Shown here piece by piece: positions 1 to 64,000 of a DNA stretch of 64,000 nt. The position numbers and the translations under genes are program-made. Position 1 is the first letter of the stretch, and every line of letters starts with the position of its first letter. This stretch comes from Mycobacteriaceae bacterium. Lineage in GTDB: Bacteria; Pseudomonadota; Gammaproteobacteria; Burkholderiales; Burkholderiaceae_D. The notes under the pieces were generated by a model. It was not told the origin of the DNA, made no database searches, and saw only the letters and a list, made by a program, of their open reading frames with translations. The DNA lies in assembly GCA_903970145.1 (NCBI GenBank), contig CAJCHO010000072.1, positions 1-64,000 on the forward strand. The letters are read 5' to 3'.

Positions 1-751
1 CAACGATACCCTTGCTGCCCATGCCCGCCTCCGTGAGGCCCAGATGCAAAGGATAGTCGGCGCGCCGCGCCAGTTCGCGATACACCGCGATCAGGTCCTG
101 CACACCTGAAACCTTGCAAGACAGGATGATGCGATTACCCGCCAGTCCGAGTTCCTCGGCGCGCTGCGCATTCTCGATGGCCGAGGTAACGAGTGCTTCG
201 TGCATCACGGCTTGCGCATCGGCCGGTTCGGTGCGCCGCGCATTCTCGTCCATGACGCGCGCTAAGAGCTCCTGATCGAGGCTGCCCCAGTTCACACCGA
301 TCCGAACCGGCTTGTCGTAGCGACATGCCACCTCGATCATCTGCGCGAAGTTGTCACCACGCCGCTCGCCCTTGCCGATGTTTCCCGGGTTGATGCGATA
401 TTTCGAAAGCGCCTGCGCACAGTCAGGGAACTGGGTGAGCAGCTTATGTCCGTTGTAGTGAAAGTCGCCGATTAGCGGAACATCTATTCCCATGCGGTCA
501 AGCTGCTCGCGAATGACCGGGACTTCGCGCGCGGCTTCGGGGGAATTGACGGTAATGCGCACGGTTTCCGAACCGGCGCGCGCGAGTTCCTTGACCTGGA
601 TCGCGGTGGCAATCGCATCCGCCGTGTCGGTGTTGGTCATCGATTGCACCATGATCGGCGCACCACCGCCGACGCGTACTGCGCGCGAACCATAACTGAT
701 GGTGACCCCACGCGAGGTGCGTCGTGGCGATGCGGATGCGGGATTGGTCAT
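1..751 (-). CDS. ispG: 4-hydroxy-3-methylbut-2-enyl diphosphate synthase, 3' part missing
   Basis: IspG (GcpE) is the iron-sulfur enzyme that converts methylerythritol cyclodiphosphate to HMBPP in the MEP isoprenoid pathway. About 250 N-terminal residues are visible. They begin [20 protein letters not shown] and include the family signatures [14 protein letters not shown] and VRITVNSPE. The C-terminal cysteines that bind the 4Fe-4S cluster lie beyond the window edge. The ATG at 751 sits 13 bases after the stop of the RodZ-like gene, so both are probably cotranscribed with pilW and rlmN. This order is standard in betaproteobacteria. Confidence 0.95.
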
Positions 752-764
752 TGCGAATTCCTCG

Positions 765-1808
765 TTACTTGAGCACCACGTGGGCCACGCGCTCGCGGCT
801 CGTGAAGGGTGCCAGGTCGATTTCATTGCCACGCCAGGTGAGCGTTACCACCGGGGCATTGCCGACCACTACGTCAAATGGTGCCTTGCCGTCGAGCGAC
901 TGGTCGACGCCGGCATGGCTCAACTGGGACCAGACGATATGGCCGTCGGCCTCGCGCACCTCGACCCATGATTCTCCATTAAAGCGCAGGCGCAACAGAT
1001 CGGCGCGCACTGTCCGCTCACGCGCACTCGCTGCGCCGCTCGCGTCCGTCGGTGCTGGCGCCATGCTGACTGCGGGCAAGGCCGCCGACGGGTTAGCCTC
1101 GCCTCGGGGCGCCATGGTGCCGCCAGTCTGGACGCCGGGCGCAAGCGCAAGCGGTGTCGTCGCCCCACCGGCGGGCGCCCCCACAGGGGCGGGCGCCGGA
1201 CTTACCGCGTTCCCAGATTCGGCGCTGTCGACCGGAATCACCCTCACTACGGGACTGTTCTGGGCATTCGTAGCCTGCCCGTCGGATGTCAGCGAGCTGA
1301 CAAGCTGTTCGAGCTTGTGAAACGACTCGGTGCCACTCCACCAGATGGCGATGCCAAGCAGCGCCACCAGCAGGGTCCAGCGCACCATCCGTGCCGTATG
1401 GCGACGATCGTGGCTGCCGCTACTGCGCTCCGGAAAGGGTGTGGTCAGCGAAGGGGTGAGATTAATCGACGCCTGTTCGCGGGTCGATCCAAATTCGCTC
1501 GCAAGCAGAGTCATCAGTGCGTCGGCGTCAGCCTTGACCACCTGGGCGTAGCTGCGCAGAAAACCGCGCAGATAGGGACCCTGAGGCAGTTCGGACCACT
1601 GGTCGGCCTCGAGCGCCTCGATCCTGCGCGGCGCGACCTTGAGCAGGCCGGCCACGCTCTCGATGGACTGTCCCTGGGCCTCGCGCGCCGCGCGCAAACG
1701 ACTACCTACGGAGTCGCGCGGCGCGTTGGCGGGAGCCGGGTTTGCCTGCGCCTGTTCAGAGGGGGCATCCGGCGTCGCCTGTGCGTCGCCAGACTCGTCA
1801 CTGACCAT
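765..1808 (-). CDS. rodZ: RodZ-like helix-turn-helix membrane protein with C-terminal DUF4115
   Basis: The 347-residue protein has the RodZ layout: a cytoplasmic Cro/CI-type helix-turn-helix (about residues 33-95, containing [19 protein letters not shown]), one membrane span (about 141-158), a Pro/Ala-rich periplasmic linker, and a C-terminal DUF4115 beta domain (about 275-347). RodZ links the MreB cytoskeleton to the elongation machinery and helps keep rod shape. The ATG at 1808 overlaps the end of pilW by 11 bases. A longer reading from 2045 would lie inside pilW and lacks homology-like content. The neighbours pilW and ispG fit the conserved betaproteobacterial locus. Confidence 0.88.
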
Positions 1809-2706
1809 AGTCGTGGTGCGCGAACGCCTGCGTTTCGGGCGCATTCGGGAACGAGCGCGTGAGCTGCGTGCCAAGGCTGAGCTCCTCCGGACCGTGACCG
1901 AGCGCGTGCTCGACGCGGATTCCCAGCCACAGCGACTCGGGTCCAGGATTGCCCCCCTTATTGACGAGGCTGACGTAAAAGCGTGCCCGCTCGAAGTCCT
2001 TGCGCTGAAAATAGATCTGCGCCAACGCCAAGGCCGACAGACCACCTACCGGATCACGTTCGAAGGATTTACGAAAGAACTCCTCGGCCTGGTTGAGATC
2101 GCCGCTATGCATGGCACACAGGCCGGCATTCTGGAAGGCACGGGACGCCTGGGTGAACAGCGGATTCTGCGTCGCCCGCACGAAGTGCGGCATCGCTTCT
2201 GCGATCCGATCGTTCTGGCAGAGATACCAGCCGTAATTGTTGTTGACGTCCGAATCGTTGGGCGCCAATTGCAGGGCGTGCTGGAAATTCTGCTCGGCAA
2301 GCTGCTTGTCACCGAGTTCCTGATAGACCAGCGCCAGGATGTCGTACGCGTCCGGGAAAGTCGGGTCGGCCTGCAGCGAAATCTTCAGCTCATCGAGAGC
2401 CGTCGAATAACGGCCATCCTGGTAGTAGCTGACCGCCAGTTGCATACGCAGCCGCGCCTTCTTACGCGCCTCGCTATCGGGTACCCGGTCCTGCAGGTTG
2501 ACGCTCTGACTGGTCACTCCCGAATAGGAAGAGCTGGTAGTCGGGTTCAGGTTCAGCTGGGTCGAATTCTGGCTGACGATCGGCGTCGGATCCGGTGCCT
2601 TGGGTGTGGTGGTACAGGCGCACAGTGCATAGCACAGTCCAGCGAGTGCGCCCTGCGCCAAAAGCCGCGCGGCACCAGTCGTCGGGGTCTGCGTAAATCG
2701 GGTCAT
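1798..2706 (-). CDS. pilW: Type IV pilus biogenesis/stability lipoprotein PilW (PilF)
   Basis: The 302-residue protein starts with a lipoprotein signal whose lipobox LCAC places the lipidated cysteine at residue 31. It continues as consecutive tetratricopeptide repeats, for example [39 protein letters not shown] and [19 protein letters not shown]. PilW/PilF is the outer-membrane pilotin that helps the PilQ secretin assemble. The ATG overlaps the rlmN stop (ATGA), indicating translational coupling. The rlmN-pilW-rodZ-ispG order strongly supports the assignment. Confidence 0.92.
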
Positions 2707-3827
2707 TGAGCAACCTCCGTGATGGGCACGATGCGCTGCGAGCGCTGCGCAAGTCGTGTCCGGTCCTGAACCTCGCCCGCAAGCTGCCCGCAGGCCGCGT
2801 CGATGTCGTCGCCGCGCGTTTTTCTGGTCGTGGTCACTATACCTGCCGCCAGCAGCACCTCGGCGAAAGCGCGAATTCGTTCACGCGGCGAACAGGCCAG
2901 ATGCGAATCGGGAAACGGATTAAAGGGTATCAGGTTGAATTTGCACGGCACGTCGCGCACCAGTGCGACGAGCTCGGCGGCATGCGCGGCGCTGTCATTG
3001 ATGCCATCGAGCATCACGTACTCGAAAGTGATGAAGTCGCGTGGCGCGTGCACCAGGTAGCGCGTGCAGGCAGCGAGCAATTGATTGAGCGGATACTTGC
3101 GATTGAGCGGGACCAGTTCGTCGCGCAGCGCGTCGTTAGGCGCATGCAGGGAGACTGCCAGCGCCACCGGGCAATCCTCGCCCAGGCGGTCCATCATGGG
3201 AACTACGCCCGAGGTTGAGAGCGTGACACGGCGACGCGACAGGCCGTAGGCATTGTCATCGAGCATCAGCCGCAAAGCTGTGAGCGTGTTTTCATAGTTC
3301 AACAGCGGCTCGCCCATTCCCATGAGCACGACATTGCTGATGATTCGCTCGCCGCGCTCCTCGCCGCTCTGAACCGCGCCGAGTGCCCGATTGGCCCACC
3401 ACAACTGGCCGATGATCTCGGCGACGCCCAGATTGCGCGAAAAGCCCTGCTTGCCGGTCGAACAGAAGCGACAGTTGACGGCGCAGCCGGCCTGGGTCGA
3501 GATGCATAGGGTGCCACGCTGGGTCTCGGGGATGAAAACCGACTCGATCGCATTGCCGGCGCCCACGTCGAGCAGCCACTTGCGCGTGCCGTCCTCTGAA
3601 ACGTGGTCAGCCAGTACCGCCGGCGCGCGCACCTCGGCATGCTCGGCGAGCTTGGCGCGCAGGGACTTCGCGAGATCGGTCATCGCCGCAAAGTCGCCCT
3701 CATAGGCGCGGTGCAGCCAGCGCAGCAGCTGCCGCGCACGAAACGGCTTTTCGCCGTGTTCGGCACACCAGGCGATAAGGCCGGCGCCATCCAGGTCGAG
3801 CAGGTTAACGGGGCGATTCACGATCAA
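2703..3827 (-). CDS. rlmN: Dual-specificity 23S rRNA/tRNA adenine-C2 methyltransferase RlmN
   Basis: RlmN is a radical-SAM enzyme that methylates C2 of A2503 in 23S rRNA and A37 in some tRNAs. The 374-residue protein has the CxxxCxxC cluster motif (C115, C119, C122 in GCAVNCRFC). The family sequences [13 protein letters not shown] and VSLHAPND are also present, as is the C-terminal catalytic cysteine (C346 in [10 protein letters not shown]). Length is normal. It follows ndk by 30 bases and overlaps pilW by 4 bases. Confidence 0.97.
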
Positions 3828-3857
3828 GGGACAGCTAACCGAGCCGCTCGTGACGAG

Positions 3858-4283
3858 TTAGCGCGAATATACGTCAAGCGCGGGGAAGAAGTAAGCGACT
3901 TCCACGCGTGCTGTATCCGGTCCATCAGAGCCATGCACCGCGTTGGCGTCGATGCTGTCGGCGAAGTCGGCGCGGATGGTTCCGGCGGCCGCCTTTTTCG
4001 GATCCGTCGCACCCATCAGGTCCCGATTTTTCTGGATTGCGCTCTCGCCTTCGAGGACCGTGATCATGACGGGTCCTGAAGTCATGAAATCGACCAGATC
4101 CTTGAAGAAGCCGCGCTCGCGGTGAACGGCGTAGAATCCTTCGGCCTGGGCGCGCGAGAGCTGGGTCATGCGCGCAGCGATGACCTTCAGACCGGCGTCT
4201 TCGAATCGGCTGTAGATCTTGCCGATGACGTTTTTTGCCACGGCATCAGGCTTGATGATCGACAGGGTGCGCTCAATCGCCAT
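3858..4283 (-). CDS. ndk: Nucleoside diphosphate kinase
   Basis: Ndk balances nucleoside triphosphate pools by ping-pong phosphate transfer from ATP. The 141-residue protein is full length and has the phospho-histidine motif NAVHGSD (H117) and the N-terminal [12 protein letters not shown]. It is the first gene of the ndk-rlmN-pilW-rodZ-ispG group. A GGAG ribosome site precedes the ATG, and an extended -10 promoter lies about 50 bases upstream. Confidence 0.98.
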
Positions 4284-4329
4284 AAAAACTCCAAAAGAAA
4301 GAACGAATTAGTGAAAAAAACAACTTTAA

Positions 4330-4338
4330 ATTATAGCA
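4330..4338 (-). promoter_or_regulatory. Extended -10 promoter for ndk
   Basis: On the minus strand the sequence reads TGCTATAAT: a perfect TATAAT hexamer with the TG of an extended -10 element one base upstream. It lies in an unusually AT-rich stretch before ndk. There is no recognisable -35 hexamer at 16-18 bases, as is common for extended -10 promoters. It probably drives the whole ndk-ispG group. Confidence 0.6.
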
Positions 4339-4477
4339 TGGGGCCCCATCTGGAAGCTGGCGCCGGGCGCAAGCCGGGCCCGGTATCGCGGAGCCTTTTG
4401 GGCACGCAATGCAACTTAGCGACAGTTTTGGTAGTCTCAGGCATGAGCGATCCGCTCACACTGCATGTGGAGGCATC

Positions 4478-5173
4478 ATGAACGACAACCTGCAACGAGC
4501 ACCCGGCTACGTGCTGGACGCTGATCAACCGAGCCTGGGCGTGCGCAATCGAGTATTGCGCAACACCTACTGGCTGTTGGCGCTGTCCCTGCTGCCAACC
4601 ATAGGCGGCGCCTGGTACGGAGTGGTGAGCGGGATCGCCCACTCGCCCGGCATTCTGCTGGTGCTGGTGCTGGCGAGCTTTGGGCTGATGTTTGGAATTT
4701 ACGCGCTGCGCAATAGCGCCGCCGGGGTGGCCGTGCTGCTTGGCTTCACCTTCGTGATGGGCCTGATGCTCTCCAACCTGCTTAGCTTCACCTTGCGGCT
4801 GGCCAACGGGCCCGAACTGATCATGCTCGCATTCGGGGGCACGGCTGGCGTGTTTTTCGCGATGGCGACCGTAGCGACGGTCAGCAAACGTGACTTTTCC
4901 GGTCTCGGTCAGTGGCTTTTCGCCGGACTGATCGTAATCGTCGTCGCCGGGCTCGTCAGCCTGTTCGTACATACCACCGCGCTCAGTCTGGCCATTTCGG
5001 TGGTCGCCATCTTCGTGTTTTCCGGGCTGATGCTCTACGACGTGCAGCGCGTTGTGCGCGGCGGCGAGACCAACTACATCACCGCCACGCTGGCGATCTA
5101 TCTGGACATCATCAACCTGTTCCAGAATCTGCTGTTTCTGCTGAGCATCTTCTCGGGCAATAGCCGCAACTGA
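4478..5173 (+). CDS. Bax inhibitor-1/YccA family membrane protein
   Basis: The 231-residue protein has about seven hydrophobic spans and the BI-1/YccA ending, including the DVQRVVRGGETNYITATLAI region with acidic residues in the last helices and LYLDIINLFQNLL-like sequence. Bacterial members (YccA, YbhL) are inner-membrane proteins connected with FtsH quality control or ion leak. The exact role here is unknown. The ATG at 4478 follows GTGGAGG by a few bases. It is convergent with the disrupted rlmD. Confidence 0.88.
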   Translation: MNDNLQRAPGYVLDADQPSLGVRNRVLRNTYWLLALSLLPTIGGAWYGVVSGIAHSPGILLVLVLASFGLMFGIYALRNSAAGVAVLLGFTFVMGLMLSNLLSFTLRLANGPELIMLAFGGTAGVFFAMATVATVSKRDFSGLGQWLFAGLIVIVVAGLVSLFVHTTALSLAISVVAIFVFSGLMLYDVQRVVRGGETNYITATLAIYLDIINLFQNLLFLLSIFSGNSRN

Positions 5174-5185
5174 GCTTGCCCCGGT

Positions 5186-5210
5186 GCGCGCCGCCTCTAG
5201 CGCGGCGCGC
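5186..5210. terminator. GC hairpin between convergent genes
   Basis: GCGCGCCGC and GCGGCGCGC form a 9-bp perfect stem around a 7-base loop. The hairpin spans the end of rlmD, just after the stop of the Bax-inhibitor-like gene. There is no T tract, so it may slow or shield transcript ends rather than act as a classical rho-independent terminator. Confidence 0.35.
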
Positions 5211-6395
5211 GCTCGAGAAGTGCTATCGATTCGACGTGCGAGGTGTGCGGGAACATGTTGATCACACCCGCCCCGAGCAGGCGATAGCCCCCCTGGTGCA
5301 CCAAAATCGCGGCGTCGCGCGCAAGGGTCGCCGGATTACACGACACATAGACGATGCGGCGCGGCCCGTCGGCGGACGCTGCCAGGGTGCGTGCCACCGT
5401 CAGCGCCCCCTCACGCGGTGGATCGATCAGCATGCGATCGATCGCCCCCATTTTCTCCTGATGGGCGAGCGTGAACTCAAACAGATTGGCTTCGATAAAA
5501 CTGGTGCGCTCGGCAAGCCCGTTGGCCGTCGCGTTGGCCCGGGCGCGCGCAAGCAGTGCCGCGCTGCCCTCGACGCCAACGACGTGTCCTGCAGAGCGCG
5601 CCATGGCAAGGCTGAAGTTACCCAACCCGCAAAAGAGGTCAGCCACGCGCTCGTGCGGCTGTGGATCCAGAAGGCGCACGGCCCGCTCGACCAGGACGCG
5701 ATTGATCTGTTGATTGACCTGGGTAAAGTCGGTCGGACGAAACGGCATGCGCAGGCCGAACTCGGGCAACTCATAGGACAGCTCGACGGCAGCGTGCGCG
5801 AACGGCGTCGCGCCGTGCGTCCCGCGCCCTCGGCGTATTCGATCTGCGGCAGGCGTCGGCGTATGCTCAGGGCGCTTATCAATTCGCGCAGTTGCGGCAG
5901 CAACAGCCCGAGTTTGGGCGCCAGCACATCGCAGCTGCGCATATCGGCGATCCAGCTGCGGCGCCGCTCGTGAAATCCGACCAGCACACCCTTGCGCGGC
6001 ACCTCCCGGACCGACAGGCGGGCACGCAGACGATACCCCCAGGACGGCCCGTGGATTGGCCGGTAGATCACTTCCGGACGCAGGCGCGCAAGGTGCCACA
6101 GATTGTCCTCGAGCACGCGCTGCTTGACTGCCACCTGGCTGCGCGGCTCCAGATGCTGCATCGAACAGCCGCCGCACACACCAAAGGAGGGACAGCGTGG
6201 CGTCACCCGCGCCGAGCTGGCGATGAGCACGCGCGTTACGGTGGCGATCTCGTAGGAGGGTTTGCGATGCCAGCTCGAACATTCCACAGTCTCGCCGGTC
6301 AGCGCACCTTCGACAAAGATGACCTTGCCCTCGCGATGGGCGACACCTCGCCCCTCCTGGTCCAGCGACTCGATCACAAGCGTTGAGAGGGACAT
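5197..6395 (-). pseudogene. rlmD: 23S rRNA (uracil-1939-C5) methyltransferase, frameshifted and internally shortened
   Basis: The N-terminal 190 codons from the ATG at 6395 encode a TRAM domain and the iron-sulfur cysteines C68, C74, C77 and C155 ([10 protein letters not shown], then MRSC). The homology then moves to another frame, in which [43 protein letters not shown] and the catalytic [12 protein letters not shown] are intact. The switch lies between 5826 and 5787. The span is 1199 bases, not a multiple of three, and about 399 codons against 430-450 for the family, so roughly 40-50 codons of the central region are also missing. All catalytic motifs survive. This is either a recent pseudogene or an assembly error. 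Confidence 0.8.
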
Positions 6396-6438
6396 CACGA
6401 TACTGTTGGGAACCCTGGCAGCCGGACCACGTATCCGG

Positions 6439-7212
6439 CTAGCGCCAGGCGGCGAGGTACTCGCGCCAGTGATTCTCGGGCAAGGCCGCAATCGTCCCCC
6501 GTGCCAGCTCGACCTCTGCACGGTAGGCATCGAGAGTGTGGATGCCGCGCAAGAGCTGGAAGCGGCAGAAGACGAGCCACGTATTGAGCACATCGGTCTC
6601 ACAATAGTTTCGGATCTCGCCGATGCGACCGGCCTGATAGGCCGGCCAGACCTGGCTGCCATCCATGCCAAGCTTGCCGGGAAAGCCACACAGCCTGGCC
6701 ACTTCGTCCAAGGGCGCGGCGGCGCGCGCCTGGTACATAGCCAACAGATCCATCAGATCGAGATGACGGGTGTGATAGCGACTGATGTAATTGTTGTAGC
6801 GAAAATCCCGGTCGTCGTCGCCGAGCTCCCAAAAGCGGGCGGCGCTGACGCCGTGAATCAGCGCTCGATACGAGAGCACGGGCAGATCGAAGCCCGAACC
6901 GTTCCACGAGACCAGCTGCGGGGTGTATTTCTCGATGGTTCGATAAAAGGCCTGAATCAGGGCGGCCTCGCCATCTTCGAGAGTTCCGAGGGAGCGCACC
7001 CGCAGGCCGTCGGCATCGCGAAACAGGCAGGAAATGGCTACCACGCGATGCAACTGATGTGCAAGAAAATCGCGCCCGGTCTTCTCTACCCGCGCCGCGA
7101 AGGCGCGCGCAGCCACCTCGGCGTCGTCGACTGTCTCATCCCACTCGTTGAGCACACGCAGTCCGGCCACATCCGGGATCGTCTCGATGTCAAAAACAAG
7201 TACCGGAGTCAC
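6439..7212 (-). CDS. PolB-like 3'-5' exonuclease (DEDDy)
   Basis: The 257-residue protein has the DEDDy exonuclease motifs: LVFDIETIP (D8, E10), [12 protein letters not shown], and a late [13 protein letters not shown] carrying the Tyr and last Asp. It matches the family of stand-alone predicted 3'-5' exonucleases related to the PolB proofreading domain. The GTG start at 7212 follows the rpoS stop by 10 bases. An ATG at 7251 would overlap rpoS by 29 bases and adds no family sequence. In many betaproteobacteria this gene lies between rpoS and rlmD. Confidence 0.82.
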
Positions 7213-7222
7213 GATTGCGCCA

Positions 7223-8287
7223 TCACAGCAAGGCGTCCTTGCCCACGCCATGGGTCGCGAGGGTGCGTTTTAGGCGCAGCAGGGCTTCCTGCTGAATCTG
7301 GCGCACGCGCTCGCGCGTGAGTCCCAATTCGATTGCCAGGTCTTCGAGGGTGGACGGATCGTGATCCTTGAGCCCGAAGCGGCGCTCGACGACAAAGCGC
7401 TGTTTGTCGGACAGGCGTGCGAGCCACTCGGCCATCAGCTTTTCGAGTTCACCTTGCATCGTGCTCGATTCGGGCGTCGCCGAACCGGTGTCAGCCAGCG
7501 TATCGCCCAGCGACAGGCTGGGATCGATATCAAGCGGCGCATCAAGCGACGCGGTGTGTTCGGAGAGCGCGAGCACATCGGTGACGTCTTCGCGACTGCG
7601 TCCGAGCAGGTGCGCGATCTGCTCGTGGGTCACTTCACCACCGTGGATGCCGCTCGCGCGCGCCGCATCCTCGAGATGGCGCTTGGCGCGCAACACCGAG
7701 TTGAGGTCGCGTACCACGTGCACCGGCAGGCGCACGGTGCGCGACTGGTTGACCACGGCGCGCTCGATGGCCTGGCGGATCCACCAAGTAGCGTAGGTCG
7801 AAAAACGAAAACCGCGCTGCGGCTCGAACTTCTCGAGTGCGTGAATCAGGCCGAGATTGCCCTCCTCGATCAGGTCGAGCAGGGCGACACCGCGGTTCAG
7901 GTAATGCTTGGCGATGCTGACGACCAGACGCAGGTTATGCTCGATCATCAACTGGCGCGCCGCGAAGTCGCCCGCGGCAGCGCGCGTGGCAAGCTCAAGC
8001 TCCTCGCCGGCCGACAGGAGCGGCTTGGCACCGATGCCCTGCAGATAGAACTGGATGCCATCGACGGCCGATTCGCCGGGTTCATGAGCGGCGCTGGCGG
8101 CACCGGCGTCGTCGCTGGCGCCCGCTTGAACGGGTAAATCCTCGTTGCCCGCGTCGTCATCGATTCCGAGCACCTGTGCGTCTTCGTCGCTGTCTGCCTC
8201 GCCGTTTGCATCGAGGCTGGCAGCGGGGGGCGACTCAGAAGCCTGCTCTTCTGGTGCGACAGGCGGACGCGACCGGTCTCGAACCAT
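7223..8287 (-). CDS. rpoS: RNA polymerase sigma factor RpoS
   Basis: The 354-residue protein is the stationary-phase and general-stress sigma factor. After a variable acidic N-terminus (about residues 1-75) come region 1.2 ([20 protein letters not shown]), region 2 with the core-binding and -10 helices ([36 protein letters not shown]), region 3, and region 4 with the -35 helix ([19 protein letters not shown]). Its ATG overlaps the nlpD stop by one base (TAATG). An additional rpoS promoter inside nlpD is well known in enterics but was not identified here. Confidence 0.97.
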
Positions 8288-9225
8288 TATCTGGCCGGCA
8301 GGTATTTGAGCGGATCGACCGGTTTGCTTTGCAGGCGAATTTCAAAGTGCAGCTCGACGCGATCGGCGTCGGAGTCACCCATTTCGGCAATCTTCTGCCC
8401 CTTTTTCACTGCTTCCTTCTCACCCACGATGATCCTGCTGTTGTGCGCGTATACCGACAGCAGATTTGCGGAATTCTTGACGATTACCATGTTGCCGAAT
8501 CCGCGCGTGCCCGGTCCGGCATAGATCACCGTGCCATCGGCGGCGGCGACAATTGGCGTGCCGAGCTTGCCGCCGATATTGATGCCGCGGTTGGTGACCT
8601 CGTTGAATTCGCCAATCAGAGGGCCGTTGGCGGGCCAGCCCCAGGCAATGTTGTCGTCCCCCTGGCCGGCATCGGCCACTGCTGGCGCTGCCACCGCGGC
8701 ACTCGCCACTTCCGGCGCTGGCGGGACACTTTCCGGATGTGACACCTCAGCCCAGGCTGCGTCGCTGTAAGCGCGCTTGGCGCCCGAGGGTTGTGTCCGG
8801 GGAGTAAGGTCAGCGACCGCGACGCCTGTGAGCGGACGCTGCTCGACACTGGTTGAAGCAATGCCAATCGACTGGATCCCCGCGACCGCAGCGGTATCGG
8901 GTGCGGAGACACGCAGCACCTGGTCGACATGGATGTGGTATCCGGCATCAAGATTGTTCCAGGCAGCGATCTGGTGATAATCGATTCCAACGGCGCGCGC
9001 GATCGAATAAATCGTGTCGCCACGCTTGACTGTATAGGTCGCAACGGCCGCGCTGTCGGACTGCTGGGGAGGTGCCACTGCCGCCGCCGGTGCCGAAGAC
9101 GCGCTTGGCGAGCGGTCAACGACAGGCGCTTCATAGCGCGCGGTTGAACAGCCTCCCACGATTACGAGGCAAGCCAAAAGGGCGGCACGCGCCCGAGATA
9201 CGGAATCGAATCGGATGGTCTGCAT
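8287..9225 (-). CDS. nlpD: NlpD-type LysM/LytM lipoprotein (amidase activator)
   Basis: The 312-residue lipoprotein has a lipobox ending in GGC (lipid cysteine 26), one LysM domain (about residues 63-107, [20 protein letters not shown]) and a C-terminal LytM/M23 domain. The M23 zinc residues are replaced: NRGINI stands where HxGxD is expected and LHFEIR where HxH is expected. This is the degenerate form found in NlpD, which activates periplasmic N-acetylmuramoyl-L-alanine amidases at the septum instead of cutting peptidoglycan itself. It precedes rpoS as in most proteobacteria. Confidence 0.93.
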
Positions 9226-9323
9226 GAAGGGATTTCGGAGTAACGGCGCTGCGGTAGCGAGCCACGTGAGTTTAACGCACAAATGTACGGCCAAGGCTGC
9301 ACGGACGCGCCTGTCTGAGTGCG

Positions 9324-10079
9324 CTAAGACACGCCGGGCAGGAGCGGCACAAAACGCACGGCGTCGTGGACGGTACGACGAAAGCTGCCCGCTGTCTCGC
9401 GCCTGATGATGCACAGGCTCTGCCGATCGGCGGCCCCGAGGGGCGCGATCGCGCGTCCGCCGATAGCGAGCTGATCGAGCAGGCTCTGCGGCAGATCTGC
9501 GGCGCCCGCCGCAATCAGCATGCCGTCGAAAGGTGCCGAATCGGCAATTCCGGCAAGGCCGTCGCCAAACACCAGTCGCAGATTGGCCAGCCGCAGGGGG
9601 CGCAAGTTCTGGCGCGCGCGCTCGTGAAGCGCGCGGATGCGTTCGACCGAGAACACCTCGCCGCAGCAACAGGCAAGGATCGCCGCCTGGTAACCGCAAC
9701 CGGTGCCTACCTCGAGAACCCGTGCCGGCTTGCCGCCATCGAGCAGCATCTGGGTCATCAGGCCAACGACCAGCGGCTGCGAAATCGTCTGCTCAAAACC
9801 AATCGGCAGCGCACTGTCCTCGTAGGCGCGACTGGCCAGTCCCTCGTCGACAAAGTCATGGCGCGCGACGCGCCGCATGGCGGCCAGCACATTGGCGTCG
9901 CGCACCCCGTTGTCCATGAGCCGCGACACCATGCGCTCGCGCAGGCGCGCCGACGTCATGCCAAGACCTTGCGCCGGCGGCGCGCTGGCGGCCGGTGCCG
10001 CGCGGCTCGCGGCGGGCGCCTTGGCGCTCGCCTCGGGCAGGCGCCCCATCCAGCGTTTGCGACCTCCGGATGCGCTCAC
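9324..10079 (-). CDS. pcm: Protein-L-isoaspartate O-methyltransferase
   Basis: Pcm methylates isoaspartyl residues in damaged proteins using SAM, which starts their repair. The 251-residue protein has an Ala-rich N-terminal leader of about 40 residues, then the family body with [16 protein letters not shown] (SAM motif I), [20 protein letters not shown] and the C-terminal RFVPLLPG. The GTG start at 10079 overlaps the surE stop (GTGA), consistent with coupling. It lies in the conserved surE-pcm-nlpD-rpoS order. Confidence 0.95.
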
Positions 10080-10819
10080 CGGGCAAGCCAGGCGCGCACG
10101 GGCGCGATCTGATCCATCTGCGTCAGATCGATTTGCAGAGGTGTCAGCGACACCCTGCCCTCCCCGGTAGCATGGAAATCGGTGCCCGGGCCGGCCTCGC
10201 GTGCCGCGCCGACCGCTCCAATCCAGTACATCTTCTCGCCGCGCGGATTGTTTGTCGCAAATACCGGCTGCGAAGGATGGCGCTTGCCCAGGCGGGTGCA
10301 TTCGATGGGTCCCATGTGCTCGATCGGCAGACTGGGAATATTGATGTTGAGCAGACACGGCGCAGGCAGGGGCTCGCGCAGATGGCGCGCCACGATCTGC
10401 GCTGCCACGCTGGCAGCAGCGTCGAAATGCGCGGATTCCTTCTCGACGAGCGAAAACGCCAGTGCCGGCAGCCCGAACAGGAAACCTTCCATGGCGGCCG
10501 CCACCGTACCTGAATAGATAGTGTCCTCGCCCATGTTCTGACCGTTATTGATCCCCGAGACTACAAGATCGAAGGGCGCATCGAAAAGACCCGTGAGCGC
10601 GATGTGCACACAATCGGTCGGTGTGCCATTGACGTAGTAAAAACCGTTGGGCGCCCGGTGCACCGCGAGCGGCCGGTCTAGCGTCAGAGAATTCGAGGCG
10701 CCGCTGCGATTCTGGTCGGGGGCGACGACGACAACCTCACCGAGGGGCGCCAACGCCCCGGCCAGGCGTTCGATGCCGATTGCCTGGTAGCCGTCGTCGT
10801 TGCACACGAGGATGCGCAT
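10076..10819 (-). CDS. surE: 5'/3'-nucleotidase SurE
   Basis: SurE is a metal-dependent nucleotidase and exopolyphosphatase linked to stationary-phase survival. The 247-residue protein has the N-terminal [16 protein letters not shown] with the metal-binding [11 protein letters not shown], and [20 protein letters not shown]. The ATG at 10819 gives the usual MRIL start; an in-frame ATG six codons upstream adds only Ala-rich residues. It is first in the surE-pcm-nlpD-rpoS run. Confidence 0.96.
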
Positions 10820-10943
10820 CTTAGCGGCCGCAGCCAAGCGGCATGGCCCTCATCACAGCACCCATCCCATCCCCTGAAATGCCACCTGCGCAAGATCCGA
10901 TTATAGCGACGCGCAAGCGTCCTGGGGACGCGTTGCTCCGGGC

Positions 10944-11348
10944 TCAGGGTCCGGGCTGGGTCACATTGGTGCCGTCATCGGCCGCGAAGATTTCCTCGGC
11001 CAGGTGAAACGCCGAATTGGCCGCCGGCACTCCGCAATACACGGCGCACTGCAGGAAAACTTCCTTGATTTCGTCACGAGTCACGCCATTGTTGCGGGCA
11101 GCGCGAATGTGCAGGCGCAATTCCTCGCCGCGATTGAGCGCCACCATCATGGCCAGCGTCAGGAGACTGCGTGTGTGCCGCGGCAGGCCGGGTCTGGTCC
11201 AGATCTCGCCCCACGCGTAGCGCGTGATGAAGTCCTGGAACTCGGCGGTGAACTCGGTGGCAGTCTTGCGCGCACGATCGACGTGCGCCGCGCCGAGCAC
11301 GGCCCGACGCACGCCCATCCCTTGCTCACGACGCTTATCGTCATCCAT
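10944..11348 (-). CDS. pcaC: 4-carboxymuconolactone decarboxylase
   Basis: PcaC decarboxylates gamma-carboxymuconolactone to beta-ketoadipate enol-lactone. The 134-residue protein matches family length and carries TRYAWGEIWTRPGLPRHTRS, LTLAMMVALNRGEELRLHIR and the CGVPAANSAFHLAEE end typical of stand-alone PcaC. It overlaps pcaD by one base and is last in the pcaB-pcaD-pcaC series. Confidence 0.95.
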   Translation of the reverse strand: MDDDKRREQGMGVRRAVLGAAHVDRARKTATEFTAEFQDFITRYAWGEIWTRPGLPRHTRSLLTLAMMVALNRGEELRLHIRAARNNGVTRDEIKEVFLQCAVYCGVPAANSAFHLAEEIFAADDGTNVTQPGP

Positions 11349-12142
11349 TACACGCGCCCTTCCAGAAATCCGAGCAAGGCGGAGTTGAACTGCGCGGCCT
11401 GCTCAACGTTGGAGATGTGGGCGGCCTGCAGTTCGACATAGGCGGCCGCTGCAATCCTCTCGGCCAGGAAATGGGCATCCTGCACCGGCGTCGCCTCGTC
11501 AACCGTGCCGCTGACAACCAGAGTAGGCGCGCGAATCGCGCCAAGCGATTCGCGCAGGTCGACATCGCGGATCGCCGCACAGCAGCCGACATAACCGCGC
11601 GGATCGGTGGCAGCGAGGGTAGTCGCCATGCCCGCGATCTGCGCGCTGGCAGTCGAGCGATAGGACGCGGTAAACCAGCGGGCCAGCACCGCGTCCGCGA
11701 TTGCGGCCATGCCGCCCTCGCGCACCGCGTCGATGCGGGAATTCCAGGTGGCCGCCGTGCCGATCTTGGCCGCGCTGTTGCAGATGACGAGGCGCTCGAC
11801 GCGCGATGCCTGGTGAATGCCCAGCCACTGGCCGATGAGGCCACCCATCGAAAGCCCGCAGAAGTGCACCCTCGGCAAGGCCAGCCTGTCGAGTAGTTCA
11901 ATTGCATCGGTGGCCAGCGCCTCAAGGGTGTAGGGACCGTCGGGCACCGCGCTCGCGCCATGGCCGCGCGTATCGTAGCGCAACACCCGAAATCCCTGGC
12001 GCAGGGCATCCATCTGCCCATCCCACATGTGCAGATCAGCGCCCAGCGAATTGGACAGCATCACGACGGGCGCCGTCGGTCCGGCCTGGCTCGGCTCGAG
12101 CAGATAGTGCACTTCCCCGAAACTCAGTTGCGCGCGCGCCAT
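11348..12142 (-). CDS. pcaD: 3-oxoadipate enol-lactonase
   Basis: PcaD hydrolyses beta-ketoadipate enol-lactone to beta-ketoadipate. The 264-residue alpha/beta hydrolase has its nucleophile in GLSMGG (S98), with D215 and H242 as likely triad partners, and the typical opening LSNSLGADLHMWDGQ and DTRGHGAS. It lies 12 bases after the pcaB stop and overlaps pcaC by one base, so the three are translated from one message. Confidence 0.95.
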   Translation of the reverse strand: MARAQLSFGEVHYLLEPSQAGPTAPVVMLSNSLGADLHMWDGQMDALRQGFRVLRYDTRGHGASAVPDGPYTLEALATDAIELLDRLALPRVHFCGLSMGGLIGQWLGIHQASRVERLVICNSAAKIGTAATWNSRIDAVREGGMAAIADAVLARWFTASYRSTASAQIAGMATTLAATDPRGYVGCCAAIRDVDLRESLGAIRAPTLVVSGTVDEATPVQDAHFLAERIAAAAYVELQAAHISNVEQAAQFNSALLGFLEGRV

Positions 12143-12154
12143 GCAATCACTCGC

Positions 12155-13513
12155 TCAGGATGGCTCGCGAGAGCGGGCCAGAACGGCCTCCATCATCGCA
12201 CGGCTCGCACCCAGATAAGCAAGTGGATCAAGTAATCCGGTGATGGTCGGCACGTCCAGATGTGCGCGTACCGCACCGGTTGCTGCCAGTACGTCGGCGA
12301 GCGTGCGCTTTTCTGCCAGCGCCAGCCGGCAGGCGGCCTCGACGAGCTCATGCGCCCTGGCGCGTCCGACGTGGCGCGCCAGTTCCATGCTGACCGCTTC
12401 GGAGAGATTCAGGCCGTGCAGAAGCTCAAGATTGGCGCGCATGCGTGCAGCATCCACTTCAAGGCCTTCCAGGAGGGGTGCGGCGTGCTCGAGAGCCGAG
12501 GCGGTCAGTCGGCACAATTCGGGAAGCACTTCCCACTCCGCCTGCCAGCCGCCAAGGCCGCGTTCATGTTCCTGCACAGCGGCGCTAAAAAGCGTAGCCA
12601 CGAGGCCCGGGGTTCGCGTGGCGCAGGCGAGGATCGCCGCGCAGGCAACCGGATTGCGCTTATGCGGCATCGTCGAGGAGCCACCGCGCCCAACTGCACC
12701 AGGCTCGAAGACCTCGGCCACCTCGGTCTGCATCAGCAGTGCCACGTCGCGCGCAAGCTTGCCAAGGCTGGCAACAAGCCCGGCAGCCATCCCGGCAAAC
12801 TCCAGGATCCGGTCGCGCTGGGCGTGCCAGGGGATGTCAGGGATGACGAGCCCAAGCTCGCTCGCCAGTTCCTGCCTGACCCGCAGACCGTCATCGCGCA
12901 GCGAAGCCAGGGTGCCGCTCGCGCCACCGAACTGCAGCACCAATTGCCCCTCGAGGCGTGTCAGACGACTGCGCTGGCGCAACAGGCCGTCGAGCCAGCC
13001 CGCCGCCTTCAGACCGAAGGTAATCGGCACGGCCTGCTGCAGCCAGGTGCGCCCGGCCATCACGGCAAAGCCATGGCGCTCGACGTGCAGCGTCAATGCC
13101 TTTATCGAGCGCGTGAGCTCGGTCTTCATGAGTTGCAGGGCCGCGCGCAATTGCAACATCAACGCGCTATCGATGACGTCCTGGCTGGTCGCACCCCAGT
13201 GCACGAAACCGGCCGCCAGCTCGTCCTCTGCGGCCACCCGTTCGGTCAGCGCACGAACCAGTGGTATCGCCAGGTTCCCGGCACTCGCCGCCGCGGCGGC
13301 CAGCGCCTGCCGGTCATAGAATTTCTCGTCGCAGTGGCGCGCGATTGTCGCGGCGGCAATCTCGGGAATCAGCCCGCAGCGCGCCTGGGCAGCCGCCAGC
13401 GCCGCCTCAAAGTCGAGCATCGCCTGCAGCTGCGCGCTCTCGCCAAAGATCGCCTGCATCGCGGCGCTGCCAAAAATTCCATCCAAAAGACTGCGGCTGC
13501 TGGCGCCTGTCAC
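12155..13513 (-). CDS. pcaB: 3-carboxy-cis,cis-muconate cycloisomerase
   Basis: PcaB converts beta-carboxymuconate to gamma-carboxymuconolactone. The 452-residue protein belongs to the fumarase/aspartase superfamily and shows its signature GSSTMPHKRNP at residues 278-288, plus HWGATSQDVIDSA. The GTG start at 13513 is preceded by GGGAGG at good spacing. Upstream in-frame residues look non-coding. It starts the pcaBDC segment about 100 bases after the DUF2783 gene. Confidence 0.95.
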   Translation of the reverse strand: MTGASSRSLLDGIFGSAAMQAIFGESAQLQAMLDFEAALAAAQARCGLIPEIAAATIARHCDEKFYDRQALAAAAASAGNLAIPLVRALTERVAAEDELAAGFVHWGATSQDVIDSALMLQLRAALQLMKTELTRSIKALTLHVERHGFAVMAGRTWLQQAVPITFGLKAAGWLDGLLRQRSRLTRLEGQLVLQFGGASGTLASLRDDGLRVRQELASELGLVIPDIPWHAQRDRILEFAGMAAGLVASLGKLARDVALLMQTEVAEVFEPGAVGRGGSSTMPHKRNPVACAAILACATRTPGLVATLFSAAVQEHERGLGGWQAEWEVLPELCRLTASALEHAAPLLEGLEVDAARMRANLELLHGLNLSEAVSMELARHVGRARAHELVEAACRLALAEKRTLADVLAATGAVRAHLDVPTITGLLDPLAYLGASRAMMEAVLARSREPS

Positions 13514-13613
13514 GTCGTTCCTCCCGTATCCTGCTGCCGCACTCCGGCACTGTGCCATCCGTGAAGAGTTGCAGGGCAGAACCCACCCATGATACCCAAG
13601 GGGCGCGCTGCGG

Positions 13614-13820
13614 TCATGACGCCGTGCTGCCGCGGCGCGCGTAATCAAGCGCCGCAATCAGTATTTCGTGCCGACCGATGTGGTTGGCCAATAGGAGGAT
13701 CAGGCGCGCGTTCAGGGCAGCACTTTCGCGATCATCCAGACCGCGATGCACCTCGATGAGGGCCTCATAGAAGTCATCAGGCCGTTCCAGATTGGATGCT
13801 GTCGTGAGTGATTGGCTCAT
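13614..13820 (-). CDS. Small DUF2783 protein
   Basis: A 68-residue protein beginning MSQSLTTASNLERPDDFYEA, with the Asp/Glu-rich core and RLILLLANHIGRHEILIAALD end seen in DUF2783 proteins. Its ATG overlaps the stop of the FAD monooxygenase (ATGA), and members of this family are often found beside such monooxygenases. I infer that it is a partner or stability factor of the monooxygenase. No catalytic motif is visible. Confidence 0.75.
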   Translation of the reverse strand: MSQSLTTASNLERPDDFYEALIEVHRGLDDRESAALNARLILLLANHIGRHEILIAALDYARRGSTAS

Positions 13821-15499
13821 GCTGTCTCCGCGATGTGGCCCAGGGCGCGTTCGCGCGCCTTGTACACTTCCATGGCCTGCAGGCCGTGCCAGCGAGCACA
13901 TACGTGCTGGTCGGGGCGCAGCAGATAAGAGCTGCCATGCGCCATCTCATAGCGCTGCGCGAGCACGCCGCGCACGTCGTGGGCAAACGTGAAGCCTTGC
14001 GGCACTCCGGGGTGCTCGCCCGGCTCTGCGCTCACGACCAGCACCTGGATCTGGTCAGCCAGCGAGTGCAGCTGGCGCAGTTGTTCATCGATCTCGGACT
14101 CGCGCCCCCGCCCCCGATATACCAGGAGGCAGAACCGGCCATCAAGGAGCTCAAGCAGCCAGCGCTCGGCACCGGCGACGACGAGCGGCGCATCGGCGGC
14201 AACGCTGCCTGGTGGCACCCCGGCGTCATAGCGCTCGCTCTGCGGATAATTGAGGACACTGCTGCTCAGTACCGCGGGTACCGACAGTCGTCCGCTATTG
14301 ACAAGGCTTCTGGCGAAAGCGTGTTCGTGTGCCAGACTGAGGACTGCGTCACGAAATAGGCGGCTGGCTACGCTCTTGGGTGTGATGAAATCGGTGCTGC
14401 GCGTCGAGTTGAGCAGGTTCTCATCGGTCGCTTGCTGGCGCTCGGAATCAAAACTTGCCAGCAATCCCGGCCCGGCATCGCCCGCCAGGACGGCAGCGAG
14501 CTTCCACGCCAGATTTTCAGCGTCCTGCAGGCCACCATTGGCGCCGCGCGCACCAAACGGCGAGACACTGTGCGCCGCATCGCCGATGAAGATCACCCGG
14601 TCATGCACGAAACGCTCCATGCGCACGCACGAGAAGGTGTAGACGCTGACCCACTCGAGCTCGAATTCGACTGCCTCGCCAAGCATCGCGCGCAAGCGCT
14701 CCCGGACGCGCCCGGGCTCGCGTTCGGCTACCGGATCGGCGTCCCAGCCGAGCTGGAAATCGATGCGCCAGACATCGTCGGGCTGACGATGCAACAGAGC
14801 CGACTGATTGCGATGAAAGGGCGGATCGAACCAGAACCAGCGCTCGCTCGGGAACGCGGCGCGCATGCGCACATCTGCGATCAGAAAACGGTCCCGAAAG
14901 CTGTGGCCGTGAGCCTGCAGGCCAAGGATCTCGCGCACACTACTGCGGGACCCATCCGCGGCCACGAGGTAGTCGCAGGCGAGGCTGTATCGGCCCCTCG
15001 GAGTTGTGACCGAGAGTTCAGCACCGTCCCTGGTGTTTAGCACGCCCTCGACCCGGTTGCGCCAGCGGATCTCAAGAGCCGGCAGCTCGGCAGCACGCGC
15101 AAGCAGATAAGCCTCGACGTAGTACTGCTGGATATTGATGAAGGCCGGGTAATGCTCATCGCCCCCGGGCTGCAGATCAAAGCTGTACACAAGGCGCTCA
15201 CCAAAAAACACCTTGCCGGTGTTCCAGGAGACGCCCTTGGCGAGGATCGGTGAGATGCAGGCCAGGCGCTCGAAGATTTCCAGCGAGCGCCTGGAAAAGC
15301 AGATGGCGCGCGAACCCGTGGCGAGACTGTCGTCCTCGTCGAGCACGAGCACCTTGATGCCGCGCTGCGCGAGATCGATCGCGCAGGCCAGGCCGACCGG
15401 ACCCGCTCCCACGATGATGACGCGATGCCGCACCGGCGTCGCGGCGACTTCGTCTGGACTTGGCGTCCAGGCGAATTTCCGGGTCTGGAAATCCGGCAT
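13817..15499 (-). CDS. FAD-dependent aromatic-ring-type monooxygenase (PheA/TfdB/MhpA-like)
   Basis: The 560-residue flavoprotein has the three group A hydroxylase fingerprints: GAGPVG for FAD (residues 31-36), the DG motif AADGSRSSVRE (about 181-190), and the GD motif FIGDAAHSVSPFGARGANGG (about 304-323). A C-terminal extension of about 180 residues resembles the thioredoxin-like tail of phenol hydroxylase and MhpA homologues. It starts 11 bases after the MBL-fold gene and overlaps DUF2783. Its place directly upstream of pcaBDC suggests it hydroxylates a compound that feeds protocatechuate, but the substrate cannot be read from the sequence. It is too long to be PobA. Confidence 0.8.
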   Translation of the reverse strand: MPDFQTRKFAWTPSPDEVAATPVRHRVIIVGAGPVGLACAIDLAQRGIKVLVLDEDDSLATGSRAICFSRRSLEIFERLACISPILAKGVSWNTGKVFFGERLVYSFDLQPGGDEHYPAFINIQQYYVEAYLLARAAELPALEIRWRNRVEGVLNTRDGAELSVTTPRGRYSLACDYLVAADGSRSSVREILGLQAHGHSFRDRFLIADVRMRAAFPSERWFWFDPPFHRNQSALLHRQPDDVWRIDFQLGWDADPVAEREPGRVRERLRAMLGEAVEFELEWVSVYTFSCVRMERFVHDRVIFIGDAAHSVSPFGARGANGGLQDAENLAWKLAAVLAGDAGPGLLASFDSERQQATDENLLNSTRSTDFITPKSVASRLFRDAVLSLAHEHAFARSLVNSGRLSVPAVLSSSVLNYPQSERYDAGVPPGSVAADAPLVVAGAERWLLELLDGRFCLLVYRGRGRESEIDEQLRQLHSLADQIQVLVVSAEPGEHPGVPQGFTFAHDVRGVLAQRYEMAHGSSYLLRPDQHVCARWHGLQAMEVYKARERALGHIAETA

Positions 15500-15510
15500 G
15501 CTGGTCGGGC

Positions 15511-16464
15511 TCAACCCTCCAGCGCCTGCCACATGTCGCGATCGCGCTCGGCGGTCCAGATGCGCGGATCCGGGTGGCTGGTCGCCTCGTCAAATGCGCG
15601 GCTCACGTCAAATGGCATGCAGTGATCGAAAATCACCCAGTTGCCGTAGCGCGGCGCCAGCGTTTCATAGGTGCTCCGATAGACCTCACGCAGCGCGAGT
15701 CCGGCGCGTGCGCCGCGTGCGACAGCGCTGTAGAGGGCGGTGATGAATTCGCGGGTACCCGCGAGTCCGGCGCGCACCTCGGCCCTACCCTTTAGGGCAG
15801 CACCGCGCCCCGGCACCAGCCGCTCGGCACCTAAAGCCTCGAGCGCATCAAGCGTGGCCGGCCAATCGCGCAGATAGGCGTCACCGGTATAGGGCGTCGT
15901 CTCGAACTCGACCAGATCGCCACTGAAGAGTACCTTCTCCTGGGGCAGCCAGACGATCGAATCGCCCTTGGTATGTCCGCGTCCGACCTGCAGGATCTGC
16001 ACTTCGAGCTCGCCCATGCGCAGCACCAGCCTGCCGCTAAAGACCAGTGTCGGCCAGGTCAGCCCGGGTACCGATTCGACGGCGCGAAACAGTCGCGGAA
16101 AGCGCTCGATCTCGCTTTGCATATCGGCCGCACCACGCTCAACGATCAGGTCAAAAGTGTCCTGGCTGGCGATCACATGGTCGGCCCCGTAGGCCGAGGC
16201 GCCCAGCACACGTACGGCGTGGTAGTGAGTCAGGGTTACGTACTTGATCGGCTTGTCGCTGACTTCCCTGATGCGACGAATGACATCCTGGGCCATGATC
16301 GGTGTCGCCTGGGTATCAATTACCATCACCGCCTGCTCGCCAATGATCACGCCGGTGTTGGGATCGCCTTCGGCGGTGTAGGCCCAGGCATGCGCTGACA
16401 GCTGCTCGAAGGTGACCTTCTTTTCCACCAGGTCGGCCTGCGACGCGAATTTTTTCTGACTCAT
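15511..16464 (-). CDS. Metallo-beta-lactamase-fold protein with altered zinc motif
   Basis: The 317-residue protein has the MBL fold: an N-terminal beta segment, THYHAVRVLGAS, GRGHTKGD (H164), LFSGDLVE (D183) and a late IFDHCMP. The usual HxHxDH is HYHAVR (H80, H82, V84, R85), so the Asp and third His of the second metal site are missing. Activity with one metal, or a changed function, is likely. It is the first gene of the minus-strand operon that continues with the FAD monooxygenase and DUF2783, and it is divergent from pcaI. Confidence 0.78.
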   Translation of the reverse strand: MSQKKFASQADLVEKKVTFEQLSAHAWAYTAEGDPNTGVIIGEQAVMVIDTQATPIMAQDVIRRIREVSDKPIKYVTLTHYHAVRVLGASAYGADHVIASQDTFDLIVERGAADMQSEIERFPRLFRAVESVPGLTWPTLVFSGRLVLRMGELEVQILQVGRGHTKGDSIVWLPQEKVLFSGDLVEFETTPYTGDAYLRDWPATLDALEALGAERLVPGRGAALKGRAEVRAGLAGTREFITALYSAVARGARAGLALREVYRSTYETLAPRYGNWVIFDHCMPFDVSRAFDEATSHPDPRIWTAERDRDMWQALEG

Positions 16465-16581
16465 CTGGATCCTTCCCGCCAGCGCACGGCGCGCAGCGAA
16501 TGACTGTAGGGAACCGCTCCCCGCAGGCTAAGGGTCCGCCTGACCGGATGGTGGCGGCCTGCGCTACACTCTAGCCCATAT

Positions 16582-16592
16582 TGGCACTGCCA
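16582..16592. promoter_or_regulatory. Short palindrome in the MBL/pcaI divergent region
   Basis: TGGCACTGCCA is a perfect 11-base palindrome (TGGCA-C-TGCCA) located 26 bases before pcaI, in the 153-base divergent region. It could be a regulator site for the pca genes, but no pca regulator is present in the window and an arm this short can arise by chance. Confidence 0.25.
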
Positions 16593-16617
16593 CGTATCGG
16601 GCCGCAACGCATCCGTC

Positions 16618-17307
16618 ATGGTCAACAAGATTTTCGAGTCGGCCGAAGCCGCCCTCATCGACGTTCCCGACGGCGCGACCGTCATGATTGGTGGATTTGG
16701 CGGCGCCGGGCAGCCGGCCCACCTAATCGATGCCCTGATCGATCAGGGTGCGCGCGAGCTGACCGTCATCAATAATAACGCGGGCAATGGTGAAGTCGGT
16801 CTGGCTGCGCTGCTCAAGGCCGGGCGGGTACGCAAGATCATTTGCTCGTTTCCGCGCCAGGCAGACTCGCAGGTCTTCGACGGCCTGTATCGGGCCGGCA
16901 AAATCGAACTTGAACTCGTTCCCCAAGGGAACCTGGCCGAGCGTATTCGCGCCGCTGGTGCCGGTATCGGCGGATTCTTCACGCCGACCGGACACGGTAC
17001 CGATCTCGCGCGCGGCAAGGAGACCCGGGTGATCGCTGGGCGTGACTACGTGCTCGAATACCCGCTTCATGCCGACTTTGCGCTGATTGCCGCATATCGC
17101 GGCGATCGCTGGGGCAACCTCACCTACCGCAAGACAGCGCGCAACTTCGGGCCGATCATGGCGATGGCCGGCAAGGTCACTGTGGCGCAGGTCGACGGTC
17201 TGGTTGAACTCGGTTGCCTCGATCCCGAAGCGATCGTCACTCCCTCGATTTTCGTGCAGCGCGTGGTGAGCCTGAATCCGCAGCGCGCGCATGGAGGTGC
17301 TCCGTGA
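16618..17307 (+). CDS. pcaI: 3-oxoadipate CoA-transferase, subunit A
   Basis: PcaI with PcaJ transfers CoA from succinyl-CoA to beta-ketoadipate. The 229-residue protein starts MVNKIFESAEAALIDVPDGA and shows the CoA-transferase family I small-subunit motif MIGGFGGAGQPAHLIDAL, plus GGFFTPTGHGTDLA and YRGDRWGNLTYR. It overlaps pcaJ by 3 bases. No clear ribosome site precedes the ATG. Confidence 0.93.
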   Translation: MVNKIFESAEAALIDVPDGATVMIGGFGGAGQPAHLIDALIDQGARELTVINNNAGNGEVGLAALLKAGRVRKIICSFPRQADSQVFDGLYRAGKIELELVPQGNLAERIRAAGAGIGGFFTPTGHGTDLARGKETRVIAGRDYVLEYPLHADFALIAAYRGDRWGNLTYRKTARNFGPIMAMAGKVTVAQVDGLVELGCLDPEAIVTPSIFVQRVVSLNPQRAHGGAP

Positions 17308-17966
17308 GCTTGCCGAACAATTTCCGGCGTGCCACGCGCGACCAGATCGCAGCACGGGTAGCAGCCGACATCCCGCCCGGTGCCTATGTCAATCTTGGCA
17401 TCGGGCTGCCCACTCTGGTTGCCAATCATCTGGATCCCGTCCGCGAGATTATCCTGCACACGGAGAACGGACTGCTCGGGATGGGGCCGGCGCCTGCCGC
17501 CGGCAGCGAGGACTGGGATCTGATTAACGCCGGCAAGCAGCCGGTTACCCAGGTCGCTGGTGCGAGCTTTTTTCATCACGCCGATTCCTTTGCGATGATG
17601 CGTGGCGGTCACCTCGACATCTGCGTGCTGGGCGGCTTCCAGGTTTCCGAGACGGGCGACCTTGCCAACTGGCACACCGGCGCACCGGACGCGATTCCGG
17701 CGGTCGGTGGCGCCATGGATCTGGCAATCGGCGCCAAGAAGGTATTCGTGATGATGGAGCACCTGACCAAGTCAGGCGAGAGCAAGATCGTGCGCCAGTG
17801 CAGCTATCCGCTTACAGGCGTGGGCTGCGTGACCCGGATCTATACCGACCTCGCAGTACTGGATGTCGAGTCCGCGGGGCTGCGTATCGTCGAGCTATTG
17901 ACTGACCTGTCGGCAAGTCAGTTAAGTGAGATTTCAGGTGTCACCCTCCTGCCAGCGCTGCAATAG
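17304..17966 (+). CDS. pcaJ: 3-oxoadipate CoA-transferase, subunit B
   Basis: The 220-residue partner of PcaI carries the catalytic glutamate in HTENGLLGMG (E54), with YVNLGIGLPTLVANH before it. The GTG start at 17304 overlaps the pcaI stop (GTGA) and is preceded by GGAGG inside pcaI. Together the pair makes beta-ketoadipyl-CoA. The thiolase that would complete the pathway (pcaF) is not in this window. Confidence 0.94.
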   Translation: MSLPNNFRRATRDQIAARVAADIPPGAYVNLGIGLPTLVANHLDPVREIILHTENGLLGMGPAPAAGSEDWDLINAGKQPVTQVAGASFFHHADSFAMMRGGHLDICVLGGFQVSETGDLANWHTGAPDAIPAVGGAMDLAIGAKKVFVMMEHLTKSGESKIVRQCSYPLTGVGCVTRIYTDLAVLDVESAGLRIVELLTDLSASQLSEISGVTLLPALQ

Positions 17967-17988
17967 CCCGACAGTAGCTCGCGCGGCA

Positions 17989-18017
17989 CATCGCGTGGCG
18001 CATCGCGTGGCGCATCG
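17989..18017. repeat. 12-bp tandem repeat after pcaJ
   Basis: CATCGCGTGGCG occurs twice in tandem, followed by a partial third copy (CATCG). It lies in the short spacer between pcaJ and the DoxX-like gene. No function is evident. Confidence 0.5.
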
Positions 18018-18086
18018 GGCAGATCGAATCGGATGCGCCGACACAATCGCCTGCGCATTTAATGACCGACCGGGAGAAGGCGTGCG

Positions 18087-18458
18087 ATGAATACGCTCTT
18101 GTGGGTCCTGCAGATCCTCGCAGCGCTGGTCTATGGCGCGTCCGGCGTCATGAAGGTCTTCATGTTCGACACGATCCGCGAAGGTGTAAAGTCCTTCGAC
18201 GCCCTGCCACGGCAAGCCTGGATGATGATGGGCGTGCTTGAACTGGTCTGCACGCTCGGGCTGATTGTCCCCGGCCTTCTCCACTGGCAAGCGTCGCTTA
18301 CGGCGCTGGCCGCCGCAGCACTGGCCATCGAGAGCCTCGTTTTCATCGGCGTGCACGTGAAATATCGCGAGACGGGATCCATCGTCATGAGCGCCGTGCT
18401 CGGGCTCGTCATGCTATTTCTCGCCTACGCCCGAATCGTGCTCGTGCCGCTTGACTAA
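18087..18458 (+). CDS. DoxX-like small membrane protein
   Basis: The 123-residue protein has four hydrophobic spans and the DoxX-family pattern ILAALVYGASGVMKV followed by ELVCTLGLIVPGLL and a last span ending near the C-terminus. DoxX-like proteins are inner-membrane proteins, often near redox or stress genes, with poorly defined roles. It lies downstream of pcaJ and is convergent with a GNAT gene 16 bases away. Confidence 0.75.
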   Translation: MNTLLWVLQILAALVYGASGVMKVFMFDTIREGVKSFDALPRQAWMMMGVLELVCTLGLIVPGLLHWQASLTALAAAALAIESLVFIGVHVKYRETGSIVMSAVLGLVMLFLAYARIVLVPLD

Positions 18459-18474
18459 GCGGTACAGTGCCGTT

Positions 18475-18996
18475 TCAGGATAGGGCTCTGCTGGCCACAA
18501 TCACGCTACCGTCGTCGGCGCTGATGTGCAGCGAGAATCCGAGCCCGGTGGCAAGGGCGCGCATCCCGGCATTGTCGGACTGGATCATCCCCACCATTCT
18601 CGCAAAGCCCGCCGTGCGCGCGTAGTCGATCAGCGGCGACAGCAGAATGCGGCCAAGACCCTTGCGCTGCCAGCGGTCGGCGATGGTTACGGCGAACTCA
18701 CATTCGCGGGGTACTCCAGTCGCGCCATAACGCGCCACACCGGCCATGAGGCCCTCGTCACCCTCAAGCGCGATGAGGGCCATGGTTTCCCGATAGTCAA
18801 CCTCGACAAAACTATGTGCGAGCATCTCGGGCAGCTCGGGCAGCGGCGAGAAAAAGCGCGAGTACACGCTCTGGGCCGACAGGTGGCGCGCAAATTCGAT
18901 TTCCCGCTCATAGTCGGCAGCGCGGATCGGTCGCAGAAAAAGCGTCTGGCCGGCAAGCTCGATACTGCGCTCGCAGCCGCGCGGATAGTCAGCCAT
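18475..18996 (-). CDS. GNAT family N-acetyltransferase
   Basis: The 173-residue protein has the GNAT core, with ECEFAVTIADRWQRKGLG as motif A for acetyl-CoA binding and ARMVGMIQSDNAGMRALATG as motif B. The opening FLRPIRAADYEREIEFARHL and SRFFSPLPELPE resemble the acetyltransferase domain of Pat-type protein lysine acetyltransferases. It is divergent from a phosphotransacetylase fusion and acetate kinase, so a link with acetyl-CoA control is plausible. The substrate is not known. Confidence 0.75.
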   Translation of the reverse strand: MADYPRGCERSIELAGQTLFLRPIRAADYEREIEFARHLSAQSVYSRFFSPLPELPEMLAHSFVEVDYRETMALIALEGDEGLMAGVARYGATGVPRECEFAVTIADRWQRKGLGRILLSPLIDYARTAGFARMVGMIQSDNAGMRALATGLGFSLHISADDGSVIVASRALS

Positions 18997-19145
18997 GATT
19001 CCGATTCCCGCCTGGCGCCGTCATGGCGCCTCTTTACGGACCGACCCGTGCGGCGCGCGAGTCCGGCGCACCGCATAGCCCACCGATGGTGGGTAATGCG
19101 GGTATTATGCCCTCGGCGCGAGCGCTGCCGCGCGGGAGGATGTGG

Positions 19146-20540
19146 ATGACCAATCCGGTCGAGGTCGCAGCCGCGACCAAGCTGCTCATCGAGGACATAA
19201 AGCCCGGGCAAATGGCCGAGATCGTGCGCACTCTGCGTCCCGAGGACCTCACCGTGCTCGCGGCCCTGTGCGGCGCCGGTCCGGACGCGAGCGCGGGAAG
19301 CGTCGCGACGAGCGGTCATGAGGGCTTTGCTGCGTCGCTGTTTGGCAGCATGCTGTTTGCGCGTCTTCTGGCAGACACGCTCCCGGGCCCGGGCAGCACG
19401 CCACTGGCCCACCAGCTCACCTACCTCAAACCCATCGTGGCCGGCGACACGGTGCGCGCGACCGTCGAGGTAGTCCAATACGACGCCACGACGCGGCGCA
19501 TCGAATTCACCTGCCGCGCCGTCAATCAGAATAAGGATCTGGTTATCTCGGGCAGCGCCAGCGTAGAAGCCCCCGTCACTCGCGCTGCACCCAGCGACAC
19601 GACACTTCCCGAGCTCGCCGAAGGCTTTGGCTCACACCAGCTCCTCTCGAGAGTGCGCGGGCTGGCACCGATCCGGGTGGCCGTGGTGCATCCCTGTGAT
19701 GCCGCGAGTCTGGGTGCCGCTCTGGCTGCCCGCTCGGCCGGCTTTCTCATTCCGCTGATCGTGGCGCCGGCGGCGCGCGTACGCGCGGTGGCACAAGAGG
19801 CGGGGCTCGACATCTCGGCGCTTACCATCGAGGATGTGGCGCACAGTCACGCCGCTGCCCAGCGGTCTGTGGAGCTGGCCGCCAGCGGCGCTGTGGACGC
19901 GCTCATGAAGGGCAGTCTGCACACCGACGAACTGATGGCTGCAGTGGTTGCAGCCAGTTCCGGTCTGCGCACCGACCGGCGCATCTCGCACTGCTTTTTG
20001 ATGCAATCGCCGGCCTATGACCGGCCTTTTATCATCACCGATGCGGCGATCAATATTGCACCCGGGGTCGAGGAAAAGGTCGATATCATCAAGAACGCCA
20101 TCGATCTGGCGCATCTTTTGGGCCTGGCACGTCCCCGGGTCGCACTGTTGTCGGCCGTCGAAACAGTCAATCCGCATATGCGCTCAACCCTCGATGCGGC
20201 GATCCTCTCCAAGATGGCCGACCGCCGCCAGATCGAAGGCGCTATCGTTGACGGACCGCTTGCCTTTGACAACGCGATCTCTTCGATAGCCGCGCGCATC
20301 AAGGGCATCGATTCGCCGGTCTCCGGGCACGCCGATGTCCTCGTGGTCCCTGACATCGAATCGGGCAACATGCTCGTCAAGCAACTCGAGTATCTGGGTG
20401 GCGCGTCCAGCGCCGGCGTGGTGCTTGGCACGCGCGTGCCGATCATCCTTACCAGTCGCGCCGACTCGCTCGCCACGCGCCAGTCCTCCTGCGCGCTCGC
20501 ACAGCTGATGGTGCACAGCACGGCCGAAGCGGCAAGCTAG
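19146..20540 (+). CDS. Bifunctional MaoC-like hydratase/phosphate acetyltransferase
   Basis: The 464-residue fusion has an N-terminal hotdog MaoC-like domain (about residues 45-145, with HEGFAASLFGSMLFARLLAD and the LTYLKPIVAGDTV strand). The C-terminal part (about 165-464) is a phosphotransacetylase, containing DALMKGSLHTDELM, ITDAAINIAPGVEEK and DGPLAFDNAIS. The ATG at 19146 has GGGAGG 6 bases upstream. It is followed 2 bases later by acetate kinase, so the pair can interconvert acyl-CoA, acyl phosphate and acid with ATP. The hydratase domain lacks the usual D-x4-H dyad and may only bind acyl-CoA. Confidence 0.88.
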   Translation: MTNPVEVAAATKLLIEDIKPGQMAEIVRTLRPEDLTVLAALCGAGPDASAGSVATSGHEGFAASLFGSMLFARLLADTLPGPGSTPLAHQLTYLKPIVAGDTVRATVEVVQYDATTRRIEFTCRAVNQNKDLVISGSASVEAPVTRAAPSDTTLPELAEGFGSHQLLSRVRGLAPIRVAVVHPCDAASLGAALAARSAGFLIPLIVAPAARVRAVAQEAGLDISALTIEDVAHSHAAAQRSVELAASGAVDALMKGSLHTDELMAAVVAASSGLRTDRRISHCFLMQSPAYDRPFIITDAAINIAPGVEEKVDIIKNAIDLAHLLGLARPRVALLSAVETVNPHMRSTLDAAILSKMADRRQIEGAIVDGPLAFDNAISSIAARIKGIDSPVSGHADVLVVPDIESGNMLVKQLEYLGGASSAGVVLGTRVPIILTSRADSLATRQSSCALAQLMVHSTAEAAS

Positions 20541-20542
20541 CG

Positions 20543-21724
20543 ATGGCAGCGTCGGGCTGGCTGGTCATCAACGCCGGTTCCTCGAGCCTGAAGTTCGCGC
20601 TGTTCTCCGATACCTCGGGCGCCCCTGGAAGAAACCCCCTGCTTTCCGGGCGCGTCGAGCGCCTGGGCGAGGCACCGACACTGATCGTCGGTAGCGACGC
20701 GCCGCTCGCTCTTGATTCCGGGGCCGCCGACCCCTTCGAGGCGGCCCTCGCGCGCGTGCTCGGCCTGCTTGATGAGCGCGGCCATGGTCGGCCGCGCGGT
20801 GTAGCCCACCGAGTGGTGCATGGTGGAATGCGCTTTAGTGCCCCGGTGATCGTCGAGGACGGGATTCTCTGCGAACTTGCAAGACTGAACGATCTTGCTC
20901 CCTTGCATCAGCCACATAACCTGCGCGCGATTGCTCGCATGCGCGAGATCCTGCCCGAGGTGGCGCAGGTAGCCGTGTTCGATACCGCGTTTCACCGAAC
21001 CATGGCGCGCAACGAAACTCTGCTCGCCATTCCGCGCCACTACTACGACGAGGGCGTGCGTCGCTACGGTTTTCATGGCCTGTCCTACGAATACCTTGGC
21101 ATCGCGCTCGAGGAGTCCTTTGGGCGTGCCGCGCGCGGCCGGGTGATCGCCGCGCATCTGGGCGCTGGTGCCAGTCTGTGCGCCATGGAAGGATTGCAGA
21201 GCGTTGCCACGACCATGGGTTTCTCGACCCTCGATGGGCTCGTGATGGGCACCCGCCCGGGCGCGCTCGACCCCGGTGTGCTGCTCTACCTGGTCAAGCG
21301 CGGCATGACAGGCCAAGAGCTTGAGCAAATGCTCTACCATCAGTCGGGACTGGAAGGCATCAGTGGCCTGTCCCCCGACATGCGTACCCTGATCGACGCG
21401 CAGGCGCAGTCACCGGCAGCGCGCGAAGCCGTGGATCTGTTCGTGCATCGCATGGTGCGCGAGGTCGGCGCTCTGTATGCACTACTGGGCGGACTCGACA
21501 TGCTGGTATTTACCGCCGGCATTGGCGAGCATGCACCGGAGATCAGGCGACGCGTCGTCACCGCGCTTGCGCATCTGGGCATGGCGATCGATGAGCGTGC
21601 CAACCAGGCGCATGCGCTGACGATCTCATTGCCGACCAGTCCGGTGCGAGTGCTGGTTATTCCGACCAACGAGGAATGGATCGCCGCACGCGCGGCCTGG
21701 CAACTGCTCGCCGCGCCGCACTGA
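20543..21724 (+). CDS. ackA: Acetate kinase
   Basis: AckA makes ATP and acetate from acetyl phosphate, or the reverse. The 393-residue protein has the N-terminal LVINAGSSSLKFALF, the HRVVHGG loop, FDTAFHRTM, YGFHGLSYEYL, HLGAGASLCAM and the terminal GIGEHAPEIRR. It is cotranscribed with the MaoC-phosphotransacetylase fusion and belongs to the AckA/butyrate kinase group, so acetate is the likeliest but not only possible substrate. Confidence 0.93.
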   Translation: MAASGWLVINAGSSSLKFALFSDTSGAPGRNPLLSGRVERLGEAPTLIVGSDAPLALDSGAADPFEAALARVLGLLDERGHGRPRGVAHRVVHGGMRFSAPVIVEDGILCELARLNDLAPLHQPHNLRAIARMREILPEVAQVAVFDTAFHRTMARNETLLAIPRHYYDEGVRRYGFHGLSYEYLGIALEESFGRAARGRVIAAHLGAGASLCAMEGLQSVATTMGFSTLDGLVMGTRPGALDPGVLLYLVKRGMTGQELEQMLYHQSGLEGISGLSPDMRTLIDAQAQSPAAREAVDLFVHRMVREVGALYALLGGLDMLVFTAGIGEHAPEIRRRVVTALAHLGMAIDERANQAHALTISLPTSPVRVLVIPTNEEWIAARAAWQLLAAPH

Positions 21725-21741
21725 GATACCCCTTGCCCCGG

Positions 21742-22311
21742 CTACTCTTCGAGCCGGTATTCGAGAAACTCCCCGGCTTCCGAGTAGACCGCAAAAGTGG
21801 CGGAATCATTGCCCAACGTGAATGCATCGGTCTTGAGATGCACGAGCTTGCCGTGGCCATACACGGATTCGAGATTCGCCCCCTTGGTCAGAATGCCAAA
21901 GCGATAGAAGGCCGAGAAGTCGTCACCAAGGCTCCCCCAGGGCTTACCCGCCCCGATCACCGCCACCGGGACACCACCGCGCCCGAAAATTGCGATGCCC
22001 AGTTTGCCGCTGCTGCGTTGGGCTATCCACACTGCCATGCCGAGGCGCCCACCGCCGTCAAAGTCGCCGTTCAGAAAAAACGGATTGATGCGGGTATAGG
22101 GCAGATAGTCGCGCTGCAGGTTCTGCGTGAACGCCGCGATGCAGGCCCAGGCCGGCAGATTCAGGCGCGACAGCGGCGCACTCTCGCCGGCTCCGGCCCG
22201 CTCGTCGCACCAGCCCTGCCAGCGTCCCGGGTCCACCTCTGCTGCACCTGCATTGCAAAACAGTAGAGCAAGAAGGTTCGCCAGTGGCAAGAATTTGATT
22301 CGCATCGTCAT
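21742..22311 (-). CDS. Secreted protein of unknown function
   Basis: The 189-residue protein has a signal peptide (about residues 1-24, MRIKFLPLANLLALLFCNAGAA cut after GAA). The mature part has aromatic and cysteine-containing segments (GWCDERAG, NLPAWACIAAF) and FFLNGDFDGGGRLGMAVWI, which resembles calcium-binding-like Asp-Gly loops of secreted enzymes or adhesins. I cannot assign a family. It is convergent with ackA and divergent from rmuC. Two start codons are possible (22311 or 22305). Confidence 0.6.
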   Translation of the reverse strand: MTMRIKFLPLANLLALLFCNAGAAEVDPGRWQGWCDERAGAGESAPLSRLNLPAWACIAAFTQNLQRDYLPYTRINPFFLNGDFDGGGRLGMAVWIAQRSSGKLGIAIFGRGGVPVAVIGAGKPWGSLGDDFSAFYRFGILTKGANLESVYGHGKLVHLKTDAFTLGNDSATFAVYSEAGEFLEYRLEE

Positions 22312-22465
22312 CCCGGATTCACGGCTGCGGGAGTCCGCAGCTTTGCCGCGAATTCTACGCCGCGCGGCGTACCGGGCAAGCGATGCTTTGGCATCCGCGC
22401 GCGCACCCTTTATCATCGGGTACCCGGTCAATGATCGGGAGCGTGCGTGGCACTTGCGACAAAGG

Positions 22466-23839
22466 ATGGGCTTCGTGATCGAAATTGTTCTGCTCGGACT
22501 GGCCTGCCTGATGGTGGCGCTACTGATAGGGATGGTCCATGCGACGGGACGCCGCAATGGGCTGCTGCAGCAGCGCGTCGATGAGCTGCACGCGCTTCTC
22601 GCAGCGCTGGGAAACAACGCTGCGGCAGTCAAGGGCGCCCTCGATATGGCGCAACTGGCCACCGAGCAGCGCCTGCAGTCGCTGTCCCAGTCGACCGGTG
22701 GCGCGCTCGAAGCGGTGCGTACGGCGGTCGATCAAAAACTCGGTCAGGCACTGGGCGAAGCGCGCGACGGGCGCACCGAACTCGGTGATGGCTTTCGCGC
22801 ATTTGAAAAGCGCCTTGAGGAGCGCTTTCAGGCGATCGCCCACGCCAGCGCCGGCCACGCCGAACAGTTGCGCGGCACGCTCAATGAACGCCTTACGGCG
22901 ATCCAGCAGGACAATGCCAGCAAGCTCGAAGAAATGCGCAAGACCGTCGACGAGAAACTGCAGACGACGCTCGAGCAACGTCTTGGTCAGTCCTTCAAGC
23001 AGGTCTCCGACAATCTTGAGCAGGTCCACCGGGGCCTGGGAGAGATGCAGAATCTGGCCGCAAGCGTCGGTGACCTCAAGCGCGTGTTTGCCAACGTCAA
23101 GACTCGCGGCACCTGGGGGGAAGTCCAGCTCGAGGCGATGATTGCGCAGATTCTGACCCCCGACCAGTACCAGAGAAACGTCGCGACGCGACCGGGTGCC
23201 AGCGAGCGTGTCGAGATCGCCATCCGCCTGCCGGGCCGGGAAATCAATGAGCCGGTGTGGCTGCCGATCGACGCCAAGTTTCCGATCGAGGATTACCAGC
23301 GGCTGCTCGAGGCGCACGAGCGCGCCGACGGCGCCGAAGTCGAGCTTGCAGCCCGGGCCCTTGAGCAGCGCATTCGCGCAGAAGCAAGGACGATTCGCGA
23401 GAAATATGTCGAGCCGCCCCATACGACCGACTTCGCCATCATGTACCTGCCGAGCGAAGGCCTGTATGCGGAAGTGCTGCGTCGGGTCGGACTGTCAGAG
23501 GCAATCCAGCGCGATTTTCGGGTGGTCCTGTCCGGGCCCACCAATCTGGCGGCCATGCTGAACAGCCTGCAGATGGGCTTTAGGACGCTGGCAATTGAAA
23601 AGCGCACCTCGGAGGTATGGAACCTGTTGGGTAGCGTCAAGACCGAGTTCGGCAAGTTCGGGGAGGCGATCGCGGCCACACAGAAAAAGATCGAGGCGGC
23701 CAGCAACCAGTTTGGCGACATCAGCGTGCGCAGCCGCGCCATCGAGCGCAAGCTGCGTGAGGTGGAGGCGGTACCCCTGGCCGGCGAGGCGGTCCTCGTG
23801 CCGCTGCTGGCACCCGAAGACGATGAAGAGCCTGGCTAG
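22466..23839 (+). CDS. rmuC: DNA recombination protein RmuC
   Basis: RmuC limits recombination at inverted repeats and is associated with the membrane. The 457-residue protein has one N-terminal membrane span (about 3-23), a long coiled coil (about 35-190), and the RmuC nuclease-like domain, with KTRGTWGEVQLEAMIAQIL, PIDAKFPIEDYQRLLEA and VVLSGPTNLAAMLNSLQMGF. The ATG at 22466 gives a short cytoplasmic tip before the span. Its stop overlaps the stop of the convergent propeller gene by 4 bases. Confidence 0.93.
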   Translation: MGFVIEIVLLGLACLMVALLIGMVHATGRRNGLLQQRVDELHALLAALGNNAAAVKGALDMAQLATEQRLQSLSQSTGGALEAVRTAVDQKLGQALGEARDGRTELGDGFRAFEKRLEERFQAIAHASAGHAEQLRGTLNERLTAIQQDNASKLEEMRKTVDEKLQTTLEQRLGQSFKQVSDNLEQVHRGLGEMQNLAASVGDLKRVFANVKTRGTWGEVQLEAMIAQILTPDQYQRNVATRPGASERVEIAIRLPGREINEPVWLPIDAKFPIEDYQRLLEAHERADGAEVELAARALEQRIRAEARTIREKYVEPPHTTDFAIMYLPSEGLYAEVLRRVGLSEAIQRDFRVVLSGPTNLAAMLNSLQMGFRTLAIEKRTSEVWNLLGSVKTEFGKFGEAIAATQKKIEAASNQFGDISVRSRAIERKLREVEAVPLAGEAVLVPLLAPEDDEEPG

Positions 23840-24891
23840 TCCTGCTGCGCCGGATCGAGCGCCTGCACGAGATCGGCCAGGCGGGTACGAGTGACCGAGC
23901 CTTCGGCCCAGGAACCGAGTGCGACGTAGGAATCATCCGGGGAGAATGCGATGTCCGAGGCGTAGTTCATCGGCAGTCGCACCAGTTCGGCAAGATCCTC
24001 GACGCGATAGATGACGAGCTTGCCATCCTGGGCCGATCCAACCAAGCGACCATCGTGGGACCAGCGCAATGCGCCACCGCTGCCGCCGATATCGCCTTCG
24101 CCGAGCAATATCTCGCGCAGCGGATTGCCTTCGCGATCGAGCAGCTGCAGGACCACGCGACGCGTTTGCGTACGATAGGCGATCAGCACGATCGACTCGC
24201 CGTCGGGCGACAGCGCGGCCGAATAGATGGTGTACGCGTCCGGGAAGATGTGCCGGCCAGGGACTAGGAGCGGCCAGTCCCAAAGTGTCAGATAGGACGG
24301 CGCGGGTCGATCCTCACCCTTGGTCAGTTTGGGCTGATGGACGAAGAGCCAGCGATTGCCGCGCGCGGAGCTGGAAACCACGGTGATCATCTCGCCCGCA
24401 AAGGTAAATTTCTGGCGCTCGCTGCCCCCGCGTGCATCGCGCACACTGATAACCCCGGCCCACGAGGCATCGACTATGTGCTCATCCTCGGGGCCGAACA
24501 GCACTGCCGCGCCCTCCCCCTCGCCGTGGCTGTCAAAATCCGTGAGCACCTGACCGCTATGCGGCTCAACGACGATGATCTGGCCCGATGAACCCTTGAT
24601 CGCCAGGCGCGTCCCATCGCTGCTAAAACTGCAGCTCGAAGGATGGGCGAGCGGCCGGTAGTTGGCCACGCAGCGCAGCTCGCCAGTGTCGATGAGCGCG
24701 AGGTTGCGCCCGAGCGCGGCCAGCCAGCGGCCATCGCGCGAGACGGCGAACTCATAACAGGCAGCGAGCTTGATACGCCCGTCACCGGACACTGGATCGA
24801 TCGGGCCGCCCGGGCCAGATTGCGTCGCGGGTAAATCCGATTCGTCGCACGCCATGTCTCGATAATCGCAGATTATTCGATGACGTGCCAT
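23836..24891 (-). CDS. WD40-like beta-propeller protein
   Basis: The 351-residue protein consists of repeated beta-propeller blades, seen in repeating patterns such as FAVSRDGRWLAALG, SFSSDGTRLAIKGSSG, ALSPDGESIVLIAY, RWSHDGRLVGSAQDGKLV and AFSPDDSYVALGSW. There is no signal peptide, so it is probably cytoplasmic and acts as a protein scaffold. The start at 24891 is uncertain, because an ATG at 24855 would remove 12 residues and neither has a clear ribosome site. It follows a small lipoprotein gene by 10 bases. Confidence 0.7.
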   Translation of the reverse strand: MARHRIICDYRDMACDESDLPATQSGPGGPIDPVSGDGRIKLAACYEFAVSRDGRWLAALGRNLALIDTGELRCVANYRPLAHPSSCSFSSDGTRLAIKGSSGQIIVVEPHSGQVLTDFDSHGEGEGAAVLFGPEDEHIVDASWAGVISVRDARGGSERQKFTFAGEMITVVSSSARGNRWLFVHQPKLTKGEDRPAPSYLTLWDWPLLVPGRHIFPDAYTIYSAALSPDGESIVLIAYRTQTRRVVLQLLDREGNPLREILLGEGDIGGSGGALRWSHDGRLVGSAQDGKLVIYRVEDLAELVRLPMNYASDIAFSPDDSYVALGSWAEGSVTRTRLADLVQALDPAQQD

Positions 24892-24901
24892 GTACGCATG
24901 C

Positions 24902-25345
24902 TTAGCGTATCGAGACGGAGTAGTAGTAAACGAAATCTTCCGGCACTCCGGCGCGCTCGGCCGGCTTGTAGTGCAGGTGCATGAACAGGCTCGTGAGCTT
25001 GGCACGACCCGAGGCGTCCTGGGCATCCCCATCGAGCTGGACGCGCGTCGGGTTCCCGGCCGCATCGACCCACACGTGCACAATGACATCGCCCTTTACC
25101 TGGCTGGTGTTACCCCAGTAGTCCAGCGACTGGGTAATCTCAATGAGCCCGTGTTCCGGAAATGGTGGCTCAAGGTCGGCGGGCAAGTTGCGATAATTTG
25201 CACGCACCTGCTGCTTCTGTTCGGGAGTCAGCTGGTCATAAGTCTTGTCGAAGGGGATCGCCGAGACGGTGGTGCCATAGAGATATCCGCAGCCCGCCAG
25301 GGCAAGCATGCCTGCGACCAAACACCAAGCTGCCGATTTGATCAT
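24902..25345 (-). CDS. Small lipoprotein with TonB-like C-terminal segment
   Basis: The 147-residue protein has a lipoprotein signal (lipobox LAGC, cysteine 19). Its C-terminal half, VKGDVIVHVWVDAAGNPTRV followed by LTSLFMHLHYKPAERAG, resembles the TonB C-terminal fold. It may be a periplasmic lipoprotein that contacts another envelope protein. Function is unknown. It is probably cotranscribed with the propeller protein. Confidence 0.6.
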   Translation of the reverse strand: MIKSAAWCLVAGMLALAGCGYLYGTTVSAIPFDKTYDQLTPEQKQQVRANYRNLPADLEPPFPEHGLIEITQSLDYWGNTSQVKGDVIVHVWVDAAGNPTRVQLDGDAQDASGRAKLTSLFMHLHYKPAERAGVPEDFVYYYSVSIR

Positions 25346-25465
25346 TTGCGCTCCAGCACTAGTCAAGAAGTTGATGCCGGCCCGCGGCGCGCGGCCACAG
25401 CAGATGAAATATAGAGCTTTCGGGGGCACCGGCCAAGCGCAGACCCACCACGCCGCCATCCTCCG

Positions 25466-25984
25466 CTAGCCGTCTTTGAGCGCCAGCTCGAGGAAGACCA
25501 GCTTGTCGAGCCAGTGTGCTGGATAGTCCTGGTAGGGCGCACAGGGCCGAAATCCGAGCGAGTGGTAGAGCTGCAGCGCCTCATCGAAGCGCCGACCCGT
25601 GTCAAGGCGCATCAGGCTATAACCGTCCGCATGCGCCTGGCTGATCAGCGCCATGCACAGCTGTCGACCGATGCCCTTGCCGGCGCCCGCCTCGATCACG
25701 TAGAGACGCTTCATCTCGCAGATCCGTGCGGACAGCCGGCGATAGGCGACGGCACCCCATACCCGACCGGCGTTGCGTGCCAGAAGCGTCCTGCCATTGG
25801 GGAGGCCATAGGCATCGGCGAGGTTTTGCAGCTCCGCTTCAAGCGACTGGAATCCAAACACCTGGTCAATGAAGTCCGCCTCGACGCTGTAGCGCGCGCG
25901 ACACCAGTGCGTGTACTGGCGCACCAGATTGGCAAATTCAGCGTAGTCAGCCGGGCTATTGGCGAACTCTATGACGCTCGCCAT
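25466..25984 (-). CDS. GNAT family N-acetyltransferase
   Basis: The 172-residue protein has the GNAT acetyl-CoA site in MKRLYVIEAGAGKGIGRQLC and the later DTGRRFDEALQLYHSLGF. It is most like small-molecule acetyltransferases rather than ribosomal ones. The substrate is unknown. It lies upstream of the lipoprotein and propeller genes with a spacer of about 120 bases. Confidence 0.78.
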   Translation of the reverse strand: MASVIEFANSPADYAEFANLVRQYTHWCRARYSVEADFIDQVFGFQSLEAELQNLADAYGLPNGRTLLARNAGRVWGAVAYRRLSARICEMKRLYVIEAGAGKGIGRQLCMALISQAHADGYSLMRLDTGRRFDEALQLYHSLGFRPCAPYQDYPAHWLDKLVFLELALKDG

Positions 25985-26261
25985 AGTCGAAGTAGGCGTG
26001 AAGTGGCCAAAACATCGGGCATTGGTGCCGGCAAGTCGGCAAGGTTCGGTATGCGAACTAGCTCTATGTGGCCATAAAGCTCTGGCACCTGTCTTCTTTG
26101 GGTAAACATGGCTCTATACACTTTGGGACTAGCCAGTTAAGGCCATTCACGCACAAGAATGGGCATCATCGTGTCACAGCCTGGTGTCATTATTTTTGGT
26201 TGCTCAAATCGCATCCCTCTGCGCTGCAGCATCCTCCTCTAAACCTCGCACTGGAGCCGCC

Positions 26262-26879
26262 ATGTCCAAGCGAAACCGAGCATTCGTGCTCGTCTGCCTC
26301 GCTGCGACGCTGACCGGGCTTTGCCTTACCCAGACCAGTCGTGCCTGCGAGATTGAATGGAGCAACCCGAGCCCGACCAGTGTGTTCGACATCAGCCTGT
26401 CGTCCCTGCCGGGCAGCGCCGCGTTGGGCAACACCTTTGCGCCGGCCCAGTACCAGGCCCAGAATTCCCAGAATTTCTTTGACCAGTACGACTTTAACGC
26501 CCCCGCCTCGACCCTTGACGCTGTCGCGACAGCGATCTCGATCGGCCAGTACGGCATCCGCGATCTCGAGTTGCAACTGGTCAGCAATCCTGGCACCGCG
26601 CAACAGACCGTGCTTGAATCATGGAGCGCCCCGACCGTTCTTGCCAATGGCGCGGCGACGGTATCGCTGACCATGCTGGCTCCGATCACCGTGACCGGTG
26701 GCAACTACGCCATCGATGTGCGCGGTTTCGCGCTGCCCGACGGCGGCTCGTATACGGGCGCCGTTTTCGCGGTCAGCCCCGTACCCTTGCCGGCCAGCCT
26801 GCCGCTCTTGGGCGTGGCGCTGACCGGCCTCGGCCTTGCCTTGCGCCGCAAGGGCACAGGCGTGGAGTTCCCCGTCTGA
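26262..26879 (+). CDS. VPLPA-CTERM sorting-domain surface protein
   Basis: The 205-residue protein has a signal peptide (about residues 1-28, cut near SRA). Its C-terminus is a sorting tail, VPLPASLPLLGVALTGLGLA, followed by LRRKG: the conserved motif, a hydrophobic helix and a basic end. This is the VPLPA/PEP-CTERM signal handled by exosortases. The mature domain contains FFDQYDF, similar to the FxDxF subclass of such proteins. No exosortase is in this window. The ATG at 26262 has CTGGAG upstream. It is convergent with pcaG. Confidence 0.8.
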   Translation: MSKRNRAFVLVCLAATLTGLCLTQTSRACEIEWSNPSPTSVFDISLSSLPGSAALGNTFAPAQYQAQNSQNFFDQYDFNAPASTLDAVATAISIGQYGIRDLELQLVSNPGTAQQTVLESWSAPTVLANGAATVSLTMLAPITVTGGNYAIDVRGFALPDGGSYTGAVFAVSPVPLPASLPLLGVALTGLGLALRRKGTGVEFPV

Positions 26880-26921
26880 TCCATTGGGCCCGATGCGTCG
26901 CCTAAGCGTTCGACCCGGCCT

Positions 26922-28348
<1,427 letters not shown>

Positions 28349-28384
28349 TCATTGTAGCGCCGCGCACTGGCGCGGCGCATGCGC

Positions 28385-31300
28385 TCAGTGGCTCAGCCTG
28401 ACTTCGGTGAGATTGTCGTCGGGCTTGCGATCGATCACCTTGTTGTAGGGATCGACACCGACCCACACCGGCAGCTTGTCGGTTACCAGCCGCAGCTCCT
28501 GCTTGCCACTATGCAGGAGCTGTCGCTCGACCACGAGTACGCTCGCTGCCGAGAAACCGCGCGTCCCAGGCTGGGCCAGGAAGGCGCCGACTTCGAAGGA
28601 CTCCGACAGGCCGTCCTCCTGCTCCTTGCCCGCGCCGTCGGCATACAGCTTGTGTCCTTCAACGGTGAACTGCACCTCGTATCTGCCGTCTGGCAACAGG
28701 CGTGCCGTGGCAGCATCGGCCCTCATGTCGTAGACCGTGATGCGTTCAAACAGATCGCTGATCAGGCTGTCGTATTTGGGACCCGCTTCCTCGCGCAGGA
28801 TGCGCACGAAATCGGCTGACGAGGGGTAAGGAGCCGGCTTGAAGGCATATTGTGCGAGCAGCCTGCGCAAGGCGCGATTGACGACGTCTTCGCCAACAGA
28901 CTCCTTTAGCCAATACATCACGAGCGCGCCCTTGTCGTAGTGAATATAGGGCTGGTTCTCGACCCGCTCGAGCGGCAGTTCCTCGACCTCTTCGCCGCCA
29001 CGCCGTTTGAGATAGGTATCCAGCGAATACTTCAGGAACTTGCGGATCATCGCCGGTCCGTACATCTTTTCCATCACCAGGAGCGCGGAGTATTGCGCGA
29101 AGCTCTCCGAGAGCATGGTCGAGCCCTGCATGTCGGCCCCGATGATCTGATGCGCCCACCACTGGTGGGCCAGCTCGTGGGCAATCACGTAGGTGTCGAA
29201 GTCAATCTTCTGGCCGGCAGCCTGCTGGCTCGGATCGAATTTCTCGATGAATCCGAGCGCCTCCGAATACGGCACGGTATTGGCAAAGGATTCCGCAAAA
29301 TCGCGGTAGTCGGGAAACTCCAGCACGCGCATCTGACGAAACTGGAAGCTCGAGAACTGCTCCGAGTAGACGTCCAGCGAGACCTTCATCGCTTCGAGCA
29401 TGCGCGCGACATTGTACTGGTGCTGGGGATGGTAGTAGACCGTCAGGGCGACCGGCTGATGACCCGCGCCGCTCCACTGGTCGTGGGCTTCCGCATAGCG
29501 GGCCGACTGCAGCGAAAAGTACTGCAGGATCGGCGCCTCGGTATGGGTGTGCACAGTGCGCCGGCCGTTACGCGTCTCATCGGACACCGTATAGCCGGGC
29601 GCGACCGGCGTCTGGTCGGCATCTGTCGAGAGTGTGATGTCGGCGTTGACCCAGTCACTATCGTGGCGCAGATAGTTGACCGCGCGCGCGCTCTGATCCT
29701 CGAGCTTGGGCATGCGCAGGTCATCCTGCAGCTCATAGCGACGGCGCTTGGCGCGACCACTGAGCAGATCGTTGCGATCCATGCCGATCATCGGTGCGAT
29801 CAGGGCGTTGTCGACAAAGGTGCCGTTGGCCACCACCTCGGTAAGCGGATGCTCGTTGGGGAAACCGCGCTCCTCGAGAAGCGTAACGAAGTGGATGGTG
29901 CGACGCTCGCCGGGTTGCAGGGCCTTGTCAAATGCATAGATGCGGTAATGAAAACGCGCGAACTCCTTGTCGAGGTGGGCGCCTTCGACTTCGAGTTCGG
30001 TCATCTGGGTGCGCCGGTCCCAGCGCACGTGAACTCCAGGCAGCGGCGCGCCGGTGCGATTTTCGATGACATAGTCGCCGTGAGTCAGAACACGCGTGTC
30101 GCGCGGGTACATGTCAACGGTAAGCTTGACGTCGGTAATGCGCGGCTGCGGCACCGTCTCAAAGCCCAGCAAGGTCTTCTCGAACTCCGCCTTGTCGCGG
30201 TCGAGGTCCTTCGCGGTCTGATAGTGATTCAGAATATTGGTGTTGTAGAAGATGAAGGCGCCCGAACACGCCAGGACCAGCGCGGCGCCATCGACGACGG
30301 CGGCAGGAATGCCGTGCGCAAGCCGTCCGAGACGCGCCGCCCGGGCACGAAAGCGCACATCCGCGCCGCGCCGCCACATGCCATAGGCAAACATCAGCAG
30401 GATGATCGCCGCGGCACTCCAGTAGAGCTCAAACCAGGTGCCGCCGATCCAGAAGCGCCCCAGACCGTTCATGTCCGACAGGGGTACCGGCGAGCCACCG
30501 GCATAATCGTAGAGGTGGTGCTCAAAGCCGGCCGGGGCGAGCGACACCTTGACCATGAAAAAGACCAGCATGCAGCCCCATCCGATCGCCTTGTGCGGGG
30601 TCAGCACCTGAAAAAATATCGCCAGCGCCGCCAACTGGAAGGCCTGTACCGTCATCGGCAGGATGAACCAGACGAGGTAATGCTCCGGTTCAAACTGGGT
30701 GTAGGCATTAAAGCCCTGAAATATGACGGCGACCGCGCTGGCAAAAACGAAGGTCGCAAACAGTGCCAGCGTGATCGCGAGCACCTTGGGCACCACGAAG
30801 GTCCAGTCGGGCGCCGGCGTGGCGCCGACAATCTCGTGAACGCGCCGGTCGTGGTCGCGCCAGACCAGCTCCCCGGAGTAGTAGACCGCGATGATGAAGG
30901 AGAACAGCCAGAAGGAGTCGTTCAAGGCATCGATCATGGCCCGCGTGACCGGGTAGTAGTCCACGCCGTGCGCGAAGCTCTTGCTGGCGAGCGCGCCAAG
31001 CGCATTCAGGCCGCCGAGCCCGAGCAGCACAAAAAAGGCCGGGCTGCGAAACACAAAGCGCAGATCAAAACGAGTCAGCGCGACGAGCTTTGGAATCGGT
31101 CCGCTGGCACGCGCCGCGGGCAGGCTCGAGAGTACCCGCGCTGGCGCCGGGACATCGCGATCCCGGGTGGACTTGGCCCGGCTGGCGCTACCGGCTTCAC
31201 CGAACGAGAACGCGGCATAGGCTGCGCCAAAAGCGGCCGCGCCGACGCCCAGCCACAGCGCGTGGGCGGCCAGGGTGATCGCGTCCAGGGGCGGCATCAG

Positions 31301-31987
31301 GGTATTGCGCTCGGTAGCCGTCCAGTAGTGAGTGGCGCGAAACAGCGCCGAGAGCCCAAATGGATCCGTGAGCACGGCGATCGTGTCGTAGGTCGGTTCG
31401 CGCAGCAACAGGCGCGAGACGAAGTAGATCACCAGGAGCGCGAGAAGCGCCACATAGGACCACATCATCGAGCGAGTCAGGGTTGCCGTGGCAAACAGGA
31501 TCGAACCGAGTACCAAGAGGCTCGGCAGGCCGATCAACGCGTAGGCGTACAGATAGTGGGCGAGAACGAAGGGGCCGATCTTCTGCGAATCCACCCAGGG
31601 CATGAGCGAACCGAGGAAAATCCCGATGGGCACCATCGCCAGCACGAGGCAACCGACGAGGATCGCGCCGCTAAAGCGTCCACACAGGTAGGAGCGTTTG
31701 CTGACCTGAGTCGCGCGCACCAGGGGTGCGAATCCGGTCTCGTCGTCGCGCAGCACCACGTTGGCGACACCAGCGCACACGACGAACATCATGAAAATTC
31801 CCATGATGGCCACCGTCTGGCAGATCGCTACCGGGGAATTGAAGTTGACGTTGCCGGATGCGCCGATCTCGATGCCTTCGATGGCGACCGAGCCAAACGA
31901 GAACAGCAGAAACAGGATTGCTCCGATGACAAACACCGCGGAGCGCAGCTGATAGCGCAACTCGAACCAGACTACGGGGAGAAACAT
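28385..31987 (-). CDS. ABC-2 type permease fused to an M1-family aminopeptidase
   Basis: The 1200-residue protein has an N-terminal ABC-2 transporter part in two halves (about residues 1-270 and 295-600, many spans). A periplasmic M1-type peptidase domain follows (about 630-1200). The zinc motif is HELAHQWW (H937, E938, H941) with the third ligand in SESFAQY (E961), a gap of 19 residues rather than the usual 18. Such permease-peptidase fusions form a recognised family of ABC exporters. Its ATPase is encoded directly upstream. The exported substrate is unknown, possibly peptides. Confidence 0.88.
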   Translation of the reverse strand: MFLPVVWFELRYQLRSAVFVIGAILFLLFSFGSVAIEGIEIGASGNVNFNSPVAICQTVAIMGIFMMFVVCAGVANVVLRDDETGFAPLVRATQVSKRSYLCGRFSGAILVGCLVLAMVPIGIFLGSLMPWVDSQKIGPFVLAHYLYAYALIGLPSLLVLGSILFATATLTRSMMWSYVALLALLVIYFVSRLLLREPTYDTIAVLTDPFGLSALFRATHYWTATERNTLMPPLDAITLAAHALWLGVGAAAFGAAYAAFSFGEAGSASRAKSTRDRDVPAPARVLSSLPAARASGPIPKLVALTRFDLRFVFRSPAFFVLLGLGGLNALGALASKSFAHGVDYYPVTRAMIDALNDSFWLFSFIIAVYYSGELVWRDHDRRVHEIVGATPAPDWTFVVPKVLAITLALFATFVFASAVAVIFQGFNAYTQFEPEHYLVWFILPMTVQAFQLAALAIFFQVLTPHKAIGWGCMLVFFMVKVSLAPAGFEHHLYDYAGGSPVPLSDMNGLGRFWIGGTWFELYWSAAAIILLMFAYGMWRRGADVRFRARAARLGRLAHGIPAAVVDGAALVLACSGAFIFYNTNILNHYQTAKDLDRDKAEFEKTLLGFETVPQPRITDVKLTVDMYPRDTRVLTHGDYVIENRTGAPLPGVHVRWDRRTQMTELEVEGAHLDKEFARFHYRIYAFDKALQPGERRTIHFVTLLEERGFPNEHPLTEVVANGTFVDNALIAPMIGMDRNDLLSGRAKRRRYELQDDLRMPKLEDQSARAVNYLRHDSDWVNADITLSTDADQTPVAPGYTVSDETRNGRRTVHTHTEAPILQYFSLQSARYAEAHDQWSGAGHQPVALTVYYHPQHQYNVARMLEAMKVSLDVYSEQFSSFQFRQMRVLEFPDYRDFAESFANTVPYSEALGFIEKFDPSQQAAGQKIDFDTYVIAHELAHQWWAHQIIGADMQGSTMLSESFAQYSALLVMEKMYGPAMIRKFLKYSLDTYLKRRGGEEVEELPLERVENQPYIHYDKGALVMYWLKESVGEDVVNRALRRLLAQYAFKPAPYPSSADFVRILREEAGPKYDSLISDLFERITVYDMRADAATARLLPDGRYEVQFTVEGHKLYADGAGKEQEDGLSESFEVGAFLAQPGTRGFSAASVLVVERQLLHSGKQELRLVTDKLPVWVGVDPYNKVIDRKPDDNLTEVRLSH

Positions 31988-31995
31988 GATTGACC

Positions 31996-32892
31996 CTAGG
32001 CGTGCGCGGCGGCGGCGCGCGGTGCACGTTCCTGCGTGAGCGTCGCGAAATAGACATCCTCAAGCGTCGCATCGACGGCCACGAACTCGCCCGAGGGGCG
32101 CTCCTCGGCCAGGACGTGGACTTCGGTGTGACCGGCGCGCAGGCGCGCCGAAATCACGTTGGCACTCGCGCGCAGCGCCTCGAGCTCGCCACGCGCGATG
32201 GTGGTGCGCCAGATGCGCTCGTCAAGCTTGGCTACCATGTCGTGCGGCTCGCCAATCGACACGATGCGACCGTTGACCATGATCGCCACCCGCGAACAGG
32301 CATCCGTGACATCGTCGACGATGTGGGTCGACAGGATCACCACCGAGTTCTGGCCGAGTTCGCACAACAGGTCGTTAAAGCGATTGCGCTCTTCCGGGTC
32401 AAGCCCGGCCGTCGGCTCGTCCACGATCACCAGCTGCGGATTGCCGATCAATGCCTGGGCGATGCCAAAGCGCTGGCGCATGCCACCCGAGTAGCCGGCA
32501 ACGGCCTTTTTGCGCACTTCCCAGAGATTGACCTGCTGCAGCAGCGTCTCGACGGTCTCGCGGCGCTCGGCACGCCCCGCGATTCCCTTGAGAACCGCCA
32601 GATGATCGAGCAATTCAAGCGCCGAGACACGCGGATAGACGCCGAAGTCCTGCGGCAGGTAGCCCAGCACCGCGCGCAGCTTCTCGGGCTGGCGCAGTAC
32701 GTCGATCGATCCGAACTGGATCGAGCCGGCCGAGGGCGTCTGCAGGGTCGCGATGCAGCGCATGAGCGTCGACTTGCCCGCGCCGTTGGGTCCAAGCAGG
32801 CCGAACATGCCGGGCTCAAGTGTCAATGAAGCATCCTCAAGGGCACGCGTCCCATTGGGATAGACGTGGGTGACATTGTTCAGGCTAAGCAT
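31996..32892 (-). CDS. ABC transporter ATP-binding protein
   Basis: The 298-residue ATPase has Walker A LLGPNGAGKSTL, Q-loop LPQDFG, signature YSGGMRQR, Walker B LVIVDEP and the switch histidine in STHIVDD. It is of the ABC-2 exporter class and lies 8 bases before the permease-peptidase fusion, with which it forms a complete exporter. The ATG at 32892 removes an upstream extension without homology. Confidence 0.92.
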   Translation of the reverse strand: MLSLNNVTHVYPNGTRALEDASLTLEPGMFGLLGPNGAGKSTLMRCIATLQTPSAGSIQFGSIDVLRQPEKLRAVLGYLPQDFGVYPRVSALELLDHLAVLKGIAGRAERRETVETLLQQVNLWEVRKKAVAGYSGGMRQRFGIAQALIGNPQLVIVDEPTAGLDPEERNRFNDLLCELGQNSVVILSTHIVDDVTDACSRVAIMVNGRIVSIGEPHDMVAKLDERIWRTTIARGELEALRASANVISARLRAGHTEVHVLAEERPSGEFVAVDATLEDVYFATLTQERAPRAAAAHA

Positions 32893-33322
32893 GGAACCAT
32901 TTCTCCTTGTTGCGTCGTGCCGGCAATGGCTTGCCGATAATGCATTTGATGTCTTTCGGGGGGGCGAGGCAAGCGCCATGCGACCAGATGCCTGTGGCGG
33001 CGACACAATGCTGCAAATGTAGATCAAGCGCACCCCAGTTGGCGAATCCGCCACGGTTAGTGCCATTCGCCCCACGCAGGCTATAAACATGGCGCCCGCT
33101 CGCATATACTTTCGCATCGGGAGGGCACGTGCCTGCAATGAGGCCGTGTCGAGACGCCAAACCCGGCGAATCGGGATCAGGCGCTTTTTTTTGGGCATCG
33201 CTTTGGCAATAGAATCGGTATTCCGCTTTCTCCCCCATCGCATGGTGCTGCGCGCCATGCGCCGCCCCGGTCACCTCTCGAGTATATCGGCCCACCGCGG
33301 TCCGGATTTGCGGGGCGGGCGC
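32893..33322. other. Divergent intergenic region
   Basis: A 430-base stretch between the ABC ATPase and the solute-binding protein. No gene is convincing in it. It holds a TATACT-like -10 hexamer at 33105-33110 (no good -35) and an eight-base T run at 33185-33192. Promoters for both neighbours are expected here, but none can be fixed. Confidence 0.5.
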
Positions 33323-34462
33323 GTGCGCATCGCAGTTCAGTCCTGGGCAGCACTGGTACTTGCTGCGGTCATTGCCCAGACATGGGCGGCCAGTGACGTC
33401 GGGGTAACGCCGACTTCGATCGTGATTGGCCAGTCGGCGGATCTGTCGGGCATCAACGCCAAGCTGACCAACGACTACCTGCTCGGCGCGCGAACCTATT
33501 TCCAGTCGGTCAACGATGCCGGCGGGGTGAATGGCCGCAAGATCGATCTGCACACGCTCGACGATGCATCGAGCGCCGATCGCGCCCGGCAGAACATCAC
33601 CGATCTGATTCAGAAGGACCAGGTATTTGCGCTGTTCGGACTCTATGGAGCGCGCACTACCGAGGCCGCCCTGCCGATCCTGACTGCGGCCAAAGTGCCC
33701 CTGATCGCACCGGTGACGGGTTCGCTTGCCACACGCGATCCCGTGAGCCCGCTGGTATTCAATGCGCGCGCCAGTTATGTCGAGGAAGCCGAGCACGTCA
33801 TCGACCAGCTTACCGCCACGGGAATCACCAATTTCTCGGTCTTTTACCAGGCCGACGAATTCGGGCACGCGGGTGTCGATGCAGTCGGTCGCGCCCTGAA
33901 CAAGCGCAAGCTGCGCATGAACGTGACCGCGACCATCGATCCCGACAAGACCGACGCGACGCACGCGGCCAAGATATTTATGGGGGTCCGGCCGGCGGCG
34001 ATCGTAGTCGTCGCCAACTACGCAGCGAGCGCCTCTCTGGTCAAACAGATGCGCAGCGATGGTTACACCGGGCAGTTCATCAATCTGTCCTCGGTCGGCA
34101 GCACCCAGCTGGCCGAGGCGCTCGGGAACGCCGGCACCGGCGTGATCATGACCCAGGTGATGCCCGTGCCGTGGACCGACACCACGCCCCTGCAGCACGA
34201 ATACATCACGATGATGCGCAAGGCCGGTCTGAACGAAGGCAGTTTCTCGAGCATCGAGGGCTTCATCGCCGCCAAGCTGTTCGTGACTGCGCTGCGCCGC
34301 GTCTCGGGCGACGTGACGCGCCAGAAGCTGGTCGATGCGCTCGATGCGATGCGCCCGATCGACCTCGGCGGCTACCCCCTCTCGTATCAGCCCAGTGACC
34401 ACAACGGCTCGAAATACGTCGGAATCACAATCCTTAGTGCATCGGGCAAGTTCGTGAAATAG
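33323..34462 (+). CDS. Branched-chain-type ABC solute-binding protein, solitary
   Basis: The 379-residue protein is a periplasmic type I binding protein of the LivJ group. It has a signal peptide (cut near TWA-ASD), then IVIGQSADLSGINAKLTNDY, a GGVNGRKIDL hinge region and the later IEGFIAAKLFVTAL. The GTG start at 33323 gives a proper signal peptide; longer starts do not. No permease or ATPase of this type lies next to it, and it is convergent with frc. The ligand is unknown. Confidence 0.82.
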   Translation: MRIAVQSWAALVLAAVIAQTWAASDVGVTPTSIVIGQSADLSGINAKLTNDYLLGARTYFQSVNDAGGVNGRKIDLHTLDDASSADRARQNITDLIQKDQVFALFGLYGARTTEAALPILTAAKVPLIAPVTGSLATRDPVSPLVFNARASYVEEAEHVIDQLTATGITNFSVFYQADEFGHAGVDAVGRALNKRKLRMNVTATIDPDKTDATHAAKIFMGVRPAAIVVVANYAASASLVKQMRSDGYTGQFINLSSVGSTQLAEALGNAGTGVIMTQVMPVPWTDTTPLQHEYITMMRKAGLNEGSFSSIEGFIAAKLFVTALRRVSGDVTRQKLVDALDAMRPIDLGGYPLSYQPSDHNGSKYVGITILSASGKFVK

Positions 34463-34469
34463 CGGGCAG

Positions 34470-35717
34470 CTAGATCACACCGATCGCGCGCAGCTGCGCG
34501 ATCTCCTCGCCGGCGAGCCCCAGTTCGCCGAGCACCTCGTCGGTATGCTCGCCTAACAGCGGTGAGCGCGTCACCTCGGTCGGACTGTCAGAGAGCTTGA
34601 TCGGGTTGCCAACCGAGAGATACTTGCCGCGCTTGGGATGATCGACTTCGACGATCGTTCCGGTCGCACGCAGCGAAGGTTCCTCGGCGAGCTCTTTCAT
34701 CGACAGGATCGGTCCGCAGGGAATGTCGAATTCATTGAGTATTGCCATCGCCTCGAATTTATCCTTGGTCTTGGTCCAGTCCTCGATCGCTGTAAAGATT
34801 TCCGCCAGTCGCGGCAGGCGCGCTTTGGGTGTCGCATAGTCGGGCTCGGTAACCCAGCCGGGCTTGCCGATGACCTCGCAGATCGCCGGCCAGACCGGCG
34901 CCTGGGTGATGAAGTAGATGTAGGCGTTCGGGTCGGTCTCCCAGCCCTTGCACTTGAGGATTGAGCCAGGCTGTCCGCCACCGGAGGCATTACCGGCGCG
35001 CGGGACGGCTGCCCCGAACGCGCCATCCGGATACTGCGGGTACTCGTGCATGACGCGCGTGCGATCCAGGCGCTGCTGGTCGCGCAGTTTGACGCGGCAC
35101 AGATTGAGCACCCCGTCCTGCATCGCTGCGAGCACGCGCTGGCCGCGCCCGGTGGTCTGGCGCTGGTAGAGCGCGGCGACGATGCCAAGTGCGAGGTGCA
35201 GTCCGGTGCCGCTGTCGCCGATCTGCGCTCCGGTAACCAGCGGCGGCCCGTCGTCAAAACCGGTGGTGGAGGCGGCTCCGCCGGCGCATTGCGCGACATT
35301 CTCGTAGACCTTGCAGTCTTCGTAGGGTCCGGGACCAAATCCCTTGACCGAGGCCACTATCATGCGCGGATTGAGCTCCTGAATACGCTCCCAGGTAAAG
35401 CCCATGCGATCGAGCGCACCGGGGGCAAAGTTCTCCACCAGCACGTCGCAGTGGCGCACCAGCGACTCGAGCACGCTCTTGCCGCGCGGATGCTTGGTGT
35501 CCAGGGTAATCGAGCGCTTGTTGTGATTGAGCATCGTGAAATACAGGCTGTCGACGTCGGGAATATCGCGCAGTTGCTCGCGCGTGATGTCGCCGGCACC
35601 GGCTCGTTCGACCTTGATGACATCGGCACCGAACCAGGCAAGCAGCTGGGTACAGGTCGGGCCAGATTGAACATGGGTGAAGTCGAGTATTCGGATGCCG
35701 TCTAGTGCCTTGCCCAT
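34470..35717 (-). CDS. frc: Formyl-CoA:oxalate CoA-transferase
   Basis: Frc moves CoA from formyl-CoA to oxalate in oxalate catabolism. The 415-residue class III CoA-transferase is close in sequence to Oxalobacter Frc over its whole length, for example [49 protein letters not shown] and LKCKGWETD. The catalytic Asp is D168 in IGDSGTGLH, and the glycine-rich loop GGGQPG is present. It follows an OxlT-like antiporter, but oxalyl-CoA decarboxylase (oxc) is not in this window. Confidence 0.88.
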
Positions 35718-35783
35718 CGTCGTATCCCCTGCAAAGTCGTTGTCAAGAAAACTGTCTGGCGCGACGCCTCGGGTGCGCCGTGT

Positions 35784-37106
35784 TCACTTCGATTCCACCA
35801 CCTGCTCGTGCCACGCTGCGCCGGTCGCGGCAGCGGCTCTCGCATCGATCGCCGCGCGACCGCGCGCCAGATGGCGCCGGCGCAGCGGTTTTAGGACCAA
35901 TAGAGCGAGGAACGCGGCCGTCAGGTTCAGACCCATCGTCAGGGCAAACACGCTTTCCCATCCCGCTCTTGCCGCGAGCAGCGGCGCGAAAAGCGAGAGC
36001 AGCGCGGCACTGCCCTTGGCGGTGTAGAGCATGCCCGAGTTGGCCGCTGCAAATTTCGCGCCAAAGGTATCGCCCTGGGTTGCCGGAAAAAGGCTGTAGA
36101 TCTCGCCAAAGACCATGAAGTACAGCGCCGAAGCCAATACGAAAGCGAGCGGATCGCTTCCCGAGTGGGCCAGCGCGTAGAGAAACAGGGCGCCGAGGAC
36201 GAAGGCGATGAACATCGTGTTCTCGCGACCGATCCGATCCGAAATCCAGCCAAACAGCGGTCGGCCAATGCCGTCAAAGACCCGGTCCATCTGCACCGCG
36301 AGCACCGCGGCGGGTCCGGCAAACCAGAGAATTTTGACCGGGGCGTGATCGATGCCCATGTCCCGCGCCAGCGGCACCACAAATTGCGTAAGCGTCAGCC
36401 CGCCAATGGCCACCAGCACGAAGATCAGGTAGAGCAGCCAGAACACCGGCGCGCGCAGCACCTCACGGGGGTGGTAGTCGATCGAGCTCTGTGAGCTGCG
36501 CGCATGCAGATTGACGGCAACCACCGGGGCGCGGCGCAGGGCGGTCGACATCACGAGAACGATCGCGCCCTGCGCGAGACCGAATACCAGGAAGGCGTGC
36601 TGATAGCCTGCGCTCTCGATCATGGTGGCGATCGGTCCGGTAGTGAAATAGGCGCCTGCGCCAAATCCGGCGGCAGTGATGCCGGCGGCCAGGCCGCGGC
36701 GCCGCGGGAACCATTTCAGGGCATTGCCAACGCAGGTGCCGTACACGGCGCCGGTACCGGTGCCACCGAGCGCCGCGCCGAGATAGAGCAGAAAACGCGT
36801 GTCGGCAACCGAATTCAGGCACCAGGCGAAGGCCACCAGCACCGCGCCACCGACGACCACCGCGCGCGGGCCGTAGCGGTCCACCAGATAGCCTTCGAAG
36901 GGCACAAGCCAGGTCTCGATGAAGACAAAGACCGAGAAAGCGAAGGCGACATCGGCACGCCCCCAGCCAAATTTCTGGTCAATCGGGTCGACAAAAAAGG
37001 TCCAGCCGTACTGCAGATTGGCCACGCTGGCCATGCAGACCACTCCGACGAAGAGCTGAACCCAGGGGTTCCAGAACAGTGATTTGTCGTGATCCTGCCC
37101 GCTCAT
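35784..37106 (-). CDS. OxlT-like oxalate/formate antiporter (MFS)
   Basis: The 440-residue protein has 12 predicted spans and the MFS loop DRYGPRAVVVGG after span 2. It has the OxlT-type N-terminus NPWVQLFVGVVCMASVANLQ followed by YGWTFFV, and GTGTGAVYGTCVGNALKWF. OxlT swaps external oxalate for internal formate. The pairing with frc supports this substrate. The ATG at 37106 is preceded by GAAGG. It is divergent from the PanE-like gene. Confidence 0.82.
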   Translation of the reverse strand: MSGQDHDKSLFWNPWVQLFVGVVCMASVANLQYGWTFFVDPIDQKFGWGRADVAFAFSVFVFIETWLVPFEGYLVDRYGPRAVVVGGAVLVAFAWCLNSVADTRFLLYLGAALGGTGTGAVYGTCVGNALKWFPRRRGLAAGITAAGFGAGAYFTTGPIATMIESAGYQHAFLVFGLAQGAIVLVMSTALRRAPVVAVNLHARSSQSSIDYHPREVLRAPVFWLLYLIFVLVAIGGLTLTQFVVPLARDMGIDHAPVKILWFAGPAAVLAVQMDRVFDGIGRPLFGWISDRIGRENTMFIAFVLGALFLYALAHSGSDPLAFVLASALYFMVFGEIYSLFPATQGDTFGAKFAAANSGMLYTAKGSAALLSLFAPLLAARAGWESVFALTMGLNLTAAFLALLVLKPLRRRHLARGRAAIDARAAAATGAAWHEQVVESK

Positions 37107-37183
37107 CGAACTGCCTTCACCTGATCGAATGGGTCTGTCGCCGGCCTGGGCGAGGGTCTGGTTTGTGGATTTTCCGAACTCAA

Positions 37184-37199
37184 GGTATTTTGTATACCA
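37184..37199. promoter_or_regulatory. Candidate GntR-family operator
   Basis: The stretch contains GGTAT-N5-ATACC, a perfect inverted repeat, and overlaps TTGTATACCA, which fits the TNGTATACNA-like consensus of FCD-type GntR regulators. It lies 84 bases from the antiporter start and about 97 from the PanE-like start. A GntR-FCD gene is 1.1 kb away, so this is probably its site. Confidence 0.5.
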
Positions 37200-37295
37200 G
37201 ACAAAGTCAACTCGGGTATTCCTGTCCGCCTGTCCCCTCCGGTGTCTCTTGGGACGCCCCCGGGGCCGGCCAACGAACCAGTGTCGGGGGCAAGC

Positions 37296-38279
37296 TTGAA
37301 AATCTGCATTTATGGGGCCGGTGCAATCGGCGGCTACCTCGGCTACGGGCTTGCCAAGAGCGGGGTGGATGTCTCCCTCGTCGCACGCGGCGCTCATCTG
37401 GCGGCAATCAAGGCCAATGGCCTGCGACTCATCGATGCCTCCGGCGAGGGCACGGTGTCGGTGCGCGCGACCGACAATCCGGAGGAGTTGGGCGCGCAGG
37501 ACTACCTCGTCATCGCCTTAAAGGCCCACACCATTCCCGATGCGGTCGAGCGCATGCGCTCCCTGGTCGGGCCCGAGACCTGCGTGGTCTGCGCCTATAA
37601 CGGCGTGCCTTACTGGTTTACCCATGGCCTGTCGGGCGCAGTAGAAGGCAAGTACCTCTCGTCGATCGATCCCGACGGCGCGCAGTGGCGCATCCTCGGA
37701 CCCGAGCGTGCGCTTGGCTGCGTGGTCCTGCCGGCAACCGAGATCATCGCGCCGGGTGTGATTCGTCACGACCACGGCGACAAGTTCCCGATTGGCGAAC
37801 CCAGCGGCGCTACCACCGCGCGCATCGAACGACTGCACACAACGCTGGAAGCTGCCGGCTTCAAGGCGCCGATCCGGTCCGATATCCGCGACGAGATCTG
37901 GCTCAAGTTGTGGGGCAATCTGTGCTTGAATCCGATCGCAACTCTGACGCACGCGACCATCGACATCATCGCCACCGATCCGGCGACTCGCGCCGTATGT
38001 CGCAGCATGATGCAGGAAGCTGCCGCGATCGCCGAGCGCATCGGCGTGCGCACCCGCGTCGATCTGGAACGGCGCCTAGATGGCGCTGCCGCCGTCGGTG
38101 CCCACAAGATGTCGATGCTGCAGGACCTTGAGCGCGGACGCAGCCTCGAGGTCGATCCGCTGGTGGGCGTAATCCAGGAACTGGGCCACATGACAGGGGT
38201 TCCCACTCCTGTGGTCGATATCCTGCTCGCACTGGTGCGCCAGCGCGCCATGACGGCCGCGGCAGCGCTTGCCGCCTGA
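37296..38279 (+). CDS. Ketopantoate reductase (PanE)-like oxidoreductase
   Basis: The 327-residue protein has the Rossmann opening LKICIYGAGAIGGYLGYGLA, DYLVIALKAHTIPDAV and the helical C-terminal domain with DEIWLKLWGNLCLNPIATLT. The TTG at 37296 is chosen because the family begins exactly at this residue and GGGGG lies just upstream; a GTG at 37281 is an alternative. PanE reduces 2-dehydropantoate with NADPH. In this position, between the antiporter and the GntR regulator, it may act on another 2-keto acid. Confidence 0.78.
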   Translation: MKICIYGAGAIGGYLGYGLAKSGVDVSLVARGAHLAAIKANGLRLIDASGEGTVSVRATDNPEELGAQDYLVIALKAHTIPDAVERMRSLVGPETCVVCAYNGVPYWFTHGLSGAVEGKYLSSIDPDGAQWRILGPERALGCVVLPATEIIAPGVIRHDHGDKFPIGEPSGATTARIERLHTTLEAAGFKAPIRSDIRDEIWLKLWGNLCLNPIATLTHATIDIIATDPATRAVCRSMMQEAAAIAERIGVRTRVDLERRLDGAAAVGAHKMSMLQDLERGRSLEVDPLVGVIQELGHMTGVPTPVVDILLALVRQRAMTAAAALAA

Positions 38280-38316
38280 ACCCGGCCAGGACCGCGCCAG
38301 CACGGGAGCGCCGCTC

Positions 38317-39030
38317 ATGGCAGACAGCCACCAGCCGAATGGTGCGGGCACGGCTCTCGGGCTCGCACCCATCAAGATAGCCAATAGCCTCAGGGATCAG
38401 GCCTACGCAGCCATCGAAGACGCCATCATCAATTCCGATATCTACGGAGCCAATGGCGCGATCCGGCTCGACGAGCGACGGCTGTGCGAGGCGCTCGGAA
38501 TCAGCCGCACGCCGGTTCGCGAGGCGATGACCCGACTTGAGCAAAAGGGCCTGCTGCGCACCCTGCCGCGGCGCGGGGTCTACATCGTTCGCAAGACGCG
38601 CCGCGAGCTCATCGAGATGAGCGAAGTCTGGGCGGCGCTCGAGAGCATGGCAGCGCGCCTGGCGACGCTCCACGCCAGCGACGCCGGAATCGCCCGACTG
38701 CGCCACATGTTCGACGAATTCGTCAGTACCCCACCGGCCGCGCACATCGACGAATACTCGGACGCCAATATCGCGTTTCATCAGGCCATCATCGCCCTGT
38801 CGGGATCGGACCTGATGAAGCGCATGACCGAAAACCTCTTTATCCACATGCGGGCCATCCGCCGCCGCACCATTTCCGAGATCGATCGCGCAGAGCGCTC
38901 GATCATCGAACACATGCAGATCATCGATGCACTCGAGCAGCGCGACACCGAGCGTGCCGAGCGCCTCGTGCGCCTGCACTCGCTTGGACTGGCCGAGCAC
39001 GTGCGCAAGTACTGTGACTTTCTGGATTGA
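38317..39030 (+). CDS. GntR-family regulator with FCD domain
   Basis: The 237-residue protein has an N-terminal winged HTH (about residues 20-90; RRLCEALGISRTPVREAMTR) and a C-terminal FCD ligand domain (about 95-230). Likely metal histidines lie in NIAFHQAIIALSG, EHMQIIDAL and RLHSLGLAEHV. FCD regulators sense small organic acids. It is 37 bases after the PanE-like gene with GGGAG before the ATG. I infer control of the adjacent oxalate genes. Confidence 0.86.
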   Translation: MADSHQPNGAGTALGLAPIKIANSLRDQAYAAIEDAIINSDIYGANGAIRLDERRLCEALGISRTPVREAMTRLEQKGLLRTLPRRGVYIVRKTRRELIEMSEVWAALESMAARLATLHASDAGIARLRHMFDEFVSTPPAAHIDEYSDANIAFHQAIIALSGSDLMKRMTENLFIHMRAIRRRTISEIDRAERSIIEHMQIIDALEQRDTERAERLVRLHSLGLAEHVRKYCDFLD

Positions 39031-39117
39031 CCGGATTCGACCTGCCGCGCGAATCGGACCCGAAGCGCTGTCGAGGCCAAGGCAGGTACTGACGCAATAG
39101 CGACACTCGAAGTCCCC

Positions 39118-39123
39118 TATACT
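39118..39123 (+). promoter_or_regulatory. -10-like hexamer before arginase
   Basis: TATACT lies about 73 bases upstream of the arginase start in the 166-base spacer after the GntR gene. No acceptable -35 is seen at 16-18 bases, so the promoter is tentative. Confidence 0.25.
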
Positions 39124-39196
39124 CTTGCCTAGGCTGGGGGCCACCCACTGCGGGTGTCGCTCTCGACATTTCCTGGCGAATTCTCGCGGAGCTTTT

Positions 39197-40165
39197 ATGC
39201 AGTCCAGTCAGTATGCATCCACCGGGACCCATTCCGGGGTCGCGGCGCAACGCGCGGTCAGCCTGATTGGCGCGCCCACCGACATTGGCGCTAGCACCCG
39301 TGGTGCCAGCATGGGCCCCGAGGCGATGCGCGTGGCGCAGATCGGCCCCGCGCTCGCCCGTTTTGGCGTGGATGTGCGCGACTGCGGCAATCTGACCGGG
39401 CCTAGCAACCCGTGGCAAGGCCCCCTCGATGGGTACCGCCATCTCGAGCAGTGCGTCGCCTGGAACCAGGTCATCTATGACGCTGTTCTGGCCGAACTGC
39501 GCCAGGGCCGCATGCCGATCATGCTCGGCGGCGACCACAGCCTTGCGATCGGCTCGATCAGCGCGGTGGCGCGTTATTGCCGCGACAAGGGGCGTGCGCT
39601 GCGCGTGCTGTGGCTGGACGCACATGCCGACTTCAATACGGCAGTCCTGTCACCTTCCGGAAATATCCATGGCATGCCGGTGGCCTGCCTGTGCGGCAAC
39701 GGGCCCGCGGAACTGACCGAATTTGCGGGACCGGGGCGCGCAATCGACCCACGCGAGGTGCGCCAGATCGGCATACGCAGTGTCGATGAGGGCGAGAAGC
39801 GCCTGGTCCATGAAATGGGGGTCGAAGTCTTCGACATGCGTTACATCGACGAGATGGGCATGCGCCATACGATGGAGAGGGCGCTCGCCGGTCTCGATGA
39901 GAACACCCATCTACACGTCAGCCTGGACGTCGATTTCCTTGATCCCGCCATCGCCCCGGGGGTCGGTACCACCGTGCCCGGTGGCCCGAGCTACCGGGAA
40001 GCGCAGCTATGCATGGAGATGATCGCCGACACCGAGCGTCTGGCGTCGCTTGACGTCGTAGAACTCAATCCGGCGCTGGACGTTCATAACAAGACGGCGC
40101 TGCTGGCAGTCGACCTGATCGAGAGCCTGTTCGGCAAAACTACTCTGATGCGCCCGCGCAGCTAA
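39197..40165 (+). CDS. rocF: Arginase
   Basis: The 322-residue ureohydrolase cleaves arginine to ornithine and urea. Manganese ligands are visible in GGDHSLAIG (H114), WLDAHADFN (D141, H143, D145) and SLDVDFLDP. VGTTVPGGPSYREA is also typical of true arginases rather than agmatinases. The ATG at 39197 follows GCGGAGC. Urea transport and urease genes lie about 6-18 kb downstream on the same strand. Confidence 0.9.
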   Translation: MQSSQYASTGTHSGVAAQRAVSLIGAPTDIGASTRGASMGPEAMRVAQIGPALARFGVDVRDCGNLTGPSNPWQGPLDGYRHLEQCVAWNQVIYDAVLAELRQGRMPIMLGGDHSLAIGSISAVARYCRDKGRALRVLWLDAHADFNTAVLSPSGNIHGMPVACLCGNGPAELTEFAGPGRAIDPREVRQIGIRSVDEGEKRLVHEMGVEVFDMRYIDEMGMRHTMERALAGLDENTHLHVSLDVDFLDPAIAPGVGTTVPGGPSYREAQLCMEMIADTERLASLDVVELNPALDVHNKTALLAVDLIESLFGKTTLMRPRS

Positions 40166-40353
40166 GGCAGACGGCTCATTTGCAAAGGGGCCATATGTAT
40201 CTAAGCTTGATGTAGCAACCGAGCTGCAAGAACTGTCATGAATTCGCGCACCGTTGCGTATTCAATACAGGCAGCAGGCTTGGTTGGCATGCGAACAGAT
40301 GGCGCAGCGACTGGTTTGCCCATAATCTCAAGTCTTGCGCTGCACCGACCCAA

Positions 40354-42012
40354 TTGAGCACCAGCGACCAACCTCTCCCGCCCAACCCGTCCACCGTGTC
40401 CCTCGATACCGGTGCGTCGACGCCACCGCTGCGTGGCCTGTTCGACTCGCGCTACACCATCCAGGGCGAGATCGGCAAAGGGTCGATGGGGACCATCTAT
40501 CGGGCCTTCGATTCGCGGCTCGAGAGAGTTGTGGCAATCAAGACGATACGCCTTGACCTGAACCAGGACACGACCGGGGAGCGCCAGCGTCGCTTCGAGC
40601 GCGAAGCGCGCGCCTCGGGGCGCATGAATCATCCCGCGATCGTGACGATCTACGACTCCGGTGTAGCCGACGAGGTCGCCTACATCTCGATGGAATTGCT
40701 CGACGGCACCACCATCGATCGCCTGGTCGAGCATGGCGAACGCCTGGACAGTGCAGCGATCGTGGAGTTCATGCTGCCGATCGCAGAAGCGCTCGACTAC
40801 GCACATTCCCAGGGAGTCGTTCATCGTGACGTCAAGCCCGGCAATATCGTGCGTCTGGCCAATGGTGCGACCAAGCTGACCGACTTTGGCATCGCCCAGT
40901 TCGCGGACACGAGCTTCACCCAGACCGGCATCGTCCTTGGTACCCCCAAGTACATCGCTCCCGAACAGATCAGCGGGCAGCCGGTCGACGGGCGCGCCGA
41001 CATTTTTTCGTTTGGCGTCGTGCTCTATGAGCTGCTGACCGGTCGCGCGCCCTTCATCGCGCCAACTCTGGTTGGCATGATGCACACCGTGCTGCACACC
41101 TCGCCGGACTTGCCGACGCTGTGGAGCCCGGATCTACCGAGCGGCCTCGTCAGTATTCTGGCGCGCTGCCTTGCCAAGGCACCCGAGGAGCGCTACGCCT
41201 CGGCCGCAGAGCTGGTGCGTGACCTGCGCGCCTACAAGACGCTCGCCACCGACGAGGCGCGCATCAGGCGAACTTTTGATGGAATCCCCGGCACCGCCCT
41301 GCCCACACCCATCGACCCCGCCTACGCGCAGACGATTGACACCAATCCGAGCCTGGCTGCCGGCATCTTGGGTGGCCACGCTGGTAGCGCGCGCGCCAGT
41401 CACTCGGGGCGGCTTGCCAATATGCTGGTTGCTGCGCTCGTCGTGGGCGGCGTCTACGCGGTCGCCCGACTGGCTTCTCCGGCTCCAGAATCGGTGGCCA
41501 CACCCACAGGCGCCGCACCCGCAGTCGCTGCACCCAGCGTCGGGTCTACCACCGCCGGACTGCCAGCCGCTGCACCGCTCGCAAACCTGCCGGGCGCGAG
41601 CGGCGAAACGGTGGCGCAGCCGGAGCCGGTCGCACCGGTGCGCGTCCACGAGGCGCCGCGAGTAACGCACCCGCACCCTGCTGCTGCGCCGGCGTCCCAC
41701 AGCGTTACCGCCAGCGAGCGCCAGAGCAATCAGGAATTGCCCGATGGTTCGACACCGCCGCTGTCAGATCGGGCGCACACCGAGACTGCCAATGCGCAGA
41801 ATCAACCTCAGGTCATTGAGCGCTCGCGCACTGAGAGCACGGTACACGTACCAGGCATGTTTGAGCGCACCACTGATCAGGTAGCAGGCTTTTTCAAACA
41901 CCAGCGCGACTGCCTCGTCTACGACAAGTGCCAGAGCACGGCTGCAAATCCCCAGAGCGGTGCAGCCGCTCAAAATCCCACCCAGAAAAGCACACCGCAG
42001 ACTTCTCCCTGA
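40354..42012 (+). CDS. Transmembrane Ser/Thr protein kinase (PknB-like)
   Basis: The 552-residue protein has a cytoplasmic Hanks-type kinase domain (about residues 34-300). This contains the glycine loop GKGSMG, catalytic Lys in VAIK (K63), HRDVKPGN (D159), DFG (177-179) and APEQ. One membrane span follows (about 354-374). The periplasmic tail is about 175 residues, rich in Ala and Pro, and ends near HQRDCLVYDKCQSTA. No PASTA repeats are present. The TTG start is the only one that fits the kinase N-terminus, and no strong ribosome site is seen. A W-rich lipoprotein gene follows. Confidence 0.85.
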   Translation: MSTSDQPLPPNPSTVSLDTGASTPPLRGLFDSRYTIQGEIGKGSMGTIYRAFDSRLERVVAIKTIRLDLNQDTTGERQRRFEREARASGRMNHPAIVTIYDSGVADEVAYISMELLDGTTIDRLVEHGERLDSAAIVEFMLPIAEALDYAHSQGVVHRDVKPGNIVRLANGATKLTDFGIAQFADTSFTQTGIVLGTPKYIAPEQISGQPVDGRADIFSFGVVLYELLTGRAPFIAPTLVGMMHTVLHTSPDLPTLWSPDLPSGLVSILARCLAKAPEERYASAAELVRDLRAYKTLATDEARIRRTFDGIPGTALPTPIDPAYAQTIDTNPSLAAGILGGHAGSARASHSGRLANMLVAALVVGGVYAVARLASPAPESVATPTGAAPAVAAPSVGSTTAGLPAAAPLANLPGASGETVAQPEPVAPVRVHEAPRVTHPHPAAAPASHSVTASERQSNQELPDGSTPPLSDRAHTETANAQNQPQVIERSRTESTVHVPGMFERTTDQVAGFFKHQRDCLVYDKCQSTAANPQSGAAAQNPTQKSTPQTSP

Positions 42013-42270
42013 GCAGCGCTCGCGCGCGGCAGGAGCGGCCACTTACATGTGGTTACAAATAACAGCGCATTCCCCTGCGCCGCCGTCCACCCATGAGGTT
42101 TTGAAACGTTTATTGTGCAGGCTTGCGTCTTAAGTGCGCTGCGCGATAGACCGTAACCCCGCCTCGGGGTCTCATGGCAGCGCGGCAATCGGGCGCGCCA
42201 TCGATGCGCCAGGCGTCTTCAATCCGACGACGCCGATGCGCCATGTGCAACCAAACAGTCGGGGACTCCA

Positions 42271-43539
42271 TTGAAACCAAAGATCGCCATTCTCAGCACG
42301 CTCGGTACGGCGCTGCTGGCAGCCTGTGCCAGCCCACCTCCGCCTCCGCCTCCGCGGGCCTACGTGGAAGTGGCTGCACCCGCTCCGGTGTATGAGCCGG
42401 CGCCGCAGCCGGTAGTCAGCGTCTATGTGGATCCACCCCTTGAGGCACCCCCTCCGATTTCGATCAGTTACGCGCCACCGCCGATGCTCGTTGAGACGCC
42501 ACCGCCGATGCCGGCCGTTGGCATGTACTGGACCGGTGGCTACTGGGACTGGCAGGGCACCTGGGTCTGGGCGCACGGGCGCTGGGCCGGTCCGCCGCAA
42601 CCAGGTTACGGATGGAACAACCCCTACTATGAGAACCGTGGCGGCGCGGTAGTCTTCGTCACCGGGCACTGGTCACCCCCTGGCGTCGTCTTCGCACCGC
42701 CGGCGATCGGCATCAGCATCACCGCTGCGGTCGTGCTACCCGGAATAGCGATCGGCGTCGCGCCGATCGGCCCACCCGGAGTGTTTGTTCCGAGCCCCCC
42801 GGGATCGCGTCCGGGCTTCATCGTGCCCGCTCCCTTCGGGACGGCTCCGGCAGTCGTGACCGGCGCACCGCCGGTCGTCGCGGTCGGCATGCACATCACT
42901 AACAACACCACCAACGTCACGAACGTCACCAACGTGACCAACGTAAACAACGTCACGGTGGTGGCACCAGCGAGCGCCACGGCCAACGGCCAGGCCGTCA
43001 ATTCGACGGTACCGGCCTCGGCCCACCTGGCGGCGGCACAGACTCCCGTAGTCAAGGCACCGGCACCGGAACCGGCTTCGGCCAAGGCCATCCCCGCCTA
43101 CACGCCAGGTAAGCCACTGCCAACGCTGCCGGCAGCGCAGACGGTGCGTCCGGCGGTGACGCCGACCTTCTCGCATCCTGCTGCAGCGACCCAGACCCGG
43201 CCGACCACGCCGACACCAGCGGCCCAGCCCGAGCGTCCGACTCCGGCCGCCACCAAGCCGGCGACACCCGAGGCGGAATCGCGTCCGAACGAGCCTGCCG
43301 CAAGACCTGGGGCCAAGCCGCCAACGCCGGCGCCCAAGTCTGAATCGGCGAGCCATCCGGAGGCGGCCGAGAAGCCCGCTTCACGGCCACCGGCGCAGAC
43401 CCGGCCCGCACCAAAGCCTGAGGCCGGTGAAAAGCCCGCAGCCAAACCAGCCGCGCCCAAGCCGGAAGCCGAAAAACCGGCGGCGCCCAAGCCCAAGAGC
43501 CCTCCTTCCAAGGAGAATGAGAAGAAGGAAGAGCATTAA
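42271..43539 (+). CDS. WxxGxW-repeat lipoprotein with Asn-Val-Thr repeat and Pro/Ala/Lys tail
   Basis: The 422-residue protein has a lipoprotein signal (lipobox LAAC, cysteine 19), then Pro-rich sequence. An aromatic segment with the YWTGGYWDWQGTWVWAHGRW pattern of WxxGxW proteins follows. Residues 215-229 are a tandem NVT-type repeat. The last 200 residues are a low-complexity Pro/Ala/Glu/Lys tail ending in KKEEH. The start is TTG at 42271. It is probably an outer-membrane lipoprotein that reaches through peptidoglycan. It is downstream of the kinase and could be its substrate, which is inference. Confidence 0.7.
   Translation: MKPKIAILSTLGTALLAACASPPPPPPPRAYVEVAAPAPVYEPAPQPVVSVYVDPPLEAPPPISISYAPPPMLVETPPPMPAVGMYWTGGYWDWQGTWVWAHGRWAGPPQPGYGWNNPYYENRGGAVVFVTGHWSPPGVVFAPPAIGISITAAVVLPGIAIGVAPIGPPGVFVPSPPGSRPGFIVPAPFGTAPAVVTGAPPVVAVGMHITNNTTNVTNVTNVTNVNNVTVVAPASATANGQAVNSTVPASAHLAAAQTPVVKAPAPEPASAKAIPAYTPGKPLPTLPAAQTVRPAVTPTFSHPAAATQTRPTTPTPAAQPERPTPAATKPATPEAESRPNEPAARPGAKPPTPAPKSESASHPEAAEKPASRPPAQTRPAPKPEAGEKPAAKPAAPKPEAEKPAAPKPKSPPSKENEKKEEH
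42913..42957 (+). repeat. Five 9-bp tandem units encoding N-V-T/N
   Basis: Five units of AACGTNANN (AACGTCACG, AACGTCACC, AACGTGACC, AACGTAAAC, AACGTCACG) encode NVTNVTNVTNVNNVT. Variation is mostly at wobble positions, so the amino-acid pattern appears selected. Confidence 0.75.
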
Positions 43540-43551
43540 AAGCCTGGATAA

Positions 43552-43572
43552 CACCCGGTCCTCGACCGGGTG
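43552..43572. terminator. Hairpin after the lipoprotein gene
   Basis: CACCCGGTC and GACCGGGTG form a 9-bp perfect stem with a 3-base loop, 13 bases after the stop. It has no T tract and stands just before a stronger terminator, so it may act with it or be an RNA-end structure. Confidence 0.4.
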
Positions 43573-43584
43573 CAGCAAGGCAGT

Positions 43585-43620
43585 AAAAGGCCCCGCACGC
43601 TACGCGTGCGAGGCCTTTTT
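43585..43620. terminator. Bidirectional rho-independent terminator
   Basis: AAAAGGCC-C-CGCACGC, loop TAC, GCGTGCG-A-GGCCTTTTT: a long GC stem with one mismatch, flanked by five Ts on the plus side and four on the minus side. It lies between the convergent lipoprotein and PLC-like genes and should end both transcripts. Confidence 0.85.
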
Positions 43621-43652
43621 GTTTTCGGTGGCACGCTCCGGGATTGCGGTGC

Positions 43653-45011
43653 CTATGCGCTGGCTCGAGCGGCGAGGATGGCGCGCACGAGAGTGCGCGT
43701 GTGTTCGCCGAAATTTCCCATCAGCGGAACCAGGGCGCGGGTCATGGCGTCCTGGGTCGCGGCGGGCGAAGTCGCCAGTAGCGCGTACAGATCGACGCCA
43801 CTCTCGCTCTCCCCCATCACATAGTCGGGATCCGAAGTGAATTTGGCCGGAAGACTCGCCGCCAAAAGCGCATCCAGTGAGTCAGCCTCGTCATAGGCCT
43901 GCCGTGAAATGATCTCGCGCGGCGCGTCATCCGAATAATCCCTTATCACGTTGCGCGTGCGATCGCGCAAGGCGAGAATCGGGGCATCCGCGAAATCACC
44001 GCGCAGATAATCGGCACGCAGCCGGTGCAGCTGATAGTTCTCAAGCGCCAGATGACGGTTGGAGACGAGGATGATCGCTTCCCGCTTGCCCGTGTGAAAA
44101 CCCGCCAGGTCCATGCTGTTGATCCATAACATGCGCGCAAGACTAACTCCCGGCAGGACCCGGGCATGGTAGGGCTGGGTCAGGTCCTGCGTGTAATGTA
44201 GCGCCCAGCCGGTAAAACGAAAGCCCCAATAGGGATGTCCGGTGCGCAGGGCATAGACGGCGAGCGATTTCCAGAGATGGATGCGGTATTCGGCGAGGGT
44301 GCGACCGAGAAACGGCGCCGCCCGATAGGTAATCGCTGACTCGTGGTAAAAGCCCATGTGCAAGGGCGCCTGGCTGCCGAATTCGACCGCCGGATTCCCG
44401 AACGGCTGGCGCCCAAGGCCATAGCGCGCACCGTAGGCCGTACCATTGTCGGACCAGACTCCGATGTCCATTCCGTAGTCCGGCTCGTCCGAAGCGGTGG
44501 CGATCACATCAGTCACCGCCACGAGATCGCCCGTGCGCAATGCCGCGAACGTCGTGTACTTGGTCGTCTCGCTGCGCAAGAGCGTCGTCACGGCGGCTTC
44601 CTCCAAGCGCACGCGCTCACCCAGTGCCGCCCCAGGTGGCAGCTGCACGAACAGGCCCAGGCGTGCCCCGGGATTGATGCGCGTGGCGTCCGTAAAGCCT
44701 TGGCGCAAATTCGCTCCAGCGTCAGGCCGCGCCGCAAAGGCAAGAGCATCGGGTCGCGCCGGATAATTGGGCACGTGCTGGCGCGCCCAGAGTTCCTCGT
44801 CGGCCAATAGGTGCGCAAGGCCCGCCGACTCGCCGGCGAGGAAGGTATCCAGTTCTTCGGCGGGCACGGCCGGTAAACGCGTGATCTCGGGCATCACCGC
44901 CAGGGCCTGCCAGGTGCACAGGGCGTGGTTGCTCCAGGCGCCGGCACCCGTACCAATCGATAGCGCAGCCACGCAGAAACCGGCACGAGCGACGCCATAC
45001 AGAAGATTCAT
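43653..45011 (-). CDS. Secreted zinc phospholipase C/P1 nuclease-like enzyme
   Basis: The 452-residue protein has a signal peptide that would cut before W26, so the mature N-terminus is Trp, as in zinc-dependent phospholipase C and P1 nuclease where that Trp binds zinc. Later ligand spacing also matches this superfamily: ALHYTQDLTQPYH (H272-x3-D276-x5-H282) and NRHLALENY (H320-x3-E324). Other ligands are less clear (H29 and D182 are candidates). A phosphodiester-cleaving exoenzyme is likely; the substrate is unknown. The ATG at 45011 has GGAG 7 bases upstream. Confidence 0.65.
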   Translation of the reverse strand: MNLLYGVARAGFCVAALSIGTGAGAWSNHALCTWQALAVMPEITRLPAVPAEELDTFLAGESAGLAHLLADEELWARQHVPNYPARPDALAFAARPDAGANLRQGFTDATRINPGARLGLFVQLPPGAALGERVRLEEAAVTTLLRSETTKYTTFAALRTGDLVAVTDVIATASDEPDYGMDIGVWSDNGTAYGARYGLGRQPFGNPAVEFGSQAPLHMGFYHESAITYRAAPFLGRTLAEYRIHLWKSLAVYALRTGHPYWGFRFTGWALHYTQDLTQPYHARVLPGVSLARMLWINSMDLAGFHTGKREAIILVSNRHLALENYQLHRLRADYLRGDFADAPILALRDRTRNVIRDYSDDAPREIISRQAYDEADSLDALLAASLPAKFTSDPDYVMGESESGVDLYALLATSPAATQDAMTRALVPLMGNFGEHTRTLVRAILAARASA

Positions 45012-45140
45012 CGCACTGCTCCGCAAGGAGCGTCGCGCAGAACCGCGACGCCGTGGTTGCGGCGATGATACCGTGCTTAGCTGAACCCGGCGGCCAAACT
45101 ACGGCGCCAGGATGGTTGGTATGCCTGAAAGCGTGAATTG

Positions 45141-46214
45141 ATGAGACTGCGAAACTATGTAGTGGTGGCGGCAACGCTATGCCTTGTTCTCGCGATTGCG
45201 GCCCGACCGGCGTGCTCCCCGGCTCCCCCGTCAAGCCAGCGTGAACACGAGGTGCTGTCTCGCTACCTGCAGGCAAGTCCGGTGCGGCGCGTCGATTTCT
45301 GGCGTGACACCTTGGCGAGGCCGCTTGCCCAGCGTATCGGTCCCGCGTCACCGGAAATGCTCGCCTTTCTGCGCGCAACGAACCAGCTTGAGGGCTTCAA
45401 GACCTTCGTTCATGCGTCCAAGGCGTCGCCGCAGTTTCGCAGCGACGTCGAGCAGGCCATTGCCGAGCTGCCCGCCCCGGTCATCGGGCTCGTAAAAGAC
45501 CGGCTCGCGGGCATCTACTTCGTCGAGGGTCTGGGTAGCAGTGGGTTTACCGAGCTGGTACAGGACGACTCCGGCAAGCCGGTTGCTGCTTTCGTCGTGC
45601 TCGATAGTGGTGAGCTGACAGGCCGTCGCGCCAATCAGTGGGCCACGTGGAAGGAGAGCACGCCCTTCACGGGGGACAGTGCGAAGCTCGAGGTGGCGAT
45701 CGAGGACAAGGCGGCGAACACCACTGCAGGCGCGGTCCAGTACATCCTTTTACACGAACTCGGACACGTGACAGCGGTCGGGCGCCGGCTCGATCCGATC
45801 TGGATAACGCCTACCCGCGAGATTGGGCGGGCGGAGGACTTCCCATTTTTCGCGCAGAGCTGGCGCGTGCGTGACGAACGCATCGTCAGTCTGTTTGACG
45901 ACCAGTTCATCCTGCGAAGCGATGTAGTCTATTACCTTGGCGCCAGGCTCGACGCCAGCAGAATGATCGACACCTACACCCAGCTTGCGGCGACCAATTT
46001 CCCGACCCTGTACGCCGCAACCTCCTATTCGGACGACTTTGCCGAATCCTTTGCCAACTATGTGCACACGGTACTGCTGCACAAGCCCTTTGCGATCGTA
46101 ATTCATGACGGCGACCGGGTAATGCGCTACGGCGCCTGTTGGGATGAGCCGCGCTGCGCCGGCAAGCGGCGCATCCTCGAGGAGCTGCTCGAAACGCGGC
46201 ACGGCTCGCCCTAA
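45141..46214 (+). CDS. Secreted HExxH zinc-metalloprotease-like protein
   Basis: The 357-residue protein has an N-terminal hydrophobic signal and a zincin motif LLHELGHV (H205, E206, H209). The region SDDFAESFANYVHTVL offers a Glu or His as third ligand, as in gluzincin-type folds. No specific peptidase family is recognised. It is divergent from the PLC-like gene with only 129 bases between starts, so both may share control. The ATG at 45141 directly follows a TTG alternative. Confidence 0.6.
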   Translation: MRLRNYVVVAATLCLVLAIAARPACSPAPPSSQREHEVLSRYLQASPVRRVDFWRDTLARPLAQRIGPASPEMLAFLRATNQLEGFKTFVHASKASPQFRSDVEQAIAELPAPVIGLVKDRLAGIYFVEGLGSSGFTELVQDDSGKPVAAFVVLDSGELTGRRANQWATWKESTPFTGDSAKLEVAIEDKAANTTAGAVQYILLHELGHVTAVGRRLDPIWITPTREIGRAEDFPFFAQSWRVRDERIVSLFDDQFILRSDVVYYLGARLDASRMIDTYTQLAATNFPTLYAATSYSDDFAESFANYVHTVLLHKPFAIVIHDGDRVMRYGACWDEPRCAGKRRILEELLETRHGSP

Positions 46215-46224
46215 GTACCCCCCG

Positions 46225-46246
46225 GAGGGCGTGCATGCACACCCTC
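46225..46246. terminator. Hairpin after the metalloprotease-like gene
   Basis: GAGGG-C-GTGC with the centre AT and GCAC-A-CCCTC form an imperfect inverted repeat 11 bases after the stop. There is no T tract. It could end the upstream transcript before the urt promoter. Confidence 0.35.
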
Positions 46247-46286
46247 GGACGCGCCACGCCTCAAAATAGGGTCGCCGGCTCCAATC

Positions 46287-46309
46287 TGGTGCGCGACCCG
46301 GAATTGAAC
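46287..46309 (-). other. tRNA 3'-end-like sequence
   Basis: On the minus strand the sequence reads GTTCAATTCC, then GGGTCGCG, then CACCA, which is the order of a T-loop, acceptor end and CCA of a tRNA gene. No matching 5' acceptor half is found, and the T-stem does not pair. It may be a tRNA remnant or an old integration site, or chance. Confidence 0.3.
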
Positions 46310-46369
46310 GCCCAGTTAGTTAGCAACAACAATCAGACCCGTTAGGCACTTACGCCAGATCACGGTGCA

Positions 46370-46385
46370 TGGCACGCACCTTGCG
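46370..46385 (+). promoter_or_regulatory. Sigma-54 promoter of the urt-ure cluster
   Basis: TGGCACG, four bases, then TTGCG: an almost perfect sigma-54 (RpoN) -24/-12 element, with GG (46371-46372) and GC (46383-46384) at exact spacing. It is about 116 bases before urtA and points at it. NtrC-dependent control by nitrogen limitation is expected. I did not find a convincing NtrC box. Confidence 0.75.
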
Positions 46386-46500
46386 TTGACCCAGCCAAGC
46401 CCGCAGGGCGGCGCCTCGACGTCGCTAAGGAACGAGCCCAATCGGTGATAGCTCACCTTTGGAGGACTCGCTGTGGGTGTCCACTTCCTGGGAGATACCT

Positions 46501-47769
46501 ATGAAACGTCGTGAAGTACTCAAAACGGGACTGATCGGCATTGCTGCCGCGCTCGGCTCCGTCCGCCTGTCGTCGGTATTCGCTGCCGACACGATCAAGG
46601 TGGGCATTCTCCACTCCCTGTCGGGCACGATGGCGATTTCCGAAACGGCGCTAAAGAACACAGCGCTCATGACGATCGAAGAGATCAACGCCAAGGGTGG
46701 CGTGCTGGGCAAGAAACTGGAGCCGGTGATCGTCGACCCGGCGTCGAACTGGCCCCTGTTCGCGGAAAAATCGCGTCAGCTACTCTCCCAGGACAAGGTG
46801 GCAGTGGTATTTGGCTGCTGGACTTCGGTGTCGCGCAAGTCGGTGCTGCCGGTGTTCAAGGAGCTCAACGGCCTGTTGTTCTATCCCGTGCAGTACGAAG
46901 GCGAAGAGCTCGAAAAGAATGTCTTTTATACCGGCGCCGCACCGAATCAGCAGGCCATCCCGGCGGTTGAATACCTGATGAGTGCCGATGGCGGCAGCGC
47001 CAAGCGCTTTGTCCTGCTTGGCACCGACTACGTCTATCCGCGTACCACCAACAAGATCCTGCGCGCCTTTCTGCATAGCAAGGGCATTACCGACGACGAC
47101 ATCATGGAGGAGTACACCCCGTTCGGGCATAGCGACTACCAGACTATCATCGCCGGCATCAAGAAATTCGCCAGCGAAGGCAAGAAAACCGCGGTGGTCT
47201 CGACCATCAATGGCGACTCGAACGTGCCCTTCTACAAGGAACTGGGTAACGCCGGACTCAAGGCAACCGACGTCCCGGTGGTTGCCTTCTCGGTCGGTGA
47301 AGAAGAGCTGCGTGGCGTCGATACTAAGCCCCTGATCGGACAGCTCGCCGCCTGGAACTATTTCGAGTCGATCAAGAATCCTACCAACACCGCCTTCATC
47401 AAGCTCTACAAGGACTGGGCCGTCGCCAACAAGATCCCCAACGCCGACACCGCGGTCACCAACGACCCGATGGAAGCAACCTATATCGGCATCCATATGT
47501 GGGCCCAGGCCGTCACCAAGGCGAAGTCGACCGATGTCGACAAGGTGATCGCAGCCGTGGGCGGCCAGACCTTCAAGGCGCCTGACGGATTCACCATTGA
47601 AATGGATCCCAAGAACCATCACCTGCACAAACCGGTTTTCATCGGTGAGATTCAGGCGGACGGCCAGTTCAAGGTGGTCTGGAAGACCAAGGAGCCGATC
47701 AAGGCCCAACCCTGGAGCCCCTTCATTCCCGAGAACGTGGGCAAGAAGGACGAGCCCGATACCAAGTAA
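46501..47769 (+). CDS. urtA: Urea ABC transporter substrate-binding protein
   Basis: UrtA binds urea in the periplasm for the high-affinity Urt transporter. The 422-residue protein has a twin-arginine-type signal peptide (KRREVLKTGLIG), then ADTIKVGILHSLSGTMAISE and the UrtA body, with CWTSVSRKSVLPVF, YPVQYEGEE and NDPMEATYIGIHMW. The ATG has GGGAG just upstream. It is first in urtABCDE and overlaps urtB by one base. Confidence 0.96.
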   Translation: MKRREVLKTGLIGIAAALGSVRLSSVFAADTIKVGILHSLSGTMAISETALKNTALMTIEEINAKGGVLGKKLEPVIVDPASNWPLFAEKSRQLLSQDKVAVVFGCWTSVSRKSVLPVFKELNGLLFYPVQYEGEELEKNVFYTGAAPNQQAIPAVEYLMSADGGSAKRFVLLGTDYVYPRTTNKILRAFLHSKGITDDDIMEEYTPFGHSDYQTIIAGIKKFASEGKKTAVVSTINGDSNVPFYKELGNAGLKATDVPVVAFSVGEEELRGVDTKPLIGQLAAWNYFESIKNPTNTAFIKLYKDWAVANKIPNADTAVTNDPMEATYIGIHMWAQAVTKAKSTDVDKVIAAVGGQTFKAPDGFTIEMDPKNHHLHKPVFIGEIQADGQFKVVWKTKEPIKAQPWSPFIPENVGKKDEPDTK

Positions 47770-49463
47770 TGCGCAATGACCGGCGACCCAGCTGTGCCCC
47801 GTCGCCGGTCGGCGTTGCTGCGGCCGTGAAACTCCTATGGCGCCTGGTGATGCTTGCCGGCGCCCTGGGACTGGCGCTTACCGCCGGTTCGGCAGCAGCA
47901 CTTGATCCGGGCAGCTTTACGCCGCTCGACGCAAAACTGATCACTCCGCTGGCCGGGGACGACAGCGACGCGCGTATTGGCTCGATCGAAGCCCTGGGAG
48001 TCCTGGCGAGCCCGTCCGCCTACACGGTCCTGCGGGCGCTGCTTGATGAGAAACTCTATGCCAGTCCGGATGGCCGGGTATTCATCGTGGGCGACGATGG
48101 ACTTGCCTTCGATCCCCTGACGGCCAAGAGCGGCCCGGCCCCCGATGGTATCGACAGCATCACCGTGAACAATCGCATGCGCGGCGCCATCGAGGCCGCA
48201 CTTGCCGGAGAGCGCCTGTTTGCCAGCGAGCGCGCGACGCGTCTTGCCGCCGCGATCGAAATTGGCCGCAATGCCAATATCTCGCAGCGACCGCTGCTCG
48301 AACGCGCCCGCGCCGCCGAAACCGACGAGGGCGTACGCGCCCAACTGGACATAGCGCTCGCCAAGGCCGACCTGCAGAGTGCGGACGCTGCGGCGCGTCG
48401 CGATGCGGTACACACGCTCTCGCAAAGCGAGAGCGAATCCACGCGCGCGCTGATCGCAGGGCTCCTGCAAAAAAAGGGCGATGGCTCGCCCGTCGAGCCG
48501 GACGCCGGTGTGCGCAACGCCGCTGCCGACGCCCTGCACCAGATCGACCGGCGCCTGGCGATCATCGGCTGGCTCGGCAATATCTTCTATGGCGTGAGCC
48601 TCGCCTCGGTGCTGCTGCTGGCGGCGCTCGGCCTTGCCATCACCTTCGGCCTGATGGGCATCATCAATATGGCGCACGGCGAGATGCTGATGATCGGCGC
48701 CTATTCCACCTACGTGATGCAACTGCTGTTTCGGCATTACGCACCGGGTCTGATCGACTGGTATGTCATCGCCGCCATCCCCTTCGCCTTTCTGGTCGCA
48801 GCCTCTGTAGGCATGGCGCTCGAGCGCGGGGTGATCCGCTGGCTCTACGGTCGGCCACTTGAAACCCTCCTCGCGACCTGGGGCATCAGCCTGTTCCTCA
48901 TGCAGTCGGTACGCACGCTCTTTGGCGCGCAAAACGTCGAGGTGAGCAATCCGGCCTGGATGTCGGGGGGTGTGACGGTCCTCGGCGGCCTCGTGCTCTC
49001 GTACAACCGGATCGTGATCATCGTGTTTGCTCTTTTGGTGCTCACTGCCGTCTGGCTGCTGCTCAATCGCACCCGCCTTGGTCTATTCCTGCGCGCAGTT
49101 ACCCAGAATCGCCACATGGCCGATTGCGTGGGCGTTCCGACCGGACGCATCGATATGCTGACCTTTGGTCTTGGCTCGGGTATCGCAGGGCTCGGCGGCG
49201 TGGCACTCTCGCAGCTTGGCAATGTCGGTCCCGACCTCGGCCAGAGCTACATCGTCGACTCCTTCATGGTGGTCGTGCTGGGAGGGGTTGGCCAGCTTGC
49301 CGGAACCATCATTGCCGCCTTCGGTCTTGGCGAACTCAACAAGCTACTCGAGCCCTACGCCGGCGCAGTACTTGGCAAGATCATCATCCTTGTACTCATT
49401 GTGCTGTTCGTGCAAAAGCGGCCGCAGGGCCTGTTTGCGCTGCGCAGTCGCAGCCTCGACTGA
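47769..49463 (+). CDS. urtB: Urea ABC transporter permease UrtB
   Basis: The 564-residue permease has an N-terminal signal-like segment and a periplasmic helical domain of about 240 residues (HEAT-like; residues about 50-265), then the LivH-type membrane domain with GLMGIINMAHGEMLMIGAYS and VLGGVGQLAGTIIA. The extension is normal for UrtB. The ATG overlaps the urtA stop by one base and the stop overlaps the urtC start by one base. Confidence 0.95.
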   Translation: MRNDRRPSCAPSPVGVAAAVKLLWRLVMLAGALGLALTAGSAAALDPGSFTPLDAKLITPLAGDDSDARIGSIEALGVLASPSAYTVLRALLDEKLYASPDGRVFIVGDDGLAFDPLTAKSGPAPDGIDSITVNNRMRGAIEAALAGERLFASERATRLAAAIEIGRNANISQRPLLERARAAETDEGVRAQLDIALAKADLQSADAAARRDAVHTLSQSESESTRALIAGLLQKKGDGSPVEPDAGVRNAAADALHQIDRRLAIIGWLGNIFYGVSLASVLLLAALGLAITFGLMGIINMAHGEMLMIGAYSTYVMQLLFRHYAPGLIDWYVIAAIPFAFLVAASVGMALERGVIRWLYGRPLETLLATWGISLFLMQSVRTLFGAQNVEVSNPAWMSGGVTVLGGLVLSYNRIVIIVFALLVLTAVWLLLNRTRLGLFLRAVTQNRHMADCVGVPTGRIDMLTFGLGSGIAGLGGVALSQLGNVGPDLGQSYIVDSFMVVVLGGVGQLAGTIIAAFGLGELNKLLEPYAGAVLGKIIILVLIVLFVQKRPQGLFALRSRSLD

Positions 49464-50575
49464 TGCAAGCGCTCGCCCGCCCCGATCGCCGGCTGTTTGC
49501 ACCGCGCCAGGTGCAGGCACTCTTGATCGCAGCGGTCGTGCTCTTGGCGCTCTTGCCGGTTGGGCAACTGGCCTTCGACGAAGGCCAGTTCCTTCATGTC
49601 TCAAGCTTCACGATCTCGGTGCTCGGCAAGTTCATGTGCTACGCCATTGCTGCGGTCGCACTTGACCTGGTGTGGGGTTACACCGGTATTCTCTCGCTGG
49701 GCCACGGCCTGTTCTTCTCGCTCGGTGGCTACGCACTTGGCATGTACCTGATGCGCTCGATCGGACGCGACGGTGCCTATCACGCCGATCTGCCCGATTT
49801 CATGGTGTTTCTGGACTGGAAGCAGTTCCCGTGGTTCTGGTCCTTCACCGATCACTTCTGGTATTGCGCCCTCTTGGTCGTCATGGTGCCCGGCGTGCTG
49901 GCCTTCGTCTTCGGGTTTTTTGCCTTTCGTTCCCGCATCAAAGGCGTCTACTTTTCGATCATTACCCAGGCGCTCACCTTTGCCGCCATGCTGATGTTCT
50001 TTCGCAATGACACCGGCTTTGGCGGCAATAACGGCTTCACGGACTTCAAGCGCATCCTCGGCTTTTCGATCACCGCGGCGCCCACCCGGGCGGTGCTCTA
50101 CTGGCTCACGCTCGCCACTCTGGTCGGTGTCTACCTAATGGCGCGCGCCATTACCCAGTCCAAACTCGGCCGCGTTCTGACCGGTATTCGCGACGCCGAA
50201 AACCGCCTGCTTTTTGTCGGTTATGACTCGCTCTGGTTCAAACTTTTCGTCTGGACGCTCTCGGCGATCCTGTGCAGTATCGCGGGTGCCCTGTATGTCC
50301 CGCAGGTGGGCATCATCAATCCGAGCGAAATGTCGCCCGCCAACTCGATCGAGATGGTGGTCTGGGTTGCCAGCGGGGGACGCGGCACCCTGATCGGGCC
50401 CATTCTCGGTGCGGGCGCGGTCAATGGCATGAAGACGCTTTTCACCAATCTGTTTCCGGAATACTGGCTGTTCGTGCTGGGTCTGATCTTCGTCGGGGTC
50501 ACGCTCTTTCTGCCCAATGGCATCGTCGGGCTCTTGCGCAGCCTGCGCCGGCGCCTCGCGGAGCACGGCCAATGA
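49463..50575 (+). CDS. urtC: Urea ABC transporter permease UrtC
   Basis: The 370-residue LivM-type permease is the second membrane subunit. It shows LDLVWGYTGILSLGHGLFFS, SRIKGVYFSIITQALTFAAM, GFGGNNGFTDF and the C-terminal GTLIGPILGAGAVNGMKT. The ATG at 49463 shares its A with the urtB stop, and the stop overlaps urtD by 3 bases. Confidence 0.95.
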   Translation: MQALARPDRRLFAPRQVQALLIAAVVLLALLPVGQLAFDEGQFLHVSSFTISVLGKFMCYAIAAVALDLVWGYTGILSLGHGLFFSLGGYALGMYLMRSIGRDGAYHADLPDFMVFLDWKQFPWFWSFTDHFWYCALLVVMVPGVLAFVFGFFAFRSRIKGVYFSIITQALTFAAMLMFFRNDTGFGGNNGFTDFKRILGFSITAAPTRAVLYWLTLATLVGVYLMARAITQSKLGRVLTGIRDAENRLLFVGYDSLWFKLFVWTLSAILCSIAGALYVPQVGIINPSEMSPANSIEMVVWVASGGRGTLIGPILGAGAVNGMKTLFTNLFPEYWLFVLGLIFVGVTLFLPNGIVGLLRSLRRRLAEHGQ

Positions 50576-51417
50576 GCCAACCGGAAAACCTCAGCCCGGT
50601 GATCGACGAACAGGCGCCAGCGGCGGGCACGGCAAGCTATGGCCACGTGGTCGACGAAAAACTCGACACCAGCCACGGCACGATCCTCTATCTGGACGAC
50701 GTGACCGTGACCTTCGACGGTTTTCGCGCTCTGAACAAGCTCACGCTCAACATCGCCGTTGGCGAGCTGCGCTGCATCATCGGTCCCAATGGCGCGGGCA
50801 AGACCACCGTGATGGACGTCATCACCGGCAAGACCCGTCCGGATTCGGGGACCGCCTACTTCGGCCAGACTCTCGATCTGACCCGGCTCTCGGAGCACCA
50901 GATCGCGCGCGCCGGCATCGGTCGCAAATTCCAGCGCCCGACGGTTTTTGAGAACCATAGCGTTTTCGAGAATCTCGAGATGGCCATGAAAACCGACAAG
51001 CGGGTCTTTCCGACCCTGTTCGCGCGCCTGAACGGCGAGATGCGCGAGCGCATCGATGCGACCTTAAGGCTGGTGCGCCTCGAAGCTGCGGTCGAGCGCA
51101 GCGCTGGCCTGCTCTCGCACGGCCAAAAGCAGTGGCTCGAAATCGGCATGCTGCTCATCCAGGAACCGCAACTGCTGCTTCTCGACGAACCGGTGGCGGG
51201 TATGACCGATGCCGAGACCGACCGCACGGCGGAACTGCTCAACGAGTTGCGCGGCAAGCATTCGCTGGTCGTTGTGGAGCACGACATGGACTTCGTCTCC
51301 GACATTGCGCAGGACGGCATGGTGACGGTCCTGCACGAGGGCTCGGTGCTGGCCGAAGGCCCGATGGCCAAGGTCCAGTCCGATGCACGGGTAATCGAAG
51401 TTTATCTGGGACGCTGA
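50572..51417 (+). CDS. urtD: Urea ABC transporter ATPase UrtD
   Basis: The 281-residue LivG-type ATPase has Walker A IIGPNGAGKTT, signature LSHGQKQW, Walker B LLLLDEPVAGM and the switch His in VVEHDMDFV. A leader of about 35 residues precedes the ATPase fold, as is usual in UrtD. It starts inside the urtC stop (ATGA). Confidence 0.95.
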   Translation: MSQPENLSPVIDEQAPAAGTASYGHVVDEKLDTSHGTILYLDDVTVTFDGFRALNKLTLNIAVGELRCIIGPNGAGKTTVMDVITGKTRPDSGTAYFGQTLDLTRLSEHQIARAGIGRKFQRPTVFENHSVFENLEMAMKTDKRVFPTLFARLNGEMRERIDATLRLVRLEAAVERSAGLLSHGQKQWLEIGMLLIQEPQLLLLDEPVAGMTDAETDRTAELLNELRGKHSLVVVEHDMDFVSDIAQDGMVTVLHEGSVLAEGPMAKVQSDARVIEVYLGR

Positions 51418-51418
51418 C

Positions 51419-52117
51419 ATGCTCACTGCGCGCGGCCTGAATCAATACTACGGTGGCAGCCACACGCTGCGCAGTGTCGACCTCGATGTCGAAAAAGGCC
51501 GCTGCACCGCCTTGATGGGTCGCAACGGGGTTGGCAAGACCACCCTGTTGCGCTGCCTGATGGGGGTGCTTCCGATTGCCAGCGGCAGCGTTGAATTCGC
51601 CGGCCACGATATCGCGCGCCTCTCGCCGCACCGGCGCGCCGCGCTTGGCATGACCTACGTGCCACAGGGCCGCGAGATCTTTGCACGTCTGACTGTCGAA
51701 GAAAACATTTTCATGGGCATGGCCTGCCTGCCGGCCCGTCAGGCGCGCCGCGTCAGTGGCGAGATCTATGAACTTTTTCCGGTGCTGCGCGACATGCTTC
51801 GGCGCCGTGGCGGGGACCTGTCGGGCGGCCAGCAGCAGCAGCTGGCGATCGCGCGCGCACTCGTCGCAAATCCGCGCCTGATCATCCTGGATGAGCCCAC
51901 CGAAGGGATCCAGCCATCGATCATCAAGGATATTGAACGGGTCATCCGCCTGCTGCGCGATCGCGGCGATATCGCTATCCTGTTGTGCGAGCAGTACTTC
52001 GACTTCGCCCGCGCGCTGGCTGATCGCTTCGTGGTACTGTCACGCGGCGAGGTGGTGGCCTCGGGCGGCGCCGAACAGATGGATGACGACTCGGTACGGC
52101 GCCATCTGGCGGTATAG
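51419..52117 (+). CDS. urtE: Urea ABC transporter ATPase UrtE
   Basis: The 232-residue LivF-type ATPase has Walker A LMGRNGVGKTTLL, signature LSGGQQQQL and Walker B LIILDEPTEGIQPSII, the UrtE hallmark. With UrtD it powers urea import. It begins one base after the urtD stop. ureD follows after 36 bases, so transport and urease genes are probably one transcript. Confidence 0.96.
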   Translation: MLTARGLNQYYGGSHTLRSVDLDVEKGRCTALMGRNGVGKTTLLRCLMGVLPIASGSVEFAGHDIARLSPHRRAALGMTYVPQGREIFARLTVEENIFMGMACLPARQARRVSGEIYELFPVLRDMLRRRGGDLSGGQQQQLAIARALVANPRLIILDEPTEGIQPSIIKDIERVIRLLRDRGDIAILLCEQYFDFARALADRFVVLSRGEVVASGGAEQMDDDSVRRHLAV

Positions 52118-52153
52118 CGTTGCCCGCGACCGTGCAATCGAGAGGGCTTAGTG

Positions 52154-53038
52154 ATGAACGATCTGGCCTTGCCACGCGAGGCGCTTGGCAAGGCCGTGGT
52201 CCCAGTCACCGGCCGGGAGCGCACTTGGCGCGCGCGCCTTGAGTTGGGCTGCGAGCTGCGCGCTGGCAAGACCGTGCTTAGCCATCGGCGCCACGAGGGG
52301 CCGCTGCGCGTACAAAAGCCGCTCTACCCGGATGGACCTGAGCGCGCCGAACTGGTACTGATCCATCCACCGGCGGGGATTGCCGGCGGCGACGATCTTG
52401 CGATCGAAACCAGCCTCGGCGCGGGCAGCGCCCTTCTGGTTACCACACCGGGAGCAGCCAAGTGGTATCGCTCGGGAGGCGATCTTGCCCGCCAGAAGAC
52501 CAGTCTGCGCGTGGCCGCCGGTGCGACACTGGAGTGGCTGCCTCAGGAAAACATCGTTTTCAACGGCGCCGAGGCGCGGCTGGCGACAGAGCTTGAGCTT
52601 GCCCACGCATCGCGCTGTATCGGCTGGGAGATCGTGGTGCTTGGACGTCACGCTGCCAATGAAAGCTTTTGCACGGGATCGCTTGGTCAGCGCATGAGCA
52701 TCTTCGTTGACCATCGCCTCTTGTGGCGCGAGCGCGCCTGGCTCGCCGGCGGCGATGCCCTCTTGAACTCGCCGGCCGCCTGGGCAGGTGCGCACGTTGG
52801 TGCCGTGATGTGGGTGTATGGCCAAGGCCAGGACGATGCGCTCATTGAACGCTGTCGCGTCCTCACCGAGGCGGGCGTGCGCCTGGGGGTGACCCGCATC
52901 GACGAGCGGCTCACCCTGATCCGCGCGCTTGCGAGCTCACCCGAGGCGCTGCGGCGCGTACTCGCCCTCGTGTGGGGCGCAGCACGTCAGGCGATCGGTG
53001 CGCCTGGCGCGAGCACGCCGCGCATCTGGGCCACCTGA
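52154..53038 (+). CDS. ureD: Urease accessory protein UreD
   Basis: UreD (UreH) binds apo-urease and, with UreF and UreG, allows nickel insertion. The 294-residue protein contains the family segments [41 protein letters not shown] and [11 protein letters not shown]. The ATG at 52154 directly follows an in-frame GTG. Confidence 0.93.
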
Positions 53039-53079
53039 GCCTGCATCATGAGAGTGTTGAATCCAGCAAGCGAGCCACC

Positions 53080-53382
53080 ATGGAACTGACCCCGCGTGAG
53101 AAAGACAAATTGCTGATATTCACCGCGGCACTGCTCGCCGAGAGGCGTCGGGCGCGCGGCTTGCGGCTGAACTACCCGGAGGCGGTCGCCTTCATATCGG
53201 CAGCCATCATGGAGGGCGCGCGCGACGGGCGCAGCGTCGCGGACCTGATGCATTACGGTACGACGCTTCTGACGCGCAGCGACGTCATGGAGGGAATCGC
53301 CGAGATGATTCCGGACATCCAGGTCGAGGCCACCTTTCCGGACGGCACCAAGCTCGTAACCGTGCACAACCCGATCATTTGA
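53080..53382 (+). CDS. ureA: Urease gamma subunit
   Basis: The 100-residue gamma subunit has the standard [20 protein letters not shown] start and the end [18 protein letters not shown]. It is structural and caps the (alpha-beta-gamma) trimer. Length is exact for the family. ureB follows after 8 bases. Confidence 0.98.
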
Positions 53383-53390
53383 GGACGGCC

Positions 53391-53723
53391 ATGATTCCAG
53401 GTGAAATGCTGATCGAAGCCGGCGCGATAGAAATCAACGTCGGGCGTCCAACCAGGTCGCTCGAGGTCGCAAATACCGGCGATCGCCCGGTCCAGGTCGG
53501 CTCGCACTTCCATTTTTTCGAAGTCAACGAGGCCCTGCGCTTTGACCGGATGGCGGCACGCGGCTGGCGCCCTAATATCGCCGCCGGCACTGCGGTTCGT
53601 TTCGAGCCCGGTCAGGTGCGCACCATCGAGCTGGTCGCGCTCGACGGAGCACGCGTGGTGTATGGATTCAATGGCGCGGTGATGGGAGCGCTCGATGCGC
53701 CCGGATCGGGAGGTTCGCGATGA
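53391..53723 (+). CDS. ureB: Urease beta subunit
   Basis: The 110-residue beta subunit starts [20 protein letters not shown] and has [16 protein letters not shown] and [13 protein letters not shown], the core of the family. The ATG at 53391 has GAGGA 5-9 bases upstream; the in-frame codons before it overlap the ureA end. The stop overlaps ureC by 4 bases. Confidence 0.98.
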
Positions 53724-55426
53724 GCCCGTCGATCACAAAGCGTGCCTATGCCGAAATGTTCGGCCCGACGACAGGCGACCGCGTGCGGCTGGCCGACACG
53801 GCCCTCGTGGTCGAAGTCGAGCGCGACTTCACCGTCTATGGTGAGGAGGTCAAGTTCGGTGGCGGCAAGGTGATTCGCGACGGCATGGGGCAGAGTCAGC
53901 GCGTCTCAAGCGAATGTGCCGACACCGTGATTACCAATGCTCTCATCATCGACCACTGGGGCATTGTAAAAGCGGACATCGGCATCAAGAACGGCCGCAT
54001 CGAGCGCATCGGCAAGGCCGGCAATCCGGACATCCAGCCGCGGGTAGACATCGTCATCGGCGCTGCCACTGAAATCATAGCGGGTGAAGGCATGATCATC
54101 ACCGCAGGGGGTGTCGACAGTCATATTCACTTCATCTGTCCGCAGCAGATCGAGGAAGCCCTGATGTCGGGGGTAACGACCATGCTTGGCGGTGGCACCG
54201 GACCTGCGACGGGGACCTTCGCGACCACGGTGACGCCCGGTCCCTGGCATCTGGAGATGATGCTGCTCGCCGCCGAACACTATCCGATGAATCTTGGCTT
54301 TCTCGGCAAGGGCAATGCGAGCCTGCCTGCGCCCCTCATGGAACAGATCGCAGCCGGCGCCATCGGCCTGAAACTGCATGAAGACTGGGGCACTACGCCA
54401 GCGGCGATCGACAACTGCCTGACGGTGGCCGATGCCACTGACACCCAGGTGGCAATCCATACCGACACGCTCAATGAGGCGGGATTCGTCGAGGCGTCGA
54501 TCGCCGCATTCAAGGGGCGCACCATCCACACCTACCACACCGAAGGTGCCGGCGGTGGCCATGCCCCCGACATCATCCGCGTCTGCGGAGAGAACAATGT
54601 GCTGCCCTCCTCGACCAATCCGACCAGACCCTATACCGTCAACACGCTCGATGAACATCTCGACATGCTGATGGTGTGCCACCACCTGGACGCCGGGATC
54701 GCCGAAGATATCGCATTCGCCGAATCACGGATTCGCAAGGAGACCATCGCCGCCGAGGACATCCTGCATGATCTTGGCGCCTTCTCGATGCTCTCTTCGG
54801 ACTCGCAGGCGATGGGACGCGTCGGTGAAGTCATCATGCGCACCTGGCAGACCGCCCACAAGATGCGCATGCAGCGCGGCAGCCTTCCCGGGGACAGCGC
54901 GCGCAATGACAATCTGCGCGTCAAACGCTATGTCGCCAAATACACCATCAATCCTGCCCTCACTCATGGCATTGCGCATGAGGTCGGCTCCATCGAAGTC
55001 GGCAAATGGGCCGATCTGGTGGTCTGGAAGCCGGCCTTCTTTGGCGTGAAGCCTTTTCTCGTCATCAAGGGCGGCACGATCGCGGCGGCCGCCATGGGCG
55101 ACCCGAACGCCTCGATTCCGACACCCCAGCCGGTGCATTATCGACCCATGTTCGGTGCGCATGGCAAAGCCGTCACCCGCGGTTCGCTAACCTTTGTATC
55201 GAAGGCGGCGCTCGATGCCGATATCGGGGGGCGCCTCGGGCTCGCCAAACCGCTTGCCGCCGTGCGCGGCTGTCGCAGCGTCACCAAGCGCGACATGGTA
55301 CACAACAGCCTGACACCTAAAATCACGGTCGATCCCGAAACCTATGAGGTCGTCGCCGATGGCGAGAAACTGGTCTGCGAACCGGCGACGGAGTTGCCAA
55401 TGGCCCAACGCTACTTTCTTTTCTGA
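53720..55426 (+). CDS. ureC: Urease alpha subunit
   Basis: UreC carries the dinickel site that hydrolyses urea. The 568-residue protein has all active-site residues: H135 and H137 (SHIHF), carbamylated K218 (GLKLHEDWG), H247, H273, the mobile flap C320-H321 (MVCHHLD) and D361 (SSDSQAMGR). Length is normal and no disruption is seen. Confidence 0.99.
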
Positions 55427-55429
55427 GCG

Positions 55430-56020
55430 ATGCTGCAAATCACCCGCCTGATCGCTTCAGACGCAAGCATTGCGGCACCCTTGCGCGAGCGCGCCCGCAA
55501 GCTGGTGCTGACGTCCGGCGAGCGCGCCCGCACCCGCCAGCGGGTGCGCCTGTCGGACGGCAGTGACGCCGCCCTCATGCTGCCACGCGGCACGGTCCTG
55601 CGGCCCGGAGCGATGCTGATTGACGAGAATGGTGCCCTGATCAGTGTGAGCGCGGCCGCCGAGCGGATTTACCGAGTGTGCGCGCGACCCGATTCGGAAA
55701 GTGGACCGGCCGATTTGCAGAGGGCCGCTTATCACCTTGGCAACCGCCACGTACCGGTCGAGCTCGCCAAGGATGTCCTGAAGATCGAACGCGACCCGGT
55801 TCTGCGCGATCTGCTCTTGCGCCTGGGTCTGTCGGTCATTGACGCTTTCGAGCCCTTCGTACCCGAGGCAGGAGCCTATGGCGGTGGCCATCGGCACGAC
55901 CACGATGAGACGGGAGGATCCGTCGGCGAAGCCCTGTCGCGCGAAGCACATGGCGAGGCTGGCGCGCGCCCCCACGTGCACGGTCCCAACTGCGGTCATG
56001 GTATTCACCCCAAGCGATGA
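55430..56020 (+). CDS. ureE: Urease nickel metallochaperone UreE
   Basis: UreE delivers nickel to the urease assembly complex. The 196-residue protein has the family core AYHLGNRHVPVEL and a histidine-rich C-terminal tail (from about residue 150, with GGGHRHDHDE and RPHVHGPNCGHGIH) that binds nickel. It starts 3 bases after ureC and overlaps ureF by 4 bases. Confidence 0.95.
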   Translation: MLQITRLIASDASIAAPLRERARKLVLTSGERARTRQRVRLSDGSDAALMLPRGTVLRPGAMLIDENGALISVSAAAERIYRVCARPDSESGPADLQRAAYHLGNRHVPVELAKDVLKIERDPVLRDLLLRLGLSVIDAFEPFVPEAGAYGGGHRHDHDETGGSVGEALSREAHGEAGARPHVHGPNCGHGIHPKR

Positions 56021-56709
56021 AGCGCACCCCCGATCCTGCGCTATCGAAAGCCCTGGCGAGCCGCATCGCGCTCTTGCAACTCTCAAGCGTTGCCCTGCCT
56101 GTCGGCGGATTCAGCTACTCCCAGGGTCTTGAGTCGGCTATCGAGCAGGGCGTCCTCGGTTCGCACGACCAGATCGAAGGCTGGATCGCCGATGTCCTCG
56201 AATACGTGATCGGTCGTTACGAAGCACCCGTCTGGTGGCAGCTCTATCTGGCTAGTAGTCGGGCCAGGCCCGAATCCTTCGATACGTGGAACGAGGAGTT
56301 TCTCGCCACCCGCGAAACCGCCGAGCTGCGCGCCGAGACGCTCCAGATGGGCCACTCCATGGCGCAGCTCCTGCGTGGACTCGATGCCCCGGTGCCGGTC
56401 ACCAGCTCGCCCTTGACCTGGCCCGCTGCCCACGCGTGGACCAGCGCCTTGTGGGAGATCGAGCCCGCCGACGCACTCGCCGGTTACCTCTTTGCCTGGG
56501 CCGAGAACCAGGTCATGGCAGCCATCAAGTGCTTTGCGCTCGGTCAGCTCACCGGACAAGGGATGCTGCTCGAGCTTCGGGCAGCGGTCGCGCGGGTGGT
56601 CGAGACCGCGCCCGACTGGGACGAGGAGCGCCTGTCGAGTCAGGCACCGGCCTTTGCGATAATCAGCGCACAACACGAACAGCAGTATTCACGCCTATTC
56701 AGGTCCTAA
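56017..56709 (+). CDS. ureF: Urease accessory protein UreF
   Basis: UreF connects UreD-urease with UreG during nickel insertion. The 230-residue all-helical protein has [20 protein letters not shown] and [20 protein letters not shown] as in the family. It overlaps ureE (ATGA). Confidence 0.94.
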
Positions 56710-56747
56710 GGGGACCCAGGCTCCACACTCAGGAAAGCACCCAGCAA

Positions 56748-57377
56748 ATGAACCATGAGCAAGTCGCAGGTCCCTTGCGCGTCGGGGTTGGAGGACCGGT
56801 TGGCTCGGGCAAGACGACCCTCGTCGAGGTCCTCTGCAAGCGCATGCGTGAGCGCTTTCAAATCGCCGTTGTGACCAACGACATATATACCAAGGAAGAC
56901 GAGCGCCTTCTGGTGGCAGCGCAGGCACTGCCGGCGGAACGGATCATGGGAGTCGAGACCGGTGGCTGTCCGCACACCGCGATTCGCGAGGACGCTTCAA
57001 TCAACCTTGAGGCAGTCGATCGCATGCAAAAGCGATTCCCCGATCTCGATCTGATTTTCATCGAGTCGGGTGGGGACAATCTTGCCGCCACCTTCAGCCC
57101 GGAACTCTCCGATCTCACGCTCTATGTGATAGACGTCGCGGGAGGTGAAAAGATTCCGCGCAAGGGGGGACCTGGCATCACCAAGTCTGATCTTTTGATC
57201 ATCAACAAGATCGATCTCGCACCCCATGTCGGCGCATCGCTGGAGGTCATGCAGCGGGACGCGCAGCGCATGCGGGGCGAGCGGCCATTCGTCATGACCA
57301 ATCTGAAGTCGGCGACGGGACTCGACACGGTCGTTGAGTTCATCGTGACCCGGGGGCTCCTGGTGGAGAGAGCCTGA
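56748..57377 (+). CDS. ureG: Urease GTPase UreG
   Basis: UreG is the SIMIBI GTPase whose GTP hydrolysis drives nickel transfer. The 209-residue protein has the P-loop [10 protein letters not shown], the invariant metal CPH motif in [31 protein letters not shown] and INKIDLAP. It closes the urease set; a 6-bp hairpin without T tract (57384-57404) follows the stop. Confidence 0.97.
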
Positions 57378-57494
57378 CCACCGCCACGCGCTGACATTGC
57401 GTGGAGCTGTACATAAGCTAGGATGTCGCACCAGGGGAGACTGGCCTTGCTATCGGACCCCGAGGAGTGCACGTTCATCATCTGGGAGCGATTC

Positions 57495-58298
57495 ATGGAT
57501 TCAGGGCGAGATGCGCGCGTGAACTACGGGCTTGATGCTCCCAAGGTGGTCCGCAATCTCGCGCTCGCGTCGGTCTTTATGCTCGCCGCGTGGACCACTA
57601 CCGCCCTGCACCTGTGGAGCGGTGAGTTCCGCTTCACGGTATTGGGTCTCGACATCGTCCTGGAATTGAAGGGCTCATTTCTCGGGATTGGCTTGATCTG
57701 CGGCGTGCTGGCGATCTGGATGATCTGGGAGAGCAAGGTCGGCAAGCTGCGTCATTGCGAGCAATTGCTAGACCGGATTAGCTGGAGCGGATCAGAACAG
57801 GTACTCGATGTCGGTTGCGGGCGCGGACTGCTCCTGATCGGCGCAGCCAGGCGACTTTCGACTGGCAGCGCAGTCGGCATCGACATCTGGCAGGCGGAAG
57901 ATCTATCGGGAAATTTCGCCGAAGCTACCCTCGCCAATATCCGCTCCGAGGGCGTTGAAGGGCGCGCCACGGTCCAGACCGCGGACATGCAAAAGCTGCC
58001 GTTTGCCGACAACAGTTTCGACGTGGTCGTGTCGCGCGCCGCGATCCATAACCTCTACAAGCCCGAAGAGCGCTCACGCGCCCTTGCGGAAATCACGCGG
58101 GTGGTGAAAGTAGGTGGCCGGATCCTGATCGATGACATCCGCCACATGGACGAATACGCGGCGGCATTGCGTGCGGGGCGCTGCGAGGTCGAGCTCTCTG
58201 GCTCGCGCCTCGCGTCATGGCTGGTCTACAAACTGACCTGGGGGTCGCTCCGTCCTGGCGTGCTGGTGGCGACCAAATTGGCAAGACCTGGGCCCTGA
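57495..58298 (+). CDS. Membrane-attached class I SAM-dependent methyltransferase
   Basis: The 267-residue protein begins with two hydrophobic spans (about residues 20-38 and 52-75), then a Rossmann methyltransferase domain with VLDVGCGRGLLLIGAA (motif I), TADMQKLPFADNSFDVVVSR and RVVKVGGRILIDDI. This layout fits methyltransferases anchored to the inner membrane. The substrate is unknown. The ATG at 57495 has TGGGAG upstream; a longer start at 57423 is less likely. Confidence 0.75.
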   Translation: MDSGRDARVNYGLDAPKVVRNLALASVFMLAAWTTTALHLWSGEFRFTVLGLDIVLELKGSFLGIGLICGVLAIWMIWESKVGKLRHCEQLLDRISWSGSEQVLDVGCGRGLLLIGAARRLSTGSAVGIDIWQAEDLSGNFAEATLANIRSEGVEGRATVQTADMQKLPFADNSFDVVVSRAAIHNLYKPEERSRALAEITRVVKVGGRILIDDIRHMDEYAAALRAGRCEVELSGSRLASWLVYKLTWGSLRPGVLVATKLARPGP

Positions 58299-58351
58299 CG
58301 CGGGTTCGTCCTACCGCTCATCCCGCAAACCCTGCCAGCGACGCAGAGCGC

Positions 58352-59368
58352 TCAATGTCCGAGGCCAGTGGCGGCAATCTGCTGCTCCACGTAACTCGCG
58401 AACAGTCGGTTGGTGTGGGTCGAGAGGTGCAGGTCATCGGCGAACATGTATACATCGTCGGCGTTGGAGATGATGTAGGTCGCGGTTGAGCACAACAGGG
58501 CCGTGTCATCCGGTGTCTTGTTGGGATCGCAGGCTTGCGCCGTATTCGAGACCGTAAATCCGTTCGCCTTGTAGTTCGCGACCAGATTGGTGAGCCAGGT
58601 ATAGCTGTCGATCTGGATGACATCACCCGCGATCCCAAGTGTCTGGAGTTCCTGATTCAGGGTACTGTTGAACAGCTGCGATTCCTGGGTATAGGTTGCG
58701 CCACCGTCAGACGAGGTCCGGCCCTTCGGAGAGATGCCAACGTTTGGCACGCCGATGACGACGACGTGAACCGCGCCGTTGGCGATGATCTTGGCGATAG
58801 TCTGGGCGAGGATCGTCGCGGCTTGCTCGACGATCGGTCCGCCTGTTGCGATCGGCCCGGCGCGCAGCACATCATTGGACCCGGCCCACACGAATACAAG
58901 CTCACCCGGGCTAAAACTGCCATGGTGACTCAGATAGGACGAGACCTGCTGAGTGACCGGCATCTCAACGTCACCGATGACGTCATAGAGAAACGAGCTC
59001 TGATTGGCCGGCGTATTGACGGTCGCACCACCTTCAGCATAAGCCATTCCACCCTGATAGCTCAGCTTCTGGGTGTAGTCGATGGTATAAGCCGGACTCT
59101 GTCCGCTGCCATAGTAGGCTGCGACATCGTCGAGCCAGATCTTGCCAGGATTGGTAGTGAACTTGCCCCCACCAAAAGGCGCCGCGATCGGCGCATAGGT
59201 ACCTTCGTCTGAGAGACTGTCGCCAAAGGAGACGACCTGCAACTCAATACCCGAGGGCGGACCCGAAGCTGCGCTCGGGGGAGGGCTCGATGAATTGCTG
59301 CCGCCCCCGCCACACGCTGTGAGCGCGATGAGAGTTGTACCTGTCAGAACTGCACGCAAGGACACCAT
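58352..59368 (-). CDS. SGNH/GDSL-type lipoprotein esterase
   Basis: The 338-residue protein has a lipoprotein signal (lipobox LTAC, cysteine 19, then a Gly/Ser linker). The GDSL hydrolase blocks follow: block I VVSFGDSLSDEG with the nucleophile Ser, block III VFVWAGSNDVL, and block V FADDLHLSTHTN with Asp and His. The fold suggests a secreted lipase, esterase or thioesterase. The start at 59368 is preferred to 59380, and neither has a clear ribosome site. Confidence 0.82.
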   Translation of the reverse strand: MVSLRAVLTGTTLIALTACGGGGSNSSSPPPSAASGPPSGIELQVVSFGDSLSDEGTYAPIAAPFGGGKFTTNPGKIWLDDVAAYYGSGQSPAYTIDYTQKLSYQGGMAYAEGGATVNTPANQSSFLYDVIGDVEMPVTQQVSSYLSHHGSFSPGELVFVWAGSNDVLRAGPIATGGPIVEQAATILAQTIAKIIANGAVHVVVIGVPNVGISPKGRTSSDGGATYTQESQLFNSTLNQELQTLGIAGDVIQIDSYTWLTNLVANYKANGFTVSNTAQACDPNKTPDDTALLCSTATYIISNADDVYMFADDLHLSTHTNRLFASYVEQQIAATGLGH

Positions 59369-59456
59369 ATCGACCACCATATTCAGGATGCTTCTAGCTG
59401 CCGCGGACACCAGCAGGATCGGCGCGCCGCCTTTCGGGCAGAGCACGCCAAGATGA

Positions 59457-60101
59457 ATGCTGTTGAGCTTATGGGTGAGAAGTCTGGCGTGGCTGAGTCA
59501 CGCTGTATGTGCGGCAGATAACGGTGGCGCGCCGGACGGCTCACCCATTCAGGCCGATTTGACCAGTATCCTCGATGAGGTCAGACGCCTGTCGAGCATT
59601 TCGCAAAAGCTCCTCTTGCTCTCGAAGGCCGATGCCGGGCGCATCGATCTCTACCGTGCCCCTTTCGATCTGTCGAAGGCGCTTGAAGAACTTGCCGAGG
59701 ACATTCGAATGCTCGCCCCCACGCTCACGATAACTACAGCAATTGAGCCTGCGATCGTCGTGATGGCCGATGGCAACCTCTTGCAGCAGATTCTTCACAA
59801 TCTCCTATCGAACGCGATCAAATACAAACTTGAAAACGGCTGGATTCGCATTGCCAAGGCGAACTGGGCCCATCGCGTGGAAGTGATCGTCAGCAACGCA
59901 TCCAAGGGCATCGCAAGCGCCGAGCGCGGCAAGCTCTTTGAGCGCTTTTATCGCGCCGACCCGGCGCACAGCCGGCACATTGAGGGAGTGGGCCTCGGTC
60001 TCTCGGTGTCACGCGAGATCGCCCGCGCCCATCAGGGTGAACTGACACTCGAAGTCCATGAGGACCATAGCGTGCAGCTCACCCTCGCCTTGCCCCACTA
60101 G
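59457..60101 (+). pseudogene. Truncated sensor histidine kinase
   Basis: The 214-residue reading frame starts inside the HisKA dimerisation domain (SILDEVRRLSSISQKLLLLS) without the phospho-His helix or any sensor region, and then runs through a HATPase domain. The N box LLSNAIKY and G2 GVGLGLSVSREIA are present, but the G1 DxGxG is changed (NASKGI). It cannot autophosphorylate as it stands. It is probably a remnant; a role as an ATP-binding domain is not excluded. No response regulator is adjacent. Confidence 0.7.
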
Positions 60102-60125
60102 CGGACTGCACCCGCGCGCTAAAGC

Positions 60126-60545
60126 CTATGCCGAGGCGCCCGGATTTCGATACAGCCAGGCGAGGAGCGCGCCCAGCACCAGGAGCAGGATACTTTCGAG
60201 CACGATCTGCTTGACCACCAGATCGAGCGGGAAGGGCTGGACGGTGAAATTGATCAGATCATTGGGGACCACCGTCAGGAGGGCCACTGCGACCCCGTAA
60301 CGCAGTCCCTGCGAAAGCCAGGGCTTGGCCTCGACGCCGCGCGTAAAGATCCATACGAATGCTCCGGAGAGGATGGCATGACTGAGGATCATCAAGGGAA
60401 AGAATTGTTGTTGGTCCCCCTCGGCGCGGAACATCTGGGGAATCTGCATGTAGTCAGGATGCAGCAGCAGGCCGTGAATGAGAAAGCTGCCAAAAAACCA
60501 GACGATGAACACCACCAGCCACGAGATGAAAAATTTCCTGTTCAT
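60126..60545 (-). CDS. Small four-span membrane protein
   Basis: The 139-residue protein has about four hydrophobic spans (MNRKFFISWLVVFIVWFFGS, then further spans near residues 50-70, 80-100 and 110-135). A strong GGGAGG precedes the ATG at 60545. I do not recognise a family with confidence. It is convergent with the truncated kinase. Confidence 0.6.
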   Translation of the reverse strand: MNRKFFISWLVVFIVWFFGSFLIHGLLLHPDYMQIPQMFRAEGDQQQFFPLMILSHAILSGAFVWIFTRGVEAKPWLSQGLRYGVAVALLTVVPNDLINFTVQPFPLDLVVKQIVLESILLLVLGALLAWLYRNPGASA

Positions 60546-60734
60546 GAATCCTCCCTCGGTCAAGTTGAATCGCGTCGTGGCCAATCGGCGACGCGCGGCG
60601 AAGCGGCTCTGCGATGACCGCTTGTCATGATTGTAGGAAAGAAGTGCAGCGACGGCTAGCCTCCTGATTGCAGAATTCGCAATCATGGGGGCCACCGCAC
60701 CTTCACACCTGCAAGTCTACCGGGAGGCAGTGAC

Positions 60735-61277
60735 TCAGACCTCCACTACGATGGTGTCCGCAATATTGTCGTGCAGACAGCGCCGTGAGGATCTGAAAAT
60801 CAACAGCGCGTCGACGAGTCCGAAAATCGGGCCGATAACGGCTATGAGACTGAGCACCCAAATCACGAGGTAGCGCAATCCGACAATTCGCCAGAAGTCG
60901 GGCTTGCTACCGTCCGGACGGGCAATGCGGATTCCGAGGAGGTGCTTGCCGACGGTCTGGCCGTGGCTTGCCAGCAAGCGACCATGGATGGCGAGAAAGA
61001 TCAGAAGCCCGATGGGCAGTCCGAAGGCCCCGTAGAGCAGCCGATGCGTTGCCGTCCAGGACCCAAAAACGAGGAAGGCGTCGAAAAAACCCTGCGTGGC
61101 CGCCATGAAGCGCCAGGCGATCAGGCCAAGCACGAAACCGACGAGGACCCCGAGGAGTCCGTCGACGAACACGGCCACGAGGCGCCGAAAACGCCCTGCC
61201 AGAACCAAGCTTGCCACCGACGCGGCTTCTATCGACGCGCCAGGTGCTTGGTAAGGATTATTCGATTCTGTAACCAC
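60735..61277 (-). CDS. RDD-family membrane protein
   Basis: The 180-residue protein has an RDD domain: FRRLVAVFVDGLLGVLVGF with the Arg and Asp that name the family, then GQTVGKHLLGIRIARPDGSK and a last hydrophobic span. RDD proteins are small inner-membrane proteins of uncertain, possibly transport-related function. The GTG start at 61277 follows GGGGAGGAG closely. Confidence 0.78.
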   Translation of the reverse strand: MVTESNNPYQAPGASIEAASVASLVLAGRFRRLVAVFVDGLLGVLVGFVLGLIAWRFMAATQGFFDAFLVFGSWTATHRLLYGAFGLPIGLLIFLAIHGRLLASHGQTVGKHLLGIRIARPDGSKPDFWRIVGLRYLVIWVLSLIAVIGPIFGLVDALLIFRSSRRCLHDNIADTIVVEV

Positions 61278-61326
61278 GGCTCCTCCCCAGGATGCTTTTG
61301 GAAAAATCAGTCCCCAGTGTGATCCG

Positions 61327-62316
61327 TCAGACTCCCCACCGCAAGGCAGGAGTGCGCACTGGAGCATCCCAGAGCGCCATCATCTGATCGTCCAGTGCCG
61401 TCAAAGTGATCGAGCAGCCGGCCATATCAAGTGAGGTGACATAGCTGCCAACCAGGCTGCGTGCGACTGTCAGACCGCGTTTATGAAGGGAACGTTGTGC
61501 CGACTGGAACACGAGATAGAGCTCCATTTGCGGCGTACCGCCAAAGCCGTTCACGAACAGCAACAAAGGCCGCCCGGGCCTGGGCGCGAGGTCGGTAACT
61601 ATCGCATCCAGCAGCTCCTCGACGATCGCGTCGGCGCTCATCAGAGCCACGCGACGACGCCCTGGCTCGCCGTGGATGCCGACACCCATCTCGATCTCGG
61701 TCTCGCCCAGATCGAAGGTCGGCGTGCCCACCGCCGGGACCGTACAGCTGGTCAGGGCGACACCCATGGAACGGGTCGAGGCATTGACCAGTTCGCCAAG
61801 CGCCGCGAGTTCAGTCAGACCTGCGCCGCGCTCGGCCGCAGCGCCGACGATTTTCTCGACCACGAGCGTGCCGGCAATACCCCGACGTCCCGTGGTATAG
61901 GTAGAGTCCTGAACCGCCACGTCATCATTGGTGACCACGGTCGCCACCGGCACCTCGCACATCTCGGCACCCATGGCGAAATTCATCTTGTCGCCTTCGT
62001 AGTTCTTGACGATGAATAGCACGCCCTGCTGCGAGCCCACCCGTTGCGCCGCGGCGACCATTTGGTCGGGCGTGGGCGAGGTGAAGACCTGCCCCGGACA
62101 GGCGGCATCGAGCATCCCCTGCCCCACAAAACCCGCGTGCAGCGGCTCGTGGCCGCTTCCCCCACCCGAAATCAGCGCGACCTTGGTGGGATGCCGCGAC
62201 TTGCGGGCCACGAAGCGATACTCGGGATCCAGTTCGAGCAAATCGGAATGGCAGGCAACCAGCCCCTCCAGACTCTCGTGCATCACATCTTCGATTTTAT
62301 TGACAAGCTTTTTCAT
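61327..62316 (-). CDS. dhaK: Dihydroxyacetone kinase, DhaK subunit
   Basis: DhaK binds dihydroxyacetone covalently and presents it for phosphorylation by DhaL. The 329-residue protein has the substrate histidine H215 (VGIHGEPGRRR), with H56 and D109 at the positions of the enteric enzyme, and the opening VALISGGGSGHEPLHAGFVG. The ATG at 62316 follows AAAGGAG. No dhaL or dhaM is in view, but the gene is downstream of an HTH protein and a PTS enzyme I, the phosphate source of PTS-type Dha kinases. Confidence 0.9.
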   Translation of the reverse strand: MKKLVNKIEDVMHESLEGLVACHSDLLELDPEYRFVARKSRHPTKVALISGGGSGHEPLHAGFVGQGMLDAACPGQVFTSPTPDQMVAAAQRVGSQQGVLFIVKNYEGDKMNFAMGAEMCEVPVATVVTNDDVAVQDSTYTTGRRGIAGTLVVEKIVGAAAERGAGLTELAALGELVNASTRSMGVALTSCTVPAVGTPTFDLGETEIEMGVGIHGEPGRRRVALMSADAIVEELLDAIVTDLAPRPGRPLLLFVNGFGGTPQMELYLVFQSAQRSLHKRGLTVARSLVGSYVTSLDMAGCSITLTALDDQMMALWDAPVRTPALRWGV

Positions 62317-62339
62317 GGTGTCTCCTTTCTGACTCAGAG

Positions 62340-62747
62340 CTAGTCGTCCTCGAGCAGGCGCGCCACACGCAGCGCCATCTCGGCCAGCAGATCTTCCAGG
62401 TGGCGGTTGCGCTCGGCGTGATGCAGGTCCGGGACTCGCAGCACGATCTCGCGCCAGCGTGCCGGAGTGGCCGCACGGGGTGCGCGTTTCGGATGGGCGG
62501 CCGCATAGGCCTCCAGAAAGCTGCGCTTCTCCAGGGCCGAAAAATGGCACACCTCAAAAATCCGCTCGACGTGGCGCGCCGGGATCGGCACGCTGTAGGA
62601 TGGATTGGTGATCTGCGAGATAAAACTGCGGTTTTTGCCGAGCTCCTCGGCCAGCCGCAGGCGCGTGCCCGAAGGGCGTTTTTCGAGAACCTCCTGCAGG
62701 ATGCGCTTGTACTGCGCGACCCCGGGGGCGTCGATGTCGTTTTTCAA
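62340..62747 (-). CDS. Small HTH DNA-binding protein of the dha cluster
   Basis: The 135-residue protein has a Cro-like HTH (about residues 28-60, RLAEELGKNRSFISQITNP) and a C-terminal helical part rich in charged residues (LEDLLAEMALRVARLLEDD). It overlaps enzyme I by 4 bases (ATGA) and precedes dhaK by 23 bases. It probably regulates the dihydroxyacetone genes; this is inference from position. Confidence 0.65.
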   Translation of the reverse strand: MKNDIDAPGVAQYKRILQEVLEKRPSGTRLRLAEELGKNRSFISQITNPSYSVPIPARHVERIFEVCHFSALEKRSFLEAYAAAHPKRAPRAATPARWREIVLRVPDLHHAERNRHLEDLLAEMALRVARLLEDD

Positions 62748-64000
62748 TTGGGCCGCGCCTTAACCGAGGTCCTGGAGTAGGCGCTCACCGCTTCGCGCAC
62801 GGCAAGCCGTGCCGCAGGAGCCACCGACAGCGCGCGCAGGCCCGTGCCAAGCAGTCCCGGCACGCAACGCGGATCTGCGGCCATGTCACCGCACAGGCTC
62901 ACGTCTGCGCCGCGCTTCGCGCCGTGCGCCACTACCTCGGAGATGACGCGCAGGACTGCCGGATGCAGGGGATCCTGCAGATTCGCAAGGCGCCCCGACT
63001 CGCGGCTGGCGGCAGTTAGATACTGGACGAGATCGTTGGAGCCGATCGAGAAGAAGTCGGCGTCGAAGCTCTCTATCGACAATGCCGCCAGGGGTACCTC
63101 GACCATCATGCCCAGTTGCGGTCGCGCATGGGGAAGTGCCGCCCGGGTGAGTTCATCAATGGCCTGGTCAAGCAGTGTGCGTACCGCTTCGAGCTCAGCA
63201 GGAACGGTCACCATCGGAACCATGACACGCACGGTACCAAGGGCCGCAGCGCGCGCAATGGCTCGCAGCTGGATCAAAAGAGGGCCGGGAGCGGCAAGCG
63301 ATAAGCGCACCCCGCGCGTGCCGAGAAAGGGATTGCCCTCGTCGAGCGTATATCCTGGGATCGGTTTGTCGGCGCCAGCATCGAGCGTGCGAATCGTGAC
63401 GGGCTTGCCATCCGCCCAGCGCACCATCGCGCTGTAGGCGTCGACCTGGCGCGCTTCATCAACCAGATCGGCTGCCGAGCGCAGTAGCAATTCGGTTCGA
63501 ACCAGACCAATGCCATCGCATTGGCGCGCGGAAATATGCGCGAGCTCGCCGCCGTCAGCGACGTTGATGAGAAGTTTAACGGCCTCGCCGTCGCCTGTCT
63601 GAAGGGGCGTTGGCGCAGCGTCCGCCTGCGCGCTGCGCTGGTCGGCATGGACACGCCGCGCGGCGAACTCGGCACGGGTGCTTCCATCCGGGTTGAGCAC
63701 CAGTTCACCGCGTTCGCCATCGAGCAGGGCGAAGGGCGTGCCGTCGACCGCGACACTGCCAAGCCCGATCAGAAGAGGCACCTTGCGCGCGCGAGCCAGC
63801 ATCGCCAGGTGGGAGCGGCTACTGCCTTCGAGCAGCACGATGCCGCCTTCCTGCCAGTCGGTCTCAAGAAAAGTCGAGGGCGCGAGGTCGCGCGCGAGCA
63901 CAATCGAGCCTGGTGGGATGGCGTTTGCGCCCTGCCCCGATAGACAGCGCAGCACACGCTCCTTCATGTCGCGCAGATCGGCGCTGCGCGCCCGAAAGTA
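62744..64000 (-). CDS. PTS enzyme I (PtsI-like), N-terminal part outside window
   Basis: Enzyme I takes phosphate from PEP on a histidine and passes it to HPr. 418 residues are visible. They include YFRARSADLRD at the edge, the phospho-His region EGSSRSHLAMLARA, GIGLVRTELLL, LGTRGVRLSLA, MVEVPLAA, SIGSNDLVQYLTAASR and the active Cys in SLCGDMAADP. The start is beyond position 64000, so it may be part of a longer multiphosphoryl transfer protein with HPr and DhaM domains. The cluster context supports dihydroxyacetone phosphorylation. Confidence 0.85.
   Translation of the reverse strand, partial: YFRARSADLRDMKERVLRCLSGQGANAIPPGSIVLARDLAPSTFLETDWQEGGIVLLEGSSRSHLAMLARARKVPLLIGLGSVAVDGTPFALLDGERGELVLNPDGSTRAEFAARRVHADQRSAQADAAPTPLQTGDGEAVKLLINVADGGELAHISARQCDGIGLVRTELLLRSAADLVDEARQVDAYSAMVRWADGKPVTIRTLDAGADKPIPGYTLDEGNPFLGTRGVRLSLAAPGPLLIQLRAIARAAALGTVRVMVPMVTVPAELEAVRTLLDQAIDELTRAALPHARPQLGMMVEVPLAALSIESFDADFFSIGSNDLVQYLTAASRESGRLANLQDPLHPAVLRVISEVVAHGAKRGADVSLCGDMAADPRCVPGLLGTGLRALSVAPAARLAVREAVSAYSRTSVKARPN

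Follow-up and report, generated by a model that had tools for sequence, protein, structure and literature searches.

The closest described system to the locus studied here is MhaAB. According to the sections of PMC3053370 that deal with it, MhaAB of Pseudomonas putida U hydroxylates 3-hydroxyphenylacetate (3-HPA) at C-6, MhaB acts as a coupling protein, and the role of the MhaA candidate of strain LB400 was left by its authors to be confirmed.

Here we compare this system with a trio of genes in a window of 64,000 nucleotides, i.e. the whole stretch of DNA that was analysed. The trio encodes a metallo-beta-lactamase (MBL) fold protein, a FAD-dependent monooxygenase (FMO) and a protein of the Pfam family DUF2783, and it is located among genes of the 3-oxoadipate pathway. 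Judged from sequence, the FMO and the DUF2783 protein probably form an MhaAB-like two-component hydroxylase that makes homogentisate or a close hydroquinone, with DUF2783 as the putative coupling subunit.

Results

All three frames of the trio are intact and lie on the minus strand. The first gene (15511..16464) encodes the MBL protein of 317 aa (Lactamase_B, 1.8e-14). It is followed by the FMO (13817..15499), which starts with ATG, has 560 aa and is MhaA-like (NF006002/PRK08132; FAD_binding_3, 3.8e-60), and by the DUF2783 protein (13614..13820), an MhaB-like small subunit of 68 aa (PF10932, 5.3e-27). A previous sequence-only reading described the trio as tightly spaced, and this is the case: MBL and FMO are separated by 11 bases (15500-15510), and the frames of FMO and DUF2783 share an ATGA at 13817-13820. 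However, the trio does not run straight into pcaBDC, as was also claimed, because 97 bases (13517-13613), with no gene inside, separate DUF2783 from the pcaB ATG at 13516. A promoter scan of 10900-16700 gave one promoter-like match, overlapping this gap, versus 0.8 expected, which is not above chance.

Downstream on the same strand are pcaB (3-carboxy-cis,cis-muconate cycloisomerase, 12155..13516; NF006554, 621.6 bits, cut-off 595), pcaD (3-oxoadipate enol-lactonase, 11348..12142; TIGR02427, 321 bits, cut-off 256) and pcaC (4-carboxymuconolactone decarboxylase, 10944..11348; TIGR02425, 187 bits, cut-off 156), each passing the equivalog cut-off of its curated model. Divergent from the MBL gene, on the plus strand, are the CoA-transferase subunits A and B (16618-17966): pcaI at 16618..17307 (TIGR02429, 374 bits) and pcaJ at 17310..17966 (putative start; TIGR02428, 298 bits). 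The protocatechuate 3,4-dioxygenase genes stand apart from the operon, about 9-10 kb off on the minus strand at 26922-28345, with pcaG (alpha) at 26922..27545 (TIGR02423, 255 bits) and pcaH (beta, putative start) at 27542..28345 (TIGR02422, 355 bits).

The FMO had been read as a PheA/MhpA type and not PobA. The second half of this statement holds, while the first half needs revision: the protein is below every MhpA (PRK06183) model cut-off shown (206 vs 546 and 199 vs 390 bits) and above that of NF006002/PRK08132 (791 bits, cut-off 416), and therefore belongs to the NF006002 subfamily rather than to MhpA proper. The FMO that precedes hmgA in LB400 (L310, taken as BxeA2727) reaches 745 bits on the same model, so that the window FMO and MhaA, as represented by the LB400 candidate only, share a subfamily. 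The host genome has three matches to the PobA model TIGR02360, none of them the trio FMO (C72), and a single one (C62:27549-28715) exceeds the cut-off. The curated model scores thus rule out a PobA-like or MhpA-like entry enzyme. The structure model of the FMO has a mean pLDDT of 89, and its predicted fold is close to that of PieE, HbpA and other class A flavin hydroxylases. The C-terminal domain (about 430-554) matches PF21274 with 22.9 bits, below the cut-off of 27.5.

The DUF2783 protein is well above the gathering score of PF10932 (93.7 bits, cut-off 25). It has three predicted helices, and no solved structure matches it with an E-value up to 0.001. In loci chosen by DUF2783, the gene lies directly behind an FMO in 81 of 103 from the relative group and in 40/40 from the phylum sample; in loci chosen by FMO the numbers are 16/16 on plasmids and 80/80 in genome_contigs. 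As eight genome_contigs loci are identical to eight family or phylum loci, the distinct total is 231, of which 209 show the adjacency. The two genes form an almost obligate pair. The exceptions include 18 of the 103 relative-group loci, where DUF2783 has no FMO or FMO piece beside it although no contig end truncates the locus at that point. A SLAC1-type channel adjoins DUF2783 in 16 of these 18, and therefore coupling is maybe not its sole role.

Of six MhaB-type proteins, three pass the cut-off of PF10932, and hhalign of all six against nine DUF2783 proteins gives 96.6% (E 7e-10). With the LB400 MhaB-type protein alone, which has no Pfam match, the score is weaker (42.7%, E 2.5e-4). Judged from these alignments, DUF2783 and the small partners of MhaB type are distantly homologous. 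In the window, as in MhaAB, such a partner gene is found directly downstream of the FMO, and the earlier proposal of an aromatic-ring hydroxylase with DUF2783 as partner gains support from both adjacency and homology. In a literature search, DUF2783 turned up in one paper and PF10932 in none. The homology gives a Pfam family of unknown function a testable role, and many proteins annotated as FAD-dependent oxidoreductases could accordingly be read as two-component hydroxylases.

The motif HxHxDH is the mark of dinuclear-zinc MBL hydrolases. In its place the trio MBL protein has H80-Y-H82-A-V84-R85, and this is the case in all the 187 proteins aligned (of 194; seven short ones were left out). 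The second metal site is thus altered throughout, while H164, D183 and H281 are invariant in 187/187. The closest solved structure is 8d2z (E 1.5e-131); the papers found for it are unrelated by title, and none was found for 9u42.

Next, we consider the neighbourhoods of related trios. Neighbours were labelled with a fixed reference set and score thresholds, and aromatic genes outside this set would go unnoticed. In the phylum sample 40 of 62 places outside the host genome were read and two below the cut-off dropped, and its figures therefore lean to strong hits. Three weak PF10932 places (G138:C12, G253:C14, G247:C45) are likewise not part of the comparison. When a trio has a ring-cleavage gene from the searched set close by, this is nearly always hmgA and not a pca gene. 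A locus with hmgA no more than 7.5 kb away is found in 28/40 phylum, 13/16 plasmid, 29/80 genome_contigs and 22/103 relative-group cases, and many relatives are accompanied by hmgA and fahA. The association with aromatic genes expected earlier thus holds for these loci, but not for a large IclR-linked group with no hmgA or pca ring-cleavage gene of the searched set in reach. IclR is beside the trio in 48 of 80 genome_contigs loci, and only nine of these 48 have hmgA.

Among 60 relatives, DUF2783 and hmgA co-occur (9/12 vs 10/48, p 0.0008), also within the pca-negative genomes (4/5 vs 7/41, p 0.009). The trio co-occurs with pcaG as well (7/12 vs 7/48, p 0.004). A literature search found no paper that joins four of the terms protocatechuate, homogentisate, pcaBDC, FAD-dependent monooxygenase and metallo-beta-lactamase.

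In many loci VOC proteins occupy the expected position of HmgA. In one genus, 9 of the 18 genomes have a VOC protein with an H-H-E triad in place of HmgA. In genus g5, fahA stays where VOC takes the position that hmgA has in sister genomes, an indication that the product is still of the fumarylacetoacetate type. Such a VOC protein, swapping with HmgA, would add another fold to the enzymes that cleave homogentisate.

The placement of the trio at pca genes is rare but not unique, as it is found in one other sampled genome, G074 (locus L224). Here the order is coxSL-MBL-FMO-DUF2783, then a PcaR-family regulator, pcaHGBDC and divergent pcaIJ. The other 238 loci have no pcaBDCGH gene at the thresholds used, save two hits (pcaH in L063, 37% identity; pcaC in L216, 35%) that are too weak to be taken as real. 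In five Pandoraea loci pcaIJF lies behind the trio. The molybdenum hydroxylase subunits (coxSL) that precede the trio in G074 are not a regular partner: they adjoin the trio in L224 alone, and eight further hits in 240 loci are matches of 28-52%, most at the locus edge.

In a quick tree of 124 of 218 FMOs, with near copies and short rows removed, the two pca-linked FMOs form one clade (SH-aLRT 98) whose nearest rows are hmg-linked. The window FMO has an end branch of 0.84, against a median of 0.29. It keeps 167 of 175 conserved columns and departs from eight, while other rows depart from a median of two.

In the host genome hmgA is found at C115, and a contig-end piece of a second hmgA at C29, each with a FAH-like gene beside it. 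These are other contigs than that of the trio, which has no hmgABC linkage.

Discussion

The reading we prefer is that the FAD protein would hydroxylate a phenolic acid, with 3-hydroxyphenylacetate as best guess, para to the hydroxyl, so that homogentisate or a closely related hydroquinone is formed. DUF2783, with its three predicted helices, would make flavin reduction productive, and the MBL protein, earlier proposed to open an ester or lactone, may serve this route as accessory hydrolase. HmgA, encoded elsewhere in the host genome, would cleave the product. The placement at pca would go back to a single event in a common ancestor with the G074 lineage and would have been kept since. Against this reading stand the lack of hmgA linkage in the window, the co-occurrence of trio and pcaG, the long end branch and eight departures of the window FMO, and a G074 genome that shows no hmgA. 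The substrate should not be read from the operon alone, as this trio sits at pca while its family is often with hmg.

Protocatechuate had earlier been proposed as the product. It does not stand as the leading idea, given the hmgA- and fahA-linked relatives, the hmg-linked nearest rows of the tree, the many conserved columns kept and a host with both PobA and hmgA. A re-used branch, in which another aromatic acid is turned by the trio into protocatechuate or into an intermediate entering at pcaB or pcaIJ, nevertheless has a real though small chance. The linkage recurs in G074, with its regulator, its pca genes and the preceding molybdenum hydroxylase, and the Pandoraea loci with pcaIJF fit as well. 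No hmgA was found in G074, but this is a draft, 91% complete and in 330 contigs. The supported clade of the two pca-linked FMOs, and the long end branch of the window FMO with its eight departures from conserved columns, could reflect a new function, and relative to its MBL protein the window FMO is the 14th most diverged of 187. However, L224 ranks only 90th, and the FMO identity of the pair, 0.60, lies inside the scatter seen where MBL proteins are similarly alike (mean 0.63, sd 0.04), so we put little weight on faster FMO evolution after a move to pca. Neither do private residues indicate a new specificity: the pair has one, A358T, and in 12 control pairs the number ranges from 0 to 13. A more specific version is that in this lineage the 3-oxoadipate pathway captured a homogentisate-forming family as protocatechuate entry route, in G074 together with the molybdenum hydroxylase and with DUF2783 as coupling subunit; its chance is likewise small.

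It is also conceivable, but distinctly doubtful, that the trio converts a different phenol to a hydroquinone other than homogentisate, with a downstream route of its own. The link to hmgA would then come from a general tendency of aromatic genes to cluster. The IclR-linked group and the VOC proteins at the HmgA position would fit this, while the fahA kept in genus g5 speaks against it. Finally, the trio could be a passenger without metabolic link to pca and of little use to its host. The gap before pcaB would allow it, but intact frames, mostly kept family residues and a linkage preserved in two genera at only 60% FMO identity make it very unlikely. In general, the evidence agrees best with the homogentisate-type hydroxylase.

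Comparison with known systems

The MBL protein shares its fold with chlorothalonil dehalogenase and SoxH-related zinc hydrolases (57 bits against 6uxu and 110 bits against the models related to SoxH), but is far from the SoxH cut-off of 300 and has HYHAVR instead of HxHxDH. PobA (4-hydroxybenzoate 3-hydroxylase) feeds protocatechuate and is encoded elsewhere in the host, but belongs to another family, with a model of 390 positions that the trio FMO does not match. MhpA-type class A flavin hydroxylases share the FAD_binding_3 domain and a close predicted fold with the window FMO, which nevertheless fails their cut-offs; they are not known to have a small partner.

The closest resemblance is to MhaAB, the 3-hydroxyphenylacetate 6-hydroxylase of Pseudomonas putida U and, as candidate BxeA2727/BxeA2726, of P. 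xenovorans LB400, where the gene directly behind a flavoprotein of about 560 aa encodes a small partner of some 60 aa, as in the window. The window FMO is only about 40% identical (42%, 41%) to the LB400 candidate, whose own role is putative, and therefore need not share its substrate. In contrast to MhaAB, the window trio has an MBL protein as third member, is without hmgABC linkage and sits at pca genes.

Gene layout in the window

The trio lies on the minus strand in the order MBL-fold protein (15511-16464), FAD monooxygenase (FMO; 13817-15499) and DUF2783 protein (13614-13820), names that are borne out by domain and curated-family matches. The sequence-only reading had a tightly spaced trio running straight into pcaBDC: the close spacing holds within the trio (an 11-base gap, then an ATGA overlap), but 97 bases separate DUF2783 from pcaB (12155-13516), after which pcaD and then pcaC follow. 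The pcaIJ genes are divergent from the trio, and pcaGH (26922-28345) lies apart from both the trio and pcaBDC. Promoter and terminator matches in 10900-16700 are no more than shuffles would give. Elsewhere in the window, a 5' ureB sRNA family match (53873-54158, minus strand; 103 bits, gathering 40) falls inside a plus-strand frame (53720-55426) that by eye looks like a urease subunit.

Neighbourhoods of the trio across genomes

Four samples were compared: 103 relative-group loci (relatives and a family sample, three weak places omitted) and 40 phylum-sample loci, both picked by DUF2783, and 16 plasmid and 80 genome_contigs loci, both picked by FMO; 8 genome_contigs loci duplicate family or phylum loci. 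Neighbours were labelled by tblastn against a reference set. DUF2783 immediately follows FMO in 81/103, 40/40, 16/16 and 80/80 loci, respectively, or 209 of the 231 distinct loci, and this adjacency, together with homology to MhaB-type proteins, upholds the earlier proposal that DUF2783 is a partner of the FMO. Among the adjacent pairs a same-strand MBL gene lies within 4.5 kb in 74, 33, 15 and 67 cases, while hmgA is found within the locus in 22/103, 28/40, 13/16 and 29/80.

On annotated plasmids the trio is accompanied by hmgA in Roseomonas, Gemmobacter, Sinorhizobium, Dinoroseobacter, Paracoccus (two), Tropicibacter, Neorhizobium, Loktanella, Sphingobium, Sulfitobacter (hmgA only), Pseudohalocynthiibacter and Alloyangia. 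Most of these loci also contain fahA or a FAH-like gene, and maiA and a MarR regulator are frequent as well. The Sphaerotilus plasmid trio has VOC and fahA without hmgA, and the Bosea and Variovorax plasmid loci have none of the three. A second frequent layout, in Burkholderia-type genomes, pairs MBL-FMO-DUF2783 with one or two opposing IclR genes; IclR is present in 48/80 genome_contigs loci, 9 of which also contain hmgA. This layout comes with an MFS transporter family that is found in 19/112 loci (directly after the trio in the representative L155). In five Pandoraea loci, pcaIJF lies behind the trio.

An FMO above threshold is absent from 22/103 relative-group loci. A piece of FMO lies behind a contig end in L182 and L247, a contig end also truncates L222, and in L238 a short FMO C-terminal match adjoins DUF2783. 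Beside 16 of the other 18 there is a SLAC1-type channel, 12 of them also having a DJ-1/AraC regulator; L255 and L257 have neither. These FMO-less loci count against a coupling role as a general rule. The SLAC1 neighbourhood is a second, unexplained DUF2783 setting (L242-L246, L248-L252, L256, L258-L262), where DUF2783 is 37-48% identical to the reference ones by tblastn and no flavin hydroxylase of the trio FMO family was found. In Bradyrhizobium diazoefficiens, bll2330-bll2329-bsl2328 is a VOC-FMO-DUF2783 operon, which PMC6710368 places among the genes with lowered expression when the denitrification regulator NnrR is mutated, a pattern that is odd for an oxygen-dependent hydroxylase.

VOC genes at the hmgA position

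In the 18 genomes of one genus (g5) that have a DUF2783 match, the position between DUF2783 and fahA is occupied by hmgA in nine and by a VOC gene (protein of about 178 aa) in the other nine (loci compared: L060, L183, L193, L207, L210, L222, L227, L232 and L239 in one set; L173-L176, L182, L188, L195, L208 and L219 in the other). Genome-wide, hmgA is present in 9/9 of the hmgA type and 0/9 of the VOC type (p 4e-5, phylogeny ignored). The H-H-E triad is kept in the VOC proteins, and the one compared resembles 9u42 'Glyoxalase' (2.3e-70). The VOC protein may represent a second fold that cleaves the homogentisate ring. Speaking against this, VOC and hmgA stand together in L279, L287 and L291, and two VOC-bearing genomes, G060 and G089, contain hmgA as well; hmgA was not found in VOC-bearing G365, G062, G659, G644 and G645. 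Literature listings showed no VOC-fold homogentisate-cleaving enzyme.

Sequence and models of the trio proteins

The closest solved structure to the MBL protein is 8d2z (E 1.5e-131). At the position of the canonical HxHxDH motif, all 187 aligned MBL proteins (of 194; seven short ones omitted) have H-Y-H-A-V-R, and H164, D183 and H281 are invariant in 187/187. The first zinc site can probably form, while the second would be without its Asp and His. At a guess, the protein hydrolyses an ester, lactone or thioester in the trio's route.

The window FMO retains 167 of 175 conserved columns (at least 92% conserved across 113 other rows); its 8 departures compare with 5 in L224, the other pca-linked locus, and a median of 2 (maximum 21) in other rows. 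One private change, A358T, is common to this pair. When FMO divergence is ranked against MBL divergence among 187, the window is 14th and L224 90th. The AlphaFold model of the FMO (mean pLDDT 89) is confidently a class A flavin hydroxylase, with PieE, GrhO5, RslO9, RubL and HbpA as best solved folds. DUF2783 is modelled as three helices (mean pLDDT 92.6), for which a fold search against solved structures found no relative.

Homogentisate or protocatechuate

Besides the window, one of 239 loci has pca ring-cleavage genes beside the trio: L224, in a genome (G074) of the same family and another genus. Its order is divergent pcaJI, coxS and coxL, MBL, FMO, DUF2783, a regulator, then pcaH, G, B, D, C; the regulator, on the opposite strand, belongs to the PcaR/PcaU/PobR family (315 bits, cut-off 285). 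Identity to the window is 80% for MBL, 60% for FMO and 69% for DUF2783, L224 being the top match for the former two and third for the last. In a quick-method tree of 124 FMO rows the pair are sisters (SH-aLRT 98) inside a 72-row clade (support 99) whose settings are mixed (33 hmg, 23 IclR, 12 none); the rows closest to the pair are hmg-linked (support 88). We read the linkage to pca as probably a single old event and not chance, though rare. The CoxS-/CoxL-like molybdenum hydroxylase subunits (L224:3370-6218) lie upstream of MBL, and coxL is followed by MBL without an intervening gene for a third subunit.

The main rival reading, in our view unlikely, is that the trio has switched from a homogentisate-forming role to a protocatechuate branch. 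The shared pca setting of the pair speaks for it, and hmgA was not found in G074, a 91% complete draft. G074 has PobA, and so has the host genome (above cut-off, C62), so that there the trio would be dispensable for 4-hydroxybenzoate. The host genome (94.55% complete, 2.47% contamination) also contains a complete hmgA (C115:830-2092) and a second piece cut by a contig end (C29:5181-5996), each adjoined by a FAH-like gene, and could therefore degrade homogentisate made by the trio. Among 60 relatives, host included and phylogeny ignored throughout, DUF2783 co-occurs with hmgA (9/12 vs 10/48, p 0.0008) and, to a lesser degree, with pcaG (7/12 vs 7/48, p 0.004); the hmgA link persists in pca-negative genomes (4/5 vs 7/41, p 0.009), while the pca link in hmgA-negative ones is borderline (2/3 vs 4/38, p 0.05).

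Comparison with MhaAB

According to PMC3053370, P. putida U hydroxylates 3-hydroxyphenylacetate (3-HPA) at C-6 by means of MhaA, a flavoprotein of 566 aa, and MhaB, a coupling protein of 60 aa, and BxeA2727 (560 aa) and BxeA2726 (60 aa), beside hmgA1, are the proposed equivalents in P. xenovorans LB400. In that genome an FMO (open frame of 570 aa) is followed by a frame of 66 aa and then by hmgA (L310); we take the three to be these genes, matched without locus tag, the slightly different lengths presumably reflecting choice of start. PMC10983741 reports a statistically non-significant rise of LB400 MhaA on 3-HPA and 4-HPA, and no detection of MhaB. Chromosome 2 of LB400 carries a separate MBL-FMO-DUF2783 trio, its FMO 57% identical to that of the window.

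Six MhaA-like genes have a small gene behind them: that of L310 plus five found by searching 274 genomes across the class. A sixth locus from this search, L324, is a usual DUF2783 trio. In the short flanks of the six, hmgA follows only L310, and a FAH-like gene adjoins L320. Three of the six small proteins pass PF10932 (25.2, 27.0 and 29.8; cut-off 25), one scores 22.7 and two, including that of LB400, have no match. When the six are compared by profile with nine DUF2783 proteins, the match is 96.6% (E 7e-10); for the LB400 protein alone it is 42.7% (E 2.5e-4). Because of these scores and the profile comparison, DUF2783 and MhaB-type proteins most likely form one superfamily. We favour, with some reserve, the reading that FMO and DUF2783 would be a MhaAB-like hydroxylase yielding homogentisate, with DUF2783 as coupling subunit and MBL as an accessory hydrolase of the same route, the trio having been set beside pca genes in one lineage.
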